Assembly: GCA_944470555.2 (NCBI GenBank) | Contig: OX104130.1 | Span: 78,249,160 to 78,313,159 of the forward strand | Origin: Heterobilharzia americana | Lineage: Eukaryota; Platyhelminthes; Trematoda; Strigeidida; Schistosomatidae | Direction of reading: 5' to 3' | Length of the DNA: 64,000 nucleotides | Part shown: positions 1-64,000 of the stretch, piece by piece | How the letters are laid out: every line of letters starts with the position of its first letter | Numbering within the stretch: position 1 is the first letter of the stretch | Notes under the pieces: model-generated | Told to the model about the DNA's origin: nothing | Databases searched by the model: none | Seen by the model: the letters and a program-made list of their open reading frames with translations, nothing else | Program-made: the position numbers and the translations under genes

Positions 1-592
1 AATATTGTCTTCTTTGTTTGTTGATTATCGTAAATGATAGAGAAACATCTATTCGGTGTCCTGTTCCCATCAGATGCCTGTCTGCCTGCCTGCCTGCCCG
101 TCTGGCGATTGCACTTCTAAAGAGACCCGTCTAACATTTAGACACAGATTTCTAGCAATATGCTCACAAAGTCAAGTAGACACACTTCCTTCAGTCCAAC
201 CTATGTACTTGCTTGGATAAGCACAGGTGAATTGATATATGCAGTTGCAGCTGACACGAGATGGGTATTTGTCTCCTTTCCACTGCGTTATTGAGCCTGG
301 TGTATTGTTAACTGGGATCAGTTTGGCAGCAGGGAAGCTCCTTCTCAATACAGCCTCTATTCTTCTGTCTACTCCTTCAGATGTCTCATCACCTTTGAAT
401 ACCAGGTGAAGGAAAACAGGCTTCTTCTCAACAGTTGAATCTGTTGGTCTCTCAATAAATTATTTTCCATGTTCCATGATGAATTTCTTCGGATATCCAT
501 CCTCTTTAACAGCTTTCTTGATTATCTCGAATTCTTCTTCTTGTTTATCTTTAGAGCACAGTGTTTTATTCTACTGAATAATGGCTTGACTA
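1..592 (-). repeat. Inverted repeat arm, partner 2033-2624
   Basis: Position 1 pairs with 2624 and position 592 with 2033, so the coordinates sum to 2625 along the whole arm and no indel separates the arms. The arm is a minus-strand copy of the PLE linker, endonuclease region and 3' part. Everything compared by eye was identical, which points to a young inversion, gene conversion between arms, or an assembly foldback. Confidence 0.9.
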
Positions 593-727
593 CATACATA
601 TATACATACATACATACATACATACATACATACATACATACATACATACATACATACATACATACATACATACATACATACATACATACATACATACATA
701 CATACATACATACATACATACATACAT
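590..727. repeat. (CATA)n microsatellite
   Basis: About 135 bases of almost pure CATA tetranucleotide sit at the inner edge of the left inverted arm. The apparent ORFs across it (Tyr-Ile-His-Thr one way, Val-Cys-Met-Tyr the other) are repeat artefacts. Confidence 0.97.
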
Positions 728-1024
728 GAAGGATTTCCGGAAAATCCAAAGAAGTAATATGCAATCGCTCCAATGTCAGACTAAATAAGATAAAACTGAA
801 GTCTCTGTTGGATTTAAATGTCTTTTCACATTCGAACGCGTTAATTAAATTCATACAAAAGCACAATTTGAAAAGTTATACCAGCAAATTCACGACTTGA
901 AGCCTATAGATGAGAATAGAGGAAGCTAGTTTAAATCTAAGCTGATAGATATTGCCAATCAGTTTTGCATATCTGCATACCAACAGTCAAAGATTCTGAC
1001 GAAGCAGCATAGGTTGATGCTGAA

Positions 1025-2718
1025 AGAGCTGCACAAGAACCATGAAGTTGTTATAACTAGAGCTGATAACGGGTCTGGAGTGGTCATAATCAATAAAAAT
1101 GTCTACTTGCATAAAATCCTGATGATTTTTGGGATTCGTAGAGATTCATAGTTGATAGATCCCAAAAGGATGCTACAGTTTCAATTGAAAACAAAGTGAG
1201 CAAGCACTTCAGAGAACTTTTGAAGAAGCGATTGACTGACTAAGCAACCTACAGTGAACTTAAACCAAGGAGTTCACGACTACCTTTCATGTATGGCCTT
1301 CCAAAAATCAATGAGTTCAGTGTTCCTTTGAGACCCATTTTATCCATGATAAATTGATCTTGTCACAAACTGGTTCCTTGGTCGTCAACGAAATTGGAAC
1401 CCATCAGATTAGGGCTCGCAAATCACAGCTTCAGGGATACATTCCATTTCTCTAAAGAACTGGATAGATTAGATATTTCAGATAACTTCATGGTATCATT
1501 TGATATTTCCTCATTGTTCACAAACACACCAGTGGATGAAACAATAGCCATAACCTGTCAACAGTATGATCTACTACAATTGCCGAAAACGGAACTCAAA
1601 CAATTACTGCTTCTCTTTACGAAAGGTGTTCACTTCCAGTTTATTAACCAAGTGAACTGGCAAAATGATGGGGTGTCTATAGGTTCACCACTAGCATCCA
1701 TCCTAATTGATGCATTCATGTCTGATCGAGAGCGAGAAATTCCTAACGCTTCGATCAAGGAAACGATACACTACTCCAGCTATGTCGATGATGATTTCAC
1801 CCTTTGTGATAATATGAATCAGGCGTCAAAGTTGTTCAACACCTTCAATCAACCTCACCTAATTATTAATTTTACAATGGAATATGAAATTGAGGACAGA
1901 TGCAATTCTGTCGATCTAAGTATAAGACGGAGATGTGATAGTACAGTTGAGAAAACTATCCAGAGAAAGACAAGTGGATTGGTCAGTACCTTCACTAAAA
2001 TAGCTTGTGTCCTGTCACCGACAAGTGTCGTTTAGTCAAGCCATTATTCAGTAGAATAAAACACTGTGCTCTAAAGATAAACAAGAAGAAGAATTCGAGA
2101 TAATCAAGAAAGCTGTTAAAGAGGATGGATATCCGAAGAAATTCATCATGGAACATGGAAAATAATTTATTGAGAGACCAACAGATTCAACTGTTGAGAA
2201 GAAGCCTGTTTTCCTTCACCTGGTATTCAAAGGTGATGAGACATCTGAAGGAGTAGACAGAAGAATAGAGGCTGTATTGAGAAGGAGCTTCCCTGCTGCC
2301 AAACTGATCCCAGTTAACAATACACCAGGCTCAATAACGCAGTGGAAAGGAGACAAATACCCATCTCGTGTCAGCTGCAACTGCATATATCAATTCACCT
2401 GTGCTTATCCAAGCAAGTACATAGGTTGGACTGAAGGAAGTGTGTCTACTTGACTTTGTGAGCATATTGCTAGAAATCTGTGTCTAAATGTTAGACGGGT
2501 CTCTTTAGAAGTGCAATCGCCAGACGGGCAGGCAGGCAGGCAGACAGGCATCTGATGGGAACAGGACACCGAATAGATGTTTCTCTATCATTTACGATAA
2601 TCAACAAACAAAGAAGACAATATTCATTGTAGTTTGTAGAAGCTCTCACTATCAACACTTTCAACCCGACCTGTGTACTCAGAAGGAGACTGTGATCAAC
2701 CTTTGTTTACGTTGGTAA
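1025..2718 (+). pseudogene. Decayed Penelope-like reverse transcriptase / GIY-YIG protein
   Basis: Broken frames read through a PLE polyprotein in order. 'VVITRADNGSGVVIINK' near 1048 resembles the PLE N-terminal RT signature. 'LPFMYGLPKI' near 1280 is the next conserved block. An open segment at 1394-2035 holds RT motif A ('VSFDISSLFTNTPVDE'), motif B ('GVSIGSPLAS') and motif C ('YVDDDF', about 1780). Downstream, 'IYQFTCAYPSKYIGWTEGS' near 2385-2445 resembles the core of a GIY-YIG nuclease, followed by a stop. The tail 'PDLCTQKETVINLCLRW' ends at the TAA. Several stops and frameshifts make the copy non-functional. The active RT would prime on chromosomal ends or nicks; here only the relic remains. 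Confidence 0.8.
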
Positions 2719-2733
2719 ATGTATATAGTGGTT

Positions 2734-2736
<3 letters not shown>

Positions 2737-2772
<36 letters not shown>
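2737..2772. repeat. (AT)n microsatellite
   Basis: An uninterrupted AT dinucleotide tract lies just downstream of the PLE stop codon. Confidence 0.97.
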
Positions 2773-2775
<3 letters not shown>

Positions 2776-3511
2776 GTCTTTCCTTTTCTTTGGATTGCAC
2801 CACGTTTTCATGAATTGCTTACTGAATATTAATCACTTCACGATTTTCAAGTTATTCATGCCATTTAGTTACCCACTAGGCCTTAACCAGTTCCTTTTTT
2901 ACACTGATTTTCGTTTGTTGTCTCCTCACTCCACAGCAGCAGAATTTTCCACTTCATTGGAAATAAATAGTCGTAGATATTGACTAGGATATATAACTGT
3001 TAATCTTGTGTTTTCTTGACTCCCTCACTACCTTGTTTTTAGTGCTTACTTTCAAGTCTACATTTATTTCTGCGTGTGCATAGTATGTTTTATTACTATT
3101 TTTCCGATTACTCGTTTTCACTGTATACTGTTTGCAGGTGATGAATTACCACAAATAAGGTGAGCTCACTTTATTCTGCAAATATCTTTGTTGTTGCATT
3201 GATATTTTCCTCCTTGGAATGTCACAGATTCTTTGCTATATTTTAACTATTTAGATAAGTTTCTCATGAATAATTGCGTTTTTTTGATTGTTGAGGATAT
3301 GTTTTTGTTTTTCTGTATTCTTATTGGTTACTTTTGTGGCAATGAATCTTACAAATTTAATTGGTTAATTTAGGGATGTTTATTAGACATTATATAAAGA
3401 TGTTTTCGATAGATGTTTATCATATATAGAATTATTTGGTTAACTTGTTTAATGTAGTAATCACTAAAGATGATAATTGTTAAAATTAAATGTAAACAAA
3501 TCTAATATCAA
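2773..3511. other. 5' flank of the GPCR gene
   Basis: AT-rich sequence between the PLE and the receptor start codon. No retroelement similarity is visible. It should hold the promoter and any 5' untranslated exons of the receptor; no clear TATA or Inr can be assigned by eye. A possible small non-coding exon lies at 3138-3159. Confidence 0.5.
3138..3159 (+). other. Possible 22-base 5' UTR micro-exon
   Basis: A pyrimidine-containing acceptor ending TTTGCAG at 3137 and a donor GTGAGC at 3160-3165 bracket 22 bases. A further acceptor-like TTTAG precedes the coding exon near 3373. Very small exons are common in schistosomes, but there is no transcript evidence here. Confidence 0.2.
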
Positions 3512-4894
3512 ATGGATGAATGTATCCCATCTTTGGTGACATTTTTGAATGAAACCGATGAACATTTAACTCTTGAGAATATAGATAACACTGAAAATAA
3601 TGGACTTGTAAAATTTGGCAATGAATTTAGTAAAATTCATGGTCCTCTTAGTTTAGCTGTATGTACATTTGGTATACCAGCTAATCTAGTAAATATTATT
3701 GTATTAACACGAAAAGAATTAGCACAAACAGCAACAAATCACTTGTTATTATGGTTAGCTGTTGCTGATCTCCTACTTATGGCTATGTATGCACCAAGTT
3801 TACATCATTTTTATATAATTCATCCACATCCAATGAAAAATCCAATATATACACCATCAAAATTATGGATTATATATCAAGAAATTGTTGTCAGTTGTGC
3901 TTTAATGCTTCATTCATTAGCTTTATGGTTAGCTGTTTTATTAGCTTTATTCCGTTATATTCATGTAGGATTCCCTGTATCTGGTTCATTACACACAACA
4001 CGTAGACGAGCATTCATTTCAGCTACATTAACAACTCTATGTTGTATACTTGTCGCTATACCAAATATTCTTGTGAATCATACAAAATCATGTCAAGGTC
4101 CTGTATTAAATTATAAATCTATGACTAGTGAAAATATACACAAACGTATACAAATTTACTATTATATTTCATCAGATCCAGATAATGAAGAAAATAATTA
4201 TTCAGAGTATTATAATTCATCGAATCAGATAGTATTTTTATCTTCTTTCTCCAGAATAACCACTAATGGTTGGAGATCAAAACAACTTCATAACTTTAAT
4301 GTTTGGTTACAAGCTGTTGTTACAAAGATTGCACCATCATTTCTATTAACAATTTTAACAATCTTATTAATTGGTGAATTACAAAAAGCAATTCGACGTC
4401 GGAAAACATTATTTCATAATCGTGAAAAATCTCAAATTGTAACAAAAAATAATAAACGTTACTCATTTACATTTCTTCAGTCTTCATCAACAACATCAAA
4501 CTTATCTAATGATGAAGGGAAAAAGTTAAGTCGAGAAAATCGTACAACTGGTCTACTTTTAACAATTGTCTTATTTTTTTTAGCTATTGAACTACCTCAA
4601 GGTATTCTAGTTACATGTATACATTTGATAGAGAATTTTGAAGAAAATGTTTATCAGCATTTAGGTGATTTACTCGATTTTTTAACACTGTTAAATGAAT
4701 CAATAAGTTTTGTTATTTATACAACAATGTCACAACAATTTCGTAAAACATTTTGTATGATATTTTGTCCATTATTTTTAGACAAGTCAAATAATACTCA
4801 TGATCTTGAGATAACACGTTTACGTCAGCAACGTTTAAGTCAAAACATATCAGTACCTAAAAACAGTCAAAGTGTAAAACTCTTACGTATTTAA
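3512..4894 (+). CDS. Class A GPCR, myosuppressin/DMSR-type (FMRFamide-like) neuropeptide receptor
   Basis: A 460-residue seven-helix receptor in a single exon, expected at the plasma membrane of nerve or muscle cells and coupling to G proteins. Approximate helices: TM1 44-66 (GIPANLVNIIVL), TM2 76-98 (LAVADLL), TM3 119-149, TM4 166-188, TM5 264-288 (WLQAVVTKIAP), TM6 343-371 (RTTGLLL and ELPQGIL), TM7 384-405 (LGDLLDFLTLLNESISFVIY). The DRY box is replaced by FRY (147-149) and NPxxY by an N-x-x-x-F-x-x-Y form. Both changes, with the TM5 and TM6 signatures, are typical of the invertebrate myosuppressin/DMSR/sex-peptide receptor group. N-glycosylation sequons occur at N13, N189 and N235. The second extracellular loop is long (about 190-263). 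An in-frame TAA at 3503-3505 supports this ATG. Its ligand cannot be named from sequence. Codons are strongly A/T-ending. The frame stays open after the stop (see next entry). Confidence 0.9.
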   Translation: MDECIPSLVTFLNETDEHLTLENIDNTENNGLVKFGNEFSKIHGPLSLAVCTFGIPANLVNIIVLTRKELAQTATNHLLLWLAVADLLLMAMYAPSLHHFYIIHPHPMKNPIYTPSKLWIIYQEIVVSCALMLHSLALWLAVLLALFRYIHVGFPVSGSLHTTRRRAFISATLTTLCCILVAIPNILVNHTKSCQGPVLNYKSMTSENIHKRIQIYYYISSDPDNEENNYSEYYNSSNQIVFLSSFSRITTNGWRSKQLHNFNVWLQAVVTKIAPSFLLTILTILLIGELQKAIRRRKTLFHNREKSQIVTKNNKRYSFTFLQSSSTTSNLSNDEGKKLSRENRTTGLLLTIVLFFLAIELPQGILVTCIHLIENFEENVYQHLGDLLDFLTLLNESISFVIYTTMSQQFRKTFCMIFCPLFLDKSNNTHDLEITRLRQQRLSQNISVPKNSQSVKLLRI

Positions 4895-5023
4895 CAAACA
4901 ACTTCAAATATATCAGATAATCAAAGACTAAATTACAATATGGTCAATGAATCTAATATTTGTACAAATTTAGAAAAATCCAGTTATCAATTACAAAGTA
5001 ATAATATAATGAACGAAAATTAA
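4895..5023 (+). other. In-frame open extension after the GPCR stop codon
   Basis: Directly after TAA (4892-4894) the same frame continues for 42 sense codons to a TAA at 5021-5023. The composition is Asn/Ser/Gln-rich, like the receptor's C-terminal tail. The codon after the stop is CAA, which partly matches known readthrough contexts (STOP-CAR), but the second codon ACA does not match the YYA form. It may be an allele-specific premature stop, a readthrough extension, or chance openness in AT-rich DNA. Confidence 0.4.
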
Positions 5024-5244
5024 GATTATATCATATTGAAACATTGAATACACTGATTTACTTTCATCTGAACTATGGAATATACTTCTGTCAACTAAGC
5101 TTTTACTGTGATAGAAATATAAAGTGAATGGAGATTTCAGTGTGTTTTATGTATCAACCATCATTTTTGGATAAAAGAGTCTATGTTCTCTATAAAACTA
5201 CAAGTATTCAGTTTTGTTCCTTACATTTATATCCACTATAAGTG

Positions 5245-5283
<39 letters not shown>
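5024..5283. other. GPCR 3' flank and (TA)n tract
   Basis: AT-rich likely 3' UTR and flank without a clear canonical AATAAA. It ends in a TA/CATA dinucleotide tract at about 5244-5283. Confidence 0.5.
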
Positions 5284-5286
<3 letters not shown>

Positions 5287-5545
5287 GAGCTGTGGCTCAA
5301 CGGTTCAGAGAGATGACCTCTAACCAATGAGTCACAAGTTCAAATACCACTCCAGGTACTGGAGTATGGGCAGCTACATTGTATCATTAGCCGTCACACA
5401 CTACGTGTGGTTCATCGTCTAATGCACGAGTGTGCAGAAGCTTGCTGATTGAATTTTTTCTCCATTTCCCCATTCGGGATTGATGACAGGAGTTGAAAGA
5501 AAATCTACGTCGTTCCGTTTATGTTCCAACCTTGTGATATACTGA
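5284..5545 (+). repeat. tRNA-derived SINE, third type
   Basis: A Pol III A-box-like 'TGGCTCAACGGTTC' is followed about 40 bases later by the B-box-like 'AGTTCAAATACC', then a body that ends near the TTCCGTTTATG stretch. It sits immediately after a TA microsatellite. No hammerhead core is visible in this copy. Confidence 0.55.
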
Positions 5546-6714
5546 CTAGTTCAGATTTATCTATTTTCACTACCAGTTAACTAAAAAGGAAGTAAAGTTA
5601 AATCAATGAAATTTTAACTTGATAATACAATTTAATTTCATTATATATGTTTTCCTTCATGTTATATTGGGTAGCGTGACATAGCATTATTTACTGGGTT
5701 GTATTTCAGCCTTGAAAATTATTGATCGTGATCATATCAAAGTAATCGCACAACTTTTGACTTTTAATTTTAACTCATGCTCTATAGGGAAAGTGATGTT
5801 TTATTTATCTCCTCAATGAAGCCTGTATCATTTCTATGTCATGAATTAGATGTTAATTTGCTTAGTAAGGATTTAGGAATCAAACTTTTTCCCCCTAACT
5901 GTATTAGTCTTTACTACAGATGGTTTTTTCTGCCCTACTTTATGGTGGTATTATTTAAAACAATGCAACTATTAACTTTTTCCCCATTTCAAGTTTAACT
6001 GCTTTGACCAATGTACTTGAAATTGTAAACATTGAGCGACATTTAGTTGATCAAATCCTTTTATCTTATCTTATTTTGTCTATGAGCATTTTTCTAGGCT
6101 TAAATATTAACTAGATTTCACCATTAGTACTACTGATTAGTCAGGAAAGAGTAACTAACTTCATATTGTCTCGTCCTAAATTCTGATTGAGTTTTATTGA
6201 TCATTTTACTATGTGGTCGTCATGTAAAAAGATTCACAATCCTGAAGCACTTCAATAGGGGTTAGTTGGATAAATACAATCAGCAGAAGGCTTTGGACTT
6301 GTGTTTTGTGTTACTTGGAACGTGTATCTATAAGCTGAATGGTACTGATGTCCTCTCCAAGATTCGTACCCGCATTACTCAGTGCTACAGTCACAGACAG
6401 TATCGCTTAGCTATTCGACCTAATGCATAGTTTCTTATCTTTCTGTTGCATGTAAGCTAACACTAGATAATTCTTGAAATATTTTATGATAGTGACGCAG
6501 TTATAATCAAAGTCATACAATTTTGTTTCTTGTATTTTCTCTTCAGTTTCTTGAAAAACCTTAAAGGGTAGCTGATTAGAAGAATGTTAGTTTAAAGTTG
6601 CATTGTTTAGTTTGCTACTGTTAGGTCTGGCTACATGTTATGAACCCCATGAGATGTCATGGGATTGAGGTAACTACTCCTAGAGTATGCAACTTTTAAA
6701 ACAAGTAACAAGTG
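5546..6714. other. No supported gene
   Basis: AT-rich. A 73-codon ORF at 5777-5998 has no recognisable domain. Around 6265-6425 there are faint echoes of an old minus-strand Sm-alpha-like unit, too degraded to annotate. Confidence 0.5.
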
Positions 6715-6778
6715 TGAAAGAAGCAGGATTTAACGGATTTATAAATTTCAGTAGTACTCGTCAGCTGGATACTCTACG
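6715..6778 (+). repeat. Short PLE reverse transcriptase fragment
   Basis: About 60 bases (encoding roughly 'GFINFSSTRQLDTL') match the start of the PLE copy at 52875-52945 almost base for base. The fragment stops exactly where the palindrome at 6779 begins. Confidence 0.65.
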
Positions 6779-7027
6779 TACTTAATTATATATACCGTCA
6801 AACAATGGAAAACAGCATACATACATACATACATATATAGCGTAGAACGACACATTTAGGTGTGACAACATAGAAGTGAATAGTTTTTTACAGGTCAAAT
6901 GGTAATGGAGAGGATAGAATGGATATTCAAAATTGAATGTGTTGGGGATAGTTTAATTGAGTTTGGATAATAGTGGATTTTAGGTAAGAAAATAATTATA
7001 ATATGAATGATAGATCATGGCTAGCAG

Positions 7028-7082
7028 TGGAATTCAGGATGCTCATTTCATCCTCTTTGGGACCTGTCAGCCGGATGTACCT
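7028..7082 (-). ncRNA. Degenerate hammerhead (left palindrome arm)
   Basis: On the minus strand the helix I strand, helix II (GGTCC...GGAT) and GAAA are recognisable, but CUGANGA reads CUGACAG, so the invariant G8 and A9 are lost. It is probably inactive. Confidence 0.6.
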
Positions 7083-7135
7083 ACTTCCCAGTGAGTGATA
7101 TTGTTCCCATCGGGTCCATTACTAACTGGGAAGCA

Positions 7136-7192
7136 GGTACATCCAGCTGATGAGTCCCAAATTGGAGGAAATGTGCATCTTAGATTCCACTG
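7136..7192 (+). ncRNA. Sm-alpha-type hammerhead ribozyme (right palindrome arm)
   Basis: The core CUGAUGA (7146-7152) is intact. Helix II GUCC...GGAG has a mismatch at the base of the stem. GAAA follows, then a short helix III (AUG..CAU) and the site AUC, with the 3' helix I strand TTAGATTCC. The short helix III is typical of schistosome minimal hammerheads. Activity is possible but weakened. Confidence 0.7.
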
Positions 7193-7213
7193 CTAGCCAC
7201 GATCTATCATTCA

Positions 7214-7498
7214 CATAGTTAGAACACTGGCAATATCGAGGCATCCGCAAGGGAACCCATATGCCAATAGAGACCGATCAGTTCTGTCCAATCAACGAGA
7301 GTATGATATAAAAACAGTCATACTAAATAATTATAATGACAACAAAAATGTGGACACAGGGGTGAGATGTGAATCGATTGAGTGCTGATTACGTCACTGA
7401 AGACAAGATAGTTAACAGTATTTATGCAGACATAATAAGAAAACAAGGGGTATATTTAGATGAATAATAATGATAACATTAGTAAAAGGAATAAGGTC
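7214..7498. repeat. Unpaired segment in right palindrome arm (Sm-alpha tail)
   Basis: Contains the block 'CAATATCGAGGCATCCGC' followed by a 'CCATATGCCAATAGAG' motif. Relatives of these lie downstream of other Sm-alpha hammerheads (minus strand near 9290 and 22550). It therefore looks like the SINE's normal tail, deleted from the left arm or added to the right. Confidence 0.55.
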
Positions 7499-8039
7499 AA
7501 TTAATTATAATTATTTTCCTATCTAAAATTCACTACTATCTAAACTCAATTAACCTATCCCCCAACACATTCAATTTTGAATATCCATTTCTATCCTCTC
7601 CATTAACATGTGACCAGTAAAAAACTATTCACTTCCATTTTGTTACACCTAAATCTATCTCAGTCTATGTTATATATGTATGTATGTATGTATGCTGTTT
7701 TCCATTGCTTGACGGTATATATAATCAAGTATGCAGCTTTTCTCTGAGCGAAAATGTGTACATTGATATCTAATTTTTACTTTACTTTTGCCAAGCATTG
7801 CTGATGATTCTCCTTGTTTACTTTCTAACTTTCAAGTAACTGGGTATCCTCCGTCATTACAATCATGGATGTGACGAGATTATAAGTCTATTATTGTTTT
7901 AACACAATGAAGTTTGTATCCATACAGCGTCACTATATTTGAAGAGTAGAACTAAACATGTTTAAATGCATATATTCCCACCTATCCATAAATATCTCTT
8001 CTACATTTAGGGATAATAATGAGCTTATTACTTCTTTTT

Positions 8040-8231
8040 CTATTTCTCTTGATGTTGAAAGCTGAGTTCTTGTGTTAAATACAATTGCATACCTAAAGTC
8101 ATGTCTTCAGCCGATACCATAATTCTATGAACAAGCTCTGGGTCAACAATTTTGGATACCGCCGAAGCTACATTGATTAGTAACCTAGTATAGAGGTTTG
8201 GAATATGAAAACCAACCATTTTCTCCATCAT
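8040..8231 (-). CDS. Possible isolated coding exon
   Basis: A 63-codon frame with protein-like composition (for example 'KIVDPELVHRIMVSAEDMTL') and less AT-biased codons than its surroundings. On the minus strand an AG lies just before the ATG ATG pair and a good donor GTATGC follows 'GACATGACTTTAG', so an internal exon is possible. I do not recognise the family, find no neighbouring exon, and cannot exclude chance or an old repeat. Confidence 0.25.
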   Translation of the reverse strand: MMEKMVGFHIPNLYTRLLINVASAVSKIVDPELVHRIMVSAEDMTLGMQLYLTQELSFQHQEK

Positions 8232-8326
8232 AATCTATATTTAGATGATTAATCTTAGTTTCATTTTGCAGAAATTCTCTAATGTAAGAGTTTAGCATAA
8301 AATATCATGTCACATTATTTTATCAT

Positions 8327-8690
8327 TATTGTTATTTGCCCCTTGGCTTCCTAGTCGAACATAAGGATTCAGTAGCACGTCACCAATGAACTCTGTTCTC
8401 TGAAGTCTTTTCAACCTAACGCCACGACTGCCCACAAACTCTCATTTCTTCCTCAAACACCATCTCCAAAATGTCACACTCTCCTAGGATGCCCAACTCG
8501 TCTGTTCCCATTTGGGTTCAACTCGAGTGACTGGCCTGGTATGTGATGTCTCCAGTCGGCCTTCTCAGTGTATACCCATTCCAATCCATCTCCACTTCCT
8601 TCTTCTGCATATTTTTGGGGTGATAGATTCTTAGTTGGTTCTTTCCCAGAGTTCCTTATTGCTTATTCCTTCTGATCATCTGAAAACCAT
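8327..8690 (-). mobile_element. RTE LINE 3' fragment
   Basis: Minus-strand relic of the same RTE family as 10339-13616. The 3' end lies at the low coordinate ('GGAAGCCAAGGGGC' on the minus strand, matching the GGAACCCAAGGGAC end of the main copy). The conserved ATGCAGAAG/GGATTGG block follows. It is 5'-truncated near 8690 and does not code. Confidence 0.8.
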
Positions 8691-9284
8691 TAAGATCGAT
8701 TTAGAAAATTCTGCAATGAAGGAGAAATAAAAAATATAGGTCACTAGAACTGATAAAATGAAATATTGAAAGTTTTGTTAATACTTTGACATGATTATTA
8801 TTAATTAAATGGTGATCGAAACTGCATTCATTATTGAGTAGTGTTTTGCACAAAACAAGTGAAATTTGGTCCAATCATCTTTATTCTTCTCGTAAATATA
8901 GAATAAAAATTAATCTTTTTGTAGGCAAAACACTGACTACCGATTCTTAAGACTATTTAATGAAGTAGCCTATTGTTATTTATCATATATCTGAGTAGTA
9001 TCTACCTGTGTTTACCAGTATGTAAGACATTTTCTCTTCCGTTAGTTAGGGAGTTGATATGTGGATGAATAAAAGTCAGTCATGCATGATATTTAGTTGA
9101 CTCTTCATAAACTTATTGTGTAATATATAGGAATTTGTTCTTTTGATATAGCACACAGTGATACAGTCATATTAAATGGACGATATTTCTCAGCACAATA
9201 TAACTCATTGTCAAATAAACAAATATAGTACAGGATTTACAGGATATTCACCTCTTTTGACACTAGGTAGTAGTATTATCTATT
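8691..9284. other. No supported gene
   Basis: AT-rich sequence without recognisable coding, RNA or repeat signals. Confidence 0.5.
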
Positions 9285-9475
9285 TGCGGATACTTCGATA
9301 TCGCCTGAATATTAATTATGTTAATTTATTTGGTTGTGGATAGGAGAAGAATCCAGGAAACGTTTCGTCCTATCTGGGATTCGTCAGCTGGATGTACCTG
9401 CATCCCAGTGAGTGAGTTTGTTCCCACTGAGATTCGAACCTAGTACTCATTTCATTCAAAAAGTGAATTTTCAGA
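9285..9475 (-). mobile_element. Sm-alpha-like SINE
   Basis: Minus-strand order: B-box-like GTTCGAATCTC (about 9428), linker CTCACTGGGATGCAGG, hammerhead, then a tail with the 'CGATATCGAAGTATCCGC' relative. The A-box end is poorly preserved. Confidence 0.75.
9346..9400 (-). ncRNA. Sm-alpha-type hammerhead ribozyme
   Basis: Core CUGACGA and GAAA are intact. Helix I ATCCAG/CTGGAT is perfect. Helix II AUCC...GGAC has an A/C mismatch at its base. The cleavage triplet reads UUC, which satisfies NUH. Reduced activity is likely. Confidence 0.75.
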
Positions 9476-10338
9476 AAATTTAAAACATATTCAGGTTACC
9501 ACTCCTAATTTGTATGCTTTTCTGGTGTTCTATTGTGGATAAAATATGATAGACAGTTGAAAATACGTAAACACCTTCCAATTCTTGATGTTCATTACAA
9601 ATATGAATGCTGTCAACATTAACAAACTGTTAACATCATATATTGTACCTATATGAGCAAATGATCTGCTCATGTTATAATTATGTTGACAGAAGGAATT
9701 TGAAAATCTACTTCTGTGAAGTAGTATCTCATTGCAAGTGGAATTTTATGGATCAAAATCTTCATAATGATAATGCAGAAATCTAATTTCGAAAGTTTAT
9801 TGTCCATTGGTAATGTAAAATCATTTTTATCTGCCACTGACTTACTTGGTGATATTATTTTATGGATCGATTGAAGAGTTTTCTACTGACTCCTCAACAA
9901 CATATATATGACTAATATTTAGTAAGTAAATGTATGTTGAGTTCAATTCATCATTGTGCATCATTTTCTGTCGTGTCCTTCAAACTGCTTACAACATTTT
10001 TTTTATTTATGATGCTGTGTGGTCAGGTAATTCAGCTGTATACACAGATAAATCAGATTGTCTGAAATATATACGGAAAATAATCACCAGACTTTGTATT
10101 CTGTTGCCAGTGGTTGAAAGGGTAGAATTATGCGATTCATCGTCTGAGTGAACTGAGTATATGAAACTGATCAGGTATTATCAAGACCAGTTTTGTGCAA
10201 GGTCAGTGGTTGGACTGAACTGACAGAATCTCGGAAATCAAATAATCACTACCAGACAAAGTTATAACATCAAGGAGATCTTTCATTGAGCTGTCAAAAC
10301 TTTAGATTAGTTTGTCTAGCGTATGTGATGACAATAAC
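9476..10338. other. No supported gene
   Basis: AT-rich. A 73-codon ORF at 9930-10151 has no recognisable domain and is not annotated as a gene. Confidence 0.5.
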
Positions 10339-13300
10339 CTCGCCTGGTTAACTAGTTTACTAGTTACTAGCCGGTCCTAAGCCCGGGTAAAGAGGGAAGC
10401 TTGGGCATAGGGCTAGCAAGCCTACCCCGTAAAACAAATCTAACCGCTAAACAAACTTCAAAGCACAAACAAAATATAAAAAATGAAAACAAACTTATTC
10501 CCCGCTGGAATCGGAGAGGCGAAATGACGCCAGTTGGTGAAAGCCTGCCTTCGGGAAGCCAATTGGCCGGGCCGAGGTGTCTTCTCTCGATGAAAGCGAA
10601 AGTAAACATGGGGACATGGAATGTCCGCACCATGTTTGAACCCAGTAAGGCAGCCCAGATTGCAAAGGAGATGAGAAGGTATAACATCGAAGTGCTTGGG
10701 ATTTGCGAAAGCAGATGGAATGGGAGTGGTCTCTCCAAACTGTCAACTGGAGAATCAATAATCTACTCCGATATTATCACCCAGACGACAACCACGAGCA
10801 CACTGAGTTATGGAGTGGCTATCATGATGTCCTCAAGAGCATCGAAGGCTCTCATGCAGTGGGAACCAATCTCCTACACGATCAGGATCATGACAGCAAG
10901 ATTCAACTCAAAAGGAAGGAAAGTCACAATCATACAATGTTATGCACCTACAAATAATGCAGAGCAAGGGAAAAAGGAGGAATTCTATAGACAACTTCAA
11001 TCAACACTGGACAAGACGTCAGTTGGCGATATCAAAATTCTAATGGGCGACATGAATGCCAAACTGGGAGGGGACAACACGGGAAGAGAACTAACCATGG
11101 GTCGAGAGGCGCTAGGTGAAATGAATGAGAATGGAGAATTGTTTGCAGAATTCTGTGCATTCAACGATTTCGTGATTGGAAGCAGTGTGTTCAGGCACAA
11201 GGATATCCACAAAGCGACATGGATTTCACCAGATGGACACACTAAAAATCAAATCGGCTTTATCTCAATCTCGAGAAAGTGGAGACGCAGTCTACTTAAC
11301 ACATGGTCAAGAAGAGGAGCAGATGTAGGTTCAGACCACTCACTATCTAGTGCAAGGAACCTTCCAAATCAAGTTAAAAGCTTTCAAGGAAGCTGGTGAT
11401 AGACCTCAATTCAAGTACAACACTCGGAAACTGAAGGATGAAACTACAAAGGAGATCTTCAAGGCAGCCATCAAGACAAAATGGGAGACATCGAGCAACA
11501 TCCCTGAAGAAACCTGTGTGGAAGAACACTGGAAGTCTTTGAAAGCTATGTGGAAAGAAACCTGCACAACAGTATTAGGAAGGAAGAAGAAAGAAGACAA
11601 GGAATGGATCTCGACGGATACCTGGAAGCTGATACAAGGGAGAGGAGGATGGTGAAGCAGAAGATAAACCAGTGCAAGGATGCTCAACGACAAGAGGAAC
11701 TGAGCACAATGTATAAAACACTGGATAAAGAAGTGAAGAAGAGTGCACGCAAAGACAAAAGACACTTCTACGACACACTGGCAAGTGAAGCAGAACAGGC
11801 TGCAAGTAAGAGAGACCTGACAATATTGTATCAAATAACGAGGTTGCTATCTGGCAAGGAAGAGATCAACACAGATGAAACCAATAAAAGATGATGACGG
11901 AAATTTAATTACAGAAGAAGAGAAACAGAGGAAACGATGGGCCGACCACTTCAAGAAGCTCTTGAATCGACCACCACCAGCGCCTGCACTTCGTCCAGGG
12001 ATACCATCTACAGACGCTGAACTACAAGTGAACATAAATCCTCCAACGAAAATGGAAGTCCTGAACGCCATAAAGCTACTGAAATGCGGGAAAGCAGCAG
12101 GACCAGATGGAATACCGCCAGAAGCACTGAAAACAGATGCAGAGACAACAGCGGACATGCTCACACACCACTATTGCAGAAGGTGTGGAAGGAAGAGAAG
12201 GTACCTGCCATAGATTGGAAGAAGGGTTACCTTGTCAAACTGCCGAAGAAAGGAGACCTGAGTGCTTGCAAGAACTGGCGCGGAATCACTCTCCTATCCA
12301 CCCCAGCAAGTAAAATATTAAGCCGCATCATCCTGGAGAGGCTTAAAGACGCACTGGATTCAAAACTGCGACCGGAACAGGCAGGCTTCAGGAAGTACAA
12401 ATCATGTGCTGACCAAATTGCAACGCTTCGTATCATCATAGAACAGAGCGTAGAATGGCAATCAGCTCTATACCTCAACTTCATCGAATTTGAGAAGGCC
12501 TTTGACAGCGTCGACCGAGAAGTAATTTGGAAACTGCTTCAATACTACGGAGTACCGCAAACCTTTATCCGCCTCATTCAACAACTATATGAAGATGCCA
12601 CATGCCAAGTAATCCACAATGGGAAGCTCAGTGATACTTTTGAAGTGAAGACAGGAGTGAAACAAGGTTGCCTACTATCCCCCATGATATTCCTGATTGT
12701 GTTGTGGTGGACTGGATCATGCAGCAAACAGTAGGCAGCGAGAAGAGGGGGATACACTGGACGACGGAAAAGAACCTAGAAGACTTGGATTTCGCCGATG
12801 ACTTATGCCTAATGTCACATAAACTTGAAGATCTGCAGGCAAAAACTAACAAGTTGATAGAAGAGGCAGCTAAGACGGGACTTCAGGTGAACATAGAGAA
12901 GACAGAAGTGATGAAGATACCGCACCACCACCATCAACAACAACAACAAACTCCAATCACCGTCAACGGGAGAAACTTGAAGGAAGTAACCTCCTTCACT
13001 TATCTAGGAAGCACTGTTTCAACTACAGGCGGGACGGACGAGGACGTCAAAGTCAGAATCGGAAAAGCAAGACAGGCGTTCATTAGCCTGAAACCAGTGT
13101 GGAGATCTTCTGCACTCAGCATGCGGAACAAGATACGGATTTTCAACACCAACGTCAAGTCAGTGCTCCTGTATGGTTCAGAGACTTGGCGCGTCACGAA
13201 AGGCATTTCCAATAAACTACAGACATTCATCAACAACTGCTTACGCTCGCTGCTGAAGATCAGATGGCCAGAAAAAATAAGCAACAAGGAACTCTGGGAA

Positions 13301-13616
13301 CGAACCAACCAAGAACCTATCACGCAACAAATATGCAGGAAGAAGTGGAGATGGATTGGCCATGCACTGAGAAGGCCGACTGAGGACATCAGGCGTCAGG
13401 CCAGTTGCTCGAGTGGAATCCCCATGGGAAGCGACGAGTTGGACGTCCGAGGGTGACATGGAGGAGGTCATGCGAGGAGGAAATGAGAGCTTCTGGGCTG
13501 TCGTGGAACCAGGTTCAAAAGATCTCAGAGAACAGAGGTCACTGGAGGCGTGCTACTGAAGCCCTATGTTCCACTAGGAACCCAAGGGACTAATAATAAT
13601 AATAATAATAATAATG
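10339..13616 (+). mobile_element. Near-full-length RTE-clade LINE (copy A)
   Basis: Starts at 'CTCGCC.GGTTAACTAGTT', the same 5' border as the second long copy at 30790. It continues through a 5' UTR of about 60 bases, one long broken reading frame and almost no 3' UTR, and ends in a (TAA)n tail at 13593-13616. Single-ORF layout, AP endonuclease followed by RT, and a short microsatellite tail are features of the RTE clade. This is the least decayed copy in the window. Confidence 0.88.
10401..13595 (+). pseudogene. RTE AP-endonuclease / reverse transcriptase, frameshifted
   Basis: The AP endonuclease lies in 10401-11399: 'GTWNVRTM', 'CESRW', 'YAPTN', 'GDMNAKLG' and the terminal 'GSDHSL' are all present, though the usual NQID motif reads NQIG. 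The linker runs through 11350-11655 and 11550-11894. RT starts with 'KAAGPDGIPPEALK' (11875-12213). 12084-12734 then holds 'NWRGITLLS', 'QAGFR', motif A 'FEKAFDSVDR' and motif B 'GVKQGCLLSP'. Motif C 'FADDLCLM' is in 12668-13456, and the C-terminal 'GRPRVTWRRS...ALCSTRNPRD' ends at the stop near 13593. About six frameshifts break it; I see no in-frame nonsense codon along the correct path. The stop overlaps the (TAA)n tail. Target-primed reverse transcription is the known mechanism of the family. Confidence 0.88.
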
Positions 13617-14597
13617 TGATGACAATGAAGGTGTATTAGAAGACTTGAAAAAGTGACAGGAAAATATTTAACAGGTTAGAATCATATTTGCAATCCAAAA
13701 ACACTTTAAAGCAACTGTGAACTCTTTCATTATGGTGAATATTCTGAACATCTTAAACTGATTTATTCTTTATAGAATGTTGTTAGAAAGATGAGTCTCT
13801 GAAAAACACATCACAATCAGGAAACTTTCTTACACGGATGATCTTAATATTTAGAAGATAATGTTTCACTTTGCAGTACAATGAAAATTGAGAAACTTAC
13901 TTTTATCAAACTAGAGATCCGCTTTTGCTGGCTTGGTATATATCTGTAACTATTCAAATGTTAACTAATTATTCTGGCTACTCTTTGATTACTAGAGAAT
14001 TGACTAACTTCGTTTCGGAGAGTTTTATTGATCGTTGAAATTTTATAGGTTTCAAATGAGCTTACAACGATTTCTTTGGTGCAGAAAATCGATTTTTTGA
14101 TGAAATCAAGTGCATTCCTCAGGTACATCTTATCTCATTTGGGTTAAAAATACCTAACTTAAATACAGACATAAATGGTACTATTTACATTCTATTTAAC
14201 TACATGAGAACTGTATCCAAGAGACAAAATTCACTTCGGAGAGTGACATAATTCTGTTAATCTTCAGCTTAGTAGGGATCACATATGAGTGCTGCCAAGG
14301 CTTAATTTTTTGGGTGGTATTTTCAAACTTCTAAACAAACTTCCAAATAGATGATTTTAGGAGAATAAACCACTTTTTAGTTATTTTCTTATCAAAATTT
14401 GGTGGAAAAAGACGAAATGGTTCTCTTTTTAGAAATCCGCAAACTTGTTCCTGAGAATGTCTTCATGACATTGGCAAAGATACCAGTCTGCCTCACTAAA
14501 AAATACCAAACAGTGAAGAAAGACCACACGAAATTACCTTCACCAACAATGGTAAATTAAGTCAATAAAATACTGTTGTCTGCTAAGTGGTTAGCAG
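13617..14597. other. No supported gene
   Basis: AT-rich unique-looking sequence; no feature recognised. Confidence 0.5.
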
Positions 14598-14735
14598 ACG
14601 AATCCAGGACGCATATTTCGTCTTATTCAGCACTCATCAGCTAAGTCTACCTGCACTCCAGTGAGTGATATTACTGGTAATGAGATCCGAAACACTTTCC
14701 TCATTGCTTCAAATTTCAAAGCGTTATTCATGAGA
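14598..14735 (-). mobile_element. Sm-alpha-like SINE with hammerhead
   Basis: On the minus strand a degenerate tRNA-like head precedes the hammerhead at 14598-14655. CUGAUGA and GAAA are intact. Helix I (CAG/CTG with further pairs) and the cleavage triplet GUC are present. Helix II (GUGCU...AGAC) contains a bulge or mismatch. Activity is uncertain. Confidence 0.7.
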
Positions 14736-14895
14736 CTGTTGTGTTCCAGTGACCTAATGGATAGTGCTTTGGCCTTTTGAGCGGTGGATATGCCGTTCGA
14801 ATTTCATTAAGCATATAACAAACCCCTGAGTTGCAGGTACTTTCAGCTGGCGAGTACCGAATAGGATAAAACCCGTGTTACTTAATAAGCAATCG
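14736..14895 (+). mobile_element. Sm-alpha-like SINE, degenerate
   Basis: A-box-like 'TGACCTAATGGATAGTGC', B-box-like 'CGTTCGAATTTCA', then a hammerhead relic at 14833-14885. In the relic CUGANGA reads CUGGCGA and GACGAAAC reads GATAAAAC, so it is inactive. It lies head-to-head with the minus copy just before it. Confidence 0.65.
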
Positions 14896-16034
14896 CGCTA
14901 AGGTTAGGCAATTTACCTCAGTATAGCAAGTATCAACCAACAAAATGGAATATATCTTGATGTCATTGTCATAATTACTTTCAAAATGTCAGATGCTCCC
15001 AAATGGTTGCTAATTTACACTTGTTCGCTGTATAAACTCTTAGAATCAAGATAATTCACACGGAAAGACAAAGATAAGAAAAGTTTGCAATACTGTGTGC
15101 TTCAGATATTCAATAAACTTAAGGTTTCCTTTGTTCTGTAATGGGTCGTTATAGGGAATGATAACTATATGAATCAGAAATATCACTTCCATTTATTCTG
15201 AGATTCAGGGAATGATCAATATTAAATCTGCTGACAGCATTCATACCTACATTGTCAACGACTTGTTATTTAGGAACACATTAATCCCCACGTAATGTGA
15301 ACTTTTCAGTTATATGCAAAAATATGTTTGGAAAGATGACCAATCAAAAAGAAATTGGTTCGAAAAATGAAATAAACAAATTCGTCGTCATAGAATCACT
15401 TTGTGAAATGCACAATAGGTGTAAAAATGGAAGCATATCTTTCAAAAGACTTTAGACTTGTTTAATGTAGAGTTGAAAGATGTGTACACAAAACATTATA
15501 TCTTGTGAACTAAAGTTAAACTAGAAACTGGTTTACATTGCGAACCATATATAGTAACTGACTGATCACGGGTTAAAATCTTTGTATGAATGTTTCCTTC
15601 CTCATTGAACTTCATTTGTCCAGTTTTCGTATTTTCACTGATAATAAATTGACATCAAACGCTTTGGATACAAAACGTCAAGTGTAAAGTAAAGTAACGC
15701 TTTGTGACAAGTTATTTTAATCCTAATATGTCCTTATATCTTTCATATATTGACCTTAACCCCAAATTATTAATATTTCGCTTTTCAAATAACTGAAGGT
15801 TTCGCGGTAATTAGGAAATGTTTCAGTTCCAACAGTGTTTCCGTATACTATTTTCTCTACTTTTCTGAGTTTCTAGTTTATTGTAGTTGTCCAATTTCAT
15901 TTTCACCTTTAACACAAACCGGTGGGAGTGGTATAACTTTTTTCATGCATTTTTCTGAATTTGTTTATGACTGTTAAAACATAATGAGGCAATGTAAAAA
16001 AAATATTAATTTAGCGTACATGCTCAGGACTTGG
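14896..16034. other. No supported gene
   Basis: AT-rich sequence; nothing recognised. Confidence 0.5.
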
Positions 16035-16490
16035 CACTTTATAAATAAAAGGGATTTCCAACAAATTACAGACATTCATCAACAACTGCCACCTACGCTG
16101 GCTCATTACTGAATCTCAGATGGCCAGAATAATAAGAATAACTAACAAGGAACTCTGGGAAAGAACCAACTAAGAATCTATCACCCCAAAAATATGCAGA
16201 AGAAGGAAGTGGAGATGGATTGGACTGGGCATGCACTGAGAAGGCCGACTGGAGACATCACATACCAGGCCAGTCACTCGAGTTGAACCCAAATGGGAAC
16301 AAACGAGTCGGGCATCCTAGGAGAGTGTGACATTTTGGAGATTGTGTGTGAGGAAGAAATGAGAGTTTGTGGGCAGTCGTGGGGCCAGGTTGAAACGACT
16401 TCAAAGAAGAGAGTTCATTGGTGGCGTGCTACTGAATCCTTATGTTCGACTAGGAAGCCAAGGGACAAATACTAATAATAATAATAGCAT
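16035..16490 (+). mobile_element. RTE LINE 3' fragment
   Basis: 5'-truncated copy beginning at the 'GGGATTTCCAACAAATTACAG' region and ending 'GAAGCCAAGGGACAAATAC' plus (TAA)n. It shares with the copies at 20.8, 33.7 and 40.3 kb the block 'TACTGAATCTCAGATGGCC', which differs from copy A. The only open piece is 16293-16475 (C-terminal 'RATESLCSTRKPRDKY'). Confidence 0.85.
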
Positions 16491-17579
16491 ACATGTTTAA
16501 GAATAACTCTGGAACATGTTAGTATCTTGTTTTTAAGTTACTGGCGTCTAAAAACGTGAACTATTTGATTCCAAAAAGGCAGCTAAACGGAAACATGTTC
16601 AAAACAAAAACTGAGGGATCCTTAGCTTGTACATTTATCGAATCAACTGGCTGTGTTATCGAAAGATTCATACGTACCGAGAAATCATTATGTACTATCA
16701 TGTTAGTCCTCAATTAGTTTTCACTAATTTAATTTATGATCTGGATGATAATAAAGTTAACTGTTCCCATGTAAAGCATGTTGTCCTCATGAACTGCAAT
16801 ATTTTCATATTCTATAAACAGATTGTTTCGCTTTGAAGTTTCTCTTGAGAATCATGATAAGGTATTTTAACTTTTTTCAAGACATACATTCCATTACTTG
16901 TAAGATCAAGTTGAATTTACCCTTTTGATCAAATGAGTTTATCTTCCTAGGAGTCTTGTTACAACTCAAGATGAATGTGGTTCAAATTCTTATATTTGTA
17001 CGTCTTCTGATAATGCATATTATTCTTAGTACTAATTAGGGCTTACAAGAGTAGACTTACGTTTAGTAACATATTTAATTAATGACACTTCCAGTATAAA
17101 TTGCTTTCTATTATTGTGTCATGATTAACACAAATTGCTCGCTTATTTTCTATCTAGTATGATATATGATGGCTATTATTTTGACATCACTGCTAATGAA
17201 TTAGATCCATTATGATGTCATACACATAGGCTTCCTTCATTTTACCTTCCACATCGTTATTTTAAATTGTGTTGTTCAGTAGAAAAAATGTTCAAATCAG
17301 AGTGATGACGCAAAATCTTAATGAATTCGCTATCTTATTTTGAATATGTCATGTAATATTTGAATAAGTATTTATTTTCTGCCACTGCAGTTAGGTCTAT
17401 TCGGTTATTCTCACTGTATTGTACTTTGACGAAATTATTGTATTTCCCATCGAAGTAAAAATTATACTATTTGTTGTAGTCAGTTAGTAAGCTCATTGAA
17501 AAAGTGAATTCAATCTTGATGCTTTTGTGGGGATTAATTGATTTCAGATTCATATTCATCATGTACTGATATCAGTTAG
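16491..17579. other. No supported gene
   Basis: AT-rich. A 69-codon ORF (16627-16836) has no recognisable domain. Confidence 0.5.
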
Positions 17580-17800
17580 AAAACCATTAGAATCCTGTGA
17601 GCCCTGGACAGCTGTTTTGTTTCAGTGTGCGACTTCTCAGTGGCTCAAGCCCATGATCCTGCCAAGGATCGGACCTAGGACCTTAGGATTCCGTCGCCTA
17701 GGAGGCTCCTTCGTACGAAGCAGATATTCAGTGCCCCAGGAGGTAATGCTCCTGTAACTAATTTCAGTCCATGGTGAACACCGAGTTGAAATCAGTAAAT
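17580..17800 (-). mobile_element. SINE2 copy, degenerate
   Basis: The minus strand shows a B-box-like 'GGTCCGATCCTTGGCAGG', then a hammerhead relic with 'CAGCTGTCCAGGGCTC', but CUGAGGA and GACGAAA are both altered. The tail motif 'TTTCAGTCCATGGTGAACACC' lies at the high-coordinate side in plus orientation, so the copy is rearranged. Confidence 0.55.
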
Positions 17801-17889
17801 TCCCACAAAACCAAAAAGTAAACTGATCCAATGAGAAGTCGTTACCAGTGGGGCAAACCTGGTGGAGATGAGCAAAAATACTTAATGAT

Positions 17890-18135
17890 GACGTTCTGTG
17901 CTGGTCACGCTATGTCGTGAGCTGACACAAGTTGAAAATATGAACTTAGTGGCTCAATGGTTATGGGCTGGCCACGGAACCTGCAGGCCCTGAGTTGTTT
18001 CCCTGGCAGGGCAAGGTCGTGGTTGAGCGCAGACGATGAGTCTCACAACAGGACGATACAGCTATCTCGTGCTGCCAGATTCCCGCTGTCCCTCCAACTA
18101 ATCTCTGTCCATGATGAATACCAACTCAAAATACT
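17890..18135 (+). mobile_element. SINE2 copy, degenerate hammerhead
   Basis: A-box 'TGGCTCAATGGTTATGGGC', a damaged B-box region, and a hammerhead relic near 18023-18075. Helix II (GUCUCAC...) is partly kept but GAAA reads GATA. The tail 'CTGTCCATGATGAATACCAA' is typical of the family. Inactive. Confidence 0.65.
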
Positions 18136-18689
18136 GTGCTTTAATTAATTTTGCTTAAAAGGTAGCCTTTTTGCAACTATGAAACGTACGAAACTGAGCG
18201 AAGAGACAGTGAAAATTGAGTGTGACATTTTGACATTGCAGCCAAACGTAATCTAGTATCATATTAGTTAATTCTATATAAGGCTCAGTAATGTGCTACC
18301 ACTTACTGAATGACGTTTCGACCACAGTTTAGTGCCTGTTTACACTTGGAGTTTGCCACAAAACTTCTTATCTTAGCTTATCATAGTTCGACTGGTTTTT
18401 CCTACTTCGATTTGATTCCTAAGAAGATTTTATGTATGTTTGTAACCAGTTTCGATTCACTGCTATTGCTTGCGCCCGGTGACGAATAAATCGACTTCTT
18501 TCCTTACTCAACTACATTGTTCTCTTAATTATATACTACAGAGTAAATTGAGTAGCCAGAAAAGTACTCACGGTGTGTGTAGATTTCGGCAACCAGTTCA
18601 AGGTAATCTAAATCCGGTCGGTCTCTTCGCTCATTCAGGGCTAAGCTTATGAGTAGTGTACCCTAAATCTAGCTATTTCATTTGTATAA
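18136..18689. other. No supported gene
   Basis: A slightly less AT-rich patch around 18470-18650 has an open 60-codon frame without recognisable features. Confidence 0.4.
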
Positions 18690-18925
18690 GACTAGTATAC
18701 TTAAAAAAGAATGATCAATTTGCAAATGATTTACAAATTGTATGGTCCACGTTGACATTTCTCACAGCTGAGTAGTTTTTCTAGACTATGTAACTATGGT
18801 GTTAGAATGTTTTCCGTTAGAAAACAACCAGCCAAGATCACAAGATGTGACATCTGACATAAAAGTGTCATGAACTAGCGAAGGATACTATTACTCAGCA
18901 ACTCAAGTAGTTAGAAACACCAGCT
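18690..18925 (+). repeat. Dispersed repeat, partner 50490-50835 (-)
   Basis: Shares with the reverse complement of 50490-50835 a run of blocks in the same order: GATCAATTTGCA, ACATTTCTCACAGCTGAGTAG, CAAGATCACAA, CTCAAGTAGTTAGAAAC. The other copy has about 100 extra bases in the middle. Family unknown to me; possibly a PLE 3' region. Confidence 0.6.
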
Positions 18926-19204
18926 TAATACTTGTTTGACTGAGAATCCTACTTCGTTATGTGACAACATTAAAGATGTATTGCATTTCTTCTTATTGGT
19001 ATTGCGATCACTTATTCATCAGCACTTTTCCTCTACATTATACATTCTTATTTATTTCTGGCTAACAATGGAAAGAAATTTATTCTTAGTTGAATTGTTT
19101 CTGTCCTTCTTTATGGCTGTACTGGTGTTTTGACTATTCAGCTGTAACTTATCACTACATAACAGTATTCAGATATGAAAACAATTATACTAAAACTATA
19201 CACG

Positions 19205-19395
19205 TCGCATAAGTGGCTGTCTTCGCTCCGTGACTTAGTGGATAACGCGCTGGCGTTTGAAGCAATCGTTCTCGAGTCCCAATCCCGATGGGAACAACAT
19301 CACTCACTGTAAAGTAGGTACATCTAGCTGACTAATCCCAAGTAGGAAGAAACGCGCATCCTGGATTCCACTGCTAGCCACTATCCATCATTAAC
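19205..19395 (+). mobile_element. Sm-alpha-like SINE with mutated hammerhead
   Basis: Clear A box 'TGACTTAGTGGATAACGCGC' and B-box-like 'GTTCTCGAGTCCC', then a hammerhead at 19316-19375. CUGANGA reads CUGACUA, so the invariant G8 is lost and the ribozyme should be inactive, although helix I (ATCTAG/CTGGAT), GAAA and the cleavage site remain. The end 'CACTGCTAGCCAC' matches other Sm-alpha copies. Confidence 0.8.
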
Positions 19396-19626
19396 AGTAT
19401 TCAGTTACTTTAATATATTTTTATTATGTTATATAATACAAAGTAGATCACAGTTTTGACTACGGTTATGAATTTTTTTATCATGCCTTCATTGTTTGTC
19501 TCTAGGCGACTATTATTATCAGCTGTACGCATCACATAGATTTTTGAAGATAATTATTGGAACACTGTAAGTTTCCATATTGTCTTGTATTTCATCCTGC
19601 TATTTAGTTTTCTTGGCTTGCTTTGT

Positions 19627-19628
<2 letters not shown>

Positions 19629-19681
<53 letters not shown>
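19629..19681. repeat. (TA)n microsatellite
   Basis: About 52 bases of pure TA dinucleotide. Confidence 0.97.
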
Positions 19682-19684
<3 letters not shown>

Positions 19685-20768
19685 CAAATCTGATAAATTA
19701 AAAAGCTCAATGAACCAACAAATGCATATGGAGCTGAAAATTTTCTAAAAGAAGCTTAGCCTGGTTATTAAGCTAAAAGAACGCTTTATAAACGGATTAG
19801 TGTTTTCTTGTATAACGAATTTCTAAGGAATTCATAAGGACAAAAATAGGAACAAGAATGAATAAACAGGTTATTAGAGAAATAAACTATTTTAAAAGTT
19901 TCAGTGGAGGAAAGATATTATCGCTAAAAACATCACTAAAAGACTACGAAAATCCATGAATAAAATCCATCAGCATGAATTCAGGTTAAATTTCACAAAT
20001 TGAAGTAAAATACTGTAACGATTCAGTGACGTTATACATCAAACGTTGACATCTACGGATTAAGTTATATGGGACACATTATAGGGCGTTAGTTGCAATG
20101 TGCTAAGTAGTATCTACTCATTCACCCGAAAAATGGAGAAATAACACATGTTATTTATTAATCACAAACGTAAAATAAACACTGGTCACTTATCGGACAT
20201 AATCCTTGACTAGTCAGTGATCTACAAAATACCCAAGTGTTCATCACCAATGCATCTAAATACTGACAGCTGATTTATACAAACAGAAACAAACTTCACC
20301 TTTATTATTCTTCTTTGAAAATTCAGTAAATTGAATGTCACGTAATTAAAGTTACAAAATGACCTATGGTTACTTGATCTAAATTCTGTTGTCTTATTTC
20401 TTTGCTGTTTATCTCGTGCTTATTGTAACCGTACCAGATAATTTTAATATCGATTTCAGTAATTTATCTACTTAATGCTCATGAGTAATCACCACTTTGA
20501 GTTTCATTGGTGACTTTCTAATCCAGTTATTCACTTTATTCACTGACTGCCTAAACTCTTGTAAAGTGATGCGTTATGTAACTTTTATTCCGAGAGAAAA
20601 TTGTAACTACTTTGATGCATGTCCACTTTTAAAAAAACAGTGCCTGTCTCATCAAACTTCAAAGAAAATCGCTTTTACACCGAACATTTCTTGTTCTAAA
20701 TGACTGAATAGTAGAATTCCATTTTATTCAGCTAACTGTTAGTTAGGTAGAATGAGATTTAAGATGGA
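19682..20768. other. No supported gene
   Basis: AT-rich; nothing recognised. The 68-codon ORF at 20497-20703 has no family signature. Confidence 0.5.
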
Positions 20769-21690
20769 GTATTTATTATTATTTGTCCCATGAGTTCCCA
20801 ATGGAACATAGGTAGTCAGTATCACGTCTCCACTCCACTCTCTTCTCTCCACTATTTTCAACATACTTCCAACACAAACCAGAAACTCTCATTTCCTCCT
20901 CACACCATCTCCTCCATATCACCCTCACCTCGGACACCCAACTCGTCGTTTCCCATCTGCATTACACTCGAGTCACTGACCTGGCGTATGATGCCCCAGT
21001 CGGCCTTCTCAGTGTATGCCCAATCCAATCCATCTCCACTTCCTTCTTCTGCATGTTTGTTCAGTTGGGTCGTTGATGCCAGCCAGCCAGAGTTCCATGT
21101 TCCTTATCCCCATTATTCTGGCCATCTGAGATTCAGTAATGAGCCAGCATAGGCAGTTGTTGATGAATATCTGTAGTTTGTTGGAAATCCCTTTCGAAAC
21201 GCGCCGAGTCTCTCAAACATACAGGAGCACTGACTTCACGTTGGTGTTGAAAATCCGGATGCTGTTCATGCTTTATGCTGAGTGGAGTGTAGAATATCTG
21301 CACACTGATTTCAGGTTAATGAATGCCTGTCTTGCCACCCTCCCGATCCTGTCTGGCTTTGGCATCCTCGTGTGTGAGAGTGGCGCGTGTAGTTGAAACA
21401 GTGCTGGTATGCCTATATAGGTGAGAGGCTACTTCCTTTAAGTTTCTCCTGTTGATGGTGATTGGAGCTTCTTGTTGTTATTATTGTTGTTGTTGTTGGT
21501 GGTGGTGGTTGTGTATCTTCATCACCTCTGTCTTCTCTATATTCACTTGAAGTCGTGTTGTCACTGCTTCGCCTCTTCAGTCAACTTGTTAGTTTTTGCC
21601 TGTAGATCTTCAAGTTTGTGTGACAGTAGACACAAGTCATCGTTGGCGAAATCTAAATCTTCTAGGTTCTTTTTTACGGTTCAGCGAACA
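20769..21690 (-). mobile_element. RTE LINE 3' fragment (subfamily of copies B, 40 kb)
   Basis: Starts at the (TAA)n tail in minus orientation and runs to a 5' truncation near 21690. It is nearly identical by eye to 39969-41085 and to the 3' third of 30790-34130, including shared lesions. The plus-strand ORFs here are antisense shadows. The copy includes the Gln-codon CAA/CAC microsatellite (about 21470-21512 on the plus strand as GTT/GGT). Confidence 0.87.
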
Positions 21691-22274
21691 TAGTCGAAAA
21701 TAGTCGCATTCATTGAAGCTCTGAAAAGCAGCTAATCATGCAGAATAGAATGAAATAGTTATCTCATGCCTTTTCCAGTGAAGTAATCATGTAGTGATGT
21801 CATGATATCTATGGTGCAAATAATATTGATATAACCAGAAGTGTCAATGGCATTCACATCACTTCAGCTAACCTAACTGTAAACTACTCTTATAATCAGA
21901 AATGAATTTAAGATATCCTGTTTATTCGGAGGTTTTGATTTGGACATCTGATTTTCAAATAAACAATGTTTGGAGGCTATTGTATTTCTTTTGAAAAGAG
22001 ATTGACAAACACTCTTCAAGATATCTTCAACGGTCTTCTGCATGATGTTAATAAGCATTTTTACTCTTCCTTTCTCAATGCTGGTTAAAGTTTGAATATA
22101 CTCCAAATGGTTTGAAGGATGAAGTGTGCCAAATAATAAAGATTTAGTTAAATAACTTCTGAATATAGTAATGCTCCCCAAGGTAATTACTATTCAAATT
22201 TTTCTGAAGAACTGATTCCACGTTAGACTGTTTGCTTGATTTAGCATACAGTAATTAAACATTGATAATTTGGT
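21691..22274. other. Unassigned; minus-strand open frame 21873-22181
   Basis: A minus-strand open frame of about 100 codons starts from TTG, not ATG. Its composition is moderately protein-like ('SIEKGRVKMLINIMQKTVED'). No family is recognised and no clear splice signals or neighbouring exons are seen. It could be an exon of an unseen gene or chance. Confidence 0.2.
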
Positions 22275-22590
22275 TTGTTGTAGCTAGCAGAGGAATCCAG
22301 GATGCGCGTTTCGTCCTACTTGGGACTCGTCAGCTGGGTGCACCTGCATCCCAGTGAATGAGTTTGTTCCCACTGGGACTTGAATCTCGTACACATCACT
22401 TCAAACGCCAAGGCGTTATCTACTATACCACAAAGGAACGTTGGCCACTTTTTGTACAAAAGGGTGGTAGTTATTACTATTTATTGGCACACTTCTAATT
22501 CTTCGTTGTTTTCTTGGATTGAATTGTTTGACCTCTATTGGTATATGGGCTTCGATGCGTATGCCTCGATATTGCCTGAAACTTAATTAA
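22275..22590 (-). mobile_element. Sm-alpha-like SINE, tail-head-hammerhead order
   Basis: In minus orientation a tail block ('CAATATCGAGGCATACGC', 'CCATATACCAATAGAGG') comes first at about 22590-22480. A tRNA-like head follows (A box 'TAGTAGATAACGCCTTGGCG', B-box-like 'GAGATTCAAGTCCC'), and then the hammerhead. This is the order expected of a unit running from one cleavage site to the next, that is, a piece of a tandem array. Confidence 0.8.
22291..22345 (-). ncRNA. Sm-alpha hammerhead ribozyme, intact core
   Basis: Minus strand: helix I CCAG/CTGG with further pairs, CUGACGA, helix II GUCC-CAAGUA-GGAC, GAAA, minimal helix III ACGC/GCAU, and cleavage triplet AUC between 22301 and 22300. All catalytic positions (C3 to A9, G12 to A14, C17) are conserved. 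The very short helix III implies efficient cleavage mainly as a dimer, as known for schistosome and retrozyme hammerheads. This is the best copy of the family here. Confidence 0.9.
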
Positions 22591-24429
22591 TTTGATCCAA
22601 CAAAACAACGGAGAATAGCAAGTATGCCAAAAAATAGTAATAATTAAAGATTGTTTACTGGATCTGATGATCAGCGGGAAGCCCTGCTCAAAATGTCATC
22701 CAGTAAATAATACTGCACCACTGTGAGCCATATAAAATAAATAATCGAACATGGAATGTTGCTCTATAGCATTGCCAAACTCTTACCAGTACATTGCTGA
22801 AAAATGTCATATTCACATTGTAGGGCTGCTAAACATTAATTTCAAAGGAGTTATCTTTAAGGATGGATATTACTCAGAAGACAAGTGAGACCCAGGGAGC
22901 ACTCGCTAGGTGTTTTATCCTCTTTTGAAATTTCCAACAACATATTTTTATGAAGTCATTCACAGTTTAACTCAAGACTATTACATCTCATGGTGGATTT
23001 TCCACTACTTAATGAATGAGATGGAGTCCGTTGGCTAACGCTTATCGACTTTTGTAAATTGACACTGAGGTTAGGTGAATAAATATTCACTGCTCAGTTC
23101 AACCATGCATGGGTTGATAGAAGTAAGCTGCCCAAAATTTTCAAAACAAGCTGGAACAGTTGCGAAGTACTACACTACTTGCTGATATTAATCCTTTACT
23201 TAAACTCATTTAAAAATGACCAAATAAGAAGCACAACCTTTTCAATGTCCTATGAACATTATTTTTTTTTTATTACATCAAAATCACGCGGATAACTTCA
23301 CATTCCTAACTTGTATATCTATTTGGAAGGTATGCTTGACAGATATTAGTTATTTACTAAGCTGTACATTCGTGAATATATGTTTCAGTAGGTAGAATCT
23401 TTCAGAATAGTTTCCTGTCAGGCTTATCCGGTATTACACAATCGCTATTCTATTTCCATAGCCTCTCGTTCAGTTTCCTACTTTGCCATACATTCATCCT
23501 GTTTTACGTAATTATATTTAATTTCATAATCCCCTGTCTATTTTTCCCACTTTAAACACAAATGAGTATTAATTAGCTTCCTTTCGTTATTCAATATATT
23601 TTGCCCCCTGACCGGAAAAAAATTCTGGAACATCCTACTCACTGTAACATATATTGATGAATGTACAGCTGAGTAAATGACTTCATCGAAAAGAAAAATT
23701 TTTCTTCGCTGAAACCATGTCCTGTCTTTTCCTAAGATATTAGTTATTTGGTTGTGAACGTAATATTATTAGCCATTGAGTCATTTAAAAACCAGTGAAC
23801 ATTAACAACTTGGGTTTAGCAATTAGGATGTACTTATATCTTTACTTAACGAATCCAAGACAGTTGAGCTTTAGAAGGAGAATGTAACCATTTGACAGAT
23901 GGTTTTACCGATGATCCTTTCTTTTTAGCTTGAGTCATTTCAAGGTACTAAGTAGATGTCACCCCATATCGTCAATGAACGTCCTTTACATGTTTTGTAT
24001 ATACTATTTAAATGCCTACTAATCCAGTCCACATAGCTTAATGACCTTAAAATATAACTCAAATAATCCTTATAATGATTCAGGTGTCAATGTAATTCCC
24101 ACACGATAACACTTGCACTTTCAGGACATTTCAGGCATTATAACACAATTTACTTTTCAGATTGTTTTAGAACTAATCAGAAAGGGGACAAAATTATGAG
24201 CACTGAAAAACAATTGGTTTCCACAAGATTACACATGACCCAAATCAAATTTGATCTTTTCATAGATTAGACATGATAGCTGACAGTGATGATAGACTGA
24301 AATAACCTTAAGGCGATCGTATCACCCGTATACAGTATATTTTAACATATCTTATCAACAGTTATGCATCACATAACGTTTTCAGGGTAATGGATTTATT
24401 CAATTTCCTAGAAAGTCAGAGTAATGCTG
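22591..24429. other. No supported gene; short repeat at 22670-22755
   Basis: AT-rich. At 22670-22755 a block 'CTGCTCAAAATGTCATCCAG' plus 'TAAATAATACTGCACCACTG' recurs with about 15-20 percent divergence at 36430-36515. Nothing else is recognised. Confidence 0.5.
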
Positions 24430-24730
24430 ATTTTAACGATGAGAAAGCCTGAAGGTCGTAAGACAGTTACTCAACGATGACATTGGATGACGGTTGCGCT
24501 ATATCGTGAGCTAACAGAAGTTGGAAATATGGACCATTGGATTCTGATTTAGTAACTCAACAGTAAAGTGCTGGCTACGGAACCTGAAGGTCGCGGGTTT
24601 GATCCCTGGCAGGGTCGTGGGTGTGCACTGCTGAGGAGTCTCATACTAGTGGGACGAAACAGCTGTCCAGTGCTCCCAGGTTTCCTCTGTTCCTCCAATT
24701 GATGTCAGTCGACTATGAAAAAATTGGAAT
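24430..24730 (+). mobile_element. SINE2 with intact hammerhead
   Basis: In order: an upstream block ('GCGCTATATCGTGAGCTAAC'), a tRNA-like head, the B box 'GGGTTTGATCCCTGGC' (about 24596), the hammerhead (24621-24680), and the tail 'CTCCAATTGATGTCAGTCGA'. The head is somewhat damaged. The order matches Sm-alpha, but the ribozyme helices are unrelated in sequence. Confidence 0.8.
24621..24680 (+). ncRNA. SINE2 hammerhead ribozyme, intact
   Basis: Helix I GCACTG/CAGTGC (6 bp). Core CUGAGGA at 24631-24637. Helix II GUCUCA-UACUAG-UGGGAC (6 pairs, one U-G). GAAA at 24656-24659. Helix III ACAG/CUGU with no loop. Cleavage triplet GUC between 24667 and 24668. Every invariant position of the hammerhead consensus is present. 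This is a structure-based call from the known family consensus, not a measured activity. Confidence 0.85.
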
Positions 24731-25299
24731 TAAGTAGTAATAAATGATTCTTCTGGTTTCGTTTCAGAGAATTGTTATCTTTTATTCGAGGAAAACCTAG
24801 TTGATTTTTGCTACACTCATAAAAGTAGATCAATTTCCGATGAATATTCTTATCAGTTACTTTCCTCTACGATATATTAAGTCGACATGTAACAAACTTC
24901 GACTAACTGGAAAAAAATCATGGAAATTTTTCTCATTTAAGACCAATTATGATACACTTGAGATAATAGATGCCAATAGCTATAAGAGGCTGATGAAAAA
25001 GTATCATTCGATTATTTTGATTTGTCATATGGGATGAACTACAAGACTATTCTTTTTGCTAGAATTTCATTTAGAAACACAATCACGTATTTGCTCAACC
25101 GTTTGTCTTTTTTTGTTCTGTTTGTGCTATTGCCCACTGTCTACATGCAGAAAAACATATAACGTTTAGTTTATCCACCTATTACCTCCTGATCAAAATA
25201 TTCTGCATTTAATCCGTTTGGTAACATCCAGATTTAGATCACTTCGGCTGGAAATGAGAAAAATCGATTTTAACGGTTTTCGAGGATAATTTATCTCAC
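24731..25299. other. No supported gene
   Basis: AT-rich; a 78-codon ORF at 24801-25037 has no recognisable domain. Confidence 0.5.
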
Positions 25300-25515
25300 T
25301 TTTGAAGTTTCTGGAGGTTGGTTGGTTTTAAGGTGGTACTCACCATGGACTAACATTAGTGGAAGATTCTTGAATACGTGAGACAACTGTGAAGCTGTTT
25401 TGTCATAGTATAGAACTTCTGAGCGGCGACAAGGACCAAACCTATCACCGTCAGGTCTCACAGTCAGCAGGTTATCATTCAACCAGTGAGTCGATATACA
25501 ACTGTTCACATTTTC
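25300..25515 (-). mobile_element. SINE2 copy, degenerate
   Basis: The minus strand has a head relic ('ACTCACTGGTTGAATGATAAC', 'AGACCTGACGG') followed by a hammerhead relic with 'AAAACAGCTTCACAGTTG' and the tail 'GTTAGTCCATGGTGAGTACC'. The core is destroyed. Confidence 0.6.
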
Positions 25516-25619
25516 TCCCTATTATTTTAAAATCTACAGATCATCGCAACGTCGAAGCTGAAATACAGTATATTACTCATTACTGACACCGATGAAAATG
25601 AATTTTTAGTAGTACAAAT

Positions 25620-25885
25620 GCGAAACTGTGATCTATCGCCTGAGCAAAGTCGGGTCGTGATGCAGATACTCGCCGATATCATTGAGTGGTGGTTACGCTA
25701 TATCATGAAGTGACAGAAGAGGAAAAATGGGAATCATTACATCCTGACTAAGTGGTTAGTTTAAACACCTGTCTCATTGGTCAATTCACACTAATGAGAA
25801 GCAGGACAGTGGGATGAAATAGATATCAAGTGTTCACAAGTTTCCAGTGGTTCTTTAAACGGTGTTTATCCATGTTGAATGCCAC
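25620..25885 (+). mobile_element. SINE2 copy, degenerate
   Basis: The upstream block ('TTACGCTATATCATGAAGTG') and the A-box relic ('TGACTAAGTGGTTAG') are recognisable. The hammerhead is reduced to 'GACAGTGGGATGAAATAG', and the tail 'GTTTATCCATGTTGAATGCC' follows. Confidence 0.6.
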
Positions 25886-28800
25886 CTGGTAAGTTACCAG
25901 TCCCTACAAATTTGCAAAATAAATTACATTATCTTGAAGACGTGTTAGGTAAACTAGTGTCTTTGGATATCAGAGTCTTTTTTCTCCGTAGTAATACACA
26001 TTATCCAGATTTCTTCATGTTTTATCCAAGAATCAGCCGTATTCTGTCTGTTTGCTTCAACTTTGTAATAGTCAACTCGTTAGTCATTTTCCAAGCCCCA
26101 TCCCCACCTTTTCGTCCTTTATTTTTCTACGTACCATACAGAAATCACAATGGAACTGTCTTCTTCTTATCTAGACTCTGTAATTTCCTAAAGATCAACA
26201 CAGTGAAAGAAAGATCAGTATCTAATGAGAAGAGAACTCCACATGCGAACGATTTCTGCTTTCAACCTTTTTAACTTGGCAATGGAATTAAAAAGCTCAG
26301 TTTGTCCTGTATGAGACTCGTCTACGACATATGGACTTTATTGACTGGTCATATTCCCAGTAAAAGAAACCAGCAATCAAAACCAAAATGAAATTTGATG
26401 CACAGTTGGATCTGTTCAAGTTATCACACTTCACAGCAGTACTTAAAGAATAAAACGATGGGAAAGACTAATATTAAAGTGTGTGTATGAGAGAAAGGAG
26501 ATTTGAAAATTAAGGTATCTCAGAACATTCTAGCTTTACAAGACAACAAAGAATACTTCTGATGAATATATCTGCACCATTTTCGGTATTCCACTAAGAC
26601 TCCACAACCACTGATTTCTATTGTCTCCAGCACCCTTGCCCGGTAGGTCACACCTCCGTACACGGCTCAGCAGAACTCGATAAATGAACGCATCGTTAAT
26701 AACATCAAGTGATTTTCAGTCTCAAAAGTCACAAGTTGACTAAAAAAATTTCTTCAAAATAAAAATTATTCAAAAGTGAATAAGATTTTTTTGGATAACT
26801 AGAAGTGTGTGTATTTTCGAAAGTTTCACTTCAAGTGGTATGTGAATCAGGTTCCTTCTTGTGAAAACAGTCCGTAAATATTAGGGAAAAATCCATCTGC
26901 TTCTGGTTGTAGATTAAACAGAAACTGCCTTCGTCGATATCCCTCTACAATCATCCATAACCTTACACACCCAACAAGATATTTGAGTAGTTGATTTTCA
27001 AAGGGTAAAAGAAATTTGACTAGCACAAAAATAGAAGAACACCTGGTATTCTCTTTTTCATATGTTTCTCTTTCTTCTCAGATTGTTTTTTTAATTTCAC
27101 CGAAGAAATGAAGTAATGTGCTCCAGTATACTTCTTCTGTGTTATAAGGTATATATGTACCTTCTTGCCTCTGTTTTCAATAACTTCAGATCAAAAGAAT
27201 AGTTTTCAAAAGTTCTTTTTCACTCCTTTCAGCATCCCAGTATTTTAATCTAATCCATGGAGATTATTGTCGACTGATACAGACTGATAAACATTTTTTA
27301 TTAGTCAGTTTGATGTTTTGTTTGATAAAGAAACCAACTTTGGTTACTTTGAATTTTTGTATGATAGTCTATTTCATTTCAGTTTTAAGTGGTTAGAATC
27401 ATTTTTAACGTATTTCAGGGATAAAATCATCAAAAGTAGATTTATATATTAACGGAAAAGTTGGTTCATAGTTTGAAACGTTTTTACTAGAAATAACTCA
27501 GGTAAAACTTTAGACAGAACTTATTCCTAGTGTTCATTATGTACAAATGGATCACTGACGATAAATAGTTAGATAACTGTATTTCATCTGTTTTAGTCAT
27601 ATGATTTAGACTTTCCTAAGTTGGAATTTCATGGTTGATTTCTCGCTATATCATATTATCTTTAACGGAAACAAGATATGAGACTAGTTATAATTGAATC
27701 TAAGTTTTTATGCGTACATTTCTGTCTAACATTTTTGGACAGTTTGTTTGAAACTGAAATACATAAATGTTTTCAGGTATGTCTGACTGTTATGTAGCTA
27801 ATAATGGTATATAAATTAAAAAAGAGATAACGAACAGTGAAAAACTGCTTCATCATCAGATGAACCTAATGAGTAGTGTTATTTGATTTATTTAAAAAGA
27901 CATTTAAATAAAGAAATGTTTGATAACACCATTGTTTGACTCCGCCGTAAGATTTTATGTGATCTCCTAGTTCATTACTGTCTAACTAGTGATCCTGAAA
28001 TAACTAAATTTTAAGTAAAGTTAGTTATCGTGTACTATTTTACTTTCTGTGGATGAAATCATCAGTTCAAGTTCTATGAATAATGATGCGTCAAGGACAG
28101 GTATGTATATATAAATCACACTATTTGAATAAATAAGGGAAGTAATCACTAGATTTTTGTATTCTTTTGAATGATCTTAGGGGGACTAACTGTGTAACTC
28201 ATCGAGTTGGTAAACTGTGTGTATGGGATTATTTTCATGAGAAGTCAGTGTTAGAGATGAACTAGAAAAAGTCATGCAGTTCGGAAAACTACTATTAGTC
28301 ACGGATACAACAAAAATATTGTGACCCTATTTGCAATTTAATAATGGCTATGAAACATGAGAATTAAAAAAATTTGGCTGATAAACCAGTAGGACTTTTA
28401 TTTCCTAGACCACACATGAACATATGCCATCTTGATTAGGGAATGAAATGACAAAAGTGCAATTCTCTCAGAGCTAGTATACACCAGACATCAGATTAAG
28501 GTAGATTATACCTTTTCTATGATATACAATGTCTCTTGCAATCTACCTAAATGTGCACGACTTCGCATCTTATCCATTACCGAAGCCATAGGGATCAGTG
28601 CAAGAAAACTAGACCTATATGTTCAGTAGAAATATGTAAATCCACTCTGTTTACCTTGGCCCACAACAGGGTTGACACGTTCTTTATGAACTTTCTTGCC
28701 ACAAACTGTACATTTCAACCTCCTATCCTTTTCTTTCATATCGTCATTATATTAATAAACATTCATTTTCTTATGTTATTAGTTTTATGCCCTTCTTTAT

Positions 28801-29060
28801 TCTTACCGCTACCAGTAGTTATTTTTTCTTTATCGTACTCACATGATTTTCATCCCACCTGATTCATCATTACATAATTATTATTTGACCCATAGTAAAC
28901 AAACACACACAGTAAATGTACATAAATGAATCATTATTTGTAGATTTTATCTCCTCATTTCGTAATTGTTCTGTCAATATCTAATTCATTGCACAACTAA
29001 CAAACTAAACTGATTACCAGTCCACCATTCCTTTCGAATTGATATCTATTCACCCATAAC
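25886..29060. other. Long stretch without supported gene
   Basis: About 3.2 kb of AT-rich sequence. Open frames at 25879-26274 (131 codons, overlapping the SINE tail) and 28551-28862 (103 codons) show no domain or codon pattern that supports a gene. It could be intronic. Confidence 0.45.
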
Positions 29061-29064
29061 ACTA

Positions 29065-29310
29065 AAGCAATAATCGTCAGCTAACAGAAGTTGGAAATAT
29101 GGACCAGTGGATTCTGGCCCAGTGGCTCATAGGTAACACGCTAGTCACGGAACCTGAAGGTCGCAGGTTCGATCCCTGGTGGGCTAGTGGGTGTGCACTG
29201 CTGAGGAGTCTCATACTAGTGGGACGAAACAGCTGTCCAGTACTCCCAGGTTTCCTTTGTTCCTCTAACTGATATCAGTCTACGATGAATAACAACTTGA
29301 AATAATTTTA
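29065..29310 (+). mobile_element. SINE2 with intact hammerhead
   Basis: The clearest SINE2 copy: upstream block 'GTCAGCTAACAGAAGTTGG', A box 'TGGCTCATAGGTAACACGC', B box 'CAGGTTCGATCCCTGGTG' (about 29164), hammerhead, and the tail ending 'TCTACGATGAATAACAAC'. Pol III transcription is likely given good A and B boxes. Confidence 0.85.
29191..29250 (+). ncRNA. SINE2 hammerhead ribozyme, intact core
   Basis: Helix I GCACTG/CAGTAC has one C-A mismatch. CUGAGGA is at 29201-29207, helix II GUCUCA-UACUAG-UGGGAC, GAAA, helix III ACAG/CUGU, and cleavage follows GUC between 29237 and 29238. Confidence 0.82.
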
Positions 29311-30789
29311 CATCATGCCTTATTTTGGCTATTGTATTTCACTTATTCTCATGTATCTGTAATTGTAGCGCCTGAAAAAGTTGTTGAAAACAATTGTTAA
29401 CGGTAATTATTTTTATTCTGAAAAGTTAGTATCTGTCTGCTGCCTGAAGTTCTTCTCCACATTGCTACAGGTAAGTGTTATGCAATGCTTCCAACATGTA
29501 ATTCTATTTTTATTCCTTTCCCATTCTTCACTAAATGCAAGGACTGCTACATTCCCACTTTACTATTTGTATTATGATTTAATCTCATCTGTTCATCCCA
29601 TACTCCTCCCATTTTCCCCATCAAAACTTTTCTACAATATCAAACTAATCATTATCCGTTGAAAGCATCATAATATGTGCTCTACACATGTGCACAGAAT
29701 ATTTATTTCATTATTCATAAACTGCTTAAATTTCATACTAAGTATCAAAATCCAGACTTCTAAAGAAGTTTTATTTGATTTTAAAAAATCTTTTATTGGG
29801 ATTGCCTCAAAAAGACGAAAGAAAATCAGATAAGATTTACATCTTTCTCAGAAAGTTTTAGAGAAAAATGGTTCCATAAATTAAAAAGAAGGATAGTTGT
29901 CTACAGTTTTTACAATCTGTTTTGTGAAGTAAAAAGATACTAATGTGTGTGGGATAGATAACTATTTCCCTGCGCATAAAATGAGCCATTATATTGCTAG
30001 TAGAAAAGAATAGGCGACTATCATCTTATTTTAATTTCATCAAGTTGATGCACTTGTATCCAAGTGAATGGTCATGTTCTTCTTTAACCCATTACCTTTC
30101 AGTTTCTACGCCCCAATGTCAGTGGTATGATGTGTGGATACGTCCAGATAAAACGTTTAAAATTACACCATAGTGATACCTTAAATATTTATTTATGACG
30201 ACGACTGCTTATTTACCTAGAGTGTATTAGTCAATGAAAAATAAAGTGTCAATGCATAAGAAAGGGGCTCACTTTAAATTATCTTGTCAATGATGACTAA
30301 CTGGTTCTAGTTTCTAACCTAAGTTAATAGATTTGTGAATAGAGATGAGCGTTTCCACGACAGAAATCAATAAATCTGCTTAACACAGTAAAAAGCAGCC
30401 TGAATTTTATAGAATGCACTTGATTTTTTAATGTACGTTTATATTCACAAAAGGGGATATGTAACCCCTGAATATAGTCAGTTACATGCATATGAATCAG
30501 TTGCTGGTAGTCCATTTCACCAAGAGCATTAAAAAACACACTGAATGTTTCCAAATTGTGGACACTACTTGCCTGGACAGGAGTATATAACACAATCAAC
30601 TAACAGCAAGTGAAGTGGTTTGAATTTAATAATGTCTTAGTTGAATCATGATTCTTTATTCTGAGTTCTTCGATAATGTCATTCGAGGATTAAATTATTA
30701 CATCCATGGCATAAATGAAGTTGAAATTGGACTTGATTTAGTCACCTCGAAGTCATTTGTTTTTTCATACACTTACTGATAAACCAAAG
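29311..30789. other. No supported gene
   Basis: AT-rich. A 91-codon minus-strand frame at 30324-30599 and a 93-codon plus frame at 29381-29662 have no recognised family. Confidence 0.45.
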
Positions 30790-33383
30790 CTCGCCAGGTT
30801 AACTAGTTCAATAGTTACTAGTCGAACCTTAGCCCGGGTGAAGAGGGAAGGTTGGGTATAAAGCTAGCACCCCTACATAGCAAAACCAGTCCAACCTCTA
30901 CAGAAACTTCAAAGCACGGACAAAACATAAAAACAAACCTATTCCTCACTGGAATTGGAGAGGCGAAATGACGCCAGTTGGTGACTGCCTTCGGGAAGCC
31001 AATTGGCCGGTGTGTCTTCTCTCTCTCGACAAAAGCGAAAGTAAACGTGTCGACATGGAATGTCTGCACCATGTTTGGACCCACAAAGGCAGCCCAGATT
31101 GCCAACGAGATGAGAAGGTATCACACCCAAGTGCTTGGAATTTGCGAAAGCAGATGGAATGGGAGTGGACTCTCCAAACTGTCAACTGGAGAGGAATCAA
31201 TAATCTACTCCGGTCACCCAGACGACAACCACGAGCACACTGAGTCTTGGAGTGGCTATCATGATGTCCTCAAGAGCATCGAAGGCTCTCATGCAGTGGG
31301 AACCAACCTCCTACACGATCAGGATCATGACAGCAAGATTCAACTCAAAAGGAAGAAAGGTCACAATCATACAATGTTATGCACCTACAAATAATGCAGA
31401 GCAAGAGAAAAAGGAGGATTTCTACAGACAAGTGCATTCAACACTGGACAAGATTCCACTGCAGTTGGTGACATCAAAATTCTAATGGGCGACATGAATG
31501 CCAAACTGGGAGGGGACAACAAGGGAAGAGAACTAACCATGGGTCGAGAAGAGCTCGGTGAGGTGATGAACGAGAATGGAGAATTGTTTGCAGAATTCTG
31601 TGCATTCAACGGTTGGAGGTGAGGCAGTGTGTTCAAGCACAAGGATATCCACAAAGCGACATGGATTTCACTAGACACCAGGACACACTCAAAACCAAAT
31701 CGACTTTATCTCAATCTCAAGAAAATGGAGACGCAGTCTACTTGACACAAGGTCAATGAGAGGAGCAGATGTAGGTTCAGACCACTCACTGTCTAGTGCA
31801 AGGAACCTTCCAAATCAAGTGAAAGCCTTCAAGGAAGCTGGTGATAGACCTCAATTCAAGTACGACACTCGGAAACTGAAGGATGAAACTACAAAGGAGA
31901 TCTTCAAGGCAGCCATCAAGACAAAATGGGAGATATCGAGGAACATCCCTGATGAAACTTGTGTGGAAGAACACTGGAAGTCTTTGAAAGCTATGTGAAA
32001 AGAAACCTGCACAGCCGTATTAGGAAGGAAGCTTAAAGAAGATAAGGAATGGATTTCAATGGATACATGGAAGCTGATACAGCAGGGAGAGGAGGATGGT
32101 GAAGCAGAAGATAAACCAGTGCAAGGATGCTCAACGACAAGAGGAACTGAGTACAATGTATGAAACACTGGACAAAGAAGTGAAGAAGAGTGCACGCAAA
32201 GACAAAAGACAATTCTACAAAACACTGGCAAGTGAAGCAGAACAGGCTACTGATAGGAGAGACAGAGACCTGACAACATTATATCAAATAACCAGGTTAT
32301 TATCTGAAAGAGTAGATATCAACACAGATAAAACCAATAAAAGAGGATGAAACAAATCTAATTACGAATGAAGAGAAACAAAGTAAACGATGGGCTAATC
32401 ATTTCAGAAAGCTCTTGAATCGACCATCACCGCCACCTGCACTTCTTCCAGAAATACCTCCAGAAACGGCAGAACTACCAGTGAACACAAGCCCTTCGGT
32501 GAAAGTAAAAATCCTGAATGCCATAAAGCTAATGAGATGCGAGAAAGCAGCAGCACCAGATGGAATCCGGCCAGAAGCACTGAGAACAGTGGACATGCTG
32601 ACACTACTGTTTCAGAGGGTTTGGAGGGGAAAAAAGGTACCTGCTCATTGATTAGAAGGAGGGCTATCTTGTCAAACTCCCAAAGAGGGGAGATCTAAGT
32701 CTTTGCAAAAACTGGCGCGGAATCATGCTCCACCCCTGTTCACCAGAAGCATGAAAAATATTCAGCCGCATCATCCTGAAGAGAATAAAGGATGCACAGC
32801 ATTCAAAACTACCAGCGAAACATGATGGCTGGCTGGATTCAGGAAGTACAAATCATGTGAGGACCACATTGCAACACTTTGTATCATCATAGAACAGAGT
32901 ATAGAATGGAAGCCAACCCTCTACCTCGAGTTCATCAACTTTGAAAAGGCCTTTGACAACATTGATCGAAAAGTAATTTGGCAAAGGCTTCAACACTACG
33001 AAATACCACAAACCTTTATCAATCTCATTCAACAAATATATGAAGACGCCACATGCCAAGTAATCCACAAGTGGAAGCTCAGTGACGACATTAAAGCACA
33101 AAAAGGTGTGAAACAATACTGTCTACTATAACCAATGATATTACTGATTGTAGTGGACTGGATCATGCAACAAACAGTAAGGAGCTGTGAGAAGAGGGGC
33201 ATACGCTGGATTTATGAAAACAACCTACAAGATTTAGATTTCACCAACGATGACTTGTGTCTACTGTCACACAAACTTGAAGATCTACAGGCAAAAACTA
33301 ACAAGTTGACTGAGGAGGCGAAGCAGTGACAACACGACTTCAAGTGAATATAGAGAAGACAGAGGTGATGAAGGTATATAACC

Positions 33384-33415
<32 letters not shown>

Positions 33416-34130
33416 CAACAACAATAATAACAACAAGAAGCTCCAATCACCATCAGTGGGAGAAACTCAAAGGAAGTAGCCTCTCACCTATCCAGTCATA
33501 CCAGCACTGTTTGAACTACAGACGCCACTGGCACACACGAGGATGCCAAAGCCAGACAGGATCGGGAGGGTGGCAAGACAGGCATTCATTAACCTGAAAT
33601 CAGTGTGCAGATATTCTGCACTCCACTCAGCATAAAGCATGAACAGCATCCGGATTTTCAACACCAACGTGAAGTCAGTGCTCCTGTATGTTTGAGAGAC
33701 TCGGTGCGTTATGAAAGGGATTTCCAACAAACTACAGATATTCATCAACAACTGACTATGCTGGCTCATTACTGAATCTCAGATGGCCAGAATAATGGGG
33801 ATAAGCAACATGGAACTCTGGCTGGCTGGCATCAACAACCCAACTGAACAAACATGCAGAAGAAGGAAGTGGAGATGGATTGGATTGGGCATACACTGAG
33901 AAGGCCGACTGGGCATCATACGCCAGGTCAGTGACTCGAGTGTAATGCAGATGGGAAACGACGAGTTGGGTGTCCGAGGTGAGGGTGATATGGAGGAGAT
34001 GGTGTGAGGAGGAAATGAGAGTTTCTGGTTTGTGTTGGAAGTATGTTGAAAATAGTGGAGAGAAGAGAGTGGAGTGGAGACGTGATACTGACTACCTATG
34101 TTCCATTGGAACCCAAGAGACAAATAATAA
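30790..34130 (+). mobile_element. Near-full-length RTE LINE (copy B), decayed
   Basis: Same 5' border as copy A ('TCGCCAGGTTAACTAGTT') and the same 3' end with a TAA-rich tail. Endonuclease motifs survive ('TWNVCTMFG' region near 31050, 'GDMNAKLGG' near 31490, 'GADVGSDHSLS' near 31760), as do RT motifs ('KAAAPDGIRPEAL' near 32540, 'FEKAFDNIDR' near 32940). Motif C is altered to 'FTNDDLCLLS' near 33240. Unlike copy A it has many nonsense codons (for example TGA for Trp near 31997 and TAG near 32653) as well as frameshifts, so it is dead. A CAC/CAA microsatellite lies at about 33380-33440. Confidence 0.87.
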
Positions 34131-34562
34131 TAAGAAATAATGAGAAACGAAAAGGAACAAAAGGATTTAACTAATGGCTCAGTGTGAGGATCAAGAAGGT
34201 TGGTAAAATTTGAGAGTTCGAGGGCTTTTAGATCACCGACTTCTGACATTCGGTTCACTTGTTGGTAGTTTGTAGGCATAGTCACTGATTTGAGTCAGTT
34301 GGAAAACGATTTCTTTGTTATGAAATTCATTTGCAGTGCACATTCATGACTCCATTACTTATCCTACTGAGGAGTGTTAGGTCATATGAAGAGACCATTC
34401 CATATTGGATTCGTGTGTTTGGTTTATAACGCAGCCATATAGTATTATTTACTTTATGACGTTTCCAGTGTAAATTATCACTGCTCATAGTCATATGAGT
34501 GTAATCGTACTCTTTTCGGTGTCTGAATTTTATCGTCCTGTAACCTGATTCTTTGGAATTTG
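34131..34562. other. No supported gene
   Basis: AT-rich; nothing recognised beyond the LINE tail. Confidence 0.45.
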
Positions 34563-35087
34563 ATAGATTAGATTACTTTGCCTAACTAATTCTGTTGGAT
34601 CCTTAAGGCGACAAAGCATATATCTGACCGATTTTGAAGGTTCAAATGCCACCCTTATGGCAACTTTGTTGAGGGTCCTACGTAAAGTTCATGATATTCC
34701 TTCCTTATAGGGTAACACAATGGAGGCTGTGAACATGGGTCGAAAGGAATTCGTAGCCTCCATTGTGTGGTCCTATAAGGATGGAACATCAGAGACGTTT
34801 CGTAGGAAATCACATAATTCCAACGTTTCGCACAGAATTATTTGATTTCGAACTCCTTGTAATTTACAAAAATACAGTCTATATGTAACGTCAGTCTTTT
34901 ACTCAGTGCTCACCATTTGCCACACTATACGATCAAATCTTGATCATAGTTGTTTATATAAATTTACTTAGGATCTTCAACTAAACCGGGATTAGGGTGG
35001 CATCTAAACTTACAAACTCGCTGAGATGCAGGCCATATCGGCTTAAGGATCCAATGGAACCGATTAAACAAAATAATCTAATATACC
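34563..35087. repeat. Inverted repeat with central hairpin, possible PLE remnant
   Basis: Arms of about 120 bases (34563-34683 and 34968-35087) share 'TTGGATCCTTAAG' and a 'GATGCCACCCT' type block as reverse complements with moderate divergence. Inside, 34702-34787 forms a strong hairpin: CCTTATAGG plus ACACAATGGAGGCT face AGCCTCCATTGTGT plus CCTATAAGG around a loop of about 28 bases. Just right of it, 35084-35160 could encode 'IYQIQCN' as in PLE endonuclease regions, but this is weak. Confidence 0.65.
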
Positions 35088-35936
35088 AAATCCAATGTAA
35101 TGAGGTCGTGCACATACGTCGAACCAGGCCGGTCGGTCTGGGTCAGTTAGAACAGTAGAAAATAGGAATTTAGCTAAATATAGAATGATAGACCAGAATA
35201 AGATCTATAATCTACAAAAAACACTGTATTAACATATAACCACACAACAGGGTGATACATAGCCACGGTGCTTAAGTCCAATCTAATCAGGTGAAGATAG
35301 AGAGAGATTAAACACTGAAATTTTGTTCATCAAATCAACATCCAACACATGTAATAAGAATAGTGCAACCCCTTAACTATAGATCTGAAGAAAAAAACAC
35401 TTTATTCGAAACAATATGTGACGCAGTTTGGAATTCGCAGCATGATATAAAGCAACAACAATGAAATACGTGTATGTATATGCTTGTTTAAAACATTTCG
35501 AATTCTGTTATCATAAACACTTAAGTAAAGTATAGAATACAGAAAACAACATTTTACATTGTTAATTAAATTACTGAAATGAGATTGTTAACTGTTTCAA
35601 AGCTCTACGCAACATAACATATTCATTTTTTAGATCAGGAAAAATCAATGGGTAACAATAGAGAAGAATACGTGAAATGCAGTAATAAGTAAACTGTAAA
35701 AGTATTAGTTGAGTTAAATCCGTTAGCCTCAGTTATTTTATTTATGAAATTAAACGAAAGATTTTATTGCAAGTCAACAAGATATGAGACGACTAACAAA
35801 GATCAGAAGTAAGACTCAGCTCAAGATAGTTAACACTCAATTCGCTTCCTGTAAAAATACCAGCAAAGCAACAGGAATCATGAGACTTAAGCAGCTCACA
35901 CAAGTCTTGTATACACTTGAGGCTAAGATTAGCAGT
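35088..35936. other. No supported gene
   Basis: Mostly AT-rich; possibly the degraded continuation of the adjoining LINE or PLE relics. Confidence 0.4.
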
Positions 35937-36420
35937 CTAACATTTAAAAGAATTTAACTCGAGACAGTTATAGAGAGACAATTGATCAATTACACACAAG
36001 GATCCGTTCAATTCAGAGTATTCTAAGTGAGAGTTGACTAGAATAGACACCATCAGTTCCTCAGCGTACTTAATAAAATTAGTTTCAATATGATAAGATA
36101 AATCGTGTAAAAAGAACAAACAAAGAAATGGAGAAAGTGATGTACCATGAGGTATACCATTTTCAGTAAGCATTGAAGTGGAGCACCTCCCTTTATAGAC
36201 AGTATACTGTTTCATTTCATCAAAATAAGAATACAGCTTTTTTGTGACCCATTGATCAGCATGAGTCATGGTAGGCTAATTTAACTACAATGGTCTAGGA
36301 ACAGAGTTAAGGGCTGACAAGTAATCCAAAAAGGAACGACTTTACCACCAATAAAACAAAGAATAAGAGGTGACAACAGTATAAAAATTCAATATCGAAA
36401 GGAGTGTGATCACATTAGTT
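35937..36420 (-). pseudogene. CR1-type LINE reverse transcriptase fragment
   Basis: The minus-strand 110-codon frame reads 'YTVYKGRCSTSMLTENGIP', 'HGTSLSPFLCLFFLHDLSY' and 'FIKYAEELMVS'. These match the thumb-side RT motifs of CR1-group LINEs (usually GVPQGTVLSPFLFLLYIHDL and YADD). The catalytic YADD is changed to YAEE. Upstream (to about 36420) 'LDYLSALNSVPRPL' and 'THADQWVTKKLYS' continue the similarity across frame breaks. Inactive fragment. Confidence 0.7.
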
Positions 36421-37259
36421 TAATTATGGGCAATATTTTATGCTCAAAATGTTATCAAGTAAATAATACTGTATCACAGTAGGCTATAAATCAAATTAAC
36501 AAATCTAATATGAAGTTAAATTCTACCACAGTGCCCGAGTTTTACACTTATATTCAAGAAACCATTGCCATTCTGGTGTTTGAATGAAGTAAAGTGGTTC
36601 ATATATCTCACTTATGTTTTCCGTTTCTCTCTCTCGACTTACCTGGCCTATCAAAAAAAGTCATCACTCCATCCTATCCAACAGCTTGATTATATGTGAC
36701 AGTTCACCTAGCTATTTGTTCTGTTTTCGGCTTCTTGCCTAACTGACGTCTATTACTCTATATTTACTTCTATTTTGTATCTCCTTAATTTAAACTTGCT
36801 GGTTCGTTAGGTTAACTTATGTATTTGACCTTACGGTTATTGCGCGAAATTCGGAAGACCAAACTGTTTTCAGCTGACAACACTGGAAATCTTAAGTAGG
36901 TTTCCCAAGTTCCTCTACTATATATGGTGGCAGTGTAAAGGCTATAAATTCTTTTTAATACTCTCATTATTATTCCGCTTTTTTGTGCCTATAATTTCAT
37001 TGATACCAGCTAGGATGAAACAGATCAAACGTACAAATAGGTTTCAATAGCAGCCTATGATATATTTTTTTCATGAACAAAACCATTGGAGATACAGTTA
37101 GCTAAATAGTTTCAGTTATATAGCACACTGTAAATCAAAATTGACCGCAGTAATCTACTCGACACTCTAGTCTTCAGGGTTTCTTGAGTAAGACTGAAAT
37201 AAGTATCAGTTACTGCTCTATCTGTATTCCTTATTCATAAAGTAGCCGTACATGAAAAA
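36421..37259. other. No supported gene; short repeat at 36430-36515
   Basis: Partner of the 22670-22755 block ('GCTCAAAATGTTATCAAG', 'TAAATAATACTG'). The rest is AT-rich without recognised features. Confidence 0.5.
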
Positions 37260-37660
37260 TAGTATTTTTAAACAGATATTTCGATGACTTAAAGTTGGTA
37301 TTCGTCATGAACTGACATAAAATGAAAACAATTAAAAACCTGGGAGCACTGGACACATTTTGCACTCTAATGCTAGACTTTTCAGGACTGCACACCACTG
37401 AATGCATCGCTGTTTTTTAGTGACTCGCTTCAAGATGAGGTTTTGTGAAGTTCCATTGAAAAGTCATGAACATTGTGGAGAATTAAGTCGGACATGAGGA
37501 CAAACATTTAAGGAGAGCACTGGGTGAAGGTCGCGCTAAATGAAGATTTTATGGAAGTAGTTTAGTGTCAACCATTGCCTTCCGAATCTTTGACCCAATG
37601 GTGATGTGCTGATTACGAAATCTGAAGATTCTTGGTTCAATCTACGATAGAGTTGTGTAT

Positions 37661-37720
37661 GTGTGTGCATTGCTGGGGAGTCCAATACCAGGACGAAATA
37701 CTGTGCGTTGCTTCCAAGTT
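37661..37720 (+). ncRNA. SINE2 hammerhead, one core mutation
   Basis: CUGANGA reads CUGGGGA (A6 lost). Helix II GUCC-AAUACCA-GGAC is perfect and GAAA is kept. Helix I is GCATTG/CGTTGC. Probably inactive. Confidence 0.6.
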
Positions 37721-38702
37721 TCCAATTCTTGGTTATGTGATGTTAGCCCATGATAAATACCAACAATGAATTAACGGAATACCCACAAACCTCCAAACTG
37801 GATTAATAAGCTTCTGCGAACGACAGTCAAAAACTGTAGCTAAAACGAAATTTACATAATATTATTGATAAAACTATTTCAATTTAAGGTTTTGTGGAAA
37901 CTTACTAGTTTCAGGGTTGGTATTCATCATGAATTGACGTGAGCTGGCGAACAACTGGAAATCTGGAAGCACTAGACAGCTGTTTCATCCTAGTATGGGA
38001 ATCCAGTGGTATATATTTCCTACTTCTGCCAGTTCACAATATAGAGCCACCTTCATCCAATGTCATCGTTTATTAACCGTCCTCATGTTCGATTTGATTG
38101 GCACAGCTGGTCACAACTTCTTATTGGAACTTCAGGAATCATCTCTCAAGAAAATATACACCATTGGATTTCGACTCAGCGGCTAAATGGTAACGTGCTG
38201 GCCACTGAACCTGAAGGTTGTGGGTTCGATCTCTGAAGGAGTCATGAGTACTCACGGCTGCAGAATCCCACGCTGGGACGAAGTGGTTGTCCGGTGTTCT
38301 CAGGTTTCCAGTGTTCCTCTAATTGATACCAGTCCATGATTAATAACAACCTGAAAGGAAACAATTTACCCGGTTTTTTAGATCTTTAAAACTGTCATAT
38401 TTACCAATAAATTGCCCGTATGGATTTGAATTCATAGGTTATTGTATATATAGGGGATGAACAAAAGTCTATTTATTCTACTTCAAAGCAGTCCAGCTTT
38501 CCTCATAAATCCTTTCCCCTAATTTTAAAATTAAGTTCCACATTATTTTTCTGTCAATATAATGATCTTTAAAGATAGAGAAACAAGTTAAGGAATGTAA
38601 ATTAGATTTTTTAGGGAGTTGTGAAGATTTGAAGATATTTCAAGTTGTTATTCATCGTAGGCTGACATCAGTTGGAGGAACAAAGTAAACCTGGGAGCAC
38701 TG

Positions 38703-38850
38703 GATTCTGACCCAGTGGCTCTATAGTAACATGCTAGCCACTGAACCTGAGGGTCGCAGGTTCGAGCCCTGGTGGGGTAGTGGGTGTGCACTGCTGAGGA
38801 GTCCCATACTAGTGGGACGATGAACAACAACTTATGAACTAGATTTGTTG
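38703..38850 (+). mobile_element. SINE2 copy with deletion through the ribozyme
   Basis: The head and B box ('GCAGGTTCGAGCCCTGG') are excellent and helix II is a perfect GTCCCATACTAGTGGGAC hairpin. The sequence then jumps from GACGA to 'TGAACAACAACTT' of the tail, removing GAAA, helix III and the cleavage site. Short homology (CGATGA) at the junction suggests a microhomology deletion. Confidence 0.75.
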
Positions 38851-38917
38851 TTCTTTATTGTTTGAGACGTAGTATTCATCATGGACTGACATCAGTTGAG
38901 GAACCATTGTAAATCTG

Positions 38918-38968
38918 GGAGCACTGGACAGCTGTTTCGTCCTAATATGCGACTCCTCAGCAGTCCAT
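38918..38968 (-). ncRNA. SINE2 hammerhead ribozyme, intact core
   Basis: Minus strand: CUGAGGA, helix II GUC...GAC (short, with a CAUAUUA-type loop), GAAA, helix III ACAG/CUGU, and cleavage after GUC between 38927 and 38926. Helix I is CTG/CAG plus outer pairs with one mismatch. Confidence 0.75.
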
Positions 38969-39398
38969 GATGAATACCACTTCTAAATTAAAAATCCCCA
39001 TTCATCTCAAAAGTATATTACTCTATAGTGCTCATTATTGACTTGCTTCCAGATGGAAATCAGCTAGGGATCGAACTCAAGACCTTCAGGTTTCACAGCG
39101 AATGCGTTAACCATTCAGCCACTGAGTCGGTTTCCAGTGGTTCACAATTTCCAACTCATACCAATTCACAACAGATGGATGTCAGGAAGTTCTAATGAAA
39201 AGCCGTGACCTGTGGAGTCAAACAGTCGGAAATGAAGTGGATGCTAACTGAAGACCTTGGGTGACAGTCGTGTTATGTCGTGAATTGACAGGAGTTAGAA
39301 AATGTAAACCACTGGAAACCGACTCAATGGCTGAATGGTTAACGCGTTCGCTGTGAAACTTGAAGGTCTTGAGTTTGACCCCTAGACGGGTCGTGGTT

Positions 39399-39451
39399 AC
39401 GTACTGCTGAGGAGCCCCATATTAAGATGAAACAGCTGTCCAGTGCTCCCA
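39399..39451 (+). ncRNA. SINE2 hammerhead, damaged helix II
   Basis: CUGAGGA, GAAA, helix III and GUC are conserved. Helix I is GTACTG/CAGTGC. Helix II reads GCCCC...AAGAU and barely pairs. Weak or inactive. Confidence 0.6.
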
Positions 39452-39540
39452 GATTTTCAATGGTTCCCCAACTGATGTCAATCCATGATAAATACTACTT
39501 CTAAATTAAAAATCCCCATTCATCTCAAAAATACATTGTT

Positions 39541-39968
39541 CTTTATTGTAGTTTTCTACACTAATTTGGATGATATTTCGGCTAGATTTGAACTTATTGC
39601 AAAATGCCGAATATGTAACAAAATTTGAAGATATTTGTTAACCTTCATTATTCTCTACAAAAGAAAAGCTATCATGTAACATGATCTTTATCAATATATA
39701 AAAAAAGATAATAAATGTCACTTGAACTTTTACAATGACCTTACTACTAATGAGTGTTAATTATCATCATCTGAATAGTTTCTTTTGTTATCATTGTGTA
39801 AAATGACTCCTATTAAAAATCCGAGGAGTCAAATTTCTACTTTGAATTTCCTCATCATTTATAAGAATAATAGTCAGAGTGCTATTTCTCTTGTTTTCAA
39901 TTTGTTTTGTTGGCCCTAACAATGATATAAGCTTTATTTATGTTAGATATTTAGCCTCAATAAGCAGT
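39541..39968. other. No supported gene
   Basis: AT-rich spacer between the SINE cluster and a LINE fragment. Confidence 0.5.
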
Positions 39969-40696
39969 ATTTTTATTATTATTATTATTTGTCATTTGAG
40001 CTCCCAATGGAACATAGGGATTCACTACCACGTCTCCACTCCACTCTCTTCTCTCCACTATTTTCAACATACTTCCAACACAAACCAGAAACTCTCATTT
40101 CCTCCTCACACCATCTCCTCCATATCACCCTCACCTCGGACACCCAACTCGTCGTTTCCCATCTGCATTACACTCGAGTCACTGACCTGGCGTGTGATAT
40201 CCACAGTCAGCCTTCTCAGTGTATGCCCAATCCAATCCATCTCCACTTCCTTCTTCTGCATGTTTGTTCAGTTGGGTCGTTGATGCCAGCCAGCCAGAGT
40301 TCCATGTTGCTTATCCCCATTATTCTGGCCATCTGAGATTCAGTAATGAGCCAGCATAGTCAGTTGTTGATGAATATCTGTAGTTTGTTGGAAATCCCTT
40401 TCGAAACGCGCCGAGTCTCTCAAACATACAGGAGCACTGACTTCACGTTGGTGTTGAAAATCCGGATGCTGTTCATGCTTTATGCTGAGTGGAGTGTAGA
40501 ATATCTGCACACTGATTTCAGGTTAATGAATGCCTGTCTTGCCACCCTCCCGATCCTGTCTGGCTTTGGCAGCCTCGTGTGTGAGAGTGGCGCGTGTAGT
40601 TGAAACAGTGCTGGTATGCCTATATAGGTGAGAGGCTACTTCCTTTGAGTTTCTCCCACTGATGGTGATTGGAGCTTCTTGTTGTTATTATTGTTG

Positions 40697-40730
<34 letters not shown>

Positions 40731-41085
40731 TATACCTTCATCACCTCTGTCTTCTCTATATTCACTTGAAGTCGTGTTGTCACTGCTTCGCCTCTTCAGT
40801 CAACTTGTTAGTTTTTGCCTGTAGATCTTCAAGTTTGTGTGACAGTAGACACAAGTCATCGTTGGTGAAATCTAAATCTTCTAGGTTGTTTTCATCGGTC
40901 CAGCGTATGCCCCTCTTCTCACAGCTCCTCACTGTTTGTTGCATGATCCAGTCGACCACAACCAGTAATATCATGGGTGATAGTAGACAGCCTTGTTTTC
41001 CTCTTGTCTTCACTTCACTTCAGAGGCGTCACTGAGCTTCCACTTGTGGATTACTTGGCATGTGGCGTTTTCAATGAGCAGTAAT
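39969..41085 (-). mobile_element. RTE LINE 3' fragment
   Basis: Minus-strand copy starting from a (TAA)n tail and extending about 1.1 kb to a truncation near 41085, beyond RT motif C ('FTNDDLCLLS'). It is nearly identical to the fragment at 20769-21690 over its first 900 bases. The plus-strand ORFs are antisense shadows. Confidence 0.87.
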
Positions 41086-41590
41086 CCTTGTTTATTTAAG
41101 CTTGATGCTTATGAGTGCTCACTAACAACATTTAGGTGTTTAATCTGTAAAATACTCATATTCCATAAAAAACTTGAGTCTGTATTACTCAGTACCGTAG
41201 TGCGAAACAGTGGCACTGAAATATTCAATTTGTGATATTTTACCGAAGAGTAATGCTATTCTAACGAGAGGCGGAATAATAAGATGCCTAGAACAAGAGG
41301 TTTTTCTAGCTATTTGATGTATCTATGTGAGAAACCCGATAATGACTGTCACTCAGAACTTGGCAGTCATATCATGCATAAATTCCTTGCTTACTTTTTC
41401 TTTTCATGATCAAATAAATAAATAAGCATTTTATTCTCATATTTCGAGTTTAATATGTAAGAAACTGGTTTACAAGCTTCTTCAGGTTGAAAATAGTCGA
41501 GACATTTACAACGTTTGAGCGGTTCTGAATGGTACACAAAGGAAGGCATTAAACTTAATCGTAAAATCAAAATTGTCTGTAAGCTATGAA
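41086..41590. other. No supported gene
   Basis: Unassigned AT-rich sequence. A 78-codon minus-strand frame (41391-41627) is not recognised. Confidence 0.4.
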
Positions 41591-42190
41591 ACGAACAAGT
41601 AAACATCATGTTCCAGTGCAGGCACAATGTTTATGTCTTGGTTGTATTGTGTTCTCTGAACTAGACTGTTCAGTCGTGAGGCTTTCATCGTCTTTTGGAC
41701 GACATCATCAGCATGACATTTCGTCACTCATTTTAATGCACATGGATAATTGTGGACATGAATTCAATTTCGACAATCTAGAAATTTTGGACGGAGGAAA
41801 CAAAAAAAATATCAGAGAATTCCTGGAAGCTTGGCATTCAGGTCAGTCAGTCAGCAATCAACAGATGTATAGACATAGACTTAATCTATCAACCAATAAT
41901 TATGATGATAAACAACAGAAAGGTCAGAGGTAAAGCGAAGGGACAGCCAACATGAAAGTCTATACAATTAATGACACAATATCGAAGGAAATAACCGATC
42001 ACAGACCACATAGTCAGCGCAAGCTATTAAATCACTCAAGGAGAGATATTGACAGCTCGCTTCAAACTGAAGTTACTGCTGATGATGTGGTCCAGAAGGA
42101 TGATGAAAGCTTCACGATCAAACAACCCAGCTCAGAGAGCAAATAAAATCAAGCCCATTTACCTGAGCTACAAATATTCTCCATTATTTC
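41591..42190 (+). pseudogene. Penelope-like C-terminal region with inverted arms
   Basis: The plus frame 41586-41933 includes 'DNCGHEFNFDNLEILDGGN' and 'REFLEAWHSGQS', a pattern seen downstream of the GIY-YIG core in PLE proteins. Outer parts 41636-41718 and about 42065-42160 are diverged reverse complements of each other (CTCTGAACTAGACTG against CCCAGCTCAGAGAG), so this is another foldback piece. The whole unit matches 54540-55010 in opposite orientation. Confidence 0.6.
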
Positions 42191-42834
42191 ACTATGTTTA
42201 TGTGTTTGAATCATGTTCACTCATTTTTTCCCTACCCAAAGGTGACATCAGGGTCGTGTAATATTTGATGTTTGCGTTACAAATAGCTGACATGTTAGAA
42301 CCGTTCTTATAGTTCAGTGTTTCGTCAGATAAACGTCTATTTTACTACCAGTTCACATGACTTCAGCTTCAATGACCAAAAAAACTCACTTCAGTGATTT
42401 TGGGAATCAGTAAATCCTCACATACTCATGTAATTCAGGTGAACATCTACGTTCAAGTATACCCTACCCTTCGTGTCACAGTTCACAGGAGTATAGATTT
42501 GCACCATTATAAATAATTGTTCTAGTGCAAAGAAATAAACACTGGCAGAACTGTAGTTCAGTGGCAATGGATATCACAAATACTTCACATTGAATTACGC
42601 AGCATTGGAAAGGAAACATATTCTCTGTAAATTTTATTCGATTAGGTTAAGGCCCCGGACAATAAGTAGTACAGAAATAGCTTCCGTATTACTGCTGCGA
42701 ATAAGATACCGTTAGATTCACAACGTAAGTTGTCCAGAGTATCACTCTCATTACGATTATCCAGAAATCTTAAACCAGTTATTGAAATCAAGGTTTCGCA
42801 TAAAAATAAATAAATATGTATATATATACAACAA
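42191..42834. other. No supported gene
   Basis: AT-rich; nothing recognised. Confidence 0.45.
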
Positions 42835-43735
42835 ACTGTGAGGAGCGAGAAGATGTACACATGCTGTTTGATCTATGAAAAGACCCTAGAAGATGGTGAT
42901 TTGTATCTACTGTCGCAAAAACTCGAAGATTTACAGGCAAAAAGCTATCAAGTTGGCAGACGAGACGAGGCAGCGAAGGAAGGCGGGGCTTCCTTCAAGT
43001 GAAGGTAGACAAGACAGCGATGATGAAGATACCCAACCAACAACAGCATCATCAATAAACATCAATCACCATTAACGGGAAATATCTGGAGGAAGTAGTC
43101 TCTTTCACCTACCTAGGCAAGGCAGTATTGTTTCAGCTACAGTGGCGGTACAGATGAAAATGTCAAACAGGATCGGAAAACAGCAAGACAGGCCTTAATT
43201 AATCTCTAATAATCAGTGTAGAGACCTGCTGCACTCAGCGTAAAGCGTGAACAAGATCCGGATTTTCAACACTAATGTCAAATCAAAGACTTGGCGCGTT
43301 ACAAAAAACACCTCCAGCAAACTACAGACATTCATCAATAGCCGCTGCCTACGCTTACTCGATATTGAAGATCAGATGGCTAAAAAAATAAACAAGAAGG
43401 AATTCTGGGAACGATCTGATAAAGCGAGAATCCATCGCCCAATAAATATGCAGAAGAAAGTGGAGATGGATTGGACATACACTGACAAAACCATTCGGAG
43501 ACATCACGTGTCAGGCCAGGTCATCGAGTCGAATCCAAAGGGGAAACGACGAGTTGAGTGTGACATGGAGGAGATGGTGTGTGAGGAAGAAATGAAAGCT
43601 TGTGGGCAGTTGTGGCGCCAGGTTGAAAAGACTGCAAAGAAGAGAGTGAAATCGCGATATGCTACCGAAGCCCTTTGTTCGACTGGGAACCCAAAGGACA
43701 AATTGAAAGAAAATAACAATAATGTGTATTCTGGT
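42835..43735 (+). mobile_element. RTE LINE 3' fragment
   Basis: 5'-truncated copy starting at the 'CAACAAACTGTGAGGAGCGAG' block near RT motif C and ending 'GGGAACCCAAAGGACAAATTG'. An open piece (43247-43744) keeps the C-terminal part of the protein ('NKIRIFNTNVKS', 'SNPKGKRRVECDMEEMV'). The usual TAA tail has been lost or replaced. Confidence 0.85.
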
Positions 43736-44964
43736 ATGAAATAGGATATGCCAGTTAATAGGCATAGTCAAATAGATGCAGAAAACCTAGGGTTTCCTAC
43801 AGTAACCTAATCATGTATCTGAAACCCTAATTTTAATGAGCCTAAGAAACACTGGTATGTTCTTAGAGGTATTGTTGAATGGCTGACTGAAGCCTCTGGA
43901 CTAAACATGTGAAGTGATATTAAAAAATGTCACATTGGTTGAAAATGATTTGTTTCCTGAAGAAAATTATAAATTTATTTGTCCAACCAGTGATTTATAC
44001 CCGTTATTCAAGGAAGTCAGCTAGTTAAGTCATCCGTTTAAATCATCGGCTGGATAACTGATGATGGACAATCAGTTTTTCATTAAATATAGCTTGCAGC
44101 AACGCAGTATTATCCACGAGATTTTCTTTTCCACAAGCATGCGAATATTTGATATTTATAAACCTATTAATTTCCAGCATTCGGTCTTTTTAGTGATAAG
44201 GTTTTCCGGATTTCTGGGGAAAATACTGATTGGTTATCCGGTGTTGACTGAATGACCTCACGAAACAAACCTTTGGTACTGTAACATCGCTTCAGTCTGT
44301 CTCAGTGTCATAGGCTAATACATTCAGTGCAATAACTTAATATACATAAAGTGGGAATGATTATTTTTTTTAGATATAGGGAATATAGAAAACGCGAGAC
44401 GGTAGCCTGCTTGAATTTTGGGATGCCAATGAAAATTTCTCCCAAACATATTACATCACATTCTTCCATTACAGTTTGTTTCAATCTCTCAAATATGTCG
44501 TCCAAACGCATCTCGTACACTTGGCGTTTTTTGAAATATTCTAAACTAGTCGTTTCTCTAAGTAATAGCGAAACTAACGGAAAATGTCATATTAAACGAA
44601 AAAGAACTTTTGGATGCACGAAAATGTGTCATAATTTTATTCTTTGAATACCTGTCTGGAAAACTATGAATGAACCACCACAATCAAACACCGGACACTA
44701 ATCCGGTACCAACCAGCTAGTTCACATTATTCCCTTCGATGCAGTAATTATAAACTTCATTCAAACGCCTTATTATTTCTCTTTGAAAATATTGTCTTTG
44801 AAGTAAATTTGTTTATTTATCACATGCTGAGAATTCAAAACGGTTAAATCAAATATATTATTTAGAATAAAGTTATCACGGTTTAAAACAATATTAAAAG
44901 TTGTTCGTAGTTAGAATGGTATAACACAAATAGTACCATACCATTGTGTGCATTGAATAACACT
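43736..44964. other. No supported gene
   Basis: AT-rich; 44047-44647 contains short open frames on both strands without family signatures. Confidence 0.45.
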
Positions 44965-45200
44965 GAATGACCTTCAGGTTTCATGGTGAACGCGTTAACC
45001 ATTCAGCCACTAGGTCGGTTTCCGCGTGAATGGTTAACGCGTTCTCCGTGAAACCTAATGGTCCTGAGTTCGATCCCTAGCTGGGTCGTGGGTGCGTACT
45101 GCTGAGGAGTCCCATATTAGGACGAAACGGCTGTCCAGTGCTCCCAGATTTTCAATGGTTCCTCAACTGATGCCAGTCTATGATGAATACTACTTCTAAA
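44965..45200 (+). mobile_element. SINE2 pair, head-to-head, with intact hammerhead
   Basis: A minus-strand head fragment (44965-45025, A box 'TGGCTGAATGGTTAACGCG' in reverse) abuts a plus copy that begins inside its own A box ('GTGAATGGTTAACGCGTTC'). The plus copy then has the B box 'GAGTTCGATCCCTAGCTG', the hammerhead and the tail 'TCTATGATGAATACTAC'. Confidence 0.8.
45093..45150 (+). ncRNA. SINE2 hammerhead ribozyme, intact
   Basis: Helix I GUACUG/CAGUGC (one U-G pair). CUGAGGA at 45102-45108. Helix II GUCC-CAUAUUA-GGAC. GAAA, helix III ACGG/CUGU (one G-U). Cleavage after GUC between 45135 and 45136. Compared with 24621-24680 the helix II length and loop differ while pairing is kept, so two subfamilies preserve structure. 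Confidence 0.87.
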
Positions 45201-46539
45201 ATAATAGCTTCTTTCATGAATTGAGTTCACTTGTTGATCTTCGAAAAAAACTCAGGAAGAGTAGGTTCAGAGGTTGAAGGCTTTCTTACATTAGACTCTT
45301 CCACTAAGCATAGTAGCTGGAGTATCCACTTCACCTTTACTGTTTAATAAACACCGAAAATATCAACTTGATGTCTTGCATCCAGAACATGTCTATAATA
45401 TGCAGTTGTCAAAATCTTACTTTCCTCTCAGCATGCAGTCTTCGGAATGTGCTCAGAGAATAGAGTGTATACCGTCCTCTCAATTCTTCAAGTTCACGTA
45501 AATTCATGAATGCTGTTGGCGTTAAAGTAAATAAGTTGTATACGAAATTTGAAATGGTCCTATGAGCATACAGAGAAGTAAGTTTGACTGAAACGAAACT
45601 CCTTTTCGATGTTCATCTGATTCCTGTATCTGTTACCCTGAAAACTGCATCTTTTCGAATGAATAAAAATCTTCCTCCTCTTTGACTACACAGTATTTAT
45701 TTTTATGGTCCAGGTATGTGGTGATGTAACTTCGTTTGAACAACATTTTAAAATTCAAGATGGATGGAGGCAGGGATTACTTGTGAAGTAAAACGTGATC
45801 ATTTTATGCTGCAAGTCTTATTGCTTTGTCCAAAACAAACGTTTGTCTTGGACAGTGTAACCAAATCCATGAAGTTTGAATGGTGCTCAGGGCATTAAAT
45901 TTTCCCTTTCTATCACTATTTTTATGGTTCTTATGCCTACAAAAATGTTTGCTTAATGTCTCTCTAAGGCTCATGTTGACCAAAAAGAATGTCTTGTAAA
46001 CGATTCTATGCAGAGATTTCAACGTTCTTTTTCTAAATGACAGTGCTATGAAACCTTGGAAATTTTATTTTTATCATCAATATAGTTCACTCTATTATAT
46101 TACATTCTAAATTGTATTCCTGTGAGTTCCTCACTAAATGTTGGAGAATTACTATTCAACTGTAAGACTTTTCTAACCTGTGACTTTCCTTCAGGTCGAT
46201 TCTTTTATTAATTTGTCAGACACATGGTTGTCTTCTTCAAACACTTTAAGTAAATAAAACACTTTGGGAAAATTGGTTTGATGAAGATAAATTCATAAGC
46301 TTCCTTTCAGGAATCGATTTTCACTTCTCATGTCTAATTTTTCAAACATATCTAGCCTCTTACTGAAAGGTTGACATTATGTATTAAATGATATGACAGC
46401 AGATGGAGAGTAATTATGGTTTCTGTCAGCATAGAGATTAAAATATTACTGAAAGTTAACTGAATAAAATGGTCTGTCTATGCATACAGGTAGACAGAAA
46501 GTCAGATGATATAGACGTAGGATCACGGATCACTGTGTG
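45201..46539. other. No supported gene
   Basis: AT-rich; nothing recognised. Confidence 0.45.
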
Positions 46540-46695
46540 GATGCATCTACATCACTGGAATCAATTCTGAGCCATGTCATCTGATATCTGATACCCCTGG
46601 TTTCCGTTATTATTTAAACCTCAACCTAGGAGTCTACTTTTCTCGACATGGCTCAAACCAACAGTCAAGGACTGCATACACTGATGCCAGATCAA
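46540..46695 (-). mobile_element. Second RTE family, short 3' fragment
   Basis: On the minus strand 'TGACTGTTGGTTTGAGCCAT' and 'GACATGGCTCAGAATTGATT' match 59415-59540 of the second RTE family. Strongly diverged and non-coding. Confidence 0.6.
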
Positions 46696-47704
46696 AACAT
46701 TGTTGCAGTGTATGAAATATTTTCATATCTGTATGCAGATATGCAAACCAATGGCATCTACAACTTCCAGTTTGATCATTCTTTGACCCTCGTCTGCAAA
46801 GAACAAATGGAAATAATATTTTTTTAATTACTTTAATACGTATTTTTGACCAATGACCGATTCTCGAATGTGGTAAGCATCGAGTTTATTCGAGGTATAA
46901 AGCAAAAATTATAGTGCAGCTTTTTTTCTGTTTCTAGTTTTCTATGTGAATAATATAGACGGTAGAAGTTTTGAGGATAAATGGTTGTACATTTGTGACT
47001 ATTGATAAGATTTGTATACTTTGGGTTTAATTACAAAACAACAATTTCTGCTGATTACACTCGTTTCTGTATTGCGGATCATAGAATTTCCTTGAGTTTT
47101 CGTTAGGTATTCGTGACGGAAATCTTTTTTAGATAGGACTCATTGAGAAAACTATTAGTTTCAAATTCTTGTCACATATCATCACAATAGAAAGAGTTTA
47201 GAAAATTTTTTCAGGGAATAGAAAAAGATACTGAAGCGCTCCGTATAATAAAGCCTATCATGAACAATTTAAGAGTGTTGTGTTTGAAGAAAGAGGAACT
47301 CTCTGAGCTATATAGCTTTACAAACGAGTTAATAATTAACGTTCTTAACTGTTATAGTTGTATAGTAGTTAGAATAAATGGATGTGAATTGTCTCCCAGA
47401 AATATTTTCCCTCTGATTCCAAATAAGATCATTGGCGTCTGTTTTTATTCTGGAGTCACAATAAATTGAATGGACATAAAAAAAGGTGGTGGTTTATATC
47501 AGGTTTATTGCAGGGATGTATGTTTAGAATGAAAGAACGAAAGTCGTCTAGATTTCATCTATTTCAACACAGCAGAGGTAGTATGTTTTCAAAATTGGTC
47601 GGAAGATCTTGATGACCAATGACTTCGTTTGTTTTAGCAGCCGAAAGCTTACAAACACATAGATCTTCCTCTACAGAGCTGTACTAGAAGGTATTCAAGT
47701 ACAT
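46696..47704. other. No supported gene
   Basis: AT-rich; the 69-codon ORF at 47260-47469 is not recognised. Confidence 0.45.
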
Positions 47705-49050
47705 TATTATAATATGTGTTTTTCTTTTGGGTTCCTAGTGGAACATAAGGGGTTCAGCAGCAAGCCTCTATTACACTCTGCTGTCTGCAGTCTTTCCAAC
47801 CTGGTTCCACCACTACCCACAAGCTTTAACTTCTTACTCATACACCATCTCTTCCATGTCACACTCACCTCTGACGCCCAACTCGTCGCTTCTCCTTTGG
47901 ATTCCACTCGATGGCCTGGCCTGACCCGTGATGTCTCCAAATGGTTTTGTCAGTGTATGTCCAATCCATCTCCACTATCTTCTGCATATTTGTTAAGTGA
48001 TAGGTTCTTGCTTTGTTGGTTCACTGCCAGAGATCCTAGTTGCTTATTCTTATTATTCTGACAATCGAGCGTAGGCAGTTGTTGATAAATGTCTGTAGTT
48101 TGTTGGAAGCGCTTTTCATGACGTGCCAAGTTTCTGAAACAAAAAGAAGCACTCATTTGACTGAGATTGGTGTTGAAAATCCGAATCTTGTTCTTTTTGC
48201 TGAGCAGAGTGCATTGCAGTAGATATCCACAGTGATTTCAGACAAATGAAGGTCTGTCTTGTTTTTCCGATCCTGGTTTTGACATCTTCGTCTGTGCTAC
48301 CGCCTGTAGTTGAAACGATGCTGCCTAGGCCAAAGAAAATACATCTTTTAGGTTTCTAAGAATGATGGTGATTTGTGTTTGTTGTTCATGCTGTTGTTGG
48401 TTGGGTGTCTTCATTACCTCTATCTTCTCTAAGTTCACTTGAAGTCCTGTTCTCCCTGCCTCTTCTGTCAACTTGTTACATTTCGCCTGTAGATCTTCGA
48501 GTTTATGCGACATTAGATGTAAATCATCATCTGCAGAATCCAAATCTTCTAGGTTCTTTCCCCCGTTCCAGCGTATGCCCATCTTCTCGCTCCTCACAGT
48601 TTCTTGCATGATCCACTCCTGTCCAGTCGATCACAATCAGGAAGATCATCGGTGATAGTAGGCGGCAACCTTGTCTTACTCCTGTCTTCACTTCAGAGGG
48701 GTTACTCAGCTTTCCATTGTGGATCACTTGGCATGTGGCTTCTTCACATAGTTGCTGAATCAGATTGATAAAGGTTTGTGGCACTCTTTAGTGTTGAAGC
48801 AGATGCCAAATTACTTATCGATTGACGCTTTAGCAGGCCTTATCAAAGTAGATGAAGTTGAGGTAGAGAGTTGACTACCATTCTATACCCTGTTCTATGA
48901 TGATTCATAGCGTTGCAGTTTGATGCGCACATTATTTGTTCTTCCTTAATCCAGCCAGCCAGCCAGCCTGTTCCGGTCGTAATTTTGAATGCAGCCCATT
49001 GTTTAGTCTCTCCAGGATGATGCAGCTTGATATTTTGCTTCGGGTGGAAC
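47705..49050 (-). mobile_element. RTE LINE 3' fragment
   Basis: Minus-strand copy of about 1.35 kb from the 3' end ('GGAACCCAAAAGAAA') to RT motif regions upstream of FADD. A piece at 48325-48609 reads 'LEDLDSADDDLHLMSHKLED' in the minus frame, and 48527-48784 reads 'VKTGVRQGCRLLSPMIFL'. No continuous frame. Confidence 0.85.
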
Positions 49051-49494
49051 AATGGTACACTACTAAGATATTAATAATATGCCCTGACATTGTTAATAGC
49101 TATTATTTATATAGTCAACTTGAAAATTCACTAATCATATTGATATAAATGTACTGAATAAGTTTTTTTTTATTTTAAACGCAATCTACACTGTAAACTA
49201 CCAGGAATACGTATGTACCTCGATTACATTTGAATTTGTCATAGTAGAAATATGGAGAATGATAGTGTCAGAATCCAACTTGGGCTTTGTAGTAGGATAT
49301 CAGAAACAACTTAAGAGATAATCTTATTATTTGCTAAATATCTACAGTGGAGATGATGTTTGTGAAGTGAAACATTGTACTGACATCCTTATGTTCCCTG
49401 AACAAGCATGGAGAATGATACGCAAAACGCTGATACCGAAATTACCCAATAATCAACACACTGAATAAGTGGAACTGGTAAATAATAGTGAAAT
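49051..49494. other. No supported gene
   Basis: AT-rich; nothing recognised. Confidence 0.45.
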
Positions 49495-49630
49495 TAGGCA
49501 GTCTATCTCTTTTTCGTAAACTCAGCATCAGCTCAGTTGGTAGACAACAGGGCCAGAAAAGTGATGGTCTCTGGTTCGAATCCAGCCGTAGTCCAGATTT
49601 TAATTTCGCTTTCAATCATCACACAGCATC
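49495..49630 (+). repeat. tRNA-derived SINE, fourth type
   Basis: A box 'CAGCTCAGTTGGTAGACAAC' and a near-perfect B box 'GGTTCGAATCCAGCC' lie about 40 bases apart. The anticodon arm does not pair, so this is tRNA-derived rather than a tRNA gene. A diverged relative lies at 60310-60440. No hammerhead is visible. Confidence 0.65.
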
Positions 49631-50489
49631 AATACAAGTCTGCCAAGCCACGTCCATCTGAGATATTCAAAGTGAAAATATCTTCTCAGAAACAATCAAC
49701 ACATTCAAGGTCATCGAGACTATTTGTTAAGCCACTTGTCGAAAAAAATTATTTGCTCTATGCTAACTTAATTAACTGGTTTTCAAAGGAAGTCATATTG
49801 ATATCCTATCGGAATAGGATAGCATCAGTGCACTGTCAATAATAATTGGGATAACTCTGCTTTTCAGAACCTCTGATATCCGTCCACTTGATTTTTATCC
49901 TTCTTTTACATTCCATGTACATAATGTTATCTTCAAGAAAAAGTCAAAAAAATTGTTTTCTGGTTATGTATCATACATACATCAATAAATATTCACCTTA
50001 TATATTAAAAAAAATAACAATACTGTAATCTTTCTTATTTTGGCGCCAAAAATGCTGAAACTTCAATTGAAACTATTTAACGCAAGATGTATTTTCTGAA
50101 GTTGGTAATAATTTGTAAGTATCTTGAGTTATGTACACTATTGTGTCCGCAGTGAAAATGACACAATTAAATGAGTGAGTCTAAGTGGTATATGTTGTCC
50201 ACAGAATCAAGAATTAGATAAATAGTGGTAGTATGAAAGCTCTACGAATGGATTACAGTATATCTTCTACGTCAGTCAGTAGTCTGAATCGAACGTGATA
50301 CAGTTACTTCTCTCTTACTTAACTGGACACATCAGCGAGGCCTTCTGATTCATTCGGCCTAAAACATCAAATCTAAGGAAAGCTGTTGAATGATGTTAAC
50401 AGTCTAAAAACAACTCACAACAGAGGGTAGTATACATCATAAAGTATGCATCAACTGTGTAAGTAACAGGATATACGTTGGCAAAATAC
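49631..50489. other. No supported gene
   Basis: AT-rich; nothing recognised. Confidence 0.45.
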
Positions 50490-50835
50490 TACAGATCAGC
50501 CTTAGCGGTTTCTAACTACTCAAGTTGTTTAATAGTAGTATCTTTCACTACTTGCTGACATTTTTGTGTCAGTGGTTACACTTTGTGATCTTGGATGACT
50601 GGTTTTTAAAGTAAACCATTTTGGCTGACACTACAGCTAGACAGTTAAGGAAAACTACTGCTCTACGATAAAAAACATTTCAGCTCAGAGAACACAACAC
50701 GATCAAAACTGTTCAACTCAACCACAAATATTCTCCATCATCTCAAAAACTACTCAGCTGTGAGAAATGTCAGTTTAAACAGTGCAATTTGTAAGTCATA
50801 TGCAAATTGATCATCCTAACTGAAGTATACCAATC
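50490..50835 (-). repeat. Dispersed repeat, partner 18690-18925 (+)
   Basis: Longer copy of the repeat at 18690-18925, in opposite orientation. The extra central part ('GAGAATATTTGTGGTTGAG', 'GTGTTGTGTTCTCTGAGCTG' on the minus strand) is also shared with the PLE pieces at 42.1 and 54.6 kb, which links this repeat to a PLE 3' region. Confidence 0.65.
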
Positions 50836-50844
50836 CATGCAAAT

Positions 50845-51572
50845 TATTATTTTTCCCTTGGGTTCCTGGTGGAATATAGGGCTTCAGTAGCAAGCACCCA
50901 TTCCACTCTTTTCTCTGCAGTCTTTTCGACCTGACTCCATGACTGACCACTACCTTTCATTTCTTCCTCGCATTATCTTCTCCATGTCACCCTCACCTAG
51001 GACGTCCAGCTCGTCGTTCCCCCCTTTGGATTCCATTCGAGGGCTGGCCTGATACGTGATGTCCCCAATCGGCCTTTTCGGTGTATGCCCAATCCATCTC
51101 CACTTCCTTCTGCATATTTGCTGGGTAATAGGTTCATGGTTGATTCGTTCCCAGAGTTCCTTGTTACTTATTCTTTCTGGCCATCTCAAATGATCTTTAG
51201 TATCGAGTCAGTGTAGGTGGCAGCTGTTGATGAATATCTGTAGTCTGTTGGAAATGCTTTTCGTGACGCGCCTAGTTTCTGAACCATAAAGCAGCACTAA
51301 TTTGATTGAATTGGTGTTGAAAATACGGATCTTGTTCACCCTTAGTGCTGAATGCAGAAGATCTCCACATTGATTTCAGATTAATAAAAGCATGTCTTGC
51401 TTTTCCGATCCTGGTTTTGACATCCTCGTCTGTCCCGCCACTTGTAGTTGAAACGATGCTGCCTAGGTAGGTGAAAGAGGCAATTTCCATTAGTCTTCTC
51501 CCGTTAATGCTGATTGTTGCTTGTTTTTGGTTGGGTATCTTCACCACCTCCCCCTTCTCTACATTCACTTGA
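50845..51572 (-). mobile_element. RTE LINE 3' fragment
   Basis: Minus-strand copy beginning 'GGAACCCAAGGG' and truncated near 51572. Two open pieces (50950-51189 'RWPERISNKELWERI' and 51272-51568 'NGRRLMEIASFTYLGS') keep RTE C-terminal sequence close to copy A rather than to the 20.8/40 kb subfamily. Confidence 0.85.
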
Positions 51573-51939
51573 ATTTCATGCAGATTAGCTATCCAGATTT
51601 AGATGATCTGAACTAGTTCAGTTCTACGAGCTGAGTTTCTCCCATATACCACTGATGAGCTCGGCCCCAAACGAGCAAAGCTGCCGTACGGTGTTTAGAT
51701 CCAACTACTCTAGCTGTTCAGTTGTAGGCAATTTAGCTTCACAACTGCAAAAACAACAACTTGAATGAGTGATAAAATGTTGGAGTCCATGCTTCAGAGG
51801 ATCTTATTTTACCACTGAATTATTATCATTGACAGCAATACACGTGCTAATATCTAGTACGCTTCATGCTTCCTTGAAGCAGATAAAAAAGCTTGAGAAT
51901 CTACCTTTTTGTTTTTTAGTCTAGTAAATCGTCATCATC
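51573..51939 (+). other. Unassigned; hammerhead-like motif at 51646-51694
   Basis: CUGAUGA (51652-51658) is followed by a 5-bp helix II GCTCG/CGAGC with an 8-base loop, then AAAG instead of GAAA. Possible helix I ATACC/GGTGT flanks it. Helix III does not pair in this copy. It may be a decayed member of a further ribozyme family, or chance. Confidence 0.3.
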
Positions 51940-52235
51940 CAGATCAACATAGGACCATGCATTACCACGTAGCAGTCCGAGTTGCCACATTTCATATCAG
52001 TACATCAAGTAAATAGGCAGTGAAGTTGAAGATGAAGTAAGCAAAACTCAGTCAAAAGAAATATCAAGTATTAAAAGAGAGAAAGGAAGCATGAGAAAAT
52101 GGTGAAACTTGGTATAGTGGTAAGATGAGGATAAAATGTGGTATAGATCTGCGCCACTGTCTTCGGTTCTGAGCTATATCGCTTAGTCTTCAACCACTGG
52201 TTCCTCTTGTCCCACGGACCCTTAAATCTAGTGAA
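51940..52235 (-). mobile_element. Second RTE family, 3' fragment
   Basis: On the minus strand 'GTGGCAACTCGGAC' and 'CCTATGTTGATC' match the 3' UTR at 59700-59755, and 'CTCAGAACCGAAGACAGTGG' matches its coding end. The interior is partly deleted. Confidence 0.75.
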
Positions 52236-52864
52236 ACATTTGAGTCATATTTGGTTGTTTCATGCGTATATATTCAGACAATTATCTAACTTTTACTATC
52301 AGGCTCATATCAAAAGACACATTTCTAAATCGTCATTGAGCATAAATTTCAACTTTATCGCTAACTATATCGAACGTATAATTTGTCTTTGTTAGTGATA
52401 AGTGTTTTATTTTCCTGTTGTAAAATAATTTGAAATTTCAAATGTGAACATAAATTTTCTTATTTCATTGTTTTAAAATCACTTTCCCTTATAAATTTCT
52501 GTAAAACAAGAACATCAAATACTGTGGGAGTAAATCGAATTCATTTTATATGCTCTAAATTTTCCGTATATGCATTTCGCTTAAAATTGTATCCAGTTAG
52601 CTATTGGTGTCCAGTAGAAGTTATCTGATACATTTCAGTAGTAGGCTATACTAAAAACATCCCTGAAACCTAAACATTAATAAAGAATATATGGAAACAG
52701 AGATGAATAACAAAGTTTAATAATAATAATAATATAGTTGCTTTATTCTGTACCATAACTATGTTTACAGTAAAGAATTCTCAGCGTGCATTATTATTGC
52801 ATTAATTTACCCATAGTACAATATTTTAAAAGCATTAACAATGATTCTGTCTGACAATATATAA
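52236..52864. other. No supported gene
   Basis: AT-rich with a short TAA-type repeat at about 52720-52735. Confidence 0.45.
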
Positions 52865-53885
52865 TTAACAGTAACAAGTATGAAAAAAGCAGGATATAAT
52901 GAATTCATAAATTTCAGTAGTACTCGTCAGCTGGATACTCTAAGTCTCTTTTTCGATGATTTATTTCTATCCAGTCTCGAAAATAGTAGCTTGAAGCTCC
53001 TCATTGGTCAGTCGGAACTTTACCAGCACTACATGGACGACACATTCATTGTATGTGATAGTTAAGCGGAGGCAGAAGCATTACTGAAAAGCTTCAATTC
53101 ATGTCACCCAAACCTGACCTTAACGATTTAGCATGAGGAAAATAATGATTGGTTTCTTAGATGTCTCATTAGTGAAAAGAATCGATGGATCTGTCGAAAT
53201 GTCCATCTATAGGAAACCTTCATGGACAGAACAGCACCTTCATTTTAGGAGCTTTGTTTCTATCCAATACGAAGTGAATGTAGTTAGAATGCAGTGTAAC
53301 AGAGCCAGGAAAATTTGTCCCAACAGCACACTAGACTATGAAATAGGGACTTTGAAAAGCGTGCAGGTGAAGAATGGGTACCCAGAAAGCTCTATCAGCA
53401 AGCACGCAAAATGGGTAGGGAACAGGACAACGGCCCCAACAGTGCAGAGGAAACCAGCCTAGGTCACCTACATATTGAAATGTGACGACGTGCTGGAGGT
53501 AGTTAGACGAAGACCGGAGAAGTCTATCAGAAGGACTTACTACTCAGGTAAACTGGTTCTTCTCAGCACCACCAAAAGAGTATTGCAGCAACCAGGGAAA
53601 GACAGGACCCCGATCCTTGACAGATCTAAATACATATATCAATTCGAATGTACCCACAGAAGTAAATACATTGGTCGTACGGAGAGGCGTCTGTCCAGCC
53701 GAATGGTTGAGAACATACCGAAAAGAAGACCCCGAGGAGCTCTATACCTGTAAGTCCTTTAAGGTTATCAGTAGACAGCAAAATAAGAAGTTGCTTGGGT
53801 ATGTAGAAGCCTGCACGATTCGAGTTGTCAAACCAAACCTCTGCATTCAGAAGGAGAAGGTTGTCAGCCTGAATCTCCCATGCTA
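52865..53885 (+). pseudogene. Penelope-like element, 5'-truncated and decayed
   Basis: The frame at 52880-53065 carries 'LYQHYMDDTFIVCDS' (RT motif C, YMDD). A second frame (53133-53462) has 'FLDVSLVKRIDGSVEMSIYR' (the post-motif D block of PLE RT). 53475-53753 has 'YIYQFECTHRSKYIGRTERR' (GIY-YIG core) and 53617-53886 ends 'VVKPNLCIQKEKVVSLNLPC'. Domain order is as in PLEs. RT motifs before C are missing, and at least four frame breaks or stops occur. Confidence 0.82.
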
Positions 53886-53989
53886 ATAATTGTGACATTG
53901 TCTAATCATATTTAATCTTTCTTATTTTACTCTTCGCTATGAATTATTATTGAAATGATTAATGACTTCAGGGATATGATAACTATTCA

Positions 53990-54390
53990 CTATTACAGTT
54001 GATTGATAAGACTATGTCCAACATGATTTTCTTCATGCAATACACAAGCTAAATAAGGTCTGGTTGAATTTTTGTATTTGGTTATGCGTGAATACAGTTT
54101 AATATATTTGCCTCTTATCTTCCCAGACGAAAGACTTGGAGAGAGGTGTGGATGCAGAGGATACTTGTCATCAGATAAGATAATATTAGCCAGTCGCCTA
54201 TAAGAGTTCAGGTGCCTATCCACGATTACATGTGTCAACTCAGTTAAGGGTGTGCTACTTGCTCTACTAACAGCCTTCAAAATCCTATGCAACACAATGT
54301 AGTCTTTTTTCCGGAGTCCAGAGGAGAATAAGGGGGAACAAAAAGTAAGTATAGTAGGTAAGACACAGGAACTATCGAAACGCAAGATTA
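53990..54390 (-). pseudogene. CR1-type LINE C-terminal fragment
   Basis: The 130-codon minus frame reads 'FCSPLFSSGLRKKDYIVLHR', 'IILSDDKYPLHPHLSPS' and 'SRITKYKNSTRPYLACVLHE'. This is the extreme C-terminus pattern of CR1-group reverse transcriptases (ILND.THPLH ... R..RYRNSFIPYLA). The stop lies at the low-coordinate end. No RT core precedes it here, so it is a 5'-truncated insertion next to the PLE. Confidence 0.75.
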
Positions 54391-54539
54391 GAGGCTGAGT
54401 TATGCCAGATAGTCTGAGGTCACGATCTAAACAACCAATACAGGGAACAAGTCAAAACAAGTCTGACATTCAGATCGACCAGTTAACAGCAAGGAAATTG
54501 TGACATGAAAGCGGTGCAGGAATCTGATTACAGCTCAAG

Positions 54540-55010
54540 GTGGCGGAGAATATTTTAAACTCAGGTGGATGGTCTTGGTTGAATTGTGTTCTCTAAGTTG
54601 AATTGTTTAATCGTGTTGCTAGACGACATTATTAGCACTAACTTCAGTATGAAGTGAGCTGTTAATATCTCTCCGTCAGTGACTTAGTAGCATACCCTGA
54701 AAAACCGGCTTGTGATTGGCTGTTTCCTTTAATTGTTGTGTTATTGGCTGTATAGATTTTTGTGTTGACTGCTCCACTACTTGAACTCTGACCTTTCTGT
54801 TGTTTATCATTTTTCTTACTGGTTGATATTCAGTCTACGTCTTAACATCTGTTGATAGCTGACTCACTGGCCTGAATGCCTAGCTTCTAGGAATTCTTTG
54901 TGTTTCCGTGGTCCATGATTTCTACATTGTCGAAACTGAATTCATGTCCGTAATTATCGACATGCATTGAAATGAGTGATGAAATGTCGTTAAGTTTAAT
55001 AACTAATTAG
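54540..55010 (-). pseudogene. Penelope-like C-terminal fragment
   Basis: Opposite-strand homologue of 41591-42190. The minus strand encodes 'NDISSLISMHVDNYGHEF', 'SFDNVEIMDHGNTKNS' and 'SAINRC' across one break. The block nearest 54550 ('GAGAATATTTTAAACTCAGG') is the shared outer region. Confidence 0.6.
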
Positions 55011-55149
55011 TGTTCAGGCGAACGGAGATGAGAAAGGCGACCCAGTTGTCCAAGTAAATGAAAATGATGGGAATATAAGCAATATTTCAAAATAGTATAT
55101 AAGACGACAAGATGAAAGAATAAAGTATTCAATAAAGCTGTAGGAAAAG

Positions 55150-55445
55150 AACAACTCATCAATGCTACGAAAGGTGAACTACAAACTCCTTTTGTTCACA
55201 TAAGTCTGGTTTCAGTCGATGGACTGCTACTGCTTCTGCTTAACATAGCGATGTGCTACTTCTTCGTCTGTTGATTACCTTGAAAGCTATGTTTGAGTCG
55301 ATGGTATCACCTGTGTCGAGGATGTGGTTGTCAGTGGTGCTGTTTGGTAACCTCCAACCTATCAATGACAGGCTTTTACGTGTACGTTGAGAGATAAGTT
55401 TAGTAACGACCATCTCCGTTTTCTCGGCTTACAAATTTGATTTTC
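55150..55445 (-). pseudogene. Penelope-like extreme C-terminus fragment
   Basis: The minus strand encodes 'HILDTGDTIDSNIAFKVINR' followed by 'AEAVAVHRLKPDLCEQKEFV' across one stop. This is the typical PLE tail after the GIY-YIG domain (compare 'RVVKPNLCIQKEKVVSL' at 53.8 kb). It comes from a different PLE family than 54540-55010. Confidence 0.65.
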
Positions 55446-56769
55446 CTGGAAAGAAGCTCCAATTCCTACCACTACTAATGACTTAAATGTATGTATTGCT
55501 GAAATATCCACTTTACAGTCTTCTTAATGACATTTGTCGACATATAAACTTCTTAAACTTATGCTTTGATAATCCTTGGAGATTCATTGTGATTCACTGG
55601 CGTACGACCAGTGGTGAGATCCAGAAATGATACATCATTCTGTTCAGAACTCACTAGCTGAATGCTTCAGAATACTAGTGAGTGGACGATTTTCAATTTT
55701 ATCTGCCAGCACAACCACTGACGATGTCGAAAATAAATTCATGTGACGAGTTTCAGATAGCTCTGAAACGCGCACCTTGAATTTTACCGCTAGTCATCAA
55801 TCAGCAAATTAAGTCGGTTGATGCTGGAATTTTTCTAATGAATGAAGAGAATAGTTAGAAAAATACTTTCAATGGGTTAAATGCACCAGTTATCATCTAT
55901 ATGCAAGTCAGTCATCAGTTCATATAAACAAACATAGTTGATAAGGTTGAAGGTTTACATCTAGATGGATTTGATTAACTGACTTTAACGGCCAGTTTTA
56001 AGTTGATTATCAGTACTAATATCTCAAAATGTAAAGTCTTTGGCTAAATACAACTGAACTTTCGATTTTTGTCTTATATTCCATAAGATTAGACAAGAGA
56101 CTAGTCTTCATTTATTTAATTTGCCTAAACATGATAATTCGTTTTTTCCCCCTTGTTTTATGCTCAACGAAGTATACTCATTTCATCAAGCTTAGTTTGC
56201 ATAATCTTATTAGGTGGCACCTGTTTTCATTCTTTTTTCGACATGTGACCATCATAACTTTTTTATCTGTTCGTAATTTCGTGCATATCTTTTTATCTCT
56301 CAAACTAGCTGTATTCATGCAGATATCTGAGTCAAATATAAATAGAATATTTGAGTCTATCAGAATTTTAACGAACATCACTTTATTTCACCTAGAAAAC
56401 TTCCAGTCTCTTGTTAAATACTTGTCTTTCGTTCACGAAACCAGTCAGTCAGTCATGTGAAGCATACTTCAATATTCTGTCTCGGCTGTTATTATTAAAT
56501 ATATTGGGTTTGTTTAACTGTTCCCACTTCTACCTTCCAGGTACTACTTAAAATATACATCAGAAGTTAGTAAAATTAATGTGTTGTTGCACTACGGTTC
56601 GCGCTTTTTTAACTTATTCTTGCAGTACATAAAATCTGCCTTCTTCTACAATAGAAATGAATCCAGTGAATTCCATGGATACTTCGGCATTTCTTATCCA
56701 CTGGGATAGAAAATTTCAGTTTAAGAGCCAATTGATGGCCAGATATCTCTTGTTATTCATGGTGTTGTT
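55446..56769. other. No supported gene
   Basis: AT-rich. A 109-codon ORF at 56131-56460 is hydrophobic, Phe/Ile-rich and unrecognised; probably chance. Confidence 0.45.
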
Positions 56770-56915
56770 TTCTTCTTGATGACTATCGGTGGAATCGATG
56801 ACGCGCATTTCATCCCATTTGGGACTTTTTAGTTGAGGATACCTGGACCTCAGTGAGTGATATTGTTCTCACTTCATATCAAACGCCAAAGCGTCATCCT
56901 TTAGGGCATTGAGGC
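56770..56915 (-). mobile_element. Sm-alpha-like SINE, degenerate
   Basis: The minus strand shows an A-box relic ('CTAAAGGATGACGCTTTGG'), the linker 'CACTCACTGAGGTCCAGG', then a ribozyme relic at 56789-56850. Helix II (GUCC...GGAU), GAAA and the GUC site survive but CUGANGA reads CUAAAAA. Inactive. Confidence 0.65.
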
Positions 56916-57344
56916 TAGCACGTATCAAATAAGTCGAAATGCTCGTCCTCACCAAGATGAATACAACATGGTAAAGTTTTATTCAGATTTTGAGTAACAA
57001 TATAATCCGCTAGAGAAAACTTTATGCAAAAACTGAAAATTTATCAAGTATTTCTTATCCTGTTTGTCATCATCTTCAAATAATACAGCAGTGTTAATGA
57101 TTGATACTTTGGATTTTCATGCAACCTTTTTCAAAAAAAATGTGTTAAAACTTGTGTTTACCACGTGAATTCGTGTGAAAGTAAGCTCAGAATAGTGATC
57201 AAAAGATTGAGATCAATTCAGAAATGGAGACAGATTTCACCTCTGTCTCCACCTGTATATTAATAAATTATTTGACCACTTTTATACATTATTTGATCAA
57301 TATTCTGAACTATTTTTCATAAAACATTTACGTGTATGTATGGT
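56916..57344. other. No supported gene
   Basis: AT-rich; nothing recognised. Confidence 0.45.
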
Positions 57345-57565
57345 TAGCTGATTGGAGACATCATGCACCAATCACTGGAGTGGAATCCAGATGGAAAATG
57401 GCGAGTTGGGCGTTCGATGGTGACATGGAGGAGATAATGTGAGGAAGAAATCAAAGCTTCTGGGCAGTCATGCAGCGAGGTTGAAAAGACTTCAAAGAAC
57501 AGAGGTCAATGGAGGCGTGCTCCTTAAGCCCTATATTCTACTAGGAACCCAAGGGAAAAATAAAC
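57345..57565 (+). mobile_element. RTE LINE 3' fragment
   Basis: The last 220 bases of the RTE family ('GATTGGAGACATCATGCACC' through 'CTAGGAACCCAAGGGAAAAA'), very 5'-truncated. Confidence 0.82.
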
Positions 57566-58879
57566 ATATAATATATGAGTATGGTAAGATTGTTAGATGA
57601 GTGTAGTATGAGGACACTGCATGTTGTAGTTTAACCAAAGGAACTAAATTAAGAAAATTTACAAAACATTTCATTCAGCAATGCTTTGAAGGTGTTTTGA
57701 AAGGTGACAGTTTTAAAACTCTACAGGCTTTAGATAACGTTGCTTCAAAAATGTTTTCAGTATACAAAACATGCAAGTTCCAAGTATGAGATTCATCATA
57801 TTATTCAAAATAAGTCTCAGCAGTACATTACACTTTTCACTGTCTCCAACCTGATACTTACGATAACCGTATACTATACCTTTAAAACGAGAGTATGCTA
57901 GAAGCGAATGAACGTGGATAGTGATATCTGAATATAATGAGCACATATTGCTAACCTATACTACTTAATAGGACATTTTTGAAACTGTTCATACCTCAAC
58001 TATGCATTGTTCGTTTCTACTTACAACCTAGTTCGACGAGTCCATTGTTAACGAAACTTTGAAAACAAGCTAATCATCGTAGTGTAACGATCAGCTGTTC
58101 GTTAAGCCTGCGGATAGGCATGTTGTTGCAGGGGGCGCGTACACTAGTGCTGGCTTGAAGGTGCCTTTGAAAGGGAAAAGAGGGTGAGAAAAAGGGGAAC
58201 TGACGACTAAGTAAGTACATCGGTAGACAACCTGACACAGAAGATATTGGTTTCATAAACTAAACAAAGCATATCAAAATTATTTTCCACATAGACAATA
58301 TGTAAGCAAGATATGTCTATCTGTCGTGTTTATTTTCAACCGAAGTATACACATATGGTGTTTTCAGACTTACAATTCACTAAAAAGCTAAATGTAAACA
58401 TATTTTTTGAGTCCCCAATTACTTTCATTGGTTCCATTACGAAACAATCATTTTCATCACTTTTCCCATAGTGATTATTCCCTCTCTAATTCTGAATCCA
58501 AGTCGTGCAGTAGATGAACTATGATTCTGTAACATTCTATAAACCACATATAAAAATTTATTGTCACTGAACAACGTGAATAGTTAGAAAGCATTCAGGT
58601 TAATCTATTATACTTCACTGACCAGATCAGAGTGATCCAAAACTTAAATATTGTAGAATCTATCAGTGTTTCCTCTTATAAACAAGTAAAGCCTTAATCT
58701 TTTGTTGGCTATGTTTCAGCAAAATGAAACGAACTAAAAATGTTAGTTTATTTTTTTTATGGTTGAGAGTCTTCTGAACACTTTGAGTGGGAATTTGAAA
58801 ATGTTTGGGATGCGGTTCTCACCACCCAAATGTAAATTGTTACTCCAAGATTGGTCTTCAACTGTGCCGCACCGTAGCT
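57566..58879. other. No supported gene
   Basis: AT-rich except for a GC-richer patch at 58090-58210 that contains a 60-codon minus frame of no recognised family. Confidence 0.4.
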
Positions 58880-59770
58880 AACAACAGAGTGTAGTAGTTG
58901 AGTGTGTCGATCACTTCACTTACCTGCGAAGTGAAGTGGGATTAGCCCTGGTACATTGGTCAGTGGTCGATGAAATTTCTACACGGATACAAAAGGCTCG
59001 ATTGGCTTCTGCCAATTTACGCGACCAATGGCGCCGCCGTGATATTCGATTGTCTGTTAAGGGTCGCGTGTAGTGCACAACAGTCCAGTCTGTTCTACTG
59101 TATGGCTGTGAAACATGACAACTGAAGGTGGAAGGTATGAGAAGGCTTCAGGTGTTTGACCACCGTCGCCTTCGTAGTAAAGGTCATATTCCGGGTGTTA
59201 CCACATGAGCAATGCAGAAGTCAGGAGTACAGTTTTAGGGAGTATAGGTAAATCAGTTGACGAGCTTATGAACCTTCATCGATTGAGATGGTTGGGACAC
59301 GTACTACGTATGCCTAGTCACCGATTGCCTTGTCACACAATGTTGGCTGAGGTGGGTCCAGGCTGGAAAAAGGCTCGAGGTGGCCAGACTAAAACATGGC
59401 ACCAATGTATGAAGTCTCTGACTGTTGGTTTGAGCCATGTGGGGTGATGCAGACTAGATGGTTGGGGTCCACGGGACACAAGGAATCAGTGGTTGGAGAC
59501 TCTTAGGGATATGGCTCAGAACCGATATCAGTGGCGCAGATGTATACACACATTATCCTCATCTTAACGATGCTATACGGGATCTCACCATTTTGTCATT
59601 CCTCTTTCTTTCTTCTTGTACTTAATATTTTTTTAACTGTATTCTCTTATCTTCATCCTTCACCTCACTATCTTTCTACTTGATGTACTGTACTGTACTG
59701 AGCTGTGGCAACTCGGACCGTTAGGCAGTAATGCCTGGTCCTATGTTGATACTAATTGACTGATTGATTG
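58880..59770 (+). mobile_element. Second RTE-like LINE family, 3' portion
   Basis: 5'-truncated copy coding, with breaks, for 'VECVDHFTYLR', 'ARLASANLRDQWRRRDIRLS', 'VLLYGCET', 'LMNLHRLRWLGHVLRMPSHR' (open at 59205-59447) and 'WGPRDTRNQWLETLRDMAQN'. This is the C-terminal pattern of a widespread RTE-like family distinct from copy A. A 3' UTR of about 190 bases ('GTGGCAACTCGGACCG') ends in a short TGAT tail at about 59757-59770. Fragments lie at 46540-46695 and 51940-52235. Confidence 0.82.
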
Positions 59771-60309
59771 AGTATATCACTTTCCTAAAGTCAGCCCAGC
59801 TGATGAAGTCAAAGGTGACTCTAGATGAATACTTTAACACTTCAGTCTGAATTATACCTTAGTGGTATATGAGAAACAACTTTCCTATCTACATAGATTC
59901 TTAAAAGGTAACCAATTTTACTTGTAACAATCCTTTCAAAAATATTAAATACCGAGCTCACCGTAAAAGCTGGGATCTTTACACAATACTCGGAAATCCA
60001 ATACTTAGCTAAAACCTAACAGATTGGGAATCCGCTATTTACCTCTTTATAACCAGTATAGAACAAGAGTAGAAATTATCATTTTGACTACCTAAGATAG
60101 CCACCATTTGGCAGAATAAATACTAGTGTGCTAAACCACGGCTTTATAAGGTAGTCAAAATAACTATCAATATGACGTCCCTCCTTCTAATTCAGTTAGA
60201 TCTGGATTTGGATGTGAAGTCCTGACGAGACAGCCAGTGTGAATACGATCAAGCAGCAGTAATGCATCAAGAATTCACAGGGTAGTCAAGCAAAACCATT
60301 GGCAATTGA
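59771..60309. other. No supported gene; small inverted repeat 60081-60161
   Basis: AT-rich. Perfect 13-base arms ATTTTGACTACCT (60081-60093) and AGGTAGTCAAAAT (60149-60161) enclose about 55 bases. Nothing else is recognised. Confidence 0.5.
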
Positions 60310-60440
60310 AGTGAAATAAAAATACTGTCATCAGTCGGACCTCATAGCTCATTTGGTAGAGAATCTTGCCGGAAAAATGGTGGTAGCTTGTTCGAATTCG
60401 ACCATAGTTCAAATTTTCATTTCGACTTCACCCACTATAA
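60310..60440 (+). repeat. tRNA-derived SINE, fourth type (diverged)
   Basis: A box 'ATAGCTCATTTGGTAGAG' and B-box-like 'TTGTTCGAATTCGACC', then 'CATAGTTCAAATTTTCATTT'. The layout matches 49495-49630. Confidence 0.6.
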
Positions 60441-61203
60441 AGAGAAGAAATTGCAGTTGTACAGTTCCAAATACAGAATATCAGCAAACAGATTACGGGA
60501 GTTAACAAGTACACAATTACTGGTGATATTTGGGACGAAGCGAACTCAATAGCGGTGTATCCGAACAAATTCATCTCATACAGACGAATTATTTCAGATC
60601 TTCTTATTCTGACTATCTGATTTGCATGGACTAGAATGCCTAAAATAGAATGGTCTATTTGTAAATGACATATAAAGTACACTGTCAACATTGACATAGG
60701 ACTGAATAGTTCCTAGTGGAAACCTAGCTGACACTATAATTGAAAAAATACTAAAGTGTAAAAAAATTCACCGTGTACTGTGTGATTTATAAGTCATTAA
60801 CAAATTGATTACATATAGAAAAGTATTAATCAAATGTGAACTGCATCAGTGAACTTTGGTAACCTACTTCTAATTTTACTCTAACCTAACAGATTATCAA
60901 ACGTAAGTAAAGATTATTCTCCACGACGGCAGAATTGTAATAAAAGTTTAGAGAAAGGAAATGTTTAGTTTTTCAGGCTGTTGAATTCCAATGGATATGG
61001 TGTTAATGCATTCAGCTGTGTCTAAAGCAAAAAAAATGCATATCTGTTCCCTTATTCGGTTGCTTTTACTACCGAAAGTATGCAGTATCAGTCTGATTAT
61101 TTTGGATTTCTTGACTCTTATCGAAAATCATGAAACCTTTAAACGATAGTCGTTAAAATATTCCCCTTTCACTTGACGAAATAAACCCATTTATTAATTA
61201 ACA
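60441..61203. other. No supported gene
   Basis: AT-rich; an 89-codon minus frame at 60428-60697 is not recognised. Confidence 0.45.
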
Positions 61204-61829
61204 AAGAATAAGGTATATATCAGTTAAGAAATATTTCTTTTCAACGACTTCATTATCAAGCTGTACAGTCGTATTTATACTCGGTAAAATGACAGATAAT
61301 TGCACTAAAAAACTGCTCAGTCAATATGCCATATATACAATCGGCGGAAGTGGTAGTATTTGTTCAAGTGGAAGAGATAGAAAATGGGTCACTGAATAAG
61401 GAGGAACGAATTGATAACAAGTGGTGAGATAAGTGACAAGTGCTGTCATAGAATTATAAAACGGTGATAATTAAGCTGAAACGTGTACAATAGGTCAATG
61501 ATTAAGGAATGAATTGATATTAAAAAGTGAAATATGAGTCAAATGTTGTCAATGAAGTGAAAATTGGTGATGATAACGATGATGAGAATAAAAGAGAATT
61601 ATACCAAAGTGAAGTGAACTGAAATTGACAGAATCAACAAAGTGAATTGTTAATGCCAAGGTAGAGAAAGTGGTTTCACAAAATGATTTTGAATGTAAAG
61701 TTCCAGTTTTTGTTCATGTATAGCTAATGCTTCAGCTATGCAACGGGAGTGTTGAAAAATCACCTGCCAAGATGAATCAATAGTAGCTTCTATGCTGCTA
61801 GATTGAGATTGATATTCTCCAGCCGCCGT

Positions 61830-62210
61830 CTTATTCGTAAATGCGTGAAGGATAGGCTTCCACTTATGTCCACTTCTATGTGTATCTACAAGTTCACATG
61901 CTCCTGTGGAGCTGACTATATTGGACGTTGTAAGCGGGCCCTCCGAAAACGTGTTGTTGAACATTACCCGGTTTAGCTTACCAGAGGCGAGCAAAGGAAA
62001 ACGACTTCATCTATATGTGAACAGCTCGTTGAATATGGACACTCAGCATCTCGAGATTCATCCTTCGAAATAATTTACAAAGTTAAATTGAACTACTCCA
62101 AAGGTTTATGCTTCCACCACTTATGCATAGCTGAAGCATTAGCTATACATGAACAAAAACTGGAACTTTACATTCAAAATCATTTTGTGAAACCACTTTC
62201 TCTACCTTAG
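61830..62210 (+). pseudogene. Penelope-like GIY-YIG endonuclease domain
   Basis: The frame reads 'RRLIRKCVKDRLPLMSTSMC', 'IYKFTCSCGADYIGRCKRAL', 'RKRVVEHYPV', then TAG at 61974-61976 (a sense codon would be expected in an intact copy). It resumes with 'LTRGEQRKTTSSICEQLVEY', 'GHSASRDSSFEIIYKVKLNY', 'IAEALAIHEQKLELYIQNHF' and stops at 62208-62210. The Y-I-G triplet, the following Arg and the 'VEH' Glu are in place as in GIY-YIG nucleases. One nonsense codon is the only visible defect over about 127 codons. Confidence 0.75.
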
Positions 62211-62277
62211 CCTTAACAATTCATTTCGTTGATTTTGTCAATTTCAGTTCACTTCACTTTGGTACACCTCGCTTTTA

Positions 62278-62312
62278 TTCTCATCATCATCATCATCATC
62301 ATCATCATCACC
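62278..62312. repeat. (ATC)n microsatellite in right palindrome arm
   Basis: About 11 CAT/ATC repeats. The mirror position in the left arm (about 61570-61585) has only a few interrupted GAT units, so the tract expanded in one arm after the arms formed. Confidence 0.92.
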
Positions 62313-62665
62313 AATTTTCACTTCATTGACAACATTTGACTCATATTTCACTATTTAATATCAATTCATTCCTTAATCATTGACCTATTGTACACGTTTC
62401 AGTTTAATTATCACCGTTTTATAATTCTATGACAGCACTTGTCACTTATCTCACCACTTGTTATCAATTCGTTCCTCCTTATTCAGTGAACCATTTTCTC
62501 TCTTCCACTTGAACAAATACTACCACCTCCACTGATTGTATATATGGCATATTGACTGAGCAGTTTTTTAGTACAATTATCTGTCATCCTACCGAGTATA
62601 AATACGACTGTACAGCCTGATAATGAAGTCGTTGAAAAGAAATATTTCTTAACTGATACATGCCT

Positions 62666-63500
62666 TGTTATTGTTAATATTCTCTTTTGCCAAACCAATT
62701 TTCTTTTGCTTCGTAGATTGTATATTACTCTATTCTGTGTACAATTATACCAATAATACGCATATTATTGTTGTAGAAAAGTAGATGATAATAATTTGTT
62801 TGTATTTATTTTTAGGTCAAACTAAACAAGGAGAATATATTTAAAGTTTCTCTCCGTTTCAGTTAAATTCAATCTTTTTTCCTGTCATTTATTTTATTTA
62901 CTGTACATGTGGATATCTGATTCATATCGCTTTTAGTCACCTATGAATCCATAAATGTAACATAAGTCATTGTCGTTTGTTCAGTGATTGATGGCTATCT
63001 AGGGCATTCCATTTTAGTCTATTTATTGGAAATATCACACAGTGAAAGAGAAACAGTATTATTTAGTGGATAACGTCTTGGAAACAATTTATTATCCATA
63101 TTCACATCAGGTAACTTCACAACTTCGAGACAGATTCTACATAGTCCTAATTTTCTCTCCTTCTCTGTGATGACTAGGGTATTAGAATTTTCTATATATC
63201 TGGGTCAGTTGCAGAATCATTTCCATTGATGCAGCATGTATTTGGTGTTGTTTCGATGATCAAAGATTCAGTCGGTTACCAATCAGTCCCTCTACCCAAA
63301 TAAGTCAGTTTCAATACTGTCAATCTGTTCCCACCCAACTGTGCGAATGTATGTCATCACATGCAGAGGTAACGCTGAACTTTACTCTAGGTTTCTAATC
63401 TTATTAGGATCTCATATATAAAACATTAAATCAGTCACGGTGGATTATTTAGTCTATGGTAATTAGGAAATGAAGCATGTTAACAGTTCATATGTAGACA
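62666..63500. other. No supported gene
   Basis: AT-rich; nothing recognised. Confidence 0.45.
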
Positions 63501-63512
63501 ATAATAATAATA

Positions 63513-64000
63513 GGATGAAACAGCTGTCAGTTCTCCCAGGTTTCCTTTGTTCCTCCAACTGATGTCAGTCTACGGTGAATTATAGTTATCTTAGTGATGT
63601 TAAGAACAACGGGAACAGCATGGTACTGCAAAAATATTTAAACAAATAATGTCAATCAAAACTTAGAAAATCAAAAGTTACGTGATACTAAAGGACGAAA
63701 TGTGTAGATCAAATTCTAAATAAATAAATATATTCTTGTATAGTGCTCATTAGTGACTTGCTTCCAGATGGATATCGCGAAGCTATAATGAGGAGCCGTG
63801 ACCTGTGGGGTCAAACAGTCGGAAGTGAAGTGGATGCTAACTGAAGACCATGGGTGACAGGCGTGTTTTGTCGTGAAGTGACAGGAGCTGGAAATTGTGA
63901 ACCACTGGAAACCGACCCAATAGCTGAATGGTTAATGTGTTCGCCGTGAAACCCGAAGGTCTTGAGTTCGATCCCTAGCTGGGTCGTGGGTGAGTACTGC
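63513..64000 (+). mobile_element. SINE2 unit spanning from one hammerhead to the next
   Basis: Begins inside a hammerhead ('GGATGAAACAGCTGTCAG' after an ATA tract) and passes the tail ('CAACTGATGTCAGTCTACGG'). It then passes an internal region ('GTGACTTGCTTCCAGATGG', 'GTCAAACAGTCGGAAGTG'), the A box ('TAGCTGAATGGTTAATGTG') and the B box ('GAGTTCGATCCCTAGCTGG'). The window ends at 'GTGAGTACTGC', one base into the next CUGAGGA core. This is the post-cleavage to pre-cleavage order of a full unit of roughly 480 bases. Confidence 0.7.

What the first reader, a model, noticed from the sequence alone, without database searches (positions are those of the whole stretch)
24430..24730. A second hammerhead-ribozyme SINE family (SINE2), distinct from Sm-alpha
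Seen: a tRNA-like A/B box head followed closely by a complete type I hammerhead with CUGAGGA, a 6-bp helix II, GAAA, a loopless ACAG/CUGU helix III, GUC, and a 6-bp helix I. Known: Sm-alpha SINEs of schistosomes carry minimal hammerheads with helix I ATCCAG/CTGGAT and helix III ACGC/GCGU-like. Here all three helices have different sequences while every catalytic base is kept. Inference: an independent or long-diverged ribozyme-bearing SINE family, possibly undescribed. At least four copies in this window keep the whole core and about a dozen more are decayed.
Basis: partly seen in the sequence, partly recalled or inferred. Interest (0 to 1): 0.9.

Follow-up and report, generated by a model that had tools for sequence, protein, structure and literature searches.

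The report
Hammerhead element moved by Penelope machinery
An abundant self-cutting-RNA element of a schistosome-family worm is real and probably already known under another name, and its insertion scars suggest that it is copied into the genome by a Penelope-type retrotransposon rather than by an ordinary LINE.

Summary
In detail: 24625-24673 is a complete type I hammerhead (39.2 bits), four window copies pass Rfam's cut-off, and helices I and III differ from Sm-alpha. The species is Heterobilharzia americana or very close. The tRNA-like head is weak.

The SINE reading is incomplete. The monomer is about 402 bp, circularly permuted. S. mansoni W-elements W25.2-W27.2 (399-428 bp, hammerheads unlike Sm-alpha) are probably the same family; letters could not be compared.

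New: 17 of 20 well-scoring loci are composites, an inverted truncated copy head-to-head with a forward copy (23 such pairs in all, no tail-to-tail). Of 51 young segments 43 end at one of two sites 34 bp apart; 5' starts are uniform. Composites carry target-site duplications (>=9 bp in 10 of 17, 2.9% by chance) and junction microhomology. Sm-alpha shows the same; 43 LINE hits show no pairs. Penelope-like elements (PLEs) in this genome have this layout, and published PLE work describes it (inverted pLTR, 31-bp tail, two internal start sites). So PLE machinery most likely moves both hammerhead families, a question the reviews leave open. Against: no sequence shared with the PLE examined; no RNA data.

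The parts
24444..24722 (+). SINE2 copy of the finding, 5'-truncated forward segment (monomer 178 to 55)
   Evidence: monomer BLAST, 89% identity
24546..24617 (+). weak tRNA-like head
   Evidence: RF00005 12.8 bits, below cut-off 29
24625..24673 (+). type I hammerhead; predicted cut 24667/24668
   Evidence: RF00163 39.2 bits; fold
29073..29307 (+). SINE2 copy ending near site A (monomer 238 to 70), hammerhead 29195-29243
45029..45189 (+). SINE2 copy, hammerhead 45096-45141
38873..38964 (-). SINE2 piece with hammerhead 38921-38966 on the minus strand
39186..39494 (+). older SINE2 relative, hammerhead 39401-39446 (25.3 bits)
38600..38812 (.). head-to-head pair: 38600-38704 minus (outer end at monomer 102), 38694-38812 plus, 11-bp junction overlap; the right part stops inside the hammerhead
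37289..37764 (.). older head-to-head composite, outer ends monomer 64 and 59
37916..38356 (.). older head-to-head group of SINE2 pieces
17507..18133 (.). old SINE2 pieces, minus then plus
   Evidence: 70-73% identity
25653..25755 (+). old SINE2 fragment without hammerhead
63507..63580 (+). SINE2 3' piece (monomer 381 to 53)
63743..64000 (+). SINE2 relative running off the window; its best tRNA-like head 63914-63986; hammerhead continues in L050 (24.5 bits)
22263..22646 (.). Sm-alpha composite with the same layout (outer ends monomer 38 and 160), 11-bp flank match with one mismatch

Best explanation
SINE2 is a non-autonomous, retrozyme-like element with a monomer of about 402 nt: 3' tail, 5' body, weak tRNA-like head, type I hammerhead. 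The RNA that is copied is multimeric or circular. A Penelope-like (PLE) enzyme cuts both strands of an A+T-rich target; each cut strand primes copying at one of two fixed internal sites of the RNA (monomer ~66 or ~100), usually a different one on each side. The two cDNAs run inwards, stop at varying points, anneal by a few bases of microhomology and are filled in, leaving a head-to-head composite inside a target-site duplication. Sm-alpha moves the same way. Shown here: the copies, the two end sites, the pairing, the duplications, the microhomology and the same layout in PLEs of this genome. Inferred: the PLE as agent, circularisation after hammerhead cleavage, transcription from the tRNA-like head.
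For: Ends: 22 of 51 segments over 85% identity end at monomer 58-76, 21 at 93-107, 8 elsewhere; starts uniform (KS p=0.37). 23 head-to-head and 0 tail-to-tail neighbours, in 17 of the 20 fetched best-scoring loci. Flank matches >=9 bp in 10 of 17 composites against 2.9% of 272 mismatched pairings, 0 of 10,000 permutations. Junction overlap mean 3.0 against 0.67 by chance over 18 junctions. 41 of 43 segments ending at the two sites read across the hammerhead cut; six exceed one monomer. Sm-alpha: 5 of 5 clean composites with the same plan. LINE control: 43 hits, no adjacent opposite pair. PLEs here: long open frames and head-to-head pairs, ends at two sites ~20-25 bp apart. PMC11167929 and PMC3846280 (passages) describe this layout for PLEs.
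Against: No sequence similarity between SINE2 or Sm-alpha and the PLE examined, at the start sites or elsewhere beyond chance, nor with a 1-kb piece beside a second PLE. That PLE has no hammerhead by Rfam or pattern. Sm-alpha's sites are ~116 bp apart, not 30-40. PMC11167929 saw no difference in start site between the two target strands, unlike the opposite-site bias here, and found hammerhead cleavage not needed in vitro. PMC3846280 prefers self-priming for inverted copies. 7 of 17 composites lack a clear duplication. Most detailed loci are best-scoring ones. No RNA data.
Confidence: 0.75

Rival explanations
1. An ordinary tRNA-derived SINE moved by a LINE such as the RTE of the window, its inverted halves being twin-priming by-products.
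For: A weak tRNA-like head; target-site duplications fit LINE action too; PMC8490949 calls such elements possibly SINE-like.
Against: The outer end of the inverted half is not random but lies at the same two sites as the forward end; the RTE ends in (AAT)n, which the 20 forward copies read do not; 43 RTE hits in the same DNA show no head-to-head pair.
Confidence: 0.12
2. A fold-back or MITE-type DNA transposon whose inverted ends are terminal inverted repeats.
For: Inverted ends and flanking duplications.
Against: Arms of any length with uniform 5' starts, two alternative end sites, more than one monomer in some copies, variable duplication length.
Confidence: 0.03
3. A satellite spread by recombination or extrachromosomal circles, not by primed copying.
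For: W-elements form arrays of ~400-bp monomers in S. mansoni (PMC8490949); a real tandem in L028.
Against: Fixed 3' ends, head-to-head joins and duplications at dispersed places.
Confidence: 0.05
4. PLE-type movement, but the inverted half arises by self-priming on an antisense template, as proposed for rotifer Penelopes (PMC3846280).
For: Published preference for this in Penelope; also gives head-to-head copies.
Against: It predicts palindromic junctions; here the two halves meet at unrelated monomer positions with a few bases of overlap, and both outer ends lie at start sites.
Confidence: 0.15

Closest known systems
S. mansoni W-element families W25.2, W26.2, W27.2 (PMC8490949)
   Same: Type I hammerhead only weakly like Sm-alpha; monomers 399-428 bp against 402-403 here; tens of thousands of autosomal pieces; some in arrays.
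   Different: Letters not compared. Described as satellite-like W-elements; end sites, head-to-head composites and PLE layout were not in the passages I saw. Length alone is weak: my Sm-alpha monomer is 322 bp against 332-335 for W36.2.
Sm-alpha (W36.2) hammerhead SINE-like element
   Same: Hammerhead plan, tRNA-like head, two end sites, head-to-head composites, duplications.
   Different: Sequence outside the hammerhead, helices I and III, monomer length, end-site spacing (~116 against ~34 bp).
Metazoan non-LTR retrozymes (PMC7229834)
   Same: Small non-coding repeat with type I hammerhead, tandem copies, no own protein.
   Different: Weak tRNA-like head; circular RNA not tested; 50.5% G+C for the joined monomer against <45-50% in that paper; PLE-type scars not in the passages seen.
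Penelope-like elements (PMC3846280, PMC11167929)
   Same: Inverted head-to-head part, tail-like 34-bp difference between ends, two end sites, duplications, microhomology.
   Different: No protein; no pLTR match to the PLE examined.

Membership tests
Type I hammerhead ribozyme (RF00163) | covariance model above cut-off with core and three helices | tested here: met
   39.2-47.8 bits
Type I hammerhead ribozyme (RF00163) | self-cleavage | not testable with these tools
   only W25.2/W36.2 candidates are reported active (PMC8490949)
tRNA-derived SINE | recognisable tRNA-related head | tested here: inconclusive
   12.8 and 23.5 bits, cut-off 29; ARAGORN none
tRNA-derived SINE | 3' tail shared with, or insertion layout of, a partner LINE | tested here: not met
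   tail unlike the RTE (AAT)n; layout differs from RTE control; other LINEs not tested
Sm-alpha family | sequence similarity over the element | tested here: not met
   only 47 bp of hammerhead, 77%
S. mansoni W25.2-W27.2 | monomer length and hammerhead unlike Sm-alpha | tested here: met
   402 bp, 403-bp real tandem against 399-428 bp
S. mansoni W25.2-W27.2 | sequence identity | not tested
   sequences lie in figures and supplements not readable here
Metazoan retrozyme | tandem copies of a small non-coding monomer with type I hammerhead | tested here: met
Metazoan retrozyme | circular RNA in tissues | not testable with these tools
   no RNA data
PLE-mobilised element | head-to-head inverted part, two end sites, duplications | tested here: met
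PLE-mobilised element | cis-sequence shared with a PLE of the genome | tested here: not met
   one PLE lineage, and 1 kb beside a second; other lineages not tested

The most novel reading that the evidence does not exclude
Schistosome hammerhead 'SINEs' (SINE2 and Sm-alpha alike) are PLE parasites: two reverse transcriptases of a PLE complex load one circular or multimeric RNA at two internal sites, each primed by one strand of the target cut, and the facing cDNAs are joined by microhomology. This would answer what moves animal retrozymes.
Probability: 0.55. Interest if true: 0.85.

Novelty: new variant of a known kind. Interest (0 to 1): 0.7.

Why it matters
What moves animal hammerhead retroelements is open in print: PMC7229834 (passages) names LINEs or PLEs and calls PLEs 'a strong candidate' from shared hammerheads, tandem copies and co-existence; PMC11722881 (passages) repeats LINEs or PLEs. 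The insertion scars here give a direct statistical test in two hammerhead families with a LINE control, and it can be repeated on any genome with retrozymes. They also argue that the copied RNA was circular or multimeric rather than the cleaved linear monomer.

Tried and rejected
Hammerhead pattern outside this genome: none in viral contigs; one in genome contigs, in a planctomycete contig whose context shows no such element, taken as chance. Literature by sequence string: nine papers with an unrelated 12-mer match and none for a longer string. Within-family covariation: no signal in helices I-III; a weak one in the distal part of helix I (13 broken cells against 15.9 in shuffles, P=0.026). 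Sequence match between PLE and SINE2 or Sm-alpha start sites: none. The GIY-YIG search gave a host gene, SLX1-like by my reading, and one decayed PLE. Twin priming, fold-back and satellite readings: see rivals.

Full report
WHAT IS THERE. The window is G000:C4:78249160-78313159 of a 664.9-Mb, 337-contig assembly. A receptor gene at 3506-4894 is 98% identical over 98% to a Heterobilharzia americana protein on an 85.3-Mb contig; the Schistosoma and Trichobilharzia matches listed have 60-74%. So the species is H. americana or very close. The hammerhead of the finding scores 39.2 bits; three relatives in the window pass the cut-off, a fifth does not, and five further hits over the cut-off are Sm-alpha type.

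FAMILY AND SIZE. A genome search with 24430-24730 gave 7,265 first-look candidates, of which 40 were scored and 49 matches listed. I fetched 20 stretches holding the 21 best matches after the query itself and 20 evenly spaced 10-kb pieces as an unbiased sample. In forward copies the tail after the hammerhead runs on into the 5' body, so the unit is circularly permuted: 402 bp in my joined consensus, and 403 bp between the hammerheads of real tandems in L028. In the unbiased 200 kb the family gives 15 segments (1.44%) and Sm-alpha 15 (0.78%); the window has 18 segments (5.0%). Extrapolated from 20 pieces, this is of the order of 50,000 segments in the genome. Sample identities run from 69 to 95%.

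IS IT KNOWN? PMC8490949 (abstract, sections 11-12, passages) describes S. mansoni W-elements with type I hammerheads: W36.2 (Sm-alpha, 332-335 bp), W25.2 (415-428), W26.2 (399-402), W27.2 (403); three candidates from W25.2/W36.2 cleave in vitro, and the authors wonder whether they are SINE-like. My 402-403 bp fits, but length is weak evidence, since my Sm-alpha monomer is 322 bp. PMC2770079 (passages) names only Sm-alpha and Sj-alpha as hammerhead SINE-like elements.

INSERTION LAYOUT. The monomer mapped on 42 held sources gave 51 segments over 85% identity: 22 end at 58-76, 21 at 93-107, and 8 elsewhere (53-57 four times, 146, 333 twice, 387). Starts are uniform (KS p=0.37). In the unbiased sample all 4 segments over 85% end at the two sites; of all 15, 6 do, 6 stop at 52-54, where older copies depart from the consensus, and 3 elsewhere. 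There are 23 head-to-head neighbours and no tail-to-tail ones: 18 in the best-scoring loci (17 of 20 loci have one), 2 in the unbiased sample, 3 in the window. In 17 composites with both ends defined (15 best-scoring, 1 unbiased, 1 window), a flank match of >=9 bp with at most one mismatch occurs in 10, against 2.9% of 272 mismatched pairings; 0 of 10,000 permutations did as well. The other 7 have 5-8 bp; L015 has inverted flanks instead. The two outer ends use opposite sites in 13 of 17 (p=0.025). At 18 junctions the overlap averages 3.0 bases against 0.67 by chance (0 of 20,000 draws); 3 of the 18 have small insertions. Flanks are 69% A+T against 61% in the sample.

SM-ALPHA AND CONTROL. Sm-alpha shares only the hammerhead with SINE2. 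Five clean composites all have one outer end at 36-43 and the other at 151-160; six insertions have flank matches averaging 11.2 against 6.5 (p=0.001). But only 13 of 28 Sm-alpha segments over 78% end at those sites; six end at 20-21, unexplained. Control: the last 890 bp of the window's RTE LINE gives 43 hits in held DNA and no adjacent opposite-strand pair; 31 reach the last six bases of the query, which stops just before the (AAT)n tail, so the control speaks on pairing, not on end sites.

PENELOPE-LIKE ELEMENTS. A decayed PLE (L058) gave an RT piece with 2,541 candidates, 150 scored, six in frames of 745-809 codons, and two close head-to-head pairs (C2:38.22 Mb, C1:127.97 Mb). One PLE (L059/L060) has 302-bp direct repeats, 99.7% identical, with an inverted PLE piece directly upstream. 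With its pLTR as query, 36 of 44 listed matches end at 315-334 and 4 at 298-306; three head-to-head groups have one end of each kind (C1:88.23 Mb 323/303, C3:20.03 Mb 322/306, C8:5.98 Mb 302/320). The list favours long matches. PMC11167929 (passages): a lizard PLE enzyme cuts and extends both strands and starts copying at two adjacent internal sites, which match the optional 30-40-bp 'tail' of genomic copies. PMC3846280 (passages): direct pLTRs plus an inverted pLTR, a 31-bp tail at one of the inverted pLTRs, 8-10-bp duplications, head-to-head most frequent, and a foreign gene carried between pLTRs in trans.

MECHANISM. 41 of 43 segments ending at the two sites cross the hammerhead cut, and six exceed one monomer. 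Starts do not pile up at the cut (4 of 51 within 10 bases, 2.7 expected) or at the tRNA-like start near monomer 266 (2 of 51). So the template was not the cleaved linear monomer but a circle or an uncleaved multimer. Opposite-site use, 18 of 22 pooled with Sm-alpha (p=0.002), suggests two enzymes on one RNA; this is speculation, and PMC11167929 saw no strand difference.

HAMMERHEAD. Among hammerheads read, 26 of 52 have the full core by pattern, 22 of 35 over 85% identity. Core positions differ less from the consensus than the rest: 11 of 382 against 78 of 1,759 cells in young copies, 24 of 203 against 187 of 930 in old ones, as if source copies kept the core. Within-family covariation is absent in helices I-III. 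A hammerhead-like CUGAUGA...GAAA motif lies beside another PLE locus (L061), seen by pattern only.

AGAINST, AND VERDICT. The PLE examined shares no sequence with SINE2 or Sm-alpha beyond chance and has no hammerhead by Rfam or pattern; there is no RNA evidence. Observation confirmed; a second hammerhead family, probably W25.2-W27.2 kin. New, as far as the papers found show, is evidence that it and Sm-alpha insert the PLE way.

Noticed in passing
window 10331-10404 (+); L045 6074-6147 (-): A twister-P1-like ribozyme (51.8 and 47.1 bits, cut-off 67.2) lies about 3.2 kb before the 3' end of an RTE LINE, that is at its likely 5' end, in both places; no such hit in the six other sampled 10-kb pieces scanned, five of which hold RTE pieces.
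   Followed up: partly
C4:78313252-78313506 (-), 93 bp past the window end: A decayed PLE RT piece (65.3 bits, two stops) sits beside a SINE2 relative.
   Followed up: no
L061 about 935-972 (-): Hammerhead-like core with a possible 6-bp helix II just upstream of a PLE with a 603-codon frame; not scored by a model.
   Followed up: partly
L015 869-1429: A SINE2 composite with both ends at site B and flanks that form an inverted repeat instead of a direct duplication.
   Followed up: no
Sm-alpha segments in L029, L030, L036, L048, window 7018-7109 and 19211-19381: Six Sm-alpha segments end at monomer 20-21, a possible older end site or an alignment cut-off.
   Followed up: no
window 38873-39548: Nested SINE2 pieces in both orientations, apparently a minus-strand head inserted in a plus-strand element.
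   Followed up: partly
window 3506-4894 (+): Intact FMRFamide/myosuppressin-like receptor gene used to name the species.
   Followed up: yes
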